33,137 nt of DNA from a virus: the IMG/VR virus record IMGVR_UViG_3300011261_000108, positions 1-33,137 of that record; one strand, given 5' to 3'. Within the stretch, counting starts at the first letter, position 1, and every line of letters starts with the position of its first letter. The position numbers and the translations under genes are program-made. This document shows, piece after piece, positions 1 through 33,137 of the stretch. The notes beneath the pieces are model-generated. The model worked only from the letters and a program-made list of their open reading frames with translations. It did not search any database and was not told where the DNA came from.

Positions 1-271
1 GCGTGAAAGTTGGGGTTTTCTCTAAACATGGATAACCTATTTCACCGATCGGCCAATTGGATACTGGCTGATAAAAGCGATATGTTTTTTCAGTGTTGTT
101 GAAGTTTGCTGTGTCTTGACAAGTGTCAAAAGTATTATAGCACTCAGATCCAGCTGCGCCTGAAGCCGTACAGGGAGAAACGCCAAATGATTCAGCGCAA
201 TCATCCAGATACAACTCAACCGCTGTTACAGGAACTCTAACATCGGCAATCCGGCTAGTGTCATATGTCAT
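1..271 (-). CDS. Tail hub/tip protein, N-terminal part (cut by left edge)
   Basis: This is the first 90 codons of a gene that runs off the left edge. ATG at 271 is the first start after an in-frame TAG upstream, and it overlaps the end of the preceding gene by 11 bp. The segment holds several cysteines in a CYNTF-DTCQD-ANF-TKTYRF-like arrangement (here ECYNTFDTCQD, then KTYRFYQP) followed by GYPCLEKTP. I recognise this as the N-terminus of a large tail protein found after the tape measure and distal tail genes in siphophages. The missing remainder probably includes the C-terminal segment seen at the right edge of the window. The exact role, tail hub or receptor-proximal tip, is inferred from position only. 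Confidence 0.75.
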   Translation of the reverse strand, partial: MTYDTSRIADVRVPVTAVELYLDDCAESFGVSPCTASGAAGSECYNTFDTCQDTANFNNTEKTYRFYQPVSNWPIGEIGYPCLEKTPTFT

Positions 272-1025
272 ACAAGGCCGCGCAATCTAAAGAAAAATTC
301 AAGTTAAGTGTATCTGAATACTCTGGATACCTGATTTTATTAGCGATGCAATACGCCGCTTCTGTTGGGTAGTTTTCTTGATCCCATAAGAAATAGAACG
401 GATACAATTCAATATGATCAGCAAGATCATCCCAGTTTGCATCAATCCAAGTGCGCGTGATCTTTTGCTGGCGGATATTAATCTTTGAACCATTGTGACG
501 TAAGATCCGCCCTAAGTAAGCGCCGCCATGTGACATATTATTAAATATATTCCGATCTCTGTTTAAGTTTGCCGGAGCAAAGCCAACAGGTTGACCGCGT
601 TCAAGTGAAAGCGCTTCACCTAGAAAAAGATTTGCAAATAATGAGGCCGCGCCTGTACTAGAGATCTCAAATCTGAAGTATCGAGCATTTACGCTTGTAA
701 CTTTTTTGAATACAGTCACATTTTTTGTTGGCGTGTGAAGCGAATCAAGGCTTACTTCTTCACCAGCCCAGAGGCCAGTTGCAGAATATTCTGGGAGTAT
801 TGTGCCAGAGTTATCTTTTAAATTGCTTCCAGCAAAGCCCCAGCAATCAACATCAACAGCCGCGCCCATATCAATATTAAAGTAAACTGTTCCCGCTGCA
901 TTTGCCTTCCACCAGCTTGACGTTTTCCAGCTTTGCGCGTTTTCTTTTGCATATCCGGCAGCATCACTTGTTGTTGTGACTGTTCCAGATTTCACTAAGT
1001 TTGTATAGCCTATAAATGCACTCAT
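261..1025 (-). CDS. Distal tail / minor tail protein with discoidin-like N-terminal domain
   Basis: The 254-residue protein follows the tape measure gene directly (ATGA-type overlap at 1025), the place of distal tail or minor tail proteins. Residues about 30-140 look like a beta-sandwich of F5/8-type-C (discoidin) kind: WWKANAAGTVYFNIDMG, then a CWGFAGSNL turn and the RYFRFEIS strand typical of that fold. The C-terminal half has GGAYLGRILRHNG and YPFYFLWDQENYP segments, which suggests a tail-ring domain. If correct, it links the tail tube to the hub and may bind carbohydrate. The fold assignment is by eye; a plain minor tail protein is the fallback. Confidence 0.65.
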   Translation of the reverse strand: MSAFIGYTNLVKSGTVTTTSDAAGYAKENAQSWKTSSWWKANAAGTVYFNIDMGAAVDVDCWGFAGSNLKDNSGTILPEYSATGLWAGEEVSLDSLHTPTKNVTVFKKVTSVNARYFRFEISSTGAASLFANLFLGEALSLERGQPVGFAPANLNRDRNIFNNMSHGGAYLGRILRHNGSKINIRQQKITRTWIDANWDDLADHIELYPFYFLWDQENYPTEAAYCIANKIRYPEYSDTLNLNFSLDCAALYDI

Positions 1026-2857
1026 TATCCTGCCACTCTTAATTCTGCGCCATCGCCAATTTCTTCATTGATAGCCTCTAATAATTCACGGGTATTTTCT
1101 TTTGAGTATCCGTGACCCTCTAGAGTGATATTCACCACTTGCGCTCTTGGCTGCTCACCGCCTGAAGGGAGCGCCGTTGATCCTTCAGGTAAGCCAGAAG
1201 CAACTGGCGCTGAAGGCGAAGTTGATCCGCCGCCACCAATTGAACCACCTGAAGATGACTTGCTTCCAAATGAAGTTGATCTAATTGTATTTATTTGATT
1301 TAAGCCTTGAGCCAACATTAAGCCAGCCGGAATTAATCCCCAAGGATAGCCGCCAGCATTATCATACGATTTCATTACCGCTGACGGCAATGTGACAATT
1401 GCATTCGCAAGAGCAAAGGCTTTTTGAACCTCAAACGCTTCTTTGTTTTGTTTTGCCGCATTAGAAAGCATTAATGATCCATGCTTTAACGCGCCTTTAT
1501 AATCATTCTGTCTAATTGACTCAGTGAAGCCCAGAGCAGCCTGCTGAGATCCGGCTTGCATATTGAATAGGCGATCATAATATTCCATTTCAATAGCAAG
1601 TTTTTGCTCATTGCGATCACTGAGCGCTTCCATTTCTTCCTGCTCACGGATCGCTTTGTCCAGCATTGCATCCATTTCCATTTCAGCAATTTGATCTAAC
1701 TCGATCTGTTTAGTGTCTAATTTTGTTTGAGTTGGATCTGCTCCAGCACCGCCGCCAGTATCAGTTGGAGCCGGATCGCCAGCACCAGTGATCCCCATAT
1801 CTTCACGCATTGCTTTTAATTTTATATATGATTCTGTTAGTCGATCTGTGGAATTTTTCCACATATCTGAACCCACAGCGGCGCGACTTTGGATTAGCTC
1901 AAGATGTTTAATTTCATCAGTTAGCTTTTTGATTGGCGTTTCATCGCCCTCAAATAGATTCGCTAAATTCCGGCCTATTGCATCACCAAAATCATTCAAA
2001 GCATTAATGCCTTTCACAATACTGGACACCATCCCGATCACACCAGTTGTGATTGCGGCAAAGGCTTGTTTCGTTTGCTCATCCTGTAATACTTTGATCA
2101 ATTCTTCTGTTGCTTTTTTGGCCTCAATCAAATTGCCATCATCACCTTCTAAAAGATCACCAAAGGCATTGCCCAGAGATTTGAGAGCGCCGCCAAAAGT
2201 ATCACGCGCAGCTTTAGCAGATCCGCCAAACTGAACATTCAATTCCTTGAGTATTATTGCTTGAGCATCAGCCAGCCGATTTGTTTCAACTAATGATTTG
2301 ATCATATCTTTCTGATCAGTTGAAAACTGTATTCCTGATCGGCTTAATGCGCTTAAATTTGCAACAGGATCATTCAGCGCTTTACCCAATTGAATCGCCG
2401 CAGAATTGAGATCAGTTCCCATTCTCTCAGCAAGATCAAGCACCGCTTCAGTTGTTGCTGGTAAAACATCACCCTTGAGATTTGTAAAAGTAAGCAAGAT
2501 TGATTGCATACTCAAAATGGCTTCATCGCCATAATTGGTCACGCCCTGCAATGAGGCGGCCATAGCTTGAAGCTCTTGAGTTGTGAATCCGGCAGATCCG
2601 CCAGTTGATTTTATTGCAGCATCAAGCTGCTTAACAACGCGCTCCTGCTCAATACTTAGACTGATTATACTTTTGAAGGCTAATCCGAGGCCAGCCGCTC
2701 CAACAATAGTGCCAAGCCCAGAAAAAGCTGAGGAAAGTTTTTTTGCTTCTTTGGTATTATCTTTTGATTGACGCTCAAGTTTATCAAGGCTTTTTGTGGC
2801 CTTGACTATATCCTTAGAATCAACCTTTATTCCTAGTCTTGCAATATCTTCAGCCAT
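1025..2857 (-). CDS. Tape measure protein
   Basis: The 610-residue protein sits after the tail chaperone frameshift pair and before the distal tail gene. It begins with MAEDIARLGIKVDS, a common opening of tape measure proteins, followed by a coiled-coil stretch (residues 15-45), a glycine-rich hydrophobic segment near 48-66, long helical regions and a Gly/Ser-rich linker near 530-560. In siphophages tail length follows tape measure length at about 1.5 angstrom per residue, so a tail of about 90 nm is expected; that is an inference. The start codon lies inside the last codons of the frameshifted chaperone, so the two are probably translationally coupled. Confidence 0.9.
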   Translation of the reverse strand: MAEDIARLGIKVDSKDIVKATKSLDKLERQSKDNTKEAKKLSSAFSGLGTIVGAAGLGLAFKSIISLSIEQERVVKQLDAAIKSTGGSAGFTTQELQAMAASLQGVTNYGDEAILSMQSILLTFTNLKGDVLPATTEAVLDLAERMGTDLNSAAIQLGKALNDPVANLSALSRSGIQFSTDQKDMIKSLVETNRLADAQAIILKELNVQFGGSAKAARDTFGGALKSLGNAFGDLLEGDDGNLIEAKKATEELIKVLQDEQTKQAFAAITTGVIGMVSSIVKGINALNDFGDAIGRNLANLFEGDETPIKKLTDEIKHLELIQSRAAVGSDMWKNSTDRLTESYIKLKAMREDMGITGAGDPAPTDTGGGAGADPTQTKLDTKQIELDQIAEMEMDAMLDKAIREQEEMEALSDRNEQKLAIEMEYYDRLFNMQAGSQQAALGFTESIRQNDYKGALKHGSLMLSNAAKQNKEAFEVQKAFALANAIVTLPSAVMKSYDNAGGYPWGLIPAGLMLAQGLNQINTIRSTSFGSKSSSGGSIGGGGSTSPSAPVASGLPEGSTALPSGGEQPRAQVVNITLEGHGYSKENTRELLEAINEEIGDGAELRVAG

Positions 2858-3532
2858 TGTTCACATTCCAAGTCCTATTGATCTCAAGTAAGGTCAAACA
2901 TTCCCATGAGGAAAGTTTTGCCCCTGTATTGCTTTGATAATGTTTCAAATCAGTATGTGAAATACTATCACAACCATCACGAAGCTCTATGAATATAGTC
3001 CATAAATACTTCAATTCTTCCCGAAGTTTAACTTCATTCTCTAATTCTTCAGGCGTAAAACCTGAAGATTTTTGAACCTGCTTCCACTGGTCTATTCGTC
3101 TAACTTTTGATTCTTTGTTGTATCCGTTAGCGTGTGCTGTCCACTTAGTAAACTCTAAGATCTCACTCGCTAACTTTTGGTAAAATTTACGCGATTAAAA
3201 ATAAACCCATCAGCTTGATCCATGACATAAGGCGCATTGATATAAAGCTGTTTTGCCAGCTTCTTAGAGAAATCCAGCGGCTTCCCTTTAGAGTTGAAGC
3301 CTTCCCAGCCAATAGTCACTTTGGCCAGTGATTCAGCTCTCAATGCTTCATGATCACCTTTAAGATCTTTTAAAATCTCACGGCTCATTTCAGCCTTTGC
3401 TTTTCTGAAAGCCTTTGAATCAACGCCAGCCAAGATTAAAAACATATCAAGTGGCTTGCCGTTTTCATCATTAACTTGCATTTTTGCACCTTTGCTGTGG
3501 CGCTCTACAGTATAGAGTTCGTCAACATTCAT
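2850..3532 (-). CDS. Tail assembly chaperone, long form by -1 frameshift (gpGT-like)
   Basis: The zero-frame chaperone ends at TAG 3170-3172. The -1 frame is open from before that stop down to TGA at 2850-2852, giving 110 extra codons, and this frame has no ATG suited to independent translation. The heptamer A AAT TTT at 3188-3182, six bases before the zero-frame AAA-AGT-TAG, has the X XXY YYZ form in the right register. Slippage there gives a fusion of about 227 residues (117 from the zero frame plus 110). The extension is charged, has tryptophans and ends overlapping the tape measure ATG. This reproduces the lambda G/GT layout. It has not been tested for this phage. Confidence 0.8.
3170..3532 (-). 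CDS. Tail assembly chaperone, short form (gpG-like)
   Basis: The 120-residue protein lies between the major tail protein and the tape measure gene, the position of lambda gpG. Its C-terminus (a helix, then DGFIFNRVNFTKS) matches the ending common among siphophage tail chaperones, where an acidic-hydrophobic helix precedes a D/N-R-x-NF motif. The protein is expected to coat the tape measure during tail assembly and not to be in the virion. The frameshift site lies within its last four codons. The start ATG at 3532 has an AAAGGTAG-type ribosome site about ten bases upstream. Confidence 0.85.
   Translation of the reverse strand: MNVDELYTVERHSKGAKMQVNDENGKPLDMFLILAGVDSKAFRKAKAEMSREILKDLKGDHEALRAESLAKVTIGWEGFNSKGKPLDFSKKLAKQLYINAPYVMDQADGFIFNRVNFTKS
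3182..3188 (-). other. Slippery heptamer A AAT TTT for -1 frameshift
   Basis: On the minus strand the bases read A AAT TTT in the zero frame GTA-AAT-TTT-ACC. Both tRNAs can re-pair after a one-base backward slip: AAT to AAA, and TTT to TTT. The zero-frame stop follows nine bases later, and the -1 frame stays open for 110 codons up to the tape measure gene. I did not identify a clear stimulatory stem-loop or an upstream Shine-Dalgarno element by eye. Confidence 0.75.
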
Positions 3533-3548
3533 GGTTAATTTCTACCTT

Positions 3549-4490
3549 TTAGATTGGGTTACGTTCAATAGTTAAATTTGAGCCTTCTGTGCTGTCATAT
3601 AAAGCAGTAAAAGGCATTGAGATTGTTACCTCACCTTCACCAGAAACATCAGGTTGACCGCCTGTGTATTTGATATTTGGGAGAGTGAAATTGTACTCAT
3701 TGCCAACCGGATCAACTAAAGTGAAGATCAGCGCTGAAGCTGTTTCATTGATGAATTTCTCAAGCAATGTTTTACTCTGGAAAAATACGCCAAGCGTACC
3801 TGTCACGCGGCTTTTTCCGATCGATGGCTCCTCAGTCACGTCTGAACCAACAACAAACAGCGGGTTGATGCCATTCTCGAGAGTCATTTCAAGAGAAGTC
3901 ACAACGCCAATTGCCGATCCGCCTTCAGTGATTGTGCCGCTGAATGAATCAAATGGCTCAGTTGTTGAGGCTGCGTTATAACTTGCGCCAGCAATTTCAG
4001 CTGTTCCAATTGAACTATCTTGAGCAATCGTGCCAAATGAGCCTGTGACCATTGCATCAGGAGCGACTGAAAGATTGAAAGTGTTCATTTCAACCCCAGT
4101 GTATCTGTGCCATTCAGGAACAGTTAAATTCGCAAACTTACGCTCAACAGTGAAGCTGCGGCGAGTTGTTCCAACTTGAAGCTGATCGGTTCCAACTGAA
4201 GGCGTATCAGTTGCCCACGTCCCACAAAGCACAGCTTCAAGGAAATCATCAAAACTGCCATATGACAATTCAATTCCAATATCACCTGATACAGATTTGT
4301 TGCCGTGTCGGAAATGCGCGATTTGTCGATCATCCCGCAATTCAGTTGATTCAAATGTTGTTTTTGACAAGCCCAGCGAAGTTGACACATGACGAACATC
4401 ATCAAAAGTCGGAGTTGCCGGAGTTGTTCCATAGGTCACTTCTGGAATATAGGCCATTGAGTGACGAGCGCCTGTTGCTGTTTTAGCCAT
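3549..4490 (-). CDS. Major tail (tube) protein
   Basis: The 313-residue protein opens with MAKTATGARHSMAYIPE and YGTTPATPTFDDVRH, the usual start of the phage tail tube protein family in which a short N-terminal arm precedes a beta-rich tube domain. Residues 40-85 carry STSLGLSKTTFES and LSYGSFDDFLEAVLCG, further family features. It is followed by the chaperone pair and tape measure gene, as expected. About 40 residues near 170-215 may form an Ig-like surface insertion, which I only infer. The ribosome site GAGGACTT is well placed before ATG 4490. High expression is expected for this gene. Confidence 0.88.
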   Translation of the reverse strand: MAKTATGARHSMAYIPEVTYGTTPATPTFDDVRHVSTSLGLSKTTFESTELRDDRQIAHFRHGNKSVSGDIGIELSYGSFDDFLEAVLCGTWATDTPSVGTDQLQVGTTRRSFTVERKFANLTVPEWHRYTGVEMNTFNLSVAPDAMVTGSFGTIAQDSSIGTAEIAGASYNAASTTEPFDSFSGTITEGGSAIGVVTSLEMTLENGINPLFVVGSDVTEEPSIGKSRVTGTLGVFFQSKTLLEKFINETASALIFTLVDPVGNEYNFTLPNIKYTGGQPDVSGEGEVTISMPFTALYDSTEGSNLTIERNPI

Positions 4491-4493
4491 TTG

Positions 4494-4913
4494 TTAAGTC
4501 CTCGCTTCTGTATATGAAATATAGCTAATTTCAAGAATAATTTGATACCAGCCATCAGCATTGTTGATCGCCGCTTGTCTACTTACTGATCTGATTCTTA
4601 CATTCCGCCCGTTGTAGGTCAAATCCGTTCCGCGTTTGAATTGATCGGCTATTGTATCAGCCATTTCAAGCGCTTCTTTTTTGCCTTGCCCCGCCTTTGA
4701 GAATACATCAATTTGATATATTCCAATATTCATATCTTGACCAGCATCACCCAGAGAAGCCTGATTGACATCGCCAGCAATTAAAGTTGGCCTGATATAC
4801 AGCGTCCCTATTTCCGGCTCATATTCAAAATTTTCCCACGCGACAGGAGGCTTCCCAACCATATCATTCAAGTGGCTTTCAAGGGCGGCGCTTATGTCAA
4901 CAAAGATGCTCAT
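4494..4913 (-). CDS. Tail terminator (DUF4128-type)
   Basis: The 139-residue protein is of the size and pattern of tail terminator proteins of the DUF4128 kind: an N-terminal helix (VDISAALESHLNDM), a PVAWENF-type strand, the YIRPTLIAG turn, a QIDVFSK strand and a C-terminal LEISY strand. It lies between the HK97-gp10-like gene and the tail tube gene, the usual place for this function. It would cap the finished tail tube and join it to the head connector. It overlaps the upstream gene by four bases (ATGA-type junction at 4910-4913), so translation is probably coupled. Confidence 0.75.
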   Translation of the reverse strand: MSIFVDISAALESHLNDMVGKPPVAWENFEYEPEIGTLYIRPTLIAGDVNQASLGDAGQDMNIGIYQIDVFSKAGQGKKEALEMADTIADQFKRGTDLTYNGRNVRIRSVSRQAAINNADGWYQIILEISYISYTEART

Positions 4914-5350
4914 TTTCTTTCTTTTCTCGCTTTATCTGCCACAATTTTCTTAAATTCTGCAATGGTCACTTTCACCATTCCAGATGGCGCTTGATCACTT
5001 CTGCCGTTCTCAATCACATCAGCATAAGGCAAATTATTAGTGATATAGATTGAATCACCTATTTTGGCTCTAGCCATATTTGCGTTTCCGTTATTGATAG
5101 TTTTCCCGCCATTCTTATCTTCTTTGTTAATTTCACCATCAGCCGGAGTGTTGATCTGCACTTGCCAGTTTGCTCTTAATCTGCCGCCAGTATAACCTTT
5201 CGGCGCTTTCCCTTTCCATGTTGAAGGATTGCCCACTGGCGTTCTTTTGACTATTTTCCCAAATAAAGACAAAGCCGTTCCACGAAAAACAGCGCTGGCT
5301 GCTTTTTGCGTCTTATCATTAAAGCTCTTTATCTGGCTATTAAAGCTCAT
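4910..5350 (-). CDS. HK97 gp10-like tail completion protein
   Basis: The 146-residue basic protein has the family signature of HK97 gp10-like proteins: an N-terminal amphipathic helix, then VFRGTALSLFGKIVKRTPVG, followed by a G-x-LRANWQ motif, and near the C-terminus NNLPYADVIENG. The RTPV-GxLRxxW-YA-xxIExG order is diagnostic. These proteins act at tail completion or the neck, comparable to lambda gpZ. The ribosome site GAGGAAAT precedes ATG 5350, which also lies in the stop region of the upstream gene. Confidence 0.85.
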   Translation of the reverse strand: MSFNSQIKSFNDKTQKAASAVFRGTALSLFGKIVKRTPVGNPSTWKGKAPKGYTGGRLRANWQVQINTPADGEINKEDKNGGKTINNGNANMARAKIGDSIYITNNLPYADVIENGRSDQAPSGMVKVTIAEFKKIVADKARKERK

Positions 5351-5706
5351 TATTTCCTCAATTGAAGCTCATAAATAACGGGAACACCGCTGGGAGAGGT
5401 AACTTTAACACTCATTACCCGATATATAATCGAGTCAATTGTTATCTCATCGCCTGATTCTGGAGCTGTATCAGTAGCCTCTAATATTAGACGAATATCG
5501 CCAGACTCAATGATCGTGCCATCAATCTGAGTTTTGTTGTAATTAAATGCAGCGCCATAACCCTGAAATGTACTTACTGATGAAGTATTTTCACCGGCAA
5601 CAGGATCGAAACCACTAGAAACCTCACGACTTAGAGTTAAAAGCTGGCCTTTGCCTTTTAGTAAGTTGAGAGCCGTTGCTTTTAAATTTGTGTAAAATTC
5701 AGACAC
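5350..5706 (-). CDS. Head closure / stopper-like protein
   Basis: A small beta-rich protein of 118-121 residues located between the connector adaptor and the gp10-like gene, the place of head closure or stopper proteins. It contains SSVSTFQGYGAAFNY, a DIRLILEATDTAPESGDEITIDS turn and VMSVKVTSPSGVPVIYELQLRK at the end, matching the strand pattern of such proteins. The start is unclear: a TTG at 5715 has an AAAAGG only two bases upstream, while GTG at 5706 has better spacing, and I chose the latter. Both lie inside the end of the upstream gene. Confidence 0.65.
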   Translation of the reverse strand: MSEFYTNLKATALNLLKGKGQLLTLSREVSSGFDPVAGENTSSVSTFQGYGAAFNYNKTQIDGTIIESGDIRLILEATDTAPESGDEITIDSIIYRVMSVKVTSPSGVPVIYELQLRK

Positions 5707-6181
5707 GATATGCAAAGCCTTTTGATTTCACAAGTTTCGCTGCTTTCGTTTCAGCGGCTTTCAAATATGTTTGACTTAAAGCGCCTGAAGAATATTCAAC
5801 TTCAATATCCCCAACTTTTTCCTTAATTGTTTCACGCGGAACATTGGCCAAAGGATTGACACCCGAATCAATACCAATGGCATTCTCCATCTGAGCTTGT
5901 TTAAGCAGCTCAGGGATCTCATCTGAATCAACATAATACCCATCAATCATCACGCCCACACGCGGCCACTGGAGCGCCTGAGATTCGGTTGCTTTATCAC
6001 CTTTAAAGTTAAGCGACTCAATATAATCCATTGCCTGAATCAAAAGGATTGCTTTTGCAGCATCATCAGCCGCCGTTAATGTGACACCGCGATCAGTTGC
6101 ATACGTTGTCAATTCTGCTTCTGTGACATAGGAATTTGAATTTGCTTTTCCGCTGCCATCTTCAATCACTAATACTGCCAT
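5699..6181 (-). CDS. Head-tail connector adaptor (often mislabelled DnaT-like)
   Basis: The 160-residue protein begins MAVLVIEDGSGKANSNSYVT, then has a helix ending in AILLIQAMDYIES and the ALQWPR motif. The IEDG-ANSYV / A-x-DYIE / QALQWPR series is the mark of a family commonly annotated as putative DnaT-like ssDNA-binding protein. Its constant position between the coat and tail genes makes a head-tail adaptor much more likely than a replication role. The ribosome site AGAGGGAT lies upstream of ATG 6181. The 3' end overlaps the next gene. Confidence 0.8.
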   Translation of the reverse strand: MAVLVIEDGSGKANSNSYVTEAELTTYATDRGVTLTAADDAAKAILLIQAMDYIESLNFKGDKATESQALQWPRVGVMIDGYYVDSDEIPELLKQAQMENAIGIDSGVNPLANVPRETIKEKVGDIEVEYSSGALSQTYLKAAETKAAKLVKSKGFAYRV

Positions 6182-6184
6182 TTT

Positions 6185-7066
6185 CTATCCCTCTGGATGC
6201 CCTTGAGCTTTTATTTGAAACAAGTTTAATGCTGAAAGATTGTCTTGTATATACACCTCAAGCCGATCACCTTGATCGCCATCTAATCGCAACACCGATC
6301 CAACTCGATTGAATGAGCCGCGCCCTGATGTGCCGTAAGTGCCGCCACCTGTTGAGCGTGTATCAAAATCAACATCATACATATCAGCTTTTATATCAGA
6401 ATTAGTTTTCCAATTTGTTAGCGTTCCATATTGGCCGCTTACTTTTGCTCTAATCAGAACACCATTTGCTAATGGATTAAGATTACCAAATAAACCAAGA
6501 TCGCCAGCTGTGCCGTGTGTCATTGTGATGAGTATCCGGCATATATGCCACACTTCTCCAGCTTCAGGCGCAGTCCAATACTCAAGCGGATTGGCCATTG
6601 TGCCGACAGCAGCCATATCAAGAGCAACAAGCGTGATTGTATCGCCTATTGCATGTGCTTTATCAAGCCTTCGATCTAAAGTGAATACATTGCCAACAAT
6701 ATTTGTGATTTGTGGATGAGTTGTTTCAACAGAGGTTGTGTTGACGTGGATATAATCGCCAATAGTGAAACCAGTAGCATCAGCAACAGTGATTTCATAT
6801 TCTGCGCCATCACCAATAGTCGCAACTGCCAGCGTGGTAGCAACACCAGAATGAATGTGTAAATATTTGTTTACTATTTGATTATGAACATCAGCATCAT
6901 GGACATTCAGAACATATTTATCTGTTAAGGCATCGTAATAGGAGCTTAATGGATTATTGTTGCCATCAAGTAATTTTATAGGCAGCCCATTAGTTTCAGT
7001 GACGATCCGAGGGTTTGCACCCTCTTGATCGCTTGACACCGATAAATGAGAGCCATTTTTTGCCAT
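6185..7066 (-). CDS. Putative virion structural protein
   Basis: The 293-residue protein lies between the HeH-domain gene and the connector adaptor. I do not recognise a named family. It is rich in Gly, Thr and Asn and predicted beta strands, with a repeated pattern of the form GDxIHVN / GDTITLV near residues 105-155, seen in phage surface and adhesion proteins, then EVWHICRILITMTHG and a Gly/Ser-rich loop near 245-255. The size and place suggest a head decoration or head fibre protein. The start ATG at 7066 overlaps the stop of the upstream gene (TAATG), so it is probably coupled. Confidence 0.55.
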   Translation of the reverse strand: MAKNGSHLSVSSDQEGANPRIVTETNGLPIKLLDGNNNPLSSYYDALTDKYVLNVHDADVHNQIVNKYLHIHSGVATTLAVATIGDGAEYEITVADATGFTIGDYIHVNTTSVETTHPQITNIVGNVFTLDRRLDKAHAIGDTITLVALDMAAVGTMANPLEYWTAPEAGEVWHICRILITMTHGTAGDLGLFGNLNPLANGVLIRAKVSGQYGTLTNWKTNSDIKADMYDVDFDTRSTGGGTYGTSGRGSFNRVGSVLRLDGDQGDRLEVYIQDNLSALNLFQIKAQGHPEG

Positions 7067-7305
7067 TATTCAGCCGGTTTATTCTCATCAAATAACTTTT
7101 GCAAAGTTTCCTGATCGGCTTTTTTATCAAACTCAACATTGAGTTTTTTCAATTCTTTTTGAAGTTGTTTTACAGTCAATGCTTTTGGAGCTTCAGCAGG
7201 TTTTTCAACAAAAAGCTCATCATCTTTTGCCATATCGCATTCATTGATCACAACAAAATCATTCGGATGATCTTTACGTTTCACTTTTACAGTTTTAACT
7301 GGCAT
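7066..7305 (-). CDS. Small protein with HeH/LEM-like C-terminal domain
   Basis: I place the start at ATG 7305 because GGGAGA lies seven bases before it; a longer frame upstream has no ribosome site. The 79-residue protein starts MPVKTVKVKRKD with a lysine-rich strand, has a middle of VINECDMAKDDELFVEKPAEAP, and ends with a helix-extended-loop-helix motif (LTVKQLQKELKKL, then FDKKADQETLQKLF). Such HeH/LEM domains appear in small proteins next to phage coat genes. The role is unknown; a capsid accessory part is likely. Confidence 0.65.
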   Translation of the reverse strand: MPVKTVKVKRKDHPNDFVVINECDMAKDDELFVEKPAEAPKALTVKQLQKELKKLNVEFDKKADQETLQKLFDENKPAE

Positions 7306-7330
7306 TTCTTTTCTCCCGTGTAGGTTTATG

Positions 7331-7365
7331 AACAAACAAGATTGCCCTCTCAATGAGAAGGCAAT
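7331..7365 (-). terminator. Partial terminator after the coat gene
   Basis: On the minus strand, bases 7365-7341 form a stem of 11 pairs (ATTGCCTTCTC against GAGAGGGCAAT, one G-T wobble) around an ATT loop. It is followed by the T-rich CTTGTTTGTT at 7340-7331. It begins 11 bases after the coat stop codon. The T tract is interrupted, so partial read-through to the tail genes is plausible and would lower their expression relative to coat. Confidence 0.7.
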
Positions 7366-7375
7366 TGTGATGCTC

Positions 7376-8527
7376 TTAACCTAATAAGAGTGCCGTGTGT
7401 TCAGGCTTGATGTTTTTAACACCCCATGCAGCCGATACTTCGTATCGAACTTTGCGATAGCCTTTGTACATTGCAAACTCAAGAGATAAACCAGAGCGCG
7501 GATCAGTAATGACCATTGCATCTTCAGCCATATCGCCTTCTTCTGGTCGAGCTGGAGCGCGAGTTGCAAGCACCAATGCAGAACGGGCAAAACACATGCT
7601 ACGAGTTGAAGCCGCTGAAACAGTGATGGCAGTTGCCGCCGCTGGAATAGCTACCTTCAGACCAGTAACAAGAACAATAGTGCCGCCATCGGCAACATTA
7701 GAATCACCAGTTGCAACCATGTACTTATCAGGATCGCCTGCAAAGCTCACCAAATCGCCAGCGATAATTGTACCAGTACCAGCAGAAGCCAGAGTGATAG
7801 TTTTAGCGCCTACAGCATAACCAGTTGCATCAGTTGTCGCGCTTGCGCCAGTACCAGCAGTAACACCTTGAAGTACAGCAGCCGATTCACGCAATGGCAT
7901 ACCAGCAAGATCCAGTAATACGCCTTGACGGAGCATTGAATCAGTACCAGCTGAATTAACAGCCGATTGCTTACCTAAGAAGTTAGCACCCGCGAGAGTG
8001 TCAATAACCAACTGAGGATCAACATCACCGCCACGATCTTTCAACATGCGCAATACATTTGAAGCATCGGTATAATCGTTTGCAGTACCAAATGGAGTTG
8101 TGCCAGCAGTACCATAAGCGCCGCCAAATGTAGATTGAAGCGCACCAAGATCCGTTTCAACTTCATTTGTAATTGTGCGAATCGCTTGAGCAATTTTGCC
8201 AGCACGATGATTCATGTAGCCAACGCCAGTATCCAAACCTTTCTGATCGTTGCCATTGAATCCAAATGAAGCAGCGCGCTCTTTTGAGATTGTGATAGTT
8301 GTCGGGGTTGAAGTTAATCCAGTTGGATCAGGTACAACCATCGCCGGAGTAATATCACCAGCAGCAATTTCTGGGGCAATATCAACTTGGATATTCTGAT
8401 CTTTTGCAGCACGTTCAGCGCTTGCCGCCAGTGTTACAGCTGGGATCAAGCCAGTTAATTCACGGGAAACAACATCTAACGCTTCATAGATGTCAGGTAA
8501 GATTGCGGTTATAGTATTTTCAGCCAT
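7376..8527 (-). CDS. Major capsid protein, P22 coat (gp5) family
   Basis: The 383-residue protein begins MAENTITAILPDIYEALDVV and ELTGLIPAVTLA, the opening of the P22 coat family. The C-terminus has PARPEEGDMAEDAMVITDPR, then MYKGYRKVRYEVSAAWGVKN and IKPEHTALLLG, which are the most conserved stretches of that family. A Gly/Thr/Ala-rich insert near residues 225-310 matches the place of the surface I-domain. The scaffold gene lies directly upstream, as in P22, although the tail genes are of the siphovirus type. A ribosome site AAAGGAC precedes ATG 8527. An intrinsic terminator follows the gene. Confidence 0.95.
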   Translation of the reverse strand: MAENTITAILPDIYEALDVVSRELTGLIPAVTLAASAERAAKDQNIQVDIAPEIAAGDITPAMVVPDPTGLTSTPTTITISKERAASFGFNGNDQKGLDTGVGYMNHRAGKIAQAIRTITNEVETDLGALQSTFGGAYGTAGTTPFGTANDYTDASNVLRMLKDRGGDVDPQLVIDTLAGANFLGKQSAVNSAGTDSMLRQGVLLDLAGMPLRESAAVLQGVTAGTGASATTDATGYAVGAKTITLASAGTGTIIAGDLVSFAGDPDKYMVATGDSNVADGGTIVLVTGLKVAIPAAATAITVSAASTRSMCFARSALVLATRAPARPEEGDMAEDAMVITDPRSGLSLEFAMYKGYRKVRYEVSAAWGVKNIKPEHTALLLG

Positions 8528-8543
8528 TTTAAATGTCCTTTAA

Positions 8544-9227
8544 TTAGTCAACAGTTTGGCCGCCATCTCGAATAAATTTCATTCTAGCGGCTGGATCTAG
8601 TGCCTCAAATTCAGCACGAGTTTTTTGTTTTGCAGCGCCGCCGCTATTTGAGCCACCAGAAGCACCGCCGCCAGAGGATTGATTTCCTTTCAATAACGCC
8701 GCATATCGCGGATCATTTTTGAAAATAGCTTTTAGATCATCCATTGTGGAAACAGTCAATTGGCCGTTTTCATCTGTGACCTTTAGCCCTTCATCGGTAT
8801 GCGCGATCCGCTTACTGATAAAGGTACTTAATAATTCAGCATTTGCACCATCAGCCAGCTCAGTTGCTAGTTTCATGGCCTTGTTGTTCACTTTTTCTTT
8901 GGCAATATTGCCTTTCATGCCAGTTAATTCTTCTTGCAGTTTAATCCGTGCCGCTTCACTTGATTTGTAAAGCTGCTCATGATCACCATCTGCTCTTGCT
9001 TTTTCTTCAGCAGCCTTTCGAGCTGCTTCTTCTGCTTCACGTCTAACGGCCTTCGCCTTTTTAGTTTCGCCAAGCAATTCTTCATTTTTCGATTTCAGAG
9101 CTTCATTGCTTTTCTGAATTTCTTCCATCTGAGCTTGAAGCTGCTCAACTGTAACTTCAGATCCGCCTTCGCCACCACCTTCACCAGCGCCAGCTTCGTT
9201 CATTAAACGATATTTAATATTCAACAT
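8544..9227 (-). CDS. Scaffolding protein
   Basis: The 227-residue protein directly precedes the coat gene. It has a Gly/Glu-rich start (NEAGAGEGGGEGG), a long charged coiled coil from about residue 25 to 110, a second helical part, NDPRYAALLKGNQ, a Gly/Ser-rich linker near 185-200 and a C-terminal helix LDPAARMKFIRDGG. This arrangement is typical of phage scaffolds that drive procapsid assembly and leave before maturation. Start ATG 9227 is set by AGAGGAA seven bases upstream; an in-frame ATG eight codons later lacks such a site. The gene follows its own promoter-like region. Confidence 0.85.
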   Translation of the reverse strand: MLNIKYRLMNEAGAGEGGGEGGSEVTVEQLQAQMEEIQKSNEALKSKNEELLGETKKAKAVRREAEEAARKAAEEKARADGDHEQLYKSSEAARIKLQEELTGMKGNIAKEKVNNKAMKLATELADGANAELLSTFISKRIAHTDEGLKVTDENGQLTVSTMDDLKAIFKNDPRYAALLKGNQSSGGGASGGSNSGGAAKQKTRAEFEALDPAARMKFIRDGGQTVD

Positions 9228-9230
9228 TTT

Positions 9231-9311
9231 CTTATTCCTCTATGGTCACAGACCGTTAATCCACAAGATTAATTATTATTTAAGCATATATGAATATGGT
9301 TGACAACTAAT
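9231..9311 (-). promoter_or_regulatory. Late promoter-like region and 5' hairpin before scaffold gene
   Basis: On the minus strand this holds TTGTCA (9304-9299), then TATGCTTAAATAAT, a plausible sigma70-like promoter with 18 bases between TTGTCA and TAAATA. Close to the ribosome site is GGTCTGTGACC (9254-9244), which can fold as GGT-CTGTG-ACC or with a GGTC/GACC stem. The TATGCTTAA and GT-YTGTG-AC parts recur before the small terminase gene. The arrangement suggests separate control of scaffold and coat expression. The promoter call is by eye. Confidence 0.5.
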
Positions 9312-9490
9312 CAAAGATCATCGCCTTCAGGCGGCTCATCCTCAACATATGGAACACCTGATTCAATAGCGGCATCAATGCCTTCGATCACCTTGTCTGG
9401 AGTATTCCAGTTGATGCCAGTTATCACTGGAGCAACGCCTAGCTTTTCAGTATGTAGATCAACCAATTCACTATAATCAAAATCACTCAT
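9311..9490 (-). CDS. Small acidic protein after MuF gene; possible immunity partner
   Basis: The 59-residue protein starts at ATG 9490, fixed by AAGGAGG six bases upstream; this start lies inside the last codons of the MuF gene (8-bp overlap). It is strongly acidic, with MSDFDYSELVDLHTEKLGV, a VITGINWNTPDKVIEGI segment and a DEPPEGDDL tail. I do not know a function. In MuF polymorphic toxin loci an immunity gene commonly follows the toxin gene, so its tight coupling and acidity allow such a role. Similar short acidic proteins may also be plain conserved head accessory proteins, which I consider about equally likely. Confidence 0.7.
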   Translation of the reverse strand: MSDFDYSELVDLHTEKLGVAPVITGINWNTPDKVIEGIDAAIESGVPYVEDEPPEGDDL

Positions 9491-11303
9491 TGAGTGCCTC
9501 CTTAACAATACGATCAAATTCTCTGGTCAAATTAGGGAATAATTCTTTCGCTGTTTCCCATTGATCAGAGCCTTTCAAGTAATAAAAATTAGCAAAAATC
9601 TCTTTGTATCTCATTGGTTTATGCTTGTAATATGCCTTGCCGTGTCCATAGCCGCCGTAATTATCTTGAAACTGGCCGAATGTCAAAGAATCAAAGTTGT
9701 CAGATATTCCTGTTGTATTAATATCTTTGATTTCAGCTTTTGTGTATGAGCGCCCTGAACTAAGCTCAACTTTTTCAAGATCATAAAATCGCCTCTGGAA
9801 TTTCTCCATTGCTTCAAATTTTGTCTTGCTTCGATGTAATCCCAACAACTTCCTATCATCATTATAGGCTTTCAAAAATGCTTCATCAGTGTGACTAATT
9901 GAAAACCCTCTATATTCAGGGTAAAGCATGTAATCGAGATGATGGCCATATTCATGGCGCAGCACGTTTCCGCCGCGCTTCTCAGCAGTAGCCACAACAA
10001 GCGACTCTGAAGATCTGTAAAACGCGCCGCCACCATCAGATCTCAATTTCCCTTTCTTATCCATTGGCGGCCTGATTGTTTTAGGCTTTGGCAATTTTGC
10101 AGCGAGGGCAATCATATCTGGATGATTGTTGTTTAATTCTCTTTCATAGGCTGCGCGATCACCCATAACAGTGACATCATCACCAAGCACAAAGCCTTTT
10201 TTCTTTTTAGGTTTAGGCTTCGGCTTAGGCTTAGGCTTAACAGGAACAGCCGCTTCGCCCACTGTGCCTTCAATAAATGCAATCGGATTCATGCGCTGCA
10301 ATTCTCCAAGCGTATATACACGGCCTGTAGGATCAACGAATTTATCAATGGTTAATTTTCCAGCTCTGAATAATCTGGATCTTTCAACGCCCAGCGCTTC
10401 ATCAACAAACTCAATTGGCTGTTTCTTTAGCCAGCCACCATATGAAGTGCGTGATGAAACTTGTTTTGCTCCAGTAGCGCCCACAGATGGGCGTTTTCCA
10501 CCTTTCTCTGAGCCAATATCAAACTCAGGCTTCACTTTTGGAATGGTAGTTGATCGGCAATTCCAATGAGCAGGAGGCATTGGAGATCCTTCTGTAACAG
10601 GGAAAACTTTACCATCACGCGAACCGCAGATCATGGTTGTTCTGTTATCCAGAGTTGCTACCCATTGATACCCTTTCAGAATATCATTATTGGCATCATA
10701 GACAGTCTTTCTAGCGATTGATGAAGTGTGATTTGTGATTGTTTTCACAAGTGCATCCAATTGGCGGCGCTGTAATGTGCTGATCATCTGGCCAACTTTC
10801 TTTGAGATCATTGGCGTAGTATCACCCAGAGAAACGCCGTCAGAAATGGCTCTCATGATCTGCTCAGTTTTGCGCGTTCCAAATTGCCGAAGGGCATTTT
10901 CAATTGTAATGGCTGAACCTGTGTTGACCGCCATCGCTGATCCCATAACAGACTGAATCAAAGCTGATTCGGCTGGCATAGTGAATCCGGCCTCAACATT
11001 TGTTGCTTTATTAAATAATGAAACAGAAGTCGAAGCCTCAACTGGTGCGAGTTTTTGAGCGCCGTGAATTGTGCCGCGCGTTATCTGGCCAAAGGCATCC
11101 TTTGAGAGTTGATTAACATCATTCAATACAGACTGAAGCCTGTTCCGCTGAAACACAGTTGGCTCTTGCGCTAATCGTGCATTTATTTCACGCCTGAGCC
11201 GGTTCAGTGTTTTTTGGGCTTCTTTAGATTGACCCGCGCCATATCTTTGCAAAAACACCTGATGGCGTGTAGCTGCATCAGTGAGATATTGAGTTGTGCT
11301 CAC
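9483..11303 (-). CDS. MuF/SPP1 gp7-like minor head protein fused to a zinc-metallopeptidase-like domain
   Basis: The 606-residue protein has two parts. Residues 1-255 are the minor head protein, ending with the MuF core: VATLDNRTTMICGSRDGKVF (216-234) and MPPAHWNCRSTT (242-253). A (KP)n-KKKK linker at 356-369 leads to a C-terminal domain with HEYGH at 450-454, the HExxH zinc-peptidase motif, and a helix with E568 (KEIFANF) that could give the third ligand of a gluzincin. MuF domains with toxin or enzyme C-termini are known in phages; such domains may be packaged and ejected into the host. The start is GTG at 11303, two bases after the upstream stop. The linker is encoded by five 6-bp repeats. 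Confidence 0.85.
   Translation of the reverse strand: MSTTQYLTDAATRHQVFLQRYGAGQSKEAQKTLNRLRREINARLAQEPTVFQRNRLQSVLNDVNQLSKDAFGQITRGTIHGAQKLAPVEASTSVSLFNKATNVEAGFTMPAESALIQSVMGSAMAVNTGSAITIENALRQFGTRKTEQIMRAISDGVSLGDTTPMISKKVGQMISTLQRRQLDALVKTITNHTSSIARKTVYDANNDILKGYQWVATLDNRTTMICGSRDGKVFPVTEGSPMPPAHWNCRSTTIPKVKPEFDIGSEKGGKRPSVGATGAKQVSSRTSYGGWLKKQPIEFVDEALGVERSRLFRAGKLTIDKFVDPTGRVYTLGELQRMNPIAFIEGTVGEAAVPVKPKPKPKPKPKKKKGFVLGDDVTVMGDRAAYERELNNNHPDMIALAAKLPKPKTIRPPMDKKGKLRSDGGGAFYRSSESLVVATAEKRGGNVLRHEYGHHLDYMLYPEYRGFSISHTDEAFLKAYNDDRKLLGLHRSKTKFEAMEKFQRRFYDLEKVELSSGRSYTKAEIKDINTTGISDNFDSLTFGQFQDNYGGYGHGKAYYKHKPMRYKEIFANFYYLKGSDQWETAKELFPNLTREFDRIVKEALNE
10210..10239 (-). repeat. 6-bp tandem repeat coding the Lys-Pro linker
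   Basis: Plus-strand bases read GGTTTA GGCTTC GGCTTA GGCTTA GGCTTA, five copies of a hexamer with small changes. On the minus strand they encode alternating Lys and Pro between the MuF part and the peptidase-like part. Such repeats can vary in copy number by slippage without breaking the frame. Confidence 0.8.
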
Positions 11304-11456
11304 TTATCCTTTCGCTCTTAATCTCATATAACGATAAACAGCAAAAGGCAATTCAACAATAAAATCAAAATGATCTTTTATGCCTACAGGGTGAACATAT
11401 TTATAGCTTGCATACACGCACCATATCAAACCGTTATGACCAAATAACCATTTCAT
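11304..11456 (-). CDS. Small hypothetical protein between portal and MuF genes
   Basis: A 50-residue frame from ATG 11456 to TAA 11304. The ribosome site AAGGAGC lies six bases before the start. The stop codon directly precedes the GTG of the MuF gene, so the two are probably coupled. It begins MKWLFGHNGLIWCVYASYKY and is aromatic and basic; a role is unknown. Its strong ribosome site and exact fit between two head genes make it a likely real gene despite its size. Confidence 0.65.
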   Translation of the reverse strand: MKWLFGHNGLIWCVYASYKYVHPVGIKDHFDFIVELPFAVYRYMRLRAKG

Positions 11457-11470
11457 TTATTAGCTCCTTT

Positions 11471-12943
11471 TCATTCGATTGGGCTTGTTTCTTCAGCTTC
11501 ATCATCAATCTCATCATCTGTGCGGCTTGAATCAATCAGATTGGCCTTCCGCATTAAATCGCGCATATCTTTTGTTGCAATAACGCCGCGATCCATTAAT
11601 TGAATATGAGCAACAAGCATCTGAGGATCGATTGAAGCATCGTAAAATTCTTTATTAATATTCACGGTTGTTTCTTTTGTTCCACCCATGAATAACTTTG
11701 CCCACTCATAGCATTGAATAAACGCGCCCTCAACATTCTTGATGATTGAGCCTAGTTTTGAGTTTTGACCTGTGAAACGAATCTTTGCAGCTTCAGCCGT
11801 TTCATTGCCTGTTTGATCTTGAATGATCCGTGTTCCAATCTTAATCATTTGCTGCTCTTTCATCTCCATGCCTTTTTCAGGCATTTGATTTGAATCAGCT
11901 TGCAGCAATGTAGCGCTTCCAGTTTCAGGCAATAGGATTGCAGCGCGTGAACCTAATTGAATGCCATGCTTCATGTTTGAATCAACCCAGCCTTGAGTCA
12001 ACCCCATGATCACAGGAGTTGGCTGCCCTACTAGAAATGAGCTTTCTTCAAAGTCAGCGCTGTTTCGATAGTGGGCAATATTCACTTCAGCAATATCATA
12101 TAAGGGCGCTTTATCCACTTTCGGATCATTATTAATTGAACCAACAAAAGTGAAAGGGATCTCTTGCCAGATCTTTCCAGTGAAATCACGCGGGATAATA
12201 TAATCAATAGCTTCTTCTGAATCAGGCATCGAGTAAAGAATCACCTCATCATTCTCATCATACATCTTTTGGATATAGGTGAGCTTGCCATCAATCATTT
12301 CAAGCAATAAGACACGATGATAATCAACTGTTTCACATTCAAATGAATCTTCGTTTTCCTTTTCTGTCGGCTCGACAAGCACAACCATTGAAAGCGTTGT
12401 TTTTCCGCCAATAACTGTTGTTCTCCAGTTAATAACTGATTCAGGCGGATAAGGCAGAATATTTGCTCTCAAGTTTAATTCTTGCACCTGAGCTTCTGTA
12501 AGCCCTTCTGGAGCTGAAGGATAATCGACTAGCAAACCATATCGGCCAGTTAAAAGAACATCGCCAGCGACATCTTTCACCATCTGATCGGTTGATAAGC
12601 CGCCACCATTAGCATTTTTAATCAAATATTCAATTGATGGATCTGTTTCAACTTGAGTTTCTTTTCTAAATACGAGGCCAGCCATTCCTTCTTTCGTGTG
12701 GCCAGTGAAATTCACAAAGTTTGCCCGATCTCGATATGCGCGATACCTCGCCTTATTTTCAGTTGATCCATCTGTAGGATTTGGAGCTGGGAGATAGGCT
12801 GTGCCGCCTTCGCCTTTTATTTGGTCTGAACTAGCGCCGCCTGTTCGTGATTTGATTGCATCTGAACCCTCATTACAGTCTCTTACTAACTGCCACTTTG
12901 AAAGGTTTTTTGAATATTCTGAGTTTTGGCTTGATACTGGCAT
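11471..12943 (-). CDS. Portal protein (DUF4055-type)
   Basis: The 490-residue protein follows the large terminase gene. It contains YRDRANFVNFTGHTKEGMAG and FRKE, GDVLLTGRYGLLVDYP near residue 140, an IAEVNIAHYRNSADFEES helix near 285-305, LPETGSATLLQ and GTRIIQDQTGNETAEAAKIR. These match the DUF4055 portal family, which forms the dodecameric DNA channel of the head. The ending is acidic (DDEIDDEAEETSPIE). Start ATG 12943 lies four bases after the terminase stop codon. Confidence 0.9.
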   Translation of the reverse strand: MPVSSQNSEYSKNLSKWQLVRDCNEGSDAIKSRTGGASSDQIKGEGGTAYLPAPNPTDGSTENKARYRAYRDRANFVNFTGHTKEGMAGLVFRKETQVETDPSIEYLIKNANGGGLSTDQMVKDVAGDVLLTGRYGLLVDYPSAPEGLTEAQVQELNLRANILPYPPESVINWRTTVIGGKTTLSMVVLVEPTEKENEDSFECETVDYHRVLLLEMIDGKLTYIQKMYDENDEVILYSMPDSEEAIDYIIPRDFTGKIWQEIPFTFVGSINNDPKVDKAPLYDIAEVNIAHYRNSADFEESSFLVGQPTPVIMGLTQGWVDSNMKHGIQLGSRAAILLPETGSATLLQADSNQMPEKGMEMKEQQMIKIGTRIIQDQTGNETAEAAKIRFTGQNSKLGSIIKNVEGAFIQCYEWAKLFMGGTKETTVNINKEFYDASIDPQMLVAHIQLMDRGVIATKDMRDLMRKANLIDSSRTDDEIDDEAEETSPIE

Positions 12944-12946
12944 ATT

Positions 12947-14209
12947 TTATCTCACAAATTTTACATCTAATTGAGCCACAGGCTTCACCACAGGCATTGA
13001 GTAGGCGATTGGATATGTTCCAGCATCAGGCAAGTGATCAATATTTGATTTCTTGTCCGGCTCGCCATTCTTATCATATGCCAACTGTTCCATACATCTT
13101 GCATACTCAGGACACTTCTCATCATTGATGTAAAGCAGCCCTTTAGCAAATGCTTGATTTGTCGCAATTACACGATCCTTCACCAAAGGATTGCTTTTGT
13201 TAGCATATACCACAAAACCAGCGGCCTCAAGCAATGCAATATCTGAAGTTGAAGCATCAACAGTCTTGCGGCTTCCGCCTGAAGCATCTGGGTAGACTTG
13301 AATATGATGTTCAGGATATTTTTCTTTGATTGTTTTGATCATGGCTGGCGTATCATAGATTCCAGATAATTCTTCAACGGCGTGCCACTCCAGATTTCTC
13401 ATAACATAAACAACTGCACTCATATTGGTAACATTGAAATCCATTCCGATCCTAAGCGGCTCTTTTTCCTGTATCCATTCATGCGATCTGTGTTCAATGC
13501 GGTTATATCTGTTGAATACTGTACCTGAAGTTAAGTTGACGAATTGACCAAGAATATAAGCGTTTGCTAATTCTTCAGTATAAGTTTCAATTAATGTGGA
13601 AATGTAATCATCTGGCAAATACTCTTCATTTTCATACGTTGAAGCCTGAACCATTGAGTATGATTCAGTTGGATCTTCTTTGAATTTATGGTAAACGAAT
13701 TTGAAGCCCTCTGGCGTAGTTGTGACACCGATCCCATTAACAATGCCATCAATCTTGAGCCTGAGCCTTGCTATAATCTTATTCCACGCCCGATCTGCTT
13801 TGTCGGCTGGCAATATATCAATTTCATCAACAAGCGCTCTGGCAATCTTAAAACCAACAATGGATTCAGGGTTATCCATTGATCGGCAAATTATTGTTCC
13901 GTAGTAAGCGCGGCCTCTGTATAGATGTACTTCTTTGTTTGATTCTCTGGTCACAACATCGTAACCCATCATATATCCAGCTTCTTCCATTGTTGGAAAG
14001 AAAATGTCTCTTATGCTGGGGTAAGTGGGCGCAAAGTAGCCTTGCCTTATTTTTGGATGCTGGCCAGCGAAGATCAATAAATCCAGACAACCAATAAAAG
14101 TTTTGCCAGATCCGAATCCGCCTACATACGATCGATATTTTGTATTGAGGCCGTTTAGAAATATATTCTGCGGAGCGTTAAGGGCGAGCATTCGTAGTCT
14201 GAACCTCAT
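12947..14209 (-). CDS. Terminase large subunit
   Basis: The 420-residue protein carries both motor parts. The ATPase has Walker A GGFGSGKT (30-37), Walker B ALVDEID (with D128, E129) and a TTTP coupling motif (163-166). The nuclease of RNase H type has IGMDFN (D257), VYPDASG (D308) and DHLPDAGTY (D391, D395). It cuts and packages DNA through the portal. ATG at 14209 overlaps the small terminase gene; an ATG at 14191 with GAGG twelve bases upstream is an alternative start. The packaging mode, headful or site-specific, cannot be told from this sequence alone. Confidence 0.93.
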   Translation of the reverse strand: MRFRLRMLALNAPQNIFLNGLNTKYRSYVGGFGSGKTFIGCLDLLIFAGQHPKIRQGYFAPTYPSIRDIFFPTMEEAGYMMGYDVVTRESNKEVHLYRGRAYYGTIICRSMDNPESIVGFKIARALVDEIDILPADKADRAWNKIIARLRLKIDGIVNGIGVTTTPEGFKFVYHKFKEDPTESYSMVQASTYENEEYLPDDYISTLIETYTEELANAYILGQFVNLTSGTVFNRYNRIEHRSHEWIQEKEPLRIGMDFNVTNMSAVVYVMRNLEWHAVEELSGIYDTPAMIKTIKEKYPEHHIQVYPDASGGSRKTVDASTSDIALLEAAGFVVYANKSNPLVKDRVIATNQAFAKGLLYINDEKCPEYARCMEQLAYDKNGEPDKKSNIDHLPDAGTYPIAYSMPVVKPVAQLDVKFVR

Positions 14210-14738
14210 TCACCGCCGGCTTAACTTCAAATGAGATTGCGAGTGGCGGAGCTTCTTCTTCAGGCTTCTCAGGAATAACGGCTTGATTCAATCTGTTTTG
14301 ACCTAACCAGATCAGCATTCTTTCGCTTCCAGCTAATGCCAGCTTGTGTTGAATCCTTCTGAGGCTCATTGTGCCATCATCGCGGCCAGCTTGAATGATA
14401 ATCGGTAGAATGGGATTGTTTTCTTTTGCTCGTGTCATGGCGTTTTTAAACATACCTAATGCTGAACCAATTTCTTGTTCAGTACAGCCATAAGATGCCA
14501 TTTTCATCACTGAATGCAAAACGATTGTTTTTGATGGCCTTCCCGTTTCTTTTGGTGAACCTGAAACATATATAAATGATTTCTCAGTTAGTTCAGGCAT
14601 ATCCTCTGGATCAAAGGTTTTTGGATTAATCCAATCTGGATCAACTTCAGCTTTTGATTCAACTTTTTTCCTAGAAACTGATTTTTTCTTGGCTTTTTTC
14701 TTAGCCTTTTTTTTGCTTACTTTCTTTTTTCCAGCCAC
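14178..14738 (-). CDS. Terminase small subunit-like protein
   Basis: Placed directly before the large terminase gene and overlapping it by about 30 bases. I choose GTG 14738 as start because GGGAGAAGG lies just upstream; an in-frame ATG at 14777 has no ribosome site and would lie within the promoter-like region. The resulting 186 residues begin with a very lysine-rich arm (about residues 4-30). Residues about 85-145 have a helix-turn-helix-like arrangement: VMKMASYGCTEQEIGSALGM and KNAMTRAKENNPIL. DNA binding fits a small terminase. The family is not certain. Confidence 0.75.
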   Translation of the reverse strand: MAGKKKVSKKKAKKKAKKKSVSRKKVESKAEVDPDWINPKTFDPEDMPELTEKSFIYVSGSPKETGRPSKTIVLHSVMKMASYGCTEQEIGSALGMFKNAMTRAKENNPILPIIIQAGRDDGTMSLRRIQHKLALAGSERMLIWLGQNRLNQAVIPEKPEEEAPPLAISFEVKPAVNEVQTTNARP

Positions 14739-14812
14739 CGGCCTTCTCCCATAGTCACAAACTATGTGATTAAGCATATTCTAATACTATGAATCGGTCA
14801 ATTTTGACCTTC
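14739..14812 (-). promoter_or_regulatory. Late promoter-like region and 5' hairpin before small terminase
   Basis: On the minus strand this holds GGTCAAAATTGACC, a perfect 14-bp palindrome (14808-14795) whose TTGACC can act as -35, followed after 17 bases by TATGCT. Downstream, CATAGTTTGTGACTATG (14765-14749) folds as CATAGT-TTGTG-ACTATG immediately before the ribosome site GGGAGAAGG. TATGCTTAA and GT-YTGTG-AC recur before the scaffold gene. This is the natural start of the late operon. Confidence 0.6.
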
Positions 14813-15029
14813 GTTTATCCTTATTCTGTGCTATTGCTATCATCTTATCGCCATCATAGTGCTTGTTATTATGTTGCTTAAAATAATGACCGACTTCATT
14901 AACAATGCTTTTCAACCTCTGGTTTTCCTGTTCGAGTTGCTTTGCAATATCCTTCCATGAAGCTGGCTTATAATCCCAGTTAAGTTTTTTAGCGTATGCT
15001 AAAATTTCTGATAAATACTCATCACTCAT
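14787..15029 (-). CDS. Hypothetical early protein with coiled coil
   Basis: An 80-residue protein with ATG 15029 preceded by AAGGAGAAG. Residues 20-45 (WKDIAKQLEQENQRLKSIVNEV) form a coiled coil or leucine-zipper-like helix; the rest is basic and rich in Asn and His. It is the last gene of the early minus-strand block, before the late promoter-like region. No function is recognised. Confidence 0.75.
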   Translation of the reverse strand: MSDEYLSEILAYAKKLNWDYKPASWKDIAKQLEQENQRLKSIVNEVGHYFKQHNNKHYDGDKMIAIAQNKDKRRSKLTDS

Positions 15030-15042
15030 AACTTCTCCTTAC

Positions 15043-15114
15043 TCACTTAATAGGTGGCGGCACAGCGTTTTTATGCTGCCATTTTATACTCCAAATATCA
15101 GGAGTATCCGCCAT
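15043..15114 (-). CDS. Possible 23-residue micro-ORF
   Basis: ATG 15114 to TGA 15043 encodes MADTPDIWSIKWQHKNAVPP followed by PIK. It fills the 96-bp gap between two early genes and ends 13 bases before the next start. There is no clear ribosome site. The same stretch carries a 7-bp inverted repeat (15086-15107), so the frame may be accidental. Confidence 0.3.
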   Translation of the reverse strand: MADTPDIWSIKWQHKNAVPPPIK

Positions 15115-15125
15115 AACTGTTTAAT

Positions 15126-15512
15126 CTATTCCAATAATTCAGGGTTTTCGTATATGTTGCCGATTACTTCAATCGTATATTCAGGACAACTAAAGCTATT
15201 AAATTCTTGTGAATAATTCTCCAGCCCTGAACGCGTTCTACTTGTTTTATTGTACAAATCAAATGCTGGGTATTCTCCAAAAGCGTTGTATCTTACCTTG
15301 CAGATTGTTTTGCAGTCTTCATCATATTCATGGTGAACGGTAACAATAGCACCTTCGTAAATTTCATTACCTCGCCAGTCATACATTCCTGTAAACTGTA
15401 TTAATTCAACGTCAAACTTACCAAGCCACTCCCAGCATTTTCCATTTTGAGTTAAATCTTGCGCTGGTAATATTTTTTTACCGTCCCAGCCTTTGTATTT
15501 ATGTTCTCTCAT
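15126..15512 (-). CDS. YopX family protein
   Basis: The 128-residue protein has the family marks of phage YopX proteins: YKGWDG near the start, ELIQFTGMYDWRGNEIYEG (a Q-F/Y-TG-x-x-D-x-x-G-x-EIYEGD type core) and the C-terminal YTIEVIGNIYENPELL. I chose ATG 15512, eight bases after GAGGAT; a GTG sits one codon before. Start and upstream stop overlap (TGATG). The molecular role of YopX proteins is unknown; they are common in early regions of temperate and virulent phages. Confidence 0.9.
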   Translation of the reverse strand: MREHKYKGWDGKKILPAQDLTQNGKCWEWLGKFDVELIQFTGMYDWRGNEIYEGAIVTVHHEYDEDCKTICKVRYNAFGEYPAFDLYNKTSRTRSGLENYSQEFNSFSCPEYTIEVIGNIYENPELLE

Positions 15513-15805
15513 CACTTATCCTCTAATTCGTTGGTTTGGGTTTTAGTTTGCTGCTGCTCAAGAGTATTGATTTCAGGTAGCGCTTTAATTACTTTCATTC
15601 CAATATCATCAAACATTTTACCTTCAAGACCTTCATCAATATTCCATTCTTGAATTTCACACTCATATTTGCCACCACGATAATCTTCTTCAATTTCAGC
15701 GGCTTTCATTGCCTTGGCTTTCTTTGAATAAACGCCAACCATGTAGCTATGAGTTTCTCTATCACCCCATCGACAAGCTCTAACTGTATAGAGTTTATTT
15801 TTCAT
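15512..15805 (-). CDS. Conserved-looking hypothetical early protein
   Basis: A 97-residue protein that starts by a four-base ATGA overlap with its upstream gene. It begins MKNKLYTVRACRWGDRETHS, continues with YMVGVYSKKAKAMKAAEIEE and CEIQEWNIDEG. The pattern of a short beta strand, Trp-Gly-Asp and a Lys/Ala helix resembles small phage proteins that I have seen without a function. The C-terminus is rich in Gln and Thr and probably disordered. Confidence 0.75.
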   Translation of the reverse strand: MKNKLYTVRACRWGDRETHSYMVGVYSKKAKAMKAAEIEEDYRGGKYECEIQEWNIDEGLEGKMFDDIGMKVIKALPEINTLEQQQTKTQTNELEDK

Positions 15806-16236
15806 TCTCCCTCCTGACTTATGTATTCCTTACTCGCTTCGTAATCTGATAGGGCTTTTCTAAATTTCTTATCCATTGGATTTAACCGGATTGTTTGACC
15901 TTCTCTGTCAAATACATGGACAAAAGTTTTAGCCACATCAACCACCTTATTAGCCTCAGCCAGCTTACGCTCTAATTCTTTAACACAACCTTTGTGATTT
16001 ATTTCATCAAGCTCAAAATCAGATATAACGTCTTTTAGGCCATCATTTTCTTCATTAGCCATAGCCAGCTTACGCTCTGTTGCTTCGAGTTCATCAAGCA
16101 CATAACCTAAAATTCTTGATGCTTCACTTTCTCCATGCATATCCAGATGCAGCTTGAAGGCTTTAGCTTCCTTTATCCGCATAAGTGAAATATCTAATTC
16201 AATCTTTGATTTCTCAGCTTCTTGTTTTGCGTTCAT
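15802..16236 (-). CDS. Coiled-coil hypothetical early protein
   Basis: The 144-residue protein is almost wholly helical, with heptad-like stretches at residues 1-30, 48-75 and 85-105 (LDELEATERKLAMANEENDG, then ELERKLAEANKVVDVAKTF). It resembles Ea22-like and other early phage coiled-coil proteins in style, but I cannot assign a family. Its start overlaps the end of the 49-residue gene upstream, and it ends in a four-base overlap with the next gene. Confidence 0.75.
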   Translation of the reverse strand: MNAKQEAEKSKIELDISLMRIKEAKAFKLHLDMHGESEASRILGYVLDELEATERKLAMANEENDGLKDVISDFELDEINHKGCVKELERKLAEANKVVDVAKTFVHVFDREGQTIRLNPMDKKFRKALSDYEASKEYISQEGE

Positions 16237-16363
16237 GAATCACCGCCTTCATTAATGACTGCTCATTAGAAAGCAGCCAGCGAATTGATTGATCGGTCAC
16301 TGATACTGTGCGGCCATCTGGCTTAACAAAGTAATGGTTGCCCCAATAGATCATGTATATCAT
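16214..16363 (-). CDS. Small hypothetical protein (49 residues)
   Basis: ATG 16363 is preceded by the shared leader GAGGGCTTAAAA, which supports a real gene. It encodes MIYMIYWGNHYFVKPDGRTV and then SVTDQSIRWLLSNEQSLMKA; the TVSVTDQSIRWLL part could be a small recognition helix. It overlaps the next gene by 23 bases. No function is recognised. Confidence 0.7.
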   Translation of the reverse strand: MIYMIYWGNHYFVKPDGRTVSVTDQSIRWLLSNEQSLMKAVIHERKTRS

Positions 16364-16375
16364 TTTTAAGCCCTC

Positions 16376-16654
16376 TTATTTGCAGATATAGCGGAATTTT
16401 CCGCATACGCCGTGAGTTGATCCGATTTCATCATTTAATTTTTTAATGTAATCGGTTGATGATTCTCTCACTTCTTCAAACTCATACCATTTGCCGCTGT
16501 GCTTAACTTCAATTTTACCGTCTTTGATGCGGTATCCTTTTTTGAAATAAACCTGAGTTGATGCCCTCCATGTGCCAAAAATACATTTGTCACGATAGGT
16601 TTCAATCATGAATTTTTTTGTTGCTGATTCAAATGTTACGCTGTGTATTGTCAT
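16376..16654 (-). CDS. Hypothetical early protein, first gene of unit A
   Basis: The start is ATG 16654, directly after the leader CGAGGGCTTAAAA; a longer frame to 16702 has no ribosome site and runs into the promoter. The 92 residues begin MTIHSVTFESATKKFMIETY, with FGTWRASTQVYFKKGYRIKD and a WYEFEEV strand. It looks like a small beta-rich domain. It is the first gene after operator A. No family is recognised. Confidence 0.75.
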   Translation of the reverse strand: MTIHSVTFESATKKFMIETYRDKCIFGTWRASTQVYFKKGYRIKDGKIEVKHSGKWYEFEEVRESSTDYIKKLNDEIGSTHGVCGKFRYICK

Positions 16655-16691
16655 TTTTAAGCCCTCGTTGTTTTTCGTTTCGATGTAAGTA

Positions 16692-16732
16692 ATTATATAC
16701 ACTTTTGAGCTGTTGTATACCCCTTGAGTATA
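16692..16732 (-). promoter_or_regulatory. Operator A and promoter for 16654 gene
   Basis: The 17-bp site TATACCCCTTGAGTATA lies at 16716-16732 (plus-strand reading; half-sites TATAC and GTATA, seven bases apart). On the minus strand a perfect -10, TATAAT, lies at 16697-16692, so here the site covers the -35 region rather than the spacer. The start codon of the first gene is 62 bases away, farther than at the other sites. Confidence 0.7.
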
Positions 16733-16757
16733 TTTATTTGCTTATTTTGCTCATTTA

Positions 16758-16931
16758 TTAACCAGAATCAGCATTTTTTTCATTCTTTTTCCGATTTATA
16801 TTGTGATCGCTCTCATTGTAGACAGGGCAAGCATCAGGAAACTCTGGCCGATCCTTCTCGCACATATATTTAGATCCAGCCCAATCCCACGCGCACCACT
16901 TACACATCAAGCAGCTTTTCACTTCACTCAT
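16758..16931 (-). CDS. Small cysteine-rich, probably zinc-binding protein
   Basis: A 57-residue frame from ATG 16931, which overlaps the stop of the upstream gene by four bases (ATGA), to TAA 16758. It carries C7, C10, C13, C24 and C35 (MSEVKSCLMCKWCAWDWAGS, then YMCEKDRPEFPDACP), so one zinc site is likely. The tail is charged and Asn/Lys-rich. The coupling and cysteine pattern support a real gene. Function unknown. Confidence 0.7.
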   Translation of the reverse strand: MSEVKSCLMCKWCAWDWAGSKYMCEKDRPEFPDACPVYNESDHNINRKKNEKNADSG

Positions 16932-17128
16932 TCTTTCGCACCTTTTTTATTTCTAATCTTCTGGCTTGTTAAATGCCAATTATTACAAAACCGGCAATAA
17001 TACGGCCTTAATTTTTTGCCATCCTTCTTCACTTTCGAGCGTTTATTGAAATGCTTATTGGCTGTCCTGAGAATTTTAGCATCCTTTAGGGCTTCTTCTT
17101 TTGTTGTATAGGGTATTTTGCTACACAT
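16928..17128 (-). CDS. Small basic protein with Cys-x2-Cys-x3-His motif
   Basis: ATG 17128, after AGGAGGGGG, is preferred over an upstream start without a ribosome site. The 66-residue protein begins MCSKIPYTTKEEALKDAKIL, is strongly basic in the middle and holds YYCRFCNNWHLTSQK, a knuckle-like C-x2-C-x3-H group common in tiny phage proteins. Nucleic acid binding is possible. It overlaps both neighbours by a few bases in the same operon. Confidence 0.75.
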   Translation of the reverse strand: MCSKIPYTTKEEALKDAKILRTANKHFNKRSKVKKDGKKLRPYYCRFCNNWHLTSQKIRNKKGAKE

Positions 17129-17453
17129 GCCCCCTCCTGTTTGAGCTTGAGATTGTACGCCATGCCTCAATCTTTGCTTCAGCTGCGTTCCGATAAGCAT
17201 TAATCAATTCAAATTCATAAACGGCTTCATGGTACTCAATAAGAATATTCTTATATGCTGTTGAAGCCTCGCCGCGCTCTTTGTTTTCAGCCATTGATTT
17301 CCCACTAGCATGCAAAGTTTCAGCGGCTCTCACTGATTTTCTGTGCAATTCAAGAAACTTCATCCGGCCTTTCCATTTTGCAAAATCTTCTGATGAGGCC
17401 GCCAAATAATTGATCGCCCGTTCAACTTCTTCTTCTGTGATAAATTCTTTCAT
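17121..17453 (-). CDS. Conserved-looking helical phage protein
   Basis: I choose ATG 17453, which overlaps the stop of the upstream membrane protein (ATGA). The 110-residue protein is helical: EEEVERAINYLAASSEDFAK, then LELHRKSVRAAETLHASGKS, YHEAVYEFELINAYRNAAEA and EAWRTISSSNRRG. This order (L-E-x-x-RK-V-x-A, then S-x-AYK, then a final IE-x-WR-x-x-S-x-x-R) recurs in phage early or structural regions without a known role. Confidence 0.75.
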   Translation of the reverse strand: MKEFITEEEVERAINYLAASSEDFAKWKGRMKFLELHRKSVRAAETLHASGKSMAENKERGEASTAYKNILIEYHEAVYEFELINAYRNAAEAKIEAWRTISSSNRRGHV

Positions 17454-17632
17454 GCTATCACCCCAGCAAGATCTAAAAACAAACCAGTGAAAATTGCTGT
17501 GTACCAGATCATTGTTGATGATATATGCTCTTTTATGTAGAGTTTGCCGACAACAATAATCCAATATCTCAACGCATAAATGAAGCAAATCAATTCAAGC
17601 AATCTTATAATCACATCTGGAAATTCAATCAT
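17450..17632 (-). CDS. Small membrane protein (60 residues)
   Basis: The protein has two probable membrane helices, residues about 8-29 (IIRLLELICFIYALRYWIIV) and 41-59 (MIWYTAIFTGLFLDLAGVIA). Start and stop overlap both neighbours by four bases, so it is part of the same translational chain. No function is recognised. Confidence 0.7.
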   Translation of the reverse strand: MIEFPDVIIRLLELICFIYALRYWIIVVGKLYIKEHISSTMIWYTAIFTGLFLDLAGVIA

Positions 17633-18132
17633 AATTCAAACCTCACATATTGAGTTTTGTCAAAAGTGAAGGGCATCCATACGGGAATGATTGAGCCTTT
17701 CGGATTTCCTTTTTGCGGAACACCATCACCATCTTCAAAGCTGATTCGCTTATTTGGCACATAGACAAGTTGAGCTTTATCCTCAATCCAATTCTGATAC
17801 CAGTTAGTCGAGCGATCATCAGGTAGCAAACCGACAACAATTAACCCATTCTGAGATTCCTCATAGGCTTTTTTGCACCATGTAGCCGGATCTGAATATG
17901 GTGGATTCATCCAGATCACTTGATGAGAAGGCAACTCATATGACCAATTTTTAGAAAGAGAATCATCTTCTTCTGTCCAGTAAGATCCAGCTTTTGCCGT
18001 GTGATCTTCAGCGCAAACATCATGAGTGATTGGCATATTCAGGAGATCCCGAACCCGATCAAATACTGCAACAGGCGTTTGCCTTTTATCCCGATCTTCT
18101 TTTGGCGTTTTGCTTTTTGCGAATGCGTCCAT
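17629..18132 (-). CDS. dam: Phage DNA N6-adenine methyltransferase (Dam family)
   Basis: The 167-residue protein is of the small phage Dam type. It has TPVAVFDRVRDLLNM (19-33), DVCAEDHTAK (38-47), the catalytic MNPPYS (N76-Y79) within VIWMNPPYSD, GLIVVGLLPDDRSTNWYQNW and a C-terminal strand. The enzyme uses S-adenosylmethionine to methylate adenine, usually in GATC. GATC is clearly abundant in the surrounding sequence, which suits a methylated genome. The start ATG 18132 lies after GAGGTGAAATA and overlaps the upstream stop. Confidence 0.9.
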   Translation of the reverse strand: MDAFAKSKTPKEDRDKRQTPVAVFDRVRDLLNMPITHDVCAEDHTAKAGSYWTEEDDSLSKNWSYELPSHQVIWMNPPYSDPATWCKKAYEESQNGLIVVGLLPDDRSTNWYQNWIEDKAQLVYVPNKRISFEDGDGVPQKGNPKGSIIPVWMPFTFDKTQYVRFEL

Positions 18133-18476
18133 TATTTCACCTCAATATCTGGCAATAATTCAGAAATAAAATCAAGGATGGCTTTTGGCTCAGGTAAATT
18201 CATCCCCCATTTGTATTGAATGCCATTAACCCATAATTCGCCAATTAAAATACTAACTTGGCTATTATCGGCAAATGTTCCTTCAAATTCTTCTTCATGG
18301 TCAGTTTTAGGCGCTTTTGATTTTTCCCAATCAATACCGTGTTTTTTGATTGCTTTTATGCATTTGTGCGTTTTTTCGCCATCAAACGAAAAACAGCCGC
18401 CAAAATATTCCCATCCTTTTATGATCCCGCCATGCTCAAGCAGATATTTCCAAACGTATTGATCACCCTTATCCAT
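18132..18476 (-). CDS. Hypothetical early protein
   Basis: A 114-residue protein whose start follows the leader-like GAGGGCTTTAATA. It opens MDKGDQYVWKYLLEHGGIIK with a winged-helix-like beginning, then YFGGCFSFDGEKTHKCIKAI, an acidic middle and a C-terminal helix PKAILDFISELLPDIEVK. The function is unknown. It lies in a coupled chain between a wHTH protein and the methyltransferase. Confidence 0.75.
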   Translation of the reverse strand: MDKGDQYVWKYLLEHGGIIKGWEYFGGCFSFDGEKTHKCIKAIKKHGIDWEKSKAPKTDHEEEFEGTFADNSQVSILIGELWVNGIQYKWGMNLPEPKAILDFISELLPDIEVK

Positions 18477-18478
18477 TA

Positions 18479-18934
18479 TTAAAGCCCTCTATCTTTTAAA
18501 TATTCGTCTGGAGTCATAACAGGAACAACTTTGTGCTGAGATAGATCTGTTCCGCATTCTTCACATTCCTGAACCACTTTGCCGATATAGCAGATCTTTC
18601 CGGCCTTCATTGCTTTGTAGGCGTTCTCAGAAGTCATATGGCGGCCTTGCTTGTATCGCTCATGATTGCACTGGGTATCAATCAGGATTGTTCTCACTGG
18701 CCTTCCTGTTGTCTCATCACGGATTTTCATGCCTTCAATCAGTAAGCCCGATTCAATTAATTCTGTAACACGCGGCCTCACGGCGTTCATATCGTTATAG
18801 CCAAGCCCATCTTTGATCTGGCGCTCAGTTGATCTGCCGTTTTTCTCGATGTATTCATACACTTCAGCTTGGCGCCCAGAAAGATGATCTTTCAAGGCAA
18901 TATATGTATCAATACTGTTTTCACGGACACTCAT
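18479..18934 (-). CDS. Winged-helix DNA-binding protein with C-terminal Cys pair
   Basis: The 151-residue protein contains a winged helix at residues about 17-85: SGRQAEVYEYIEKNGRSTER, QIKDGLGYNDMNAVRPRVTE and LIESGLLIEGMKIRDETTGR, which is the helix-helix-recognition helix-wing order. A C-terminal part has C115? region VVQECEECGTDLSQH with a CEEC pair and one earlier Cys and His that could bind zinc. Phages carry such proteins near recombination genes. The starting ATG overlaps the stop of the upstream membrane protein gene by four bases. Confidence 0.75.
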   Translation of the reverse strand: MSVRENSIDTYIALKDHLSGRQAEVYEYIEKNGRSTERQIKDGLGYNDMNAVRPRVTELIESGLLIEGMKIRDETTGRPVRTILIDTQCNHERYKQGRHMTSENAYKAMKAGKICYIGKVVQECEECGTDLSQHKVVPVMTPDEYLKDRGL

Positions 18935-19143
18935 ACCAGCCCCCTCTTTTTATGGTTATCGGTATATTTCAACCTCTTAGTGCCAACTGGCTGAATATCA
19001 TCACGGAGATCAATAATCTCAAAATCTTCGTCACAAGCCGTATATAATAAAAATAATACAACCACCATAACTACAACAAAAATAATGCCGAGCACAGCGA
19101 GAATGCTGATCGCGGTTGGAAAATTACTAAAAAGATAATCCAT
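18931..19143 (-). CDS. Small single-span membrane protein
   Basis: A 70-residue protein with a strong membrane helix at residues about 10-36 (AISILAVLGIIFVVVMVVVL) and an acidic-then-basic cytoplasmic tail (CDEDFEIIDLRDD, KRLKYTDNHKKRG). The start follows the leader GAGGGTTTAAAAT. No function is known; small early membrane proteins often modify host processes. Confidence 0.75.
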   Translation of the reverse strand: MDYLFSNFPTAISILAVLGIIFVVVMVVVLFLLYTACDEDFEIIDLRDDIQPVGTKRLKYTDNHKKRGLV

Positions 19144-19159
19144 ATTTTAAACCCTCTTT

Positions 19160-19348
19160 TTATAATTTAATCGCGTAATCATAAGCGGCCTTATGAGTTT
19201 TGAATTTTCCGTGAGAAACGTGAGAGCCAACAACTTTAGATGATGGCAAGAATAACTCCCAGTTTCCGCGTGAACCTGTCATATACCCGATATATTCACC
19301 GTTTTTATAATAAAGAACAGATTTTTCGCTGTGTTTTTTAACCTTCAT
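19160..19348 (-). CDS. Small hypothetical protein, first gene of unit B
   Basis: A 62-residue protein, basic and beta-rich: MKVKKHSEKSVLYYKNGEYI, GYMTGSRGNWELFLPSSKVV and FKTHKAAYDYAIKL. The start follows the shared leader CGAGGGCTTAAAA and lies 39 bases from operator B. The pattern resembles small strand-strand-helix proteins found in early phage regions. Function unknown. Confidence 0.75.
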   Translation of the reverse strand: MKVKKHSEKSVLYYKNGEYIGYMTGSRGNWELFLPSSKVVGSHVSHGKFKTHKAAYDYAIKL

Positions 19349-19382
19349 TTTTAAGCCCTCGATTTATTGATTTGATGAGTTC

Positions 19383-19410
19383 AGTATATACCCTCCAAGT
19401 ATAATATCAA
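19383..19410 (-). promoter_or_regulatory. Operator B and promoter for 19348 gene
   Basis: The 17-bp site TATACCCTCCAAGTATA lies at 19387-19403. On the minus strand -35 TTGATA (19410-19405) and -10 TATACT (19388-19383) are 16 bases apart, so the site fills the spacer and overlaps the -10. A protein bound here should block RNA polymerase. Confidence 0.75.
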
Positions 19411-19433
19411 GGCTTTTTTGCATTTATTTTCAA

Positions 19434-19799
19434 TTATTTTTCACAATGATCTTCTCTTTGTTTCCAGCTGGGCGTTTTGAAGCATTCATATATATCAAAG
19501 GCAATAAACTCATCCCCTTTTGAAACAAGGCGCTTCAATGCTGTGATTGAATAAATCCGATTATCATTGAATTTATATTTCTTTTGGAGAATATCAATGA
19601 ACGGTTTAAGGCAATTATCGAGATCAAATGCAGCTGTTGAAACGCCGATTGCGATTGAAAGCTCAAGCTCCCCATCTGGAATATTCATTTTTGGCAATGA
19701 CAGCAGGCAAGCATTTTCATATGCTTTGTATTTATCAGTCTTGAATCGCCTGCCCTTCCATGCCTGATTGGAGCTTAATGGTTTAATGTTTATTTTCAT
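19434..19799 (-). CDS. rusA: RusA family Holliday junction resolvase
   Basis: The 121-residue protein has the RusA core: a basic N-terminal region (SSNQAWKGRRFKTDKYKAYE) and FDLDNCLKPFIDILQ, which supplies D59, D61 and K65, followed by FNDNRIY with D79. These match the metal-binding acidic residues and the catalytic lysine of RusA. The enzyme cuts four-way junctions as a dimer and fits the neighbouring Bet, exonuclease and SSB genes. The start overlaps the upstream gene without a clear ribosome site of its own, so translation is probably coupled. Confidence 0.9.
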   Translation of the reverse strand: MKINIKPLSSNQAWKGRRFKTDKYKAYENACLLSLPKMNIPDGELELSIAIGVSTAAFDLDNCLKPFIDILQKKYKFNDNRIYSITALKRLVSKGDEFIAFDIYECFKTPSWKQREDHCEK

Positions 19800-20016
19800 T
19801 TTTTAGCCACTCAATTATTTTCAAAAGTGTTCCCATTGATACATCAACTTTTTCAGCAATTATTTTGTGCCGATATTTCCGCAATTCAGCCGTGATTTCA
19901 TTTTCTTTTTTGCGGATAATTTTTGCAGCTTCACGCACTTTTTCACGTGCCTCAACAAGCGCTTCTTTTTCTGCGAGGAAAGTTGAGATTTCATTGATTT
20001 TTTCATCTTCTGTCAT
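19783..20016 (-). CDS. Coiled-coil protein with C-terminal helix-turn-helix-like end
   Basis: ATG 20016 is chosen because GGAGC lies seven bases upstream; a longer frame begins within the upstream gene. The 77 residues start MTEDEKINEISTFLAEKEAL, continue as a long charged helix (EAREKVREAAKIIRKKENEI) and end with HKIIAEKVDVSMGTLLKIIE, similar to a recognition helix-turn-helix. A regulatory role is possible, not shown. It overlaps rusA by 17 bases. Confidence 0.7.
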   Translation of the reverse strand: MTEDEKINEISTFLAEKEALVEAREKVREAAKIIRKKENEITAELRKYRHKIIAEKVDVSMGTLLKIIEWLKNENKH

Positions 20017-20020
20017 TTTT

Positions 20021-20194
20021 TTAGCTCCAAATAATGTATAAAGCTGAGGTAATGAAAACCCCAAAACTAAAGAAAAATGACGCTAAAATCATAAGCGCAA
20101 CATAATAATTATAATCAGTTGCCTTCGTTGTTCTTATTACCAATAAAAAAATAAAGGTAAAAATTAACGATGTTAAAAATACTTTTTCAGCCAT
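20021..20194 (-). CDS. Small membrane protein (57 residues)
   Basis: A frame from ATG 20194, preceded by AAGAGGGTCTAGAT (a leader-like ribosome site), to TAA 20021, which lies five bases before the next start. It has two membrane helices: FLTSLIFTFIFLLVI (6-20) and YVALMILASFFFSFGVFITS (31-50). The coupling to the next gene and the ribosome site support it. Function unknown. Confidence 0.65.
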   Translation of the reverse strand: MAEKVFLTSLIFTFIFLLVIRTTKATDYNYYVALMILASFFFSFGVFITSALYIIWS

Positions 20195-20215
20195 ATCTAG
20201 ACCCTCTTAAAATTT

Positions 20216-20293
20216 GGGGAGTTCTGCCTAACACAAACAGACCGCTCCCCACGCTCACGCGATTACATTAAGATCAAGGAACCCCCCTTGATC
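20216..20293 (-). terminator. Two inverted repeats after ssb (weak terminator candidates)
   Basis: On the minus strand GATCAAGG-GGGGTT-CCTTGATC (20293-20272) is a perfect 8-bp stem that begins within the ssb stop codon. Further on, GGGGAG and CTCCCC (20250-20245 and 20221-20216) enclose 23 bases and are followed by AAATTTT. Neither has a clean U tract. They could slow transcription or protect the 3' end of the ssb transcript. Confidence 0.45.
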
Positions 20294-20753
20294 AAAATGG
20301 AATATCATCATCAAAATCATCACTGGCTGGAACAGGAGCGCTCTGGCTGGCCGATGGCTGGCTTTGCTGGTTATCAATTGCTGAACCGGCTTGATTGTTG
20401 CCAGCGTATTCACCGCCTTTTGAATCCAGCATTTGCATTTCATTGGCAATCACTTCAGTTGTCCAGTGATCCGCGCCATTTTTATCTTGCCATTTGCGCG
20501 TTTTCAGCTTTCCTTCGATGTAAATCTTTGAGCCTTTACGTAGGTATTCTCCTACAATTTCAGCCAAGCGCCGGAAAAATACCACACGATGCCATTCAGT
20601 TTTATCAACTGTTTCACCCGTGTTTTTATCCTTCCAGCTTTCAGAAGTTGCCACTGTGATATTTGCCACAGCATTTCCGTTCGGCATGTATTTGACTTCT
20701 GGATCTTGCCCTAAATTGCCGATCAAAATTACTTTATTAACACCTTTTCCCAT
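20292..20753 (-). CDS. ssb: Single-stranded DNA-binding protein
   Basis: The 153-residue protein has the bacterial SSB fold pattern: [59 protein letters not shown] and [20 protein letters not shown], then a Gln/Ser-rich disordered linker and the acidic tip DDFDDDIPF, which binds repair and replication partners. ATG 20753 is preferred over a TTG two codons earlier because GAGGA lies nine bases before it. It belongs with the bet, exonuclease and rusA recombination set. Confidence 0.95.
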
Positions 20754-20755
20754 TT

Positions 20756-20998
20756 TCAATTTTCCTCTTTGAGTGTTCTTATTTGGTTAATGCCGCTTAT
20801 AGTTATCCCATGCCTAGATGCCCGTACACATCTACCGCCACCATCATGAACCTTTGTCATATAACCTAATTCAATAAGCGCACGAATAGCATCAGCGTTC
20901 ACCCCGATAAACCCGCTATCATAAACCCCGTTTTCATCCTCATGGCAATACTGCTCAACCATCTCAAGCAATATATCCGCTAAATTCTCATTGCTCAT
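20756..20998 (-). CDS. Small winged-helix-like hypothetical protein
   Basis: An 80-residue protein after a strong ribosome site AAGGAGAATT. It begins [20 protein letters not shown], has [20 protein letters not shown], resembling recognition helix and wing, and [23 protein letters not shown] binding is possible. It lies between the exonuclease and ssb genes and its stop overlaps the ssb start region. Confidence 0.7.
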
Positions 20999-21010
20999 TT
21001 TAATTCTCCT

Positions 21011-22570
21011 TTAGATTGAAACGTGATCGACTTCACCAGCAACAATTAGTTTTGCAACTTTCTGAGCTGTTTGCTTTCCGATTCCGTTATTGATTAATGA
21101 TTGTTTAATTTCTTCAGTTAGATGAAGCTCATATTCTTTATTGCGCTGATTTGTTGCTGGAGTTTCAATAGGGTTGATTTCAGATAAATCAGAAACACCA
21201 TTAATCCCGCCGCCTTCAGATTCAGTGGCTGGCGTTTCTTTTTCAGCTTCAGCTTTCAGTCTTTCATTCTCGACTCTTAAAGCTTCAGCTTTTGCCGCTT
21301 CAGCATCTTTATATTCTTGAATGCGAGTTTTCGCCAGCAAAACAAAATCATCTTCAGCTTTATTCACAATCAATCTCAAATCTTTGAATAAGAAATCATA
21401 CTCAGCTGGAATTGAATTGAGATTTGTTTTGATAAGTTTTGCCTGTTTATCAATCTCAATCTTCAGCCTTGCAACTTCATCATTCGCCGCTGATTGTAAT
21501 GAAGCAACAGTTTTTTTGCCTTTAAGCGCACTATGAAAACTAGGATCAGTATTAAGATATGAGTCACCAAGCATTTTGTTTGTTGATTTCTCATACTCTA
21601 AAAACTCATCAAACGCATTATCTATAATTTGTTTTTTGATTTCAGCTTTTTTGGTTGTAACTGATTTATTCAAATCAAGGCGCTTTGCTCTCATTTGCTG
21701 CTTCAGGAAATCCAGTGTTTTGAATAGCTCATCAATATCAGCTGTTTGAGAAATCGCTTGCTCTTTCACGGCATCAAGTTTCTTTTCAGCCGCTTCACAG
21801 AATATCACTGTTTTCTCAGCATTGGCAAAATCTTCATCAGTTTTCAAATCGGTATTAATTGAAGCAATAAATGATTCAGCGCTTTCTTTGTAAACTGCAA
21901 GATTAGTATCTTTCACGCCGCCAGTGATTTGAATATTGACTGCTGGCAATTCCATAATCGCTTCAGCTTCAGGCTTTACAGCTTCAACTTTTGGCTTGTA
22001 TGCTGCCAAATCATCGCCAAACCTTTTCCAGCCATGCAACAATTCTTCAAATATTTCTTTGTTAGGGTAAACCCAAATATATTCCATTTTGTCAGGAGTG
22101 CCATCAGAAGTCACAAAAATTGCTTTATCTGCATTACTGATCATTAATTGTTGCTGAATCTGATAGTTATAGTGGGCTTCAATAACCCCAGCTTTCATAT
22201 TAGCAGCAAGCCTTTCATTCCACAGCTTATGCTCAAAAACAATATCTTCAAGCAATGTCAGCCCATCGAATGAAGCCGATAATGGAACGCCATCAATATA
22301 CTCAACACCAGTGACGGGATATAAATCTTCGCCAACTATCTTTTCAATATGTGGGCGAATAGCGGCTTCAGCTGCATGGCCTTTGTCGAATAATTCTTGA
22401 AGAAAATGATCGATCGCTTTTGTTTCGCCAGTTTTTTGCTGATGAATCAATTGATCGCGCGTCATATACTTTGATGCGCCTTTCATTGCCGGAGCTTCAG
22501 AAGCGTTATAGCTTGAAGCCCTATGCTTATGCCATTCAGTGGATCCCTGAACTAAATTTAAAGTTTTCAT
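21011..22570 (-). CDS. YqaJ-family exonuclease (lambda exo-like) with long C-terminal extension
   Basis: Residues 1-190 form the YqaJ nuclease: QGSTEWHKHRASSYNASEAP, GHAAEAAIRPHIE (E68), LSASFDGL (D102), VFEHKLW (E113, K115) and YNYQIQQQLMIS (Q137). These are the metal-binding and active-site positions of lambda exonuclease relatives, which resect double-stranded DNA 5'-3' for the Bet partner encoded next to it. The remaining 330 residues are coiled coil of a DUF1351-like type (residues about 225-440) plus a C-terminal helical domain KQSLINNGIGKQTAQKVAKL. The protein is thus about twice the usual nuclease length. The leader GAGGGCTTATAAA precedes ATG 22570. Confidence 0.88.
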   Translation of the reverse strand: MKTLNLVQGSTEWHKHRASSYNASEAPAMKGASKYMTRDQLIHQQKTGETKAIDHFLQELFDKGHAAEAAIRPHIEKIVGEDLYPVTGVEYIDGVPLSASFDGLTLLEDIVFEHKLWNERLAANMKAGVIEAHYNYQIQQQLMISNADKAIFVTSDGTPDKMEYIWVYPNKEIFEELLHGWKRFGDDLAAYKPKVEAVKPEAEAIMELPAVNIQITGGVKDTNLAVYKESAESFIASINTDLKTDEDFANAEKTVIFCEAAEKKLDAVKEQAISQTADIDELFKTLDFLKQQMRAKRLDLNKSVTTKKAEIKKQIIDNAFDEFLEYEKSTNKMLGDSYLNTDPSFHSALKGKKTVASLQSAANDEVARLKIEIDKQAKLIKTNLNSIPAEYDFLFKDLRLIVNKAEDDFVLLAKTRIQEYKDAEAAKAEALRVENERLKAEAEKETPATESEGGGINGVSDLSEINPIETPATNQRNKEYELHLTEEIKQSLINNGIGKQTAQKVAKLIVAGEVDHVSI

Positions 22571-22585
22571 TTTATAAGCCCTCTA

Positions 22586-23392
22586 TTATTTAATTTGATC
22601 TTTTTGTTCTACTGTCAAAGTATATTTTGTTTCAACCATATTCACAATGTCTTCTTTGGTTTTTTTGCCTTCCTTGATTAATGACTTCCATTTTATTAGA
22701 TTTTCACCAAATAAATCGGCTGGGTATACAGGTAAAACAACTTGCTCAACTTCTTTTGGTTCACTGTGAACCGTTCTTTCTGCATCGCCCATGTCAATCT
22801 CTTTGCCAGCCATTTCTTCAGCCGTAGGCGCTTGACCGATTTCAGGCCAACCCTTTCTGAGAGCTTGAGCTTCAGCACATTTTACAAGTTGACCTTTCGG
22901 GCGCTTTTTCCACATTGCATTTGGCGCGTTTGAATTACGCGAATCAGTTGCATAATTTTCAAGCCAATACTCTTTGGCCACAAACTCAACAATATGATTG
23001 CCGATCAATTTCTTCATGGAAACTTTGCACCACTCAGGATACGTGACTGACACAGAATTATTATTTTTATCAGTGAATGTTGCTGTAACATCAGCGCCAA
23101 ACTCAGGCTCAGAAGCGCCAGCCAAAGTGCCAGAGCGATCTGCTTGAATACGGTATAAACCGATCCCAGCCATCACAACATCACGGAAAACGTACTGATT
23201 TGTTTGAGGATCTTTCACGCTCATTGGAACGATATGAACCGGCTTCTGCATTGGATCTAATCCGGCCGCCTCACAATAAGAAAGCACCATTTCAACTGAT
23301 TCAGTTTTTGCGCCTGTATATAAACTATTTTGAAGTGTTGTGATCAATTTCTTTCTTTCAGCTGGATCGCTGATTTTTACAATATCATTCAT
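22586..23392 (-). CDS. bet: Single-strand annealing protein Bet (RecT/Redbeta superfamily)
   Basis: The 268-residue protein has the Bet signature: AAGLDPMQKPVHIVPMSVKD, FRDVVMAGIGLYRIQADRSG, LAGASEPEFG, PEWCKVSMKKLIGNHIVEFV and AMWKKRPKGQLVKCAEAQAL. It anneals complementary strands produced by the adjacent exonuclease. The C-terminus is a short charged helical region. The start follows the shared leader TGAGGGCTTAAAA; operator C lies 43 bases upstream, between this gene and the divergent Cro-like gene, so it may be repressed by that protein. Confidence 0.93.
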   Translation of the reverse strand: MNDIVKISDPAERKKLITTLQNSLYTGAKTESVEMVLSYCEAAGLDPMQKPVHIVPMSVKDPQTNQYVFRDVVMAGIGLYRIQADRSGTLAGASEPEFGADVTATFTDKNNNSVSVTYPEWCKVSMKKLIGNHIVEFVAKEYWLENYATDSRNSNAPNAMWKKRPKGQLVKCAEAQALRKGWPEIGQAPTAEEMAGKEIDMGDAERTVHSEPKEVEQVVLPVYPADLFGENLIKWKSLIKEGKKTKEDIVNMVETKYTLTVEQKDQIK

Positions 23393-23432
23393 TTTTAAGC
23401 CCTCATTTGATTTATTAAAGTAATACGTTTAT

Positions 23433-23459
23433 ATTATACCCATACAGTATCAATTGCAA
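23433..23459. promoter_or_regulatory. Operator C in the bet / Cro-like intergenic region
   Basis: The site TATACCCATACAGTATC lies at 23435-23451, the most divergent of the six copies. On the minus strand TTGCAA (23459-23454) and TATAAT (23438-23433) frame it with a 15-base spacer, giving a bet promoter. The Cro-like gene starts 27 bases to the right on the plus strand, so one bound protein could affect both directions. I see no strong plus-strand promoter. Confidence 0.65.
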
Positions 23460-23477
23460 CTTAATAGGTGAAATAAA

Positions 23478-23690
23478 ATGGAAACAACCCCACTCAAAAA
23501 AACTGAGCTTCATCAAGCCATTGTTGACGCATTCGGCACGATTGCTCATGCGCGACGCGTTTTAGGCTTAGAGCATAAACAGACAATATATAACTGGATT
23601 CATAAGGATGAGATCCCAGCCCACAGACAGAAAAAGATCCGTGAATTGGGATTTGATCCAAAGACATTCAAACCAATAAATCAAAAATGA
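23478..23690 (+). CDS. Cro-like helix-turn-helix regulator
   Basis: The 70-residue protein holds a helix-turn-helix at about residues 19-45: FGTIAHARRVLGLEHKQTIY and NWIHKDEIPAHRQKKIRELG. The pattern A-x-x-LG-x-x-x-x-x-I-x-x-W-x-x-x-x-IPA is typical of Cro and YdaS-type phage repressors. It is the only plus-strand gene within the early minus-strand block and faces bet across operator C, so it is the best candidate to bind the six 17-bp sites. No partner CI-type gene is visible. AGGTG lies upstream of ATG 23478. The 3' end overlaps the convergent HNH gene. Confidence 0.85.
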   Translation: METTPLKKTELHQAIVDAFGTIAHARRVLGLEHKQTIYNWIHKDEIPAHRQKKIRELGFDPKTFKPINQK

Positions 23691-23976
23691 CATCATCCTT
23701 GATGGCTTTTTGTAGTGTTTTGGCAATGTATCGCCATTGATCACTTTTCATTTCATTGCCTTGAGCATTATCAAGGTGCATCTTGTTATGGCAGGGGCGG
23801 CATAGAGGCATTGTGAGTAGATCACAAGCCTTTGTGCCTGTTCCTGATTCTCCATAACCCAATGAGATGCCATGATGAGGATCGTCAGCTGGCGCTTCAC
23901 ACACACAGCAATTCAAACTCTTAACCCAATCAGTATACTTTTTATTTCTTAATGGTGGATCTTTGAATAAGCTCAC
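23668..23976 (-). CDS. HNH-type nuclease (DUF968/Ref-like)
   Basis: The 102-residue protein has a zinc-bound HNH pattern: LNCCVCEAPADDPHH (C23, C26, H34, H35), a SGTGTKACDLLTMPLC turn (C59) and RPCHNKMH (C62, H63, N64, H67). This is the layout of phage HNH proteins such as lambda NinG-neighbour or P1 Ref-like nucleases, linked to recombination. GTG 23976 is the start, eight bases after AAAGGAG, overlapping the upstream stop (GTGA). Its last 23 bases overlap the Cro-like gene on the other strand. Confidence 0.85.
   Translation of the reverse strand: MSLFKDPPLRNKKYTDWVKSLNCCVCEAPADDPHHGISLGYGESGTGTKACDLLTMPLCRPCHNKMHLDNAQGNEMKSDQWRYIAKTLQKAIKDDVIFDLLV
23691..23711 (+). terminator. Weak terminator candidate after the Cro-like gene
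   Basis: Directly after the Cro-like stop, CATCA-TCCT-TGATG is followed by GCTTTTT on the plus strand. The stem is only five pairs. It lies inside the coding region of the HNH gene on the other strand. Confidence 0.35.
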
Positions 23977-24188
23977 TCACTATCTCCTTTGCACATTACA
24001 GATTCAAATTGAGGATGATACTCAGCAAGCTCACTCAAATCTCTTATTTCATCAAGTTTTTCAAATACTTTTGGATTATTGTCTTTCTTCAGAATTGTTC
24101 CTGAAGTTCCAAAATCGATCCTAACACCGCAATCACCACATTCATGAATAAGCAATGATAATTCTTTATCACTCACGATTAGATTCAT
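23973..24188 (-). CDS. Hypothetical early protein
   Basis: A 71-residue protein starting MNLIVSDKELSLLIHECGDC and continuing GVRIDFGTSGTILKKDNNPK and a helix EKLDEIRDLSELAEY. A CGDCG group is present but no second cysteine pair, so zinc binding is uncertain. It overlaps the neighbouring genes by four bases at both ends. Function unknown. Confidence 0.7.
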   Translation of the reverse strand: MNLIVSDKELSLLIHECGDCGVRIDFGTSGTILKKDNNPKVFEKLDEIRDLSELAEYHPQFESVMCKGDSE

Positions 24189-24466
24189 TTCTCAACCCTC
24201 TCTGGAACACATAAACGATCACGCAAGCGGCCAAAATCAACACCACCAGTTTCAACTTTTGCATTCTCTAATTCAGTTAATAAAATCTCATTCATGATCA
24301 AGCGCGATATTGAAGGCGGCACATTTCTTTTCCCGATTCGCATATCATAAATATTGCTTGAACATAATTTTGAGCCAGTGATCATGTTAATGAATTTCAC
24401 ACCAGCCGAGATTGAACCATATTTTTTTGGTGCAAGCTCCATCCATGCTGAGATCATATTATCCAT
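24185..24466 (-). CDS. Hypothetical protein with helix-turn-helix-like region
   Basis: I choose ATG 24466, eight bases after AAGGA; two earlier ATG codons are closer to that site. The 93-residue protein has DNMISAWMELAPKKYGSISA, then KFINMITGSKLCSSNIYDMR and IGKRNVPPSISRLIMNEILL. The GSKLCSSNIYDMRIGKRNVP part resembles the turn and recognition helix of small phage regulators (a Ser-x-x-Tyr-x-x-x-x-G-K-R pattern). It may bind DNA. Confidence 0.65.
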   Translation of the reverse strand: MDNMISAWMELAPKKYGSISAGVKFINMITGSKLCSSNIYDMRIGKRNVPPSISRLIMNEILLTELENAKVETGGVDFGRLRDRLCVPERVEK

Positions 24467-24671
24467 TGTCATATTCCTTGCATGTATCAAATTGCTTCAC
24501 CTGATGAATTGCATTTAACATCAACACGCCAAGCTTCTCATGATCTCTTTCATGTATTGCTGTCAATACATCTTGCTTTGTTTCTTTTGGAAACCGCCAA
24601 AAGATAACATCAAGCTCAAGCATCGTGAGTGAGCTGATTTTTTTCTCAGTCACTTTCTGAATACTACTCAT
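24459..24671 (-). CDS. Hypothetical early protein
   Basis: ATG 24671 follows the leader-like GACGGTTTAAAA and is preferred to a longer frame without a ribosome site. The 70 residues run MSSIQKVTEKKISSLTMLEL, DVIFWRFPKETKQDVLTAIH and ERDHEKLGVLMLNAIHQVKQ, all helical. Function unknown. It overlaps the next gene by eight bases. Confidence 0.65.
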   Translation of the reverse strand: MSSIQKVTEKKISSLTMLELDVIFWRFPKETKQDVLTAIHERDHEKLGVLMLNAIHQVKQFDTCKEYDNG

Positions 24672-24696
24672 TTTTAAACCGTCTAAAACTAACCCA

Positions 24697-24885
24697 TCAG
24701 TATTTTTCATATTTCATAACTCCCTTACTAACTAAAAATGCAACGCTCACAGCCTGCTCAAGTTGCTCAATCAATTCTTTTGCATCTTCAACTGACACTC
24801 TGGCTTGTGAGTATTTGCGCCCGATAAGGATCGGCTCATCTGGCCTGTTGTCCTTTGGTTTATATTCTGCCGTGAATTTATCCAT
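24697..24885 (-). CDS. Hypothetical early protein
   Basis: ATG 24885, eight bases after GAGG, gives 62 residues: MDKFTAEYKPKDNRPDEPIL, IGRKYSQARVSVEDAKELIE and QLEQAVSVAFLVSKG. The start lies inside the last codons of the upstream gene (eight-base overlap), so the two are coupled. It looks like a short strand followed by a helix. Function unknown. Confidence 0.65.
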   Translation of the reverse strand: MDKFTAEYKPKDNRPDEPILIGRKYSQARVSVEDAKELIEQLEQAVSVAFLVSKGVMKYEKY

Positions 24886-25321
24886 TGCCATAGCCTCGCT
24901 TGCGCTCAACCTTGAAAACTTCATCGATGTGATGATTCCGGCCATTTGTCCAGTCCTCAACATCGCCATTCACAACAGCGAAGGCATGATCATGAGTAAT
25001 ACAAATGAAATACCCGCGCTTCAATCTTTTGCCGATTGTTTTTGGCGTGTATTTGCTGCCGTTTTTCTGGCGAAGCCTTTTCGTTTTCAAAGTTGTATTT
25101 TTACGGTTCTCAACTTTGGTGAAGTTGAATGCTGGAAATAATTGAAAGCCCCGTTCAAGCCTGAAGCCCTTTCCGTTTTTACGGCCAGCAAACTTCATTT
25201 TCTCATGCGCTTCTTTGTAAGTTGAGCGGCATACAATAGACATTGCGATCACAGTGCAATCATTTGTTTCTTTCTGTGATTTGCGGTATCTGCTTTTTGA
25301 TTGTTTCAGGTATCGTTTCAT
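24878..25321 (-). CDS. Papain-like cysteine peptidase candidate
   Basis: The 147-residue basic protein has NDCTVIAMSIVCRSTYKEAH around C22, with the N/D-C-x-x-x-A-x-x-I pattern at the start of a helix typical of papain-like folds, a GRKNGKGF loop, and further on GYFICITHDHAFAVVNGDVE with H112 and D120 or D123 in strand-turn-strand order. This Cys-His-Asp set recurs in small phage proteins of unknown role. Activity is inferred. It is the first gene after operator D, with the leader TGAGGGCTTAAA before ATG 25321. Confidence 0.7.
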   Translation of the reverse strand: MKRYLKQSKSRYRKSQKETNDCTVIAMSIVCRSTYKEAHEKMKFAGRKNGKGFRLERGFQLFPAFNFTKVENRKNTTLKTKRLRQKNGSKYTPKTIGKRLKRGYFICITHDHAFAVVNGDVEDWTNGRNHHIDEVFKVERKRGYGNG

Positions 25322-25354
25322 TTTAAGCCCTCAATTTTCGTTGTTGTTGAGTTC

Positions 25355-25382
25355 ATTATATACCCGCTGAGTATAATTGCAA
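25355..25382 (-). promoter_or_regulatory. Operator D and promoter for 25321 gene
   Basis: The 17-bp site TATACCCGCTGAGTATA lies at 25359-25375. On the minus strand -35 TTGCAA (25382-25377) and a perfect -10 TATAAT (25360-25355) are 16 bases apart, with the site in the spacer. Confidence 0.75.
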
Positions 25383-25385
25383 GGT

Positions 25386-25586
25386 TTATCTCTCTCTATT
25401 TTCAATTAATTCTTCTTTTTCTGGATTCAGACCATCATTTGAGCAAGCCAGAATGAAGTTGAGCCAAACATAAGCATCAATTTTGTTTTCAAGTGTTAAG
25501 GCATCATAGAGATCGAGATCATCAATCTGGCGGCTTAACTTTTTGATTTTCATTTGGCGCTTTGCGATTATTGGCAGTATGTTCAT
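25386..25586 (-). CDS. Hypothetical early protein
   Basis: ATG 25586 lies after AGGAGAGTAAAA and is preferred to longer readings. The 66-residue protein is basic at the start (MNILPIIAKRQMKIKKLSRQ), then IDDLDLYDALTLENKIDAYV and WLNFILACSNDG, and ends acidic. It appears helical. It is the last gene of the unit beginning at operator E. Function unknown. Confidence 0.7.
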   Translation of the reverse strand: MNILPIIAKRQMKIKKLSRQIDDLDLYDALTLENKIDAYVWLNFILACSNDGLNPEKEELIENRER

Positions 25587-25629
25587 TTTTACTCTCCTAA
25601 TAGGTGGCATCCTTGCCAGTGGGGGCGAA

Positions 25630-25914
25630 TTACAAATAATATGATAAGTGATCATGCTCAGAAGGATCTAAGCCAAGCTGATTGAATACTTCAACAGATT
25701 CTTCTGTGAATTGGTATTGGCCAGCAAATTGTCCATCTTCAACAGCAATCAAGCCTTTTTTCGCTAGTGAGCCAACAATTCCAGCAAAACTTTTCCCGTT
25801 GATTCCAGCCGCGTCATGATTGACTTCATCAGTGAAACCAAAATCACCGCCGTTGTTATAAGAATTACTAACTAATAATTTAAAAACCGCTGCTTCTTTT
25901 TCTGTGATATTCAT
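25630..25914 (-). CDS. Winged-helix-like early protein
   Basis: The 94-residue protein starts MNITEKEAAVFKLLVSNSYN and has KSFAGIVGSLAKKGLIAVED followed by GQFAGQYQFTEESVEVFNQL, the helix-recognition helix-wing order of MarR-like domains. The start follows the leader TGAGGGTTTAAAA. DNA binding is likely by pattern, but the target is unknown. Confidence 0.75.
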   Translation of the reverse strand: MNITEKEAAVFKLLVSNSYNNGGDFGFTDEVNHDAAGINGKSFAGIVGSLAKKGLIAVEDGQFAGQYQFTEESVEVFNQLGLDPSEHDHLSYYL

Positions 25915-25928
25915 TTTTAAACCCTCAA

Positions 25929-26171
25929 TTATTTTCTGTTATTTTCAGAGCGGTAAGCATTAAATACTTCACGCGCATTTTCAGGCTCATCTAAATAACT
26001 ACCTAATGTGAGCATGGCAGTAGAAAGAAAGTCTGAACCGTTAGGGATGTCAAAACAATTTTGCATGCAGTGGGTATCAACATACTCGCGCACATCTTCA
26101 AGCTCGCCTAAGTCCTGAGCTGCAAAGTAAGATTCCCATTCTTTCCATTCTTGATTGGTTGGTTCGTACAT
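25929..26171 (-). CDS. Small acidic hypothetical protein, first gene of unit E
   Basis: An 80-residue acidic protein: MYEPTNQEWKEWESYFAAQD, LGELEDVREYVDTHCMQNCF and a C-terminal helix EPENAREVFNAYRSENNRK. The start lies after CGAGGGAAATAAA, a variant of the shared leader, 39 bases from operator E. Acidic early proteins can mimic DNA or bind host enzymes, but nothing here shows that. Confidence 0.75.
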   Translation of the reverse strand: MYEPTNQEWKEWESYFAAQDLGELEDVREYVDTHCMQNCFDIPNGSDFLSTAMLTLGSYLDEPENAREVFNAYRSENNRK

Positions 26172-26184
26172 TTTATTTCCCTCG

Positions 26185-26254
26185 ATTTCCTTAGTTGTTG
26201 AAGTAAGTATATACCTCCTGAGTATAATATCAAGGATTATTTTGATTTATTTTT
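26185..26254 (-). repeat. Duplicated promoter cassette, copy 1 (operator E)
   Basis: This 70-bp stretch matches 26525-26594 with three mismatches. It includes -35 TTGATA (26233-26228), -10 TATACT (26211-26206), a 16-base spacer and the 17-bp site TATACCTCCTGAGTATA (26210-26226). It drives the minus-strand gene starting at 26171. Confidence 0.8.
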
Positions 26255-26511
26255 TAAGCCATGCTATCTATAAAAAAATCAGACATATAGAGTGAGTTAT
26301 ATTCATAGCATGAAAAATCAATGCTTTTTAAGCCCCTAGCATCAAATTCTTCAGCGCATAAATCAAATCGCTGTCTAGCATTATAAAAATTATCGCTATA
26401 ACTAGCAGCCTCATATGACGAATAATTCAAGTATATATTTTTGCATGTTGTTATAGATTTATTAATCCATTTCCATAATTGATCATCTGTCATATTCTTA
26501 ACATCTTTCAT
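26254..26511 (-). CDS. Hypothetical early protein, first gene of unit F
   Basis: The 85-residue protein is rich in Tyr, Ser and Asp: MKDVKNMTDDQLWKWINKSI, TTCKNIYLNYSSYEAASYSD and a C-terminal part ending SLYMSDFFIDSMA. It follows the leader TGAGGGCTTAAAAA and starts 39 bases from operator F. It stands alone between two copies of the same promoter cassette, which suggests an insertion or duplication event. Function unknown. Confidence 0.75.
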   Translation of the reverse strand: MKDVKNMTDDQLWKWINKSITTCKNIYLNYSSYEAASYSDNFYNARQRFDLCAEEFDARGLKSIDFSCYEYNSLYMSDFFIDSMA

Positions 26512-26524
26512 TTTTTAAGCCCTC

Positions 26525-26594
26525 ATTTCCTTAGTTGTTGAAGTAAGTATATACCTACTGAGTATAATATCAAGGATTATTTCAATTTATTTTT
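26525..26594 (-). repeat. Duplicated promoter cassette, copy 2 (operator F)
   Basis: This copy has -35 TTGATA (26573-26568), -10 TATACT (26551-26546), a 16-base spacer and the 17-bp site TATACCTACTGAGTATA (26550-26566). It is the outermost early promoter, driving the gene that starts at 26511. Confidence 0.8.
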
Positions 26595-26623
26595 GATTTA
26601 TTTTCATTCTATATAAGACGGGC

Positions 26624-26656
26624 AAAAAAAAGCCGCCCTCTAGGAGAAAGGCGGCT
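26624..26656 (-). terminator. Intrinsic terminator of the OOP-like RNA
   Basis: On the minus strand AGCCGCC and GGCGGCT (26656-26650 and 26637-26631) form a 7-bp GC-rich stem, extended by CTC/GAG with a three-base bulge, followed by a run of eight T. The plus-strand side has no T run, so it ends transcripts moving leftwards. The only DNA upstream of it on this strand without a gene is the 26.66-26.83 kb stretch, which points to a short RNA. Confidence 0.85.
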
Positions 26657-26754
26657 AATAGCCATTAATTTGAAAAGGGTAATGGTGTAAAACCTTATTC
26701 TTGCGCTTGCATTCGAGGGCTTAGTTCGATTAACATGCAAGCATCAACACAAGA
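26624..26754 (-). ncRNA. OOP-like small antisense RNA candidate
   Basis: A transcript of about 130 nt is predicted from the promoter at 26761-26789 to the terminator. It lies just upstream of the O-like gene and on the opposite strand, the same place as lambda OOP RNA. It contains a hairpin: GCTTGCAT and ATGCAAGC (26742-26735 and 26712-26705), a five-base bulge, an inner TCGA/TCGA stem and the loop ACTAAGCCC. The loop and adjoining bases give TAAGCCCTCG, complementary to the CGAGGGCTTA leader of many early genes. No open frame of note is present. Confidence 0.6.
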
Positions 26755-26760
26755 AGTGCA

Positions 26761-26789
26761 ATCATGAGGCTTACATGATTGGCTGTCAA
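26761..26789 (-). promoter_or_regulatory. Promoter of the OOP-like RNA
   Basis: On the minus strand a perfect -35, TTGACA (26789-26784), and CATGAT (26766-26761; four of six matches to TATAAT) are separated by exactly 17 bases. Its direction is away from the O-like gene. Confidence 0.55.
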
Positions 26790-26835
26790 AGGAATAATCC
26801 GCTTCTTATTAAATTTTTTTAACAAAGGAGTGATC

Positions 26836-27591
26836 ATGATCGATCAAGGCTGGATTACCATCCACAGAAAAATAAAAGATTCGCCATTCTACAAGGATTC
26901 TGAAGCGATCCATTTGTGGATTCATATCCTATTATCTGCAAATCACAAAAATAATAAGTTTCTAATCGGGAATAAGATGATTGATATTCCGAGAGGCTGT
27001 ATTTTAACTGGTAGAAAATCACTATCAGCTCAAACTGGCATCAATGAAAGCAAAATTCAAAGGCTCTTAAAACTGTTTGAAAGTGAACAGCAAATTGAAC
27101 AACAAACATTCTCAAAATATCGTTTGATTTCAATAGTTAATTACGATTCATATCAGAAGGATGAACAGCAAAAGAACAGCAAAAGAACAGCAAGTGAACA
27201 GCAAGTGAACACAAACAACAATGTAAACAATGAAAACAATGTAAACAAACAACAAAAGAAAAAAGCCGTTGTTTTTGAGCTGCCAAATAACATTGATGAA
27301 ATCACATGGAAATCATTTCTTGAGCATAGACAAAAATTAAAAGCTCCAATGACAGATCACGCTAAAAATCTAATGATGAAAAAATTAGAGAAATTAAATG
27401 GCAATCCAAATCACATATTAAACCAATCAATTGAAAATGGCTGGAAAGGCGTTTTTGAATTAAAGCAGGAGAATAACAATGGAAACAATCAACCAGACAA
27501 CAGAAGCCGCGCTAAAAAACATCAAGACAAGCTCAGAGAGATCGCAGAGCGAGACATCAAACAACATGGGAATCCCGATCTCATGGGTTAG
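26836..27591 (+). CDS. Replication initiator, lambda O-like
   Basis: ATG 26836 is chosen over an earlier start because AAAGGAG lies five bases before it. The 251-residue protein has an N-terminal winged-helix domain (MIDQGWITIHRKIKDSPFYK, AIHLWIHILLSANHK, IPRGCILTGRKSLSAQTGIN, ESKIQRLLKLFES) as in phage replisome organisers. The middle (about 110-150) is rich in Gln and Asn because it is encoded by tandem repeats that look like iterons. The C-terminal part is basic and should contact the P-like loader encoded next. It is probably the origin-binding protein with the origin inside its own gene. Confidence 0.85.
   Translation: MIDQGWITIHRKIKDSPFYKDSEAIHLWIHILLSANHKNNKFLIGNKMIDIPRGCILTGRKSLSAQTGINESKIQRLLKLFESEQQIEQQTFSKYRLISIVNYDSYQKDEQQKNSKRTASEQQVNTNNNVNNENNVNKQQKKKAVVFELPNNIDEITWKSFLEHRQKLKAPMTDHAKNLMMKKLEKLNGNPNHILNQSIENGWKGVFELKQENNNGNNQPDNRSRAKKHQDKLREIAERDIKQHGNPDLMG
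27085..27107 (+). repeat. Two outlying iteron-like copies
   Basis: GAACAGCAAAT (27085) and GAACAACAAAC (27097) are 12 bases apart. They resemble the main 11-bp array that begins 66 bases farther on. Confidence 0.55.
27163..27217 (+). repeat. 11-bp iteron array inside the O-like gene (putative origin)
   Basis: Five direct repeats start at 27163, 27174, 27185, 27196 and 27207: GAACAGCAAAA twice, GAACAGCAAGT twice and GAACACAAACA. The 11-base period places each copy on nearly the same face of the helix. Lambdoid phages carry initiator-binding iterons at this place in O, followed by an AT-rich unwinding region. Confidence 0.75.
27217..27252 (+). repeat. 9-bp AT-rich tandem repeats next to the iterons
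   Basis: AACAATGTA, AACAATGAA, AACAATGTA and AACAAACAA follow one another without gaps. They adjoin the 11-bp array, and AT-rich sequence continues to about 27265, as expected of a DNA unwinding element. Confidence 0.7.
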
Positions 27592-27943
27592 CGCTCTTTT
27601 TGCAAAGTTTCAGGCGCGATATGGACATAAGCACACTTCAGCAATGGAGGGAATTGAAGAAGTGGCAGTTGTAGAGTGGAGTCAGGGCTTATCAGGGCTT
27701 ACAGGAGAGCAGATCAAGAGTGGCCTTGATAGTTTGTCAGATGATTGGCCGCCCAGCTTACCGGCCTTCAGAGCGCTTTGTGAAGGCAAAAAGGCTGATG
27801 AATTTGGGATCGGGTATGTTCCTGAATGCTATCGTGAAACAAAACGTGAAAGATTGCTTGAATCTGATGAAAACAAGGCAGCTCACAAAGCGGCCTATGA
27901 ATCAGGGATGAGCGGATTGAAAGATATTTTAAATAAAAAATGA
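27479..27943 (+). CDS. Replication protein P-like helicase loader
   Basis: The 154-residue protein has the core of lambda P-family proteins: ISWVSALFAKFQARYGHKHT, then VVEWSQGLSGLTGEQIKSGL and DDWPPSLPAFRALCEG, the W-x-x-x-L-x-x-L-x-x-x-Q-x-x-x-GL and WPPSLP-x-FR-x-LC motifs. P recruits the host DnaB helicase to the O-bound origin. At 154 residues it is shorter than lambda P (233). ATG 27479, after AGGAG, overlaps the O-like gene by 113 bases; ATG 27566 is a less supported alternative. Confidence 0.85.
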   Translation: METINQTTEAALKNIKTSSERSQSETSNNMGIPISWVSALFAKFQARYGHKHTSAMEGIEEVAVVEWSQGLSGLTGEQIKSGLDSLSDDWPPSLPAFRALCEGKKADEFGIGYVPECYRETKRERLLESDENKAAHKAAYESGMSGLKDILNKK

Positions 27944-27952
27944 GGGCTTAAA

Positions 27953-28129
27953 ATGAAATTAATAAAAGAATCAAAATATACAATTGAATTAACGGCAATC
28001 GAGGCGGATGATTTTGTTGAGCAAGTTAATATCCTGCAAGATCGGACAGGCAGAAACGATGATTATGATCTATTGATACATATCAGGGATGAGTTAATGG
28101 CAAAAAATAAAATTAAATCCTTTAATTGA
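27953..28129 (+). CDS. Small hypothetical protein (58 residues)
   Basis: ATG 27953 is preceded by the shared leader TGAGGGCTTAAA, which here also holds the stop codon of the P-like gene. It encodes MKLIKESKYTIELTAIEADD, FVEQVNILQDRTGRNDDYDL and a basic end. The leader, codon use and position in a tight plus-strand operon support it. Function unknown. Confidence 0.7.
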   Translation: MKLIKESKYTIELTAIEADDFVEQVNILQDRTGRNDDYDLLIHIRDELMAKNKIKSFN

Positions 28130-28140
28130 TGGGACTTAAA

Positions 28141-28326
28141 ATGGAAAAGAAATATAAATTCAGTACAGAAAGCGGATTTTTTGATCCGTATAAATTGCCG
28201 CCGATCATGGTTATCACTAGCGGAAATATTCACTGGATATTGAATCAGGCAACAAATAAAAAGCACAGAAAATATCTGGCCGCTCAAATAATACTTGGCC
28301 AGCCGTTCAATACAAAGAGGGCTTAA
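28141..28326 (+). CDS. Small hypothetical protein (61 residues)
   Basis: ATG 28141 follows GATGGGACTTAAA, a variant of the shared leader. The protein reads MEKKYKFSTESGFFDPYKLP, PIMVITSGNIHWILNQATNK and a basic end. It lies between two other small genes of the replication operon. Function unknown. Confidence 0.65.
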   Translation: MEKKYKFSTESGFFDPYKLPPIMVITSGNIHWILNQATNKKHRKYLAAQIILGQPFNTKRA

Positions 28327-28327
28327 A

Positions 28328-28522
28328 ATGAAATTAATCGAAACGCATAAAAACTGCACAAAATGTGGTGAACCGGATCTGATAATCAATTATCACTGGC
28401 GCAAAAAGGGCGTATCTCGCCATGACGTTTGCGCGAGCTGTAGAAACACAAAGAGAGGCCGCGACAGAGCCGCTGAGAAAGATCAGCTGATTAGCCAGTG
28501 GTCAAGCATGGCTTGGCGTTAA
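28328..28522 (+). CDS. Small four-cysteine zinc-finger-like protein
   Basis: ATG 28328 follows the leader GAGGGCTTAAA, whose last bases include the upstream stop. The 64-residue protein has C10-x2-C13 (NCTKCGEP) and C35-x2-C38 (DVCASCRN), which should bind one zinc, and a basic helix NTKRGRDRAAEKDQLISQW. Similar small C4 proteins are frequent in phage nin-like regions. It ends four bases into a convergent small gene. Confidence 0.7.
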   Translation: MKLIETHKNCTKCGEPDLIINYHWRKKGVSRHDVCASCRNTKRGRDRAAEKDQLISQWSSMAWR

Positions 28523-28668
28523 GCGGCTTTAGTCAGGATGAGCTTTGCCATGTTAGGAGAAATTAATTGTTTTGTTTCTTCCAGCTTGGCAAGAATTTTC
28601 TCAGGCTCGCTAATTCCTGATTTGACAATGAAATCATTGAGATCTTTTGTGGTTTTAATAATCATCAT
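28519..28668 (-). CDS. Small hypothetical minus-strand protein (49 residues)
   Basis: From ATG 28668 (or the following ATG at 28665), preceded by AAGGTGATTCTT, to TAA 28519. It encodes MMIIKTTKDLNDFIVKSGIS and EPEKILAKLEETKQLISPNM plus a short end, an amphipathic helical protein. It stands alone in minus orientation between plus-strand genes. A role is unknown. Confidence 0.6.
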   Translation of the reverse strand: MMIIKTTKDLNDFIVKSGISEPEKILAKLEETKQLISPNMAKLILTKAA

Positions 28669-28677
28669 AAGAATCAC

Positions 28678-28729
28678 CTTATATGGTTATATAGTAATTT
28701 TATAATAGACTAAATTTGATACAGATCAA
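28678..28729 (+). promoter_or_regulatory. Promoter-like region and small inverted repeat before 28741 gene
   Basis: TATAAT (28701-28706) is a perfect -10 on the plus strand, but the -35 (CTTATA) is poor. Between it and the ribosome site AAGGAAAT is the inverted repeat TTGAT-ACAG-ATCAA (28716-28729), which could be a regulator site. The region also serves as upstream DNA of the divergent 49-residue gene. Confidence 0.45.
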
Positions 28730-28740
28730 GGAAATGAAAA

Positions 28741-28968
28741 ATGAATGAATTTATGCAATGGTACTGGGATTGGGGGATCGCTGTTTCAGGCGTGATTATA
28801 TTTTTTCTAGGTTTTGCTTATGGCGCGGTATGGTACAAGGATCGCTGTGAAAAAAGACTTCGTAAAGAGGCCGTGAGGTTAGCAATTACCAACACAGCAC
28901 AGGAATATGATGTTATTCACGGATTAACTGAAAGCGCAGATTCCCATCTTCAATCTGATTCAGGTTGA
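28741..28968 (+). CDS. Small single-span membrane protein (possible lysis-linked)
   Basis: A 75-residue protein with one membrane helix at residues about 12-31 (GIAVSGVIIFFLGFAYGAVW), preceded by an aromatic N-terminus and followed by a basic helix (RCEKRLRKEAVRLAITN). It has its own promoter-like region and AAGGAAAT ribosome site. Its 3' end overlaps the end of the o-spanin gene on the other strand by 56 bases. The position beside lysis genes suggests a membrane role, but the function is not known. Confidence 0.7.
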   Translation: MNEFMQWYWDWGIAVSGVIIFFLGFAYGAVWYKDRCEKRLRKEAVRLAITNTAQEYDVIHGLTESADSHLQSDSG

Positions 28969-29164
28969 AATAAAACTTTTCAAGCAAGCTGCGCGGCGTA
29001 TCAGCCGCCTCAAGCTCTTGTTTCTCCATTGGGAGTGTTAGCGCACCATCCGGCTTTTTATCAATAGAGCCTATTGAGCTACAGCCTGAAACCCATGTCA
29101 GTGAGCTTAGTATCAGCGCAGCCAGTAGGATCTTTTGCCAGATAGATTTTTTTGATTCGATCAC
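28913..29164 (-). CDS. Outer-membrane spanin lipoprotein (Rz1-like), nested in Rz
   Basis: The 83-residue protein has a lipoprotein signal: basic start, hydrophobic QKILLAALILSSLTW and lipobox VSGC, so it should be acylated and sent to the outer membrane. Its 5' part lies in another frame within the end of the i-spanin gene, the classical Rz/Rz1 arrangement, though here it runs well beyond the Rz stop. GTG 29164, nine bases after AAAGG, fits better than a TTG at 29173. Together with the i-spanin it disrupts the outer membrane at lysis. Confidence 0.85.
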   Translation of the reverse strand: MIESKKSIWQKILLAALILSSLTWVSGCSSIGSIDKKPDGALTLPMEKQELEAADTPRSLLEKFYFNLNQIEDGNLRFQLIRE

Positions 29165-29363
29165 GGTATTCAACCTTTGTTTTTGTTCGCCACTTGATTA
29201 TTGTCTTAACATCTTTTTGGTCTTCTGCTTCCGCTTCATCTTTTGAATCGGCAACTTCAGATTTGTGGGCATTATACCCTGCATCATATTGTCGATCTGA
29301 ATACCACTTAATAAAACCAATAAGAACAACAACCAGAAACGCATAAACATATATTTTAGGCAT
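29079..29363 (-). CDS. Inner-membrane spanin (Rz-like)
   Basis: The 94-residue protein has an N-terminal signal-anchor (MPKIYVYAFLVVVLIGFIKW) followed by a periplasmic charged helical region (DSKDEAEAEDQKDVKTIIKW, then EYRDRIKKIYLAKD), the form of i-spanins. The Rz1-like gene begins inside it. The start overlaps the upstream membrane-protein gene by eight bases, in a lysis cassette with amidase and holin candidates. Confidence 0.85.
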   Translation of the reverse strand: MPKIYVYAFLVVVLIGFIKWYSDRQYDAGYNAHKSEVADSKDEAEAEDQKDVKTIIKWRTKTKVEYRDRIKKIYLAKDPTGCADTKLTDMGFRL

Positions 29364-29781
29364 CTTTTGGCTTTCCTACAATTCGTGACCAAATGACGCT
29401 GATCACGGCTTTAATTGCTGGCCAAATATAATCAACAACGACTCTGTGAACACCCATTGAGATTGTTGAAACAGTTAAACCAGTTAAAACAAAATACCCA
29501 AGGTGGATTTTATCTTCATAAATATAAAATGAAATAGCCGCAAGGATTACACCCAAAGGAAATGAAACTTTCCAGAGTTTTTGTATTCGTTCTTTTTTGC
29601 TGCACCCAGTAAGAAATGATTTTTTATAATACTGCAAAAGTATAGAAACCATAAACATCATCATGATATACATTTTTAACTCAATCGGAGTCATAGACCA
29701 GAGATCGAGAATGGCCTGATATATTGCGTTTGTGTTGGCTATTACACCCTGAACATCACTGTCAACTTTTGCCTGCGTCAT
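29356..29781 (-). CDS. Membrane protein, holin candidate
   Basis: I choose ATG 29781, which shares a base with the upstream stop (TAATG). The 141-residue protein has at least three membrane helices: residues about 36-50 (KMYIMMMFMVSILLQ), 74-88 (VSFPLGVILAAISFY) and 94-112 (LGYFVLTGLTVSTISMGVH), and a final hydrophobic stretch. Its position between the coiled-coil membrane protein and the spanins suggests a holin or holin partner. No family was recognised with certainty. Confidence 0.6.
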   Translation of the reverse strand: MTQAKVDSDVQGVIANTNAIYQAILDLWSMTPIELKMYIMMMFMVSILLQYYKKSFLTGCSKKERIQKLWKVSFPLGVILAAISFYIYEDKIHLGYFVLTGLTVSTISMGVHRVVVDYIWPAIKAVISVIWSRIVGKPKDA

Positions 29782-30191
29782 TAACCTAGCCCCTTTGATT
29801 TTAACCATGCACCTAATAGCAGCAAAAGTATAGTTTGAAATACGCCAAGCACAATTGATGTGGTTTTAATTGAACCTCTTACACCAGCCATTGATTCTTT
29901 GACTGTTCCCTTGTATGTCTCAATTTCAACCTTTGATGTAAATTCATTTCTTGCAACCTGTAGCGTTTCTGTTTTTATTTTCTCGCTGCATTCGGTCATT
30001 CTCTCAGGGATTAGCTTCACTTCAGCAAGTATTTTTTTATCTGCCTCATATAGGTTACCAAAGTGATCATCATCTTCTTTTTTATGATCTCTGAAATCAT
30101 CATTCATCATACATTGTAGCGTTTCAACTCGCGCCATCGCTCTTATGATCTCAACTTCCCCAGCGGTATGCGTTTTTGGCTCTCCAGACAT
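29781..30191 (-). CDS. Coiled-coil tail-anchored membrane protein (XhlA-like, holin-associated)
   Basis: The 136-residue protein is helical and charged over residues 10-100 and ends in one membrane helix, KTTSIVLGVFQTILLLLLGA, with a short basic end. XhlA and related phage lysis proteins have this topology and work with a holin and an amidase, and here an amidase gene lies directly upstream. The family call is by topology and place only. AAGGATTAAAG precedes ATG 30191. Confidence 0.6.
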   Translation of the reverse strand: MSGEPKTHTAGEVEIIRAMARVETLQCMMNDDFRDHKKEDDDHFGNLYEADKKILAEVKLIPERMTECSEKIKTETLQVARNEFTSKVEIETYKGTVKESMAGVRGSIKTTSIVLGVFQTILLLLLGAWLKSKGLG

Positions 30192-30193
30192 CT

Positions 30194-30778
30194 TTAATCC
30201 TTATCAAATAAAACATGATGAGCTTCGAGCAATCCTGTTGCAATTGCCGTACAAGCGATGTGCTTATTCTGTGTTAAAACCTCAAGATTATCAATAAATT
30301 CTGGCTCAATTATTAATGAAGTGCAGCGTGTACGCTTGAGAAAGAAATCAGCGCCCTTTGCTGGGTTCATTTGATACCAACCTTCTTTAATACCGCGATC
30401 GGGTTTTAATACAGAAGCCATTGCTGATTGAATGACGTTTGCAGCTTTGTTGCCTGTTTTGCTATTTGGATAATAGAGTGTTTCAGATCCACGCCCAACA
30501 TGCACCATTTCACCATTATCAATCACGCCATTTGCGTTTTGATCGCGCCAGAGTTTCGCTGAGTTGAAATGAAGCTCAACAGCCAAATCTTCACCAGTTA
30601 AATTGTTATTAATATAATTAACTTTTTCCTTGAGTGTTCCATGTGGAACATAGTTGATCTTATTACCAAGCAAGGAAAATATTTCATCAACCCATTCTGA
30701 AGCAAGCTGATATTCAGTGATGCCACCAAAAGAAGCGCCTTGAGCAATTTGATGATGGCCTACACTTAAAAAGATCAT
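30194..30778 (-). CDS. N-acetylmuramoyl-L-alanine amidase endolysin (Amidase_3)
   Basis: The 194-residue protein has the zinc amidase pattern: FLSVGHH (H8), ITEYQLA (E22), LAVELHFNS (H70) and LIIEPEFI (E158, E160). H8, E22 and H70 should bind zinc and a glutamate in the last motif should be catalytic. It cleaves the bond between MurNAc and L-Ala in peptidoglycan. There is no signal peptide, so holin-dependent release is expected. ATG 30778 is set by GAGGGG nine bases upstream. Confidence 0.92.
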   Translation of the reverse strand: MIFLSVGHHQIAQGASFGGITEYQLASEWVDEIFSLLGNKINYVPHGTLKEKVNYINNNLTGEDLAVELHFNSAKLWRDQNANGVIDNGEMVHVGRGSETLYYPNSKTGNKAANVIQSAMASVLKPDRGIKEGWYQMNPAKGADFFLKRTRCTSLIIEPEFIDNLEVLTQNKHIACTAIATGLLEAHHVLFDKD

Positions 30779-31122
30779 TAACAATGCCCCTCATCAAATG
30801 GATTCAATAAGTAAGTGCAAACGAAGTGAGCATTCCGCAAACGCCAGCCGCTTGATTTCAAATGCCGCTGGCATCGTGAAGTGAACAGAAGCTCACGCGG
30901 GATCTCAAGAAAGATCATTGTGCCAATCACAAAATTGAATAAAACATCCATAATCAAGGCAAGAATAAAGAAAGGCCAAAGGCCATACCAGAGAGCGCCG
31001 ATTTTATCCTTCACTTGATGCTCATGCTCTTTGATGTGCATAAATGCAACATAGAAAAGCCATGTTCCATAGAACAGGATATATACAAAAATGAAAAAAT
31101 ATAAATAATCTAAATTAATCAT
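30778..31122 (-). CDS. Membrane protein of the lysis/tail-fibre region
   Basis: The 114-residue protein has helices at residues about 4-27 (LDYLYFFIFVYILFYGTWLF) and 46-73 (YGLWPFFILALIMDVLFNFV), followed by PRELLFTSRCQRHLKSSGWR and PFDEGHC. The last motif set is one I associate with small membrane proteins of gammaproteobacterial phages near lysis genes, without a proven role. ATG 31122 overlaps the upstream stop by four bases. Confidence 0.7.
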   Translation of the reverse strand: MINLDYLYFFIFVYILFYGTWLFYVAFMHIKEHEHQVKDKIGALWYGLWPFFILALIMDVLFNFVIGTMIFLEIPRELLFTSRCQRHLKSSGWRLRNAHFVCTYLLNPFDEGHC

Positions 31123-31706
31123 GGATTGAAATTCTCCCATATCAGCAAGGCTTGACCTTGACCAGAAGCCAGCGCAGTTTGCAATTCAGCAACCGTCACA
31201 TCATATTTCTTATTATCTTTCATGATCCAGCCGATTGTTGCCATGCTGTTTGCTGTCATAACTTCGATGGCGTTTCTTATATTTGATTCATCTTTTGGCC
31301 TTGTTTGCATTATGCGGTCATCGCCAAAATCATGAATTAAGTTATTTAATGCTTCATCACGGGCAGCTTTCTTTGATAGCAATAATTCAGCAGCATCAAT
31401 TTCAGCTTGAACATCAGCCGGAAAAGTATCTTGAACAGTTTTGTCTGGCGCTTCCCCAAGTTCAAAAGTGACCTTGGAGCCATCTGATTTCAAATAATAA
31501 GTTATTTCTCGATAATCAGGAACAGCAACAAACTCAACCCCGTTAAACTTCGCCGCTTCATTTTTAGCTAATACTGGCAAAGGGCAATCGGCATCAAATA
31601 CAGCATTCGCTGGCAGTAAAAACTGATTGGCTTCGAGTGGGTTTTGTTTCGCGTCAGTCTGTCTTAAAAACTCGCCAGTATCACGATCAAAATTATTAAT
31701 CTTCAT
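31119..31706 (-). CDS. Tail fibre-associated protein with DUF4376-like domain
   Basis: The 195-residue protein starts MKINNFDRDTGEFLRQTDAK, with LLPANAVFDADCPLPVLAKN, as in the N-termini of tail fibre assembly-type proteins. Residues about 110-190 (RDEALNNLIHDFGDDRIMQT, IRNAIEVMTANSMATIGWIM, DVTVAELQTALASGQ) match the DUF4376 pattern. It follows the collar-domain fibre gene, so it is probably a fibre chaperone or accessory part. AGGAAATT precedes ATG 31706. Confidence 0.8.
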   Translation of the reverse strand: MKINNFDRDTGEFLRQTDAKQNPLEANQFLLPANAVFDADCPLPVLAKNEAAKFNGVEFVAVPDYREITYYLKSDGSKVTFELGEAPDKTVQDTFPADVQAEIDAAELLLSKKAARDEALNNLIHDFGDDRIMQTRPKDESNIRNAIEVMTANSMATIGWIMKDNKKYDVTVAELQTALASGQGQALLIWENFNP

Positions 31707-31710
31707 TTTT

Positions 31711-32277
31711 TTAATTTCCTGTGTATCTTATACAAGGCATCACATTGACATTGCGCGGCCGCGTTTCGTTGCCGCCGCTGCTTGATGTGCCGGCCGATCC
31801 GGTGGTCGCTTGATAACTTAATATTTCTTCTACGCGGTTCCCTGTTCCTGATCCGTTATTATTATATAAAGCCGTTGAGTGACTATGGCTCTTATATTGG
31901 CTCGCTTGTTTCGTACCGATATTGTCGCCGGTTGTCCCGTCGCCGCGATTGGTTCGGCTTGCCCGATCGGGATCGTTTGCTGCACCGTGATCCCAGCCAC
32001 GCAAAAATTCACCGCGATAATCTGGGATATTGAATGTATTAGCATCCACGTTGCCATAAGTTACGCCGATAACCGCAAACAATACAGCGTACGTGGTGCG
32101 GCTTAAGCTCGTCCCGTCACATTCGAGAAACCCGCTGGGCGCTGTTGCTGTTGGCCATAAGATAATCTTTCCAGTTGGTGCGGCCTCTACAATATTATCA
32201 CGATAGGCTGTCATTAAGCCTGTTGTGATCGGAGAATCTGGATCTATGTCACTATCTGGAATGTTTACCCATGCCAT
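31711..32277 (-). CDS. Tail fibre with phage collar domain
   Basis: The 188-residue protein has a short N-terminal attachment part and the collar domain: PTGKIILWPTATAPSGFLEC, DGTSLSRTTYAVLFAVIGVT, YGNVDANTFNIPDYRGEFLR and GWDHGAANDPDRASRTNRGD. The C-terminal SHSHSTALYNN and TRPRNVNVMPCIRYTG are also usual for these proteins; the last is a trimeric fibre end that can bind metal through its HxH. Host recognition is the likely role. The gene has higher GC than its neighbours in 31740-32130 (many CG steps), which suggests recent exchange. Confidence 0.88.
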   Translation of the reverse strand: MAWVNIPDSDIDPDSPITTGLMTAYRDNIVEAAPTGKIILWPTATAPSGFLECDGTSLSRTTYAVLFAVIGVTYGNVDANTFNIPDYRGEFLRGWDHGAANDPDRASRTNRGDGTTGDNIGTKQASQYKSHSHSTALYNNNGSGTGNRVEEILSYQATTGSAGTSSSGGNETRPRNVNVMPCIRYTGN

Positions 32278-32281
32278 GCTT

Positions 32282-32557
32282 TTATTCCTCTACTATTGCC
32301 ATATTTGCACATCTACGAGTCATAGGATAAGCGCAAACAATCATATTCTTTTCGTGCCATGCAAGCGGCCTTGTGCCTTTCACAACTCCTGTTACTTTAT
32401 CCTTCACTTCTGTCTCTAGTGCGTCAGTTAGCGGCGCTGTACCTTTGTAAAACTCACAATTAAAACAACCTTTTGAAACATATCGTTGTTGAAATCGTTT
32501 TAACGGGCATGAGACTGTAACAGTCTCAGGCATTTCATTTGTAATGATATTAGTCAT
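32282..32557 (-). CDS. Small cysteine-rich protein between hub and fibre genes
   Basis: A 91-residue protein with C17, C31, C34, C75 and C83 (SKGCFNCEFYKG is the central pair), which could bind zinc. The rest, TDALETEVKDKVTGVVKGTR, is helical and charged. It sits between two virion genes; a structural or regulatory role is open. GGAGTAAT precedes ATG 32557. Confidence 0.7.
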   Translation of the reverse strand: MTNIITNEMPETVTVSCPLKRFQQRYVSKGCFNCEFYKGTAPLTDALETEVKDKVTGVVKGTRPLAWHEKNMIVCAYPMTRRCANMAIVEE

Positions 32558-32571
32558 ATCTTATTACTCCA

Positions 32572-33137
32572 TCAAGCTATTAAGTGAGCGTTATCACCGT
32601 TTGTGTATGTGCCGTCATTTTGGCTTATAAACCCGTAATCATTCTGATTGGCGGCGCTCTCAGCAGTATAATCACCCATCGTGTTTGGCGCAATGAAGCC
32701 ATATCTTAAAACTTCAAATTCCCAGCTTTCCGCCTCAAGTGTTGCGATCTGTTTATCATGATCTTCAGAGGCTTTTAATACCTGCATTTTTTGAGATAGG
32801 TTAGCGCCATCTGAACCTTGAAAGGCTGAAGTATCCAGATATGCAATTGCACCTGTCCAGAAATCAGCATCCTTCATGTCAATTTTGAATGTTGTGATCT
32901 TTGGAGTGCCAGCATAGCGAGACAATAAGCGGCCAGCCAAAGTGATAATCAAGCCAGCGTTTCCGCTGCCAAGCCAGTTGGCATAGATCTTCTTGATCGC
33001 CTTATCAGCATAGGCATTCGCATTCTCTGAATCGGTATCAATTTGTATTTTTAATTTTTGATAATTTTCAGATATATCCAGATCGCCTGTCACATTGACT
33101 TGATCATAATAAACCCACAACTGTTGAATTCGAACTT
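32572..33137 (-). CDS. Tail hub/tip protein, C-terminal part (cut by right edge)
   Basis: The frame is open to the right edge and gives 188 residues ending at TGA 32572. It contains LWVYYDQVNVTGDLDISENY, DSENANAYADKAIKKIYANW, a LAGRLLSRYAGTPKITTFKI strand, KDADFWTGAIAYL and WEFEVLRYGFIAPN. I recognise this as the C-terminal portion of the same tail-protein family whose N-terminus is at the left edge. Joining the edges keeps the frame, but I expect a middle part to be absent. TTG at 33120 is not a likely true start. Confidence 0.8.
   Translation of the reverse strand, partial: VRIQQLWVYYDQVNVTGDLDISENYQKLKIQIDTDSENANAYADKAIKKIYANWLGSGNAGLIITLAGRLLSRYAGTPKITTFKIDMKDADFWTGAIAYLDTSAFQGSDGANLSQKMQVLKASEDHDKQIATLEAESWEFEVLRYGFIAPNTMGDYTAESAANQNDYGFISQNDGTYTNGDNAHLIA

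Follow-up and report, generated by a model that had tools for sequence, protein, structure and literature searches.

We report that a 33,137-nt virus record from IMG/VR (IMGVR_UViG_3300011261_000108), analysed over its whole length and referred to here as the window, has on its minus strand a predicted gene for a small RNA with a hairpin loop complementary to a leader that is repeated in front of at least nine early genes. The DNA letters themselves show how the unit is built, that the complementarity is exact, and that loop and leader have changed in parallel in related phages. The match between loop and leader across relatives points to a putative phage-made master switch for early protein synthesis, and we consider it probable that a trans-acting sRNA blocks ribosome binding on the early mRNAs, where transcription, pairing and repression are inferred.

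A minus-strand unit of promoter, hairpin and T8 terminator without a gene had been proposed in a preliminary description, and this is what we find: the elements follow each other in that order (26789-26761, 26705-26742 and 26656-26624) and there is no ORF. The putative promoter consists of the -35 hexamer TTGACA (26784-26789, minus strand) and the -10 hexamer CATGAT (26761-26766, minus strand) separated by 17 nt, both identified as consensus matches and together agreeing with the consensus at 10 of 12 positions. Because promoter-like sites in the region are no commoner than in shuffled sequences (22 vs 20, i.e. not above chance) this predicted promoter is only plausible. An 8-bp inverted repeat, CAATCATG-7 nt-CATGATTG (26759-26781), spans the -10 hexamer and is a possible operator; inverted repeats are present at the RNA promoter in three of the four units examined, and in the relatives G001 and G007 (see below) they likewise overlap or adjoin the -10, which suggests that the putative sRNA promoter is regulated. 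A gene at 23478-23690 on the plus strand, opposite to the early operon, encodes an HTH protein weakly similar to P22 Cro, a candidate regulator that might act on this repeat.

The RNA is predicted to cover 26624-26755 (minus strand; approximately 130 nt), its ends being inferred from promoter and terminator in the absence of transcript data. Of 200 shuffled sequences, only one folded as well as the whole RNA (z -3.7). Folding places a hairpin at 26705-26742 (plus coordinates; minus strand) with the layout GCTTGCAT-gttaa-TCGA-(ACTAAGCCC)-TCGA-ATGCAAGC, where ACTAAGCCC is the 9-nt loop (26717-26725). This hairpin is present in the minimum-energy fold of the entire RNA; a version cut inside the outer stem gave no significant fold. 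The anti-leader TAAGCCCTC, located by motif search at 26715-26723 (minus strand), is the exact complement of the leader GAGGGCTTA. The 9-base complement earlier ascribed to the loop plus the next bases is consequently real, with the correction that seven of the nine bases lie in the loop itself and that TC belongs to the inner stem. At the end of the predicted RNA is an intrinsic terminator (26624-26656, minus strand; hairpin part 26656-26631, T8 at 26631-26624), and our terminator scan gave no second strong one anywhere in the 33-kb record. The unit thereby has what is expected of a trans-acting sRNA gene, i.e. an own promoter (here a consensus match only), an intrinsic terminator and no ORF.

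The leader GAGGGCTTA occurs ten times in the window, where 0.18 copies are expected, and nine of these sit 2-4 nt ahead of an ATG, seven on the minus and two on the plus strand. Specifically, on the minus strand it precedes the recT-like gene (22586-23392; leader at 23396-23404), the recE-like gene (21011-22570; 22575-22583) and the ORFs 26254-26511 (26516-26524), 24878-25321 (25324-25332), 19160-19348 (19352-19360), 16376-16654 (16658-16666) and 16214-16363 (16367-16375), and on the plus strand the ORFs 27953-28129 (27942-27950) and 28328-28522 (28317-28325). The claim that at least nine early genes on both strands have this leader is borne out, recT and recE included, with the caveat that one of the ORFs (16214-16363) has only 49 codons. 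Moreover, the minus-strand ORFs 25630-25914 and 18931-19143 are preceded by the variant GAGGGTTTA (at 25918-25926 and 19148-19156, respectively); the first is a C to T change that keeps a G-U pair with the loop G, and the second is also G-U compatible. All nine leaders are located between 16 and 28.5 kb, in the non-structural part and outside the identified head, tail and lysis genes. The tenth copy, the sole one that is not a leader, is antisense; its complement is made up of the hairpin loop and two bases of the stem.

Repeated sites before genes are typical of regulator binding, and with a P22-Cro-like HTH protein encoded in the early region the 9-mer might be a site for a phage protein, either a RegA-like translational repressor or a DNA-binding protein, with the intergenic copy as its operator. 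We give this explanation very little credence. A protein site fails on the sequence of the RNA, which is complementary to the leader, since no RNA-binding protein could recognise the two alike; a DNA site has no need for placement in a hairpin directly before a terminator; and against either form it counts that on the mRNA strand the motif coincides with the Shine-Dalgarno sequence in every case.

The small RNA interpretation was followed in related phages. The comparison of loop and leader asked for beforehand came out positive, since the RNAs of two relatives match their own, different leaders. In G001 (IMGVR_UViG_3300032257_000068; 74-75% for terminase and 65% for RecT vs the window) the leader is GGGGTTWA, which differs from that of the window and is carried by the orthologous recT and recE genes in the form AAGGGGTT, then A/T-rich sequence, then ATG. 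Its RNA unit has TTGACA-17-AAAATT, a hairpin with the 9-nt loop ATTAACCCC (fold z -4.8) and a strong terminator, and the loop is the complement of GGGGTTAAT, the leader of G001 itself; compared with the window, a G to C change in the loop is paralleled by a C to G change in the leader. In G007 (IMGVR_UViG_3300030385_001492; terminase 62%) the leader GGGAAAAGC precedes eight ORFs, with more starts having the close variants GGGGAAAGC or GGGGAAAGGC, and its ninth and last copy is antisense, inside a terminator-ended RNA with the promoter-like sequence TTGTTA-17-TATTAT and a strong terminator. The G007 anti-leader is in an open loop closed by AGCTC/GAGCT that does not represent a significant hairpin. 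Complementarity that co-varies with the targets, as a trans-acting sRNA should have, is thus seen in the window, G001 and G007.

These data also bear on the simpler alternative raised in the preliminary description, namely that the plus-strand GAGGGCTTA is what remains of the leader of a lost gene and that promoter and terminator are unrelated to it. The plus strand does hold the 9-mer in sense orientation, and an antisense RNA in a second group of prophages (see below) has a leader copy with a broken start codon, so a relic origin is possible in general. It is not favoured in the window family because there is no start codon at leader distance in the window, G001 or G007 and the flanks are unlike those of leaders. 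Moreover, a relic explains neither why the copy tracks the current leader code in three phages nor why it is positioned just upstream of one of only one to two strong terminators, and we regard it as a very improbable account of the unit.

Support for loop/leader matching from other relatives is less extensive. G009, with the leader AAAGGCAA and the RNA stretch TTATTTGCCTTTC, gives moderate sequence support, its hairpin fold not being significant, and G002, where the leader is ACTGGAG and CTCCAGT adjoins a terminator at a gene end, appears to give weak support; the predicted units that we class as strong are three only, those of the window, G001 and G007. No such unit was seen in the relatives G004, G005, G006 and G010, or in the cultured relatives GJ44, HS1, H105/1 and Jersey. 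The G005 record (L425) is partial: an AAGAGGG leader precedes four ORFs (4/4 copies; 880, 1500, 4198 and 5313) and no antisense copy of AAGAGGG was seen in it, and the RNA may lie in the missing part.

The probability that a leader copy lies by chance in the 130 nt before a strong terminator is 0.0004 for the window, 0.0015 for both G001 and G007, 0.0067 for G009 and 0.0105 for G002; these values are approximations, and the good relatives examined numbered about ten. We also scanned the terminator-associated loops of 24 records blind. Of 1785 loops, 10 matched at least five leaders, all of them in the window, G007, G009 and G001, compared with 0/1785 reversed and 4/5355 shuffled loops; four of the ten represent an alternative G001 hairpin beside the anti-leader, not the anti-leader itself. 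Folding of loop-leader duplexes, also proposed earlier, gave, counted at -13 kcal/mol, 15 own-gene partners for the window loop vs 2-6 among the genes of the other phages, and 19 for the G007 loop vs 1-2. Shuffled loops reached the observed target count in 18 of 200 cases for G001 and in 13 of 200 for G002. The exact leader gave mostly single chance matches when searched for in viral contigs, a leader scan of genome_contigs gave mainly chance matches with only Serratia quinivorans having two copies close together, a RecT search of genome_contigs found no relative, and a stem-anchored search found no close relatives of the window hairpin. We discounted the loops of L628/L630 and L640-L649 (CAGGAGG and CAGGAGC), which belong to other phages and match Shine-Dalgarno sequences in general.

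On the basis of these data we propose that a stand-alone small-RNA gene produces an RNA whose hairpin loop would present the anti-leader, and that this would pair in trans with the extended Shine-Dalgarno leader of at least nine early mRNAs, including those of recT and recE, or of 11 or more if G-U pairs are allowed. Pairing would begin at the exposed loop and extend into the Shine-Dalgarno sequence just 5' of the start codon, keeping the 30S ribosome off, such that one RNA may lower the translation of many early genes together, presumably when these must be shut off. The earlier suggestion that such an RNA could keep ribosomes from many early mRNAs simultaneously is supported by the comparative test, with nothing experimental behind it; synthesis of the RNA, its pairing in the cell, repression as the outcome and the timing are all inferred. 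Some sRNAs are known to activate by pairing with the 5' leader, and the RNA might instead stabilise or activate the early mRNAs, to which we assign the least weight of the alternatives considered, as the predicted pairing covers the Shine-Dalgarno sequence itself and activation there would be unusual.

The minus strand of the window carries early genes of unknown function, recT, recE and an SSB gene; neither an integrase nor a CI repressor was found among the window proteins scanned. The G001 unit has a position equivalent to that in the window, on the same strand as the early operon and upstream of it, and with both units just upstream of the recT operon they could be attenuated early leaders, where promoter and terminator start the operon, antitermination gives read-through and the anti-leader acts mainly in cis or is there by chance. 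Each first early gene has, however, its own promoter-like sequence past the terminator, and the opposite-strand leaders at 27942 and 28317 are not downstream of the unit. As the whole explanation an attenuator is therefore hard to credit, and such a role in addition to action in trans is not excluded.

The second group comprises prophages from isolates that have a RecT relative in common (L139-L170), with one leader cluster also in Serratia quinivorans. These have repeated leaders such as AAGGACTGACCAATG or AGGTAACGACCAATG, and in many of them two to four tandem hairpins, with the anti-leader loops TTGGTC or TTCTTGGTCGTT, precede a terminator upstream of recT and in the opposite orientation. 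Stem pairs are kept in 97.6% of cells, and covariation in the stems is only slightly above that in shuffles (34/500). Since the start codon, in one example broken, can be part of the antisense leader copy, it is plausible from the sequences that the antisense RNAs of this group arose from a lost leader. In the Serratia quinivorans prophage (L496:5803-5830) a hairpin, CTGGTTCTGACCAAACCAG, that lies immediately before a leader shows the motif of that leader class in sense, possibly as a kissing partner or decoy.

Among known regulators, T4 RegA acts at the start sites of many phage early mRNAs and lowers their translation; the predicted RNA would similarly be one regulator for many early mRNAs, but RegA is a protein. 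In Staphylococcus aureus RNAIII and the Neisseria sibling sRNAs, C-rich anti-Shine-Dalgarno loops pair with the ribosome-binding sites of several mRNAs. These RNAs use the Shine-Dalgarno sequences of cellular genes, whereas the predicted target in the window is an extended leader specific to the phage, and this leader and the loop change in concert. If our proposal is true, a phage can shut many early genes post-transcriptionally by means of one RNA and a common leader, and the loop/leader pairs represent a natural set of orthogonal translational switches.

The OOP RNA of lambdoid phages is antisense to cII (PMC12197685), and the unit was originally likened to it. An O-like/DnaD-like replication gene (26836-27591, plus strand; Shine-Dalgarno AAAGGAG, without the leader motif) lies downstream of the unit on the other strand, together with a P-like loader (27479-27943, plus strand). 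Position and direction do agree with OOP, i.e. a short terminator-ended RNA that adjoins the O-like gene, is upstream of it and points away from it. The window RNA is, however, antisense to intergenic DNA and not to a cII-like or other gene (no plus-strand ORF of at least 50 codons under 26624-26755), and the G001 counterpart does not adjoin O. The likeness is thus positional only and membership in the OOP class was rejected. For the c4 antisense RNA of P1 and P7, complementary bases that are thought to be in loops bind around the ribosome-binding site and block translation; it underlies heteroimmunity and has one described target, ant (PMC12197685). Exposed bases complementary to the ribosome-binding region of phage mRNA are a likeness to c4, but the leaders that the window loop matches number nine or more and are found on both strands, and the window has no Rfam match at the gathering threshold.

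The closest known leader class is the start-associated sequence (SAS) of the cluster K mycobacteriophages (GGGATAGGAGCCC), a conserved extended Shine-Dalgarno leader before 13-19 non-structural genes (PMC3203893, PMC11373665), the role of which has been recorded as unknown since 2011 and of which a single antisense copy was reported in four K1 phages (PMC3203893). We find that this copy is in the apical loop of a long strong hairpin in Anaya, Adephagia, CrimD and Angelica, and also in four further relatives. In Adephagia genes 92 and 93 flank the hairpin, and late transcription reportedly begins there (PMC11373665). In Cain and Amgine the loop of the homologous hairpin is changed (TTCTCCCTTCC and CTTCCCTTCC) while the SAS leader is constant, and loop and leader accordingly do not track each other in all relatives. 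An antisense SAS copy was looked for and not found in TM4, Pixie and the Microbacterium phage AnnaSerena, of which the last has SAS-like leaders.

Some further observations concern the same phages. The K1-homologous hairpin in Cain, Krueger and Amgine (L710, L709 and L707) has another C/T-rich loop (CTCCCTTCC or CTTCCCTTCC) that is reminiscent of the 3' tail of 16S rRNA. Pixie (K3) is without the K1-type hairpin and has at 58,825 (minus strand; L698:30826) a very stable 15-bp hairpin with the loop ACCTATCC, 7 nt of which are complementary to SAS; its other strand is in sense orientation. In the window, near-identical promoter-bearing repeats (26182-26250 and 26527-26595; TTGATA-16-TATACT, then TACTTCAACAACTAAGGAAAT) precede two early genes and recall the ESAS of cluster K phages, which likewise bear promoters and lie upstream of SAS.

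Tentatively, and as a possibility for which the case is not yet made, several unrelated phage groups might share a private translational code, in which an extended Shine-Dalgarno leader of the early genes serves as a password that is read by one small RNA or late leader hairpin and the pair evolves as a unit, silencing the phage's own early genes and not those of its relatives. Such a code would explain the cluster K1 SAS, whose antisense hairpin sits at the reported late transcription start, and if true it would give a testable answer to why the cluster K mycobacteriophages, among others, keep the unusually conserved SAS; the extension to cluster K1 is a lead and not a result. Hosts and sequences differ between the SAS phages and the window, and what the two share is an extended, non-generic Shine-Dalgarno leader before many non-structural genes and, in the K1 phages, a single antisense copy of it in a hairpin loop.
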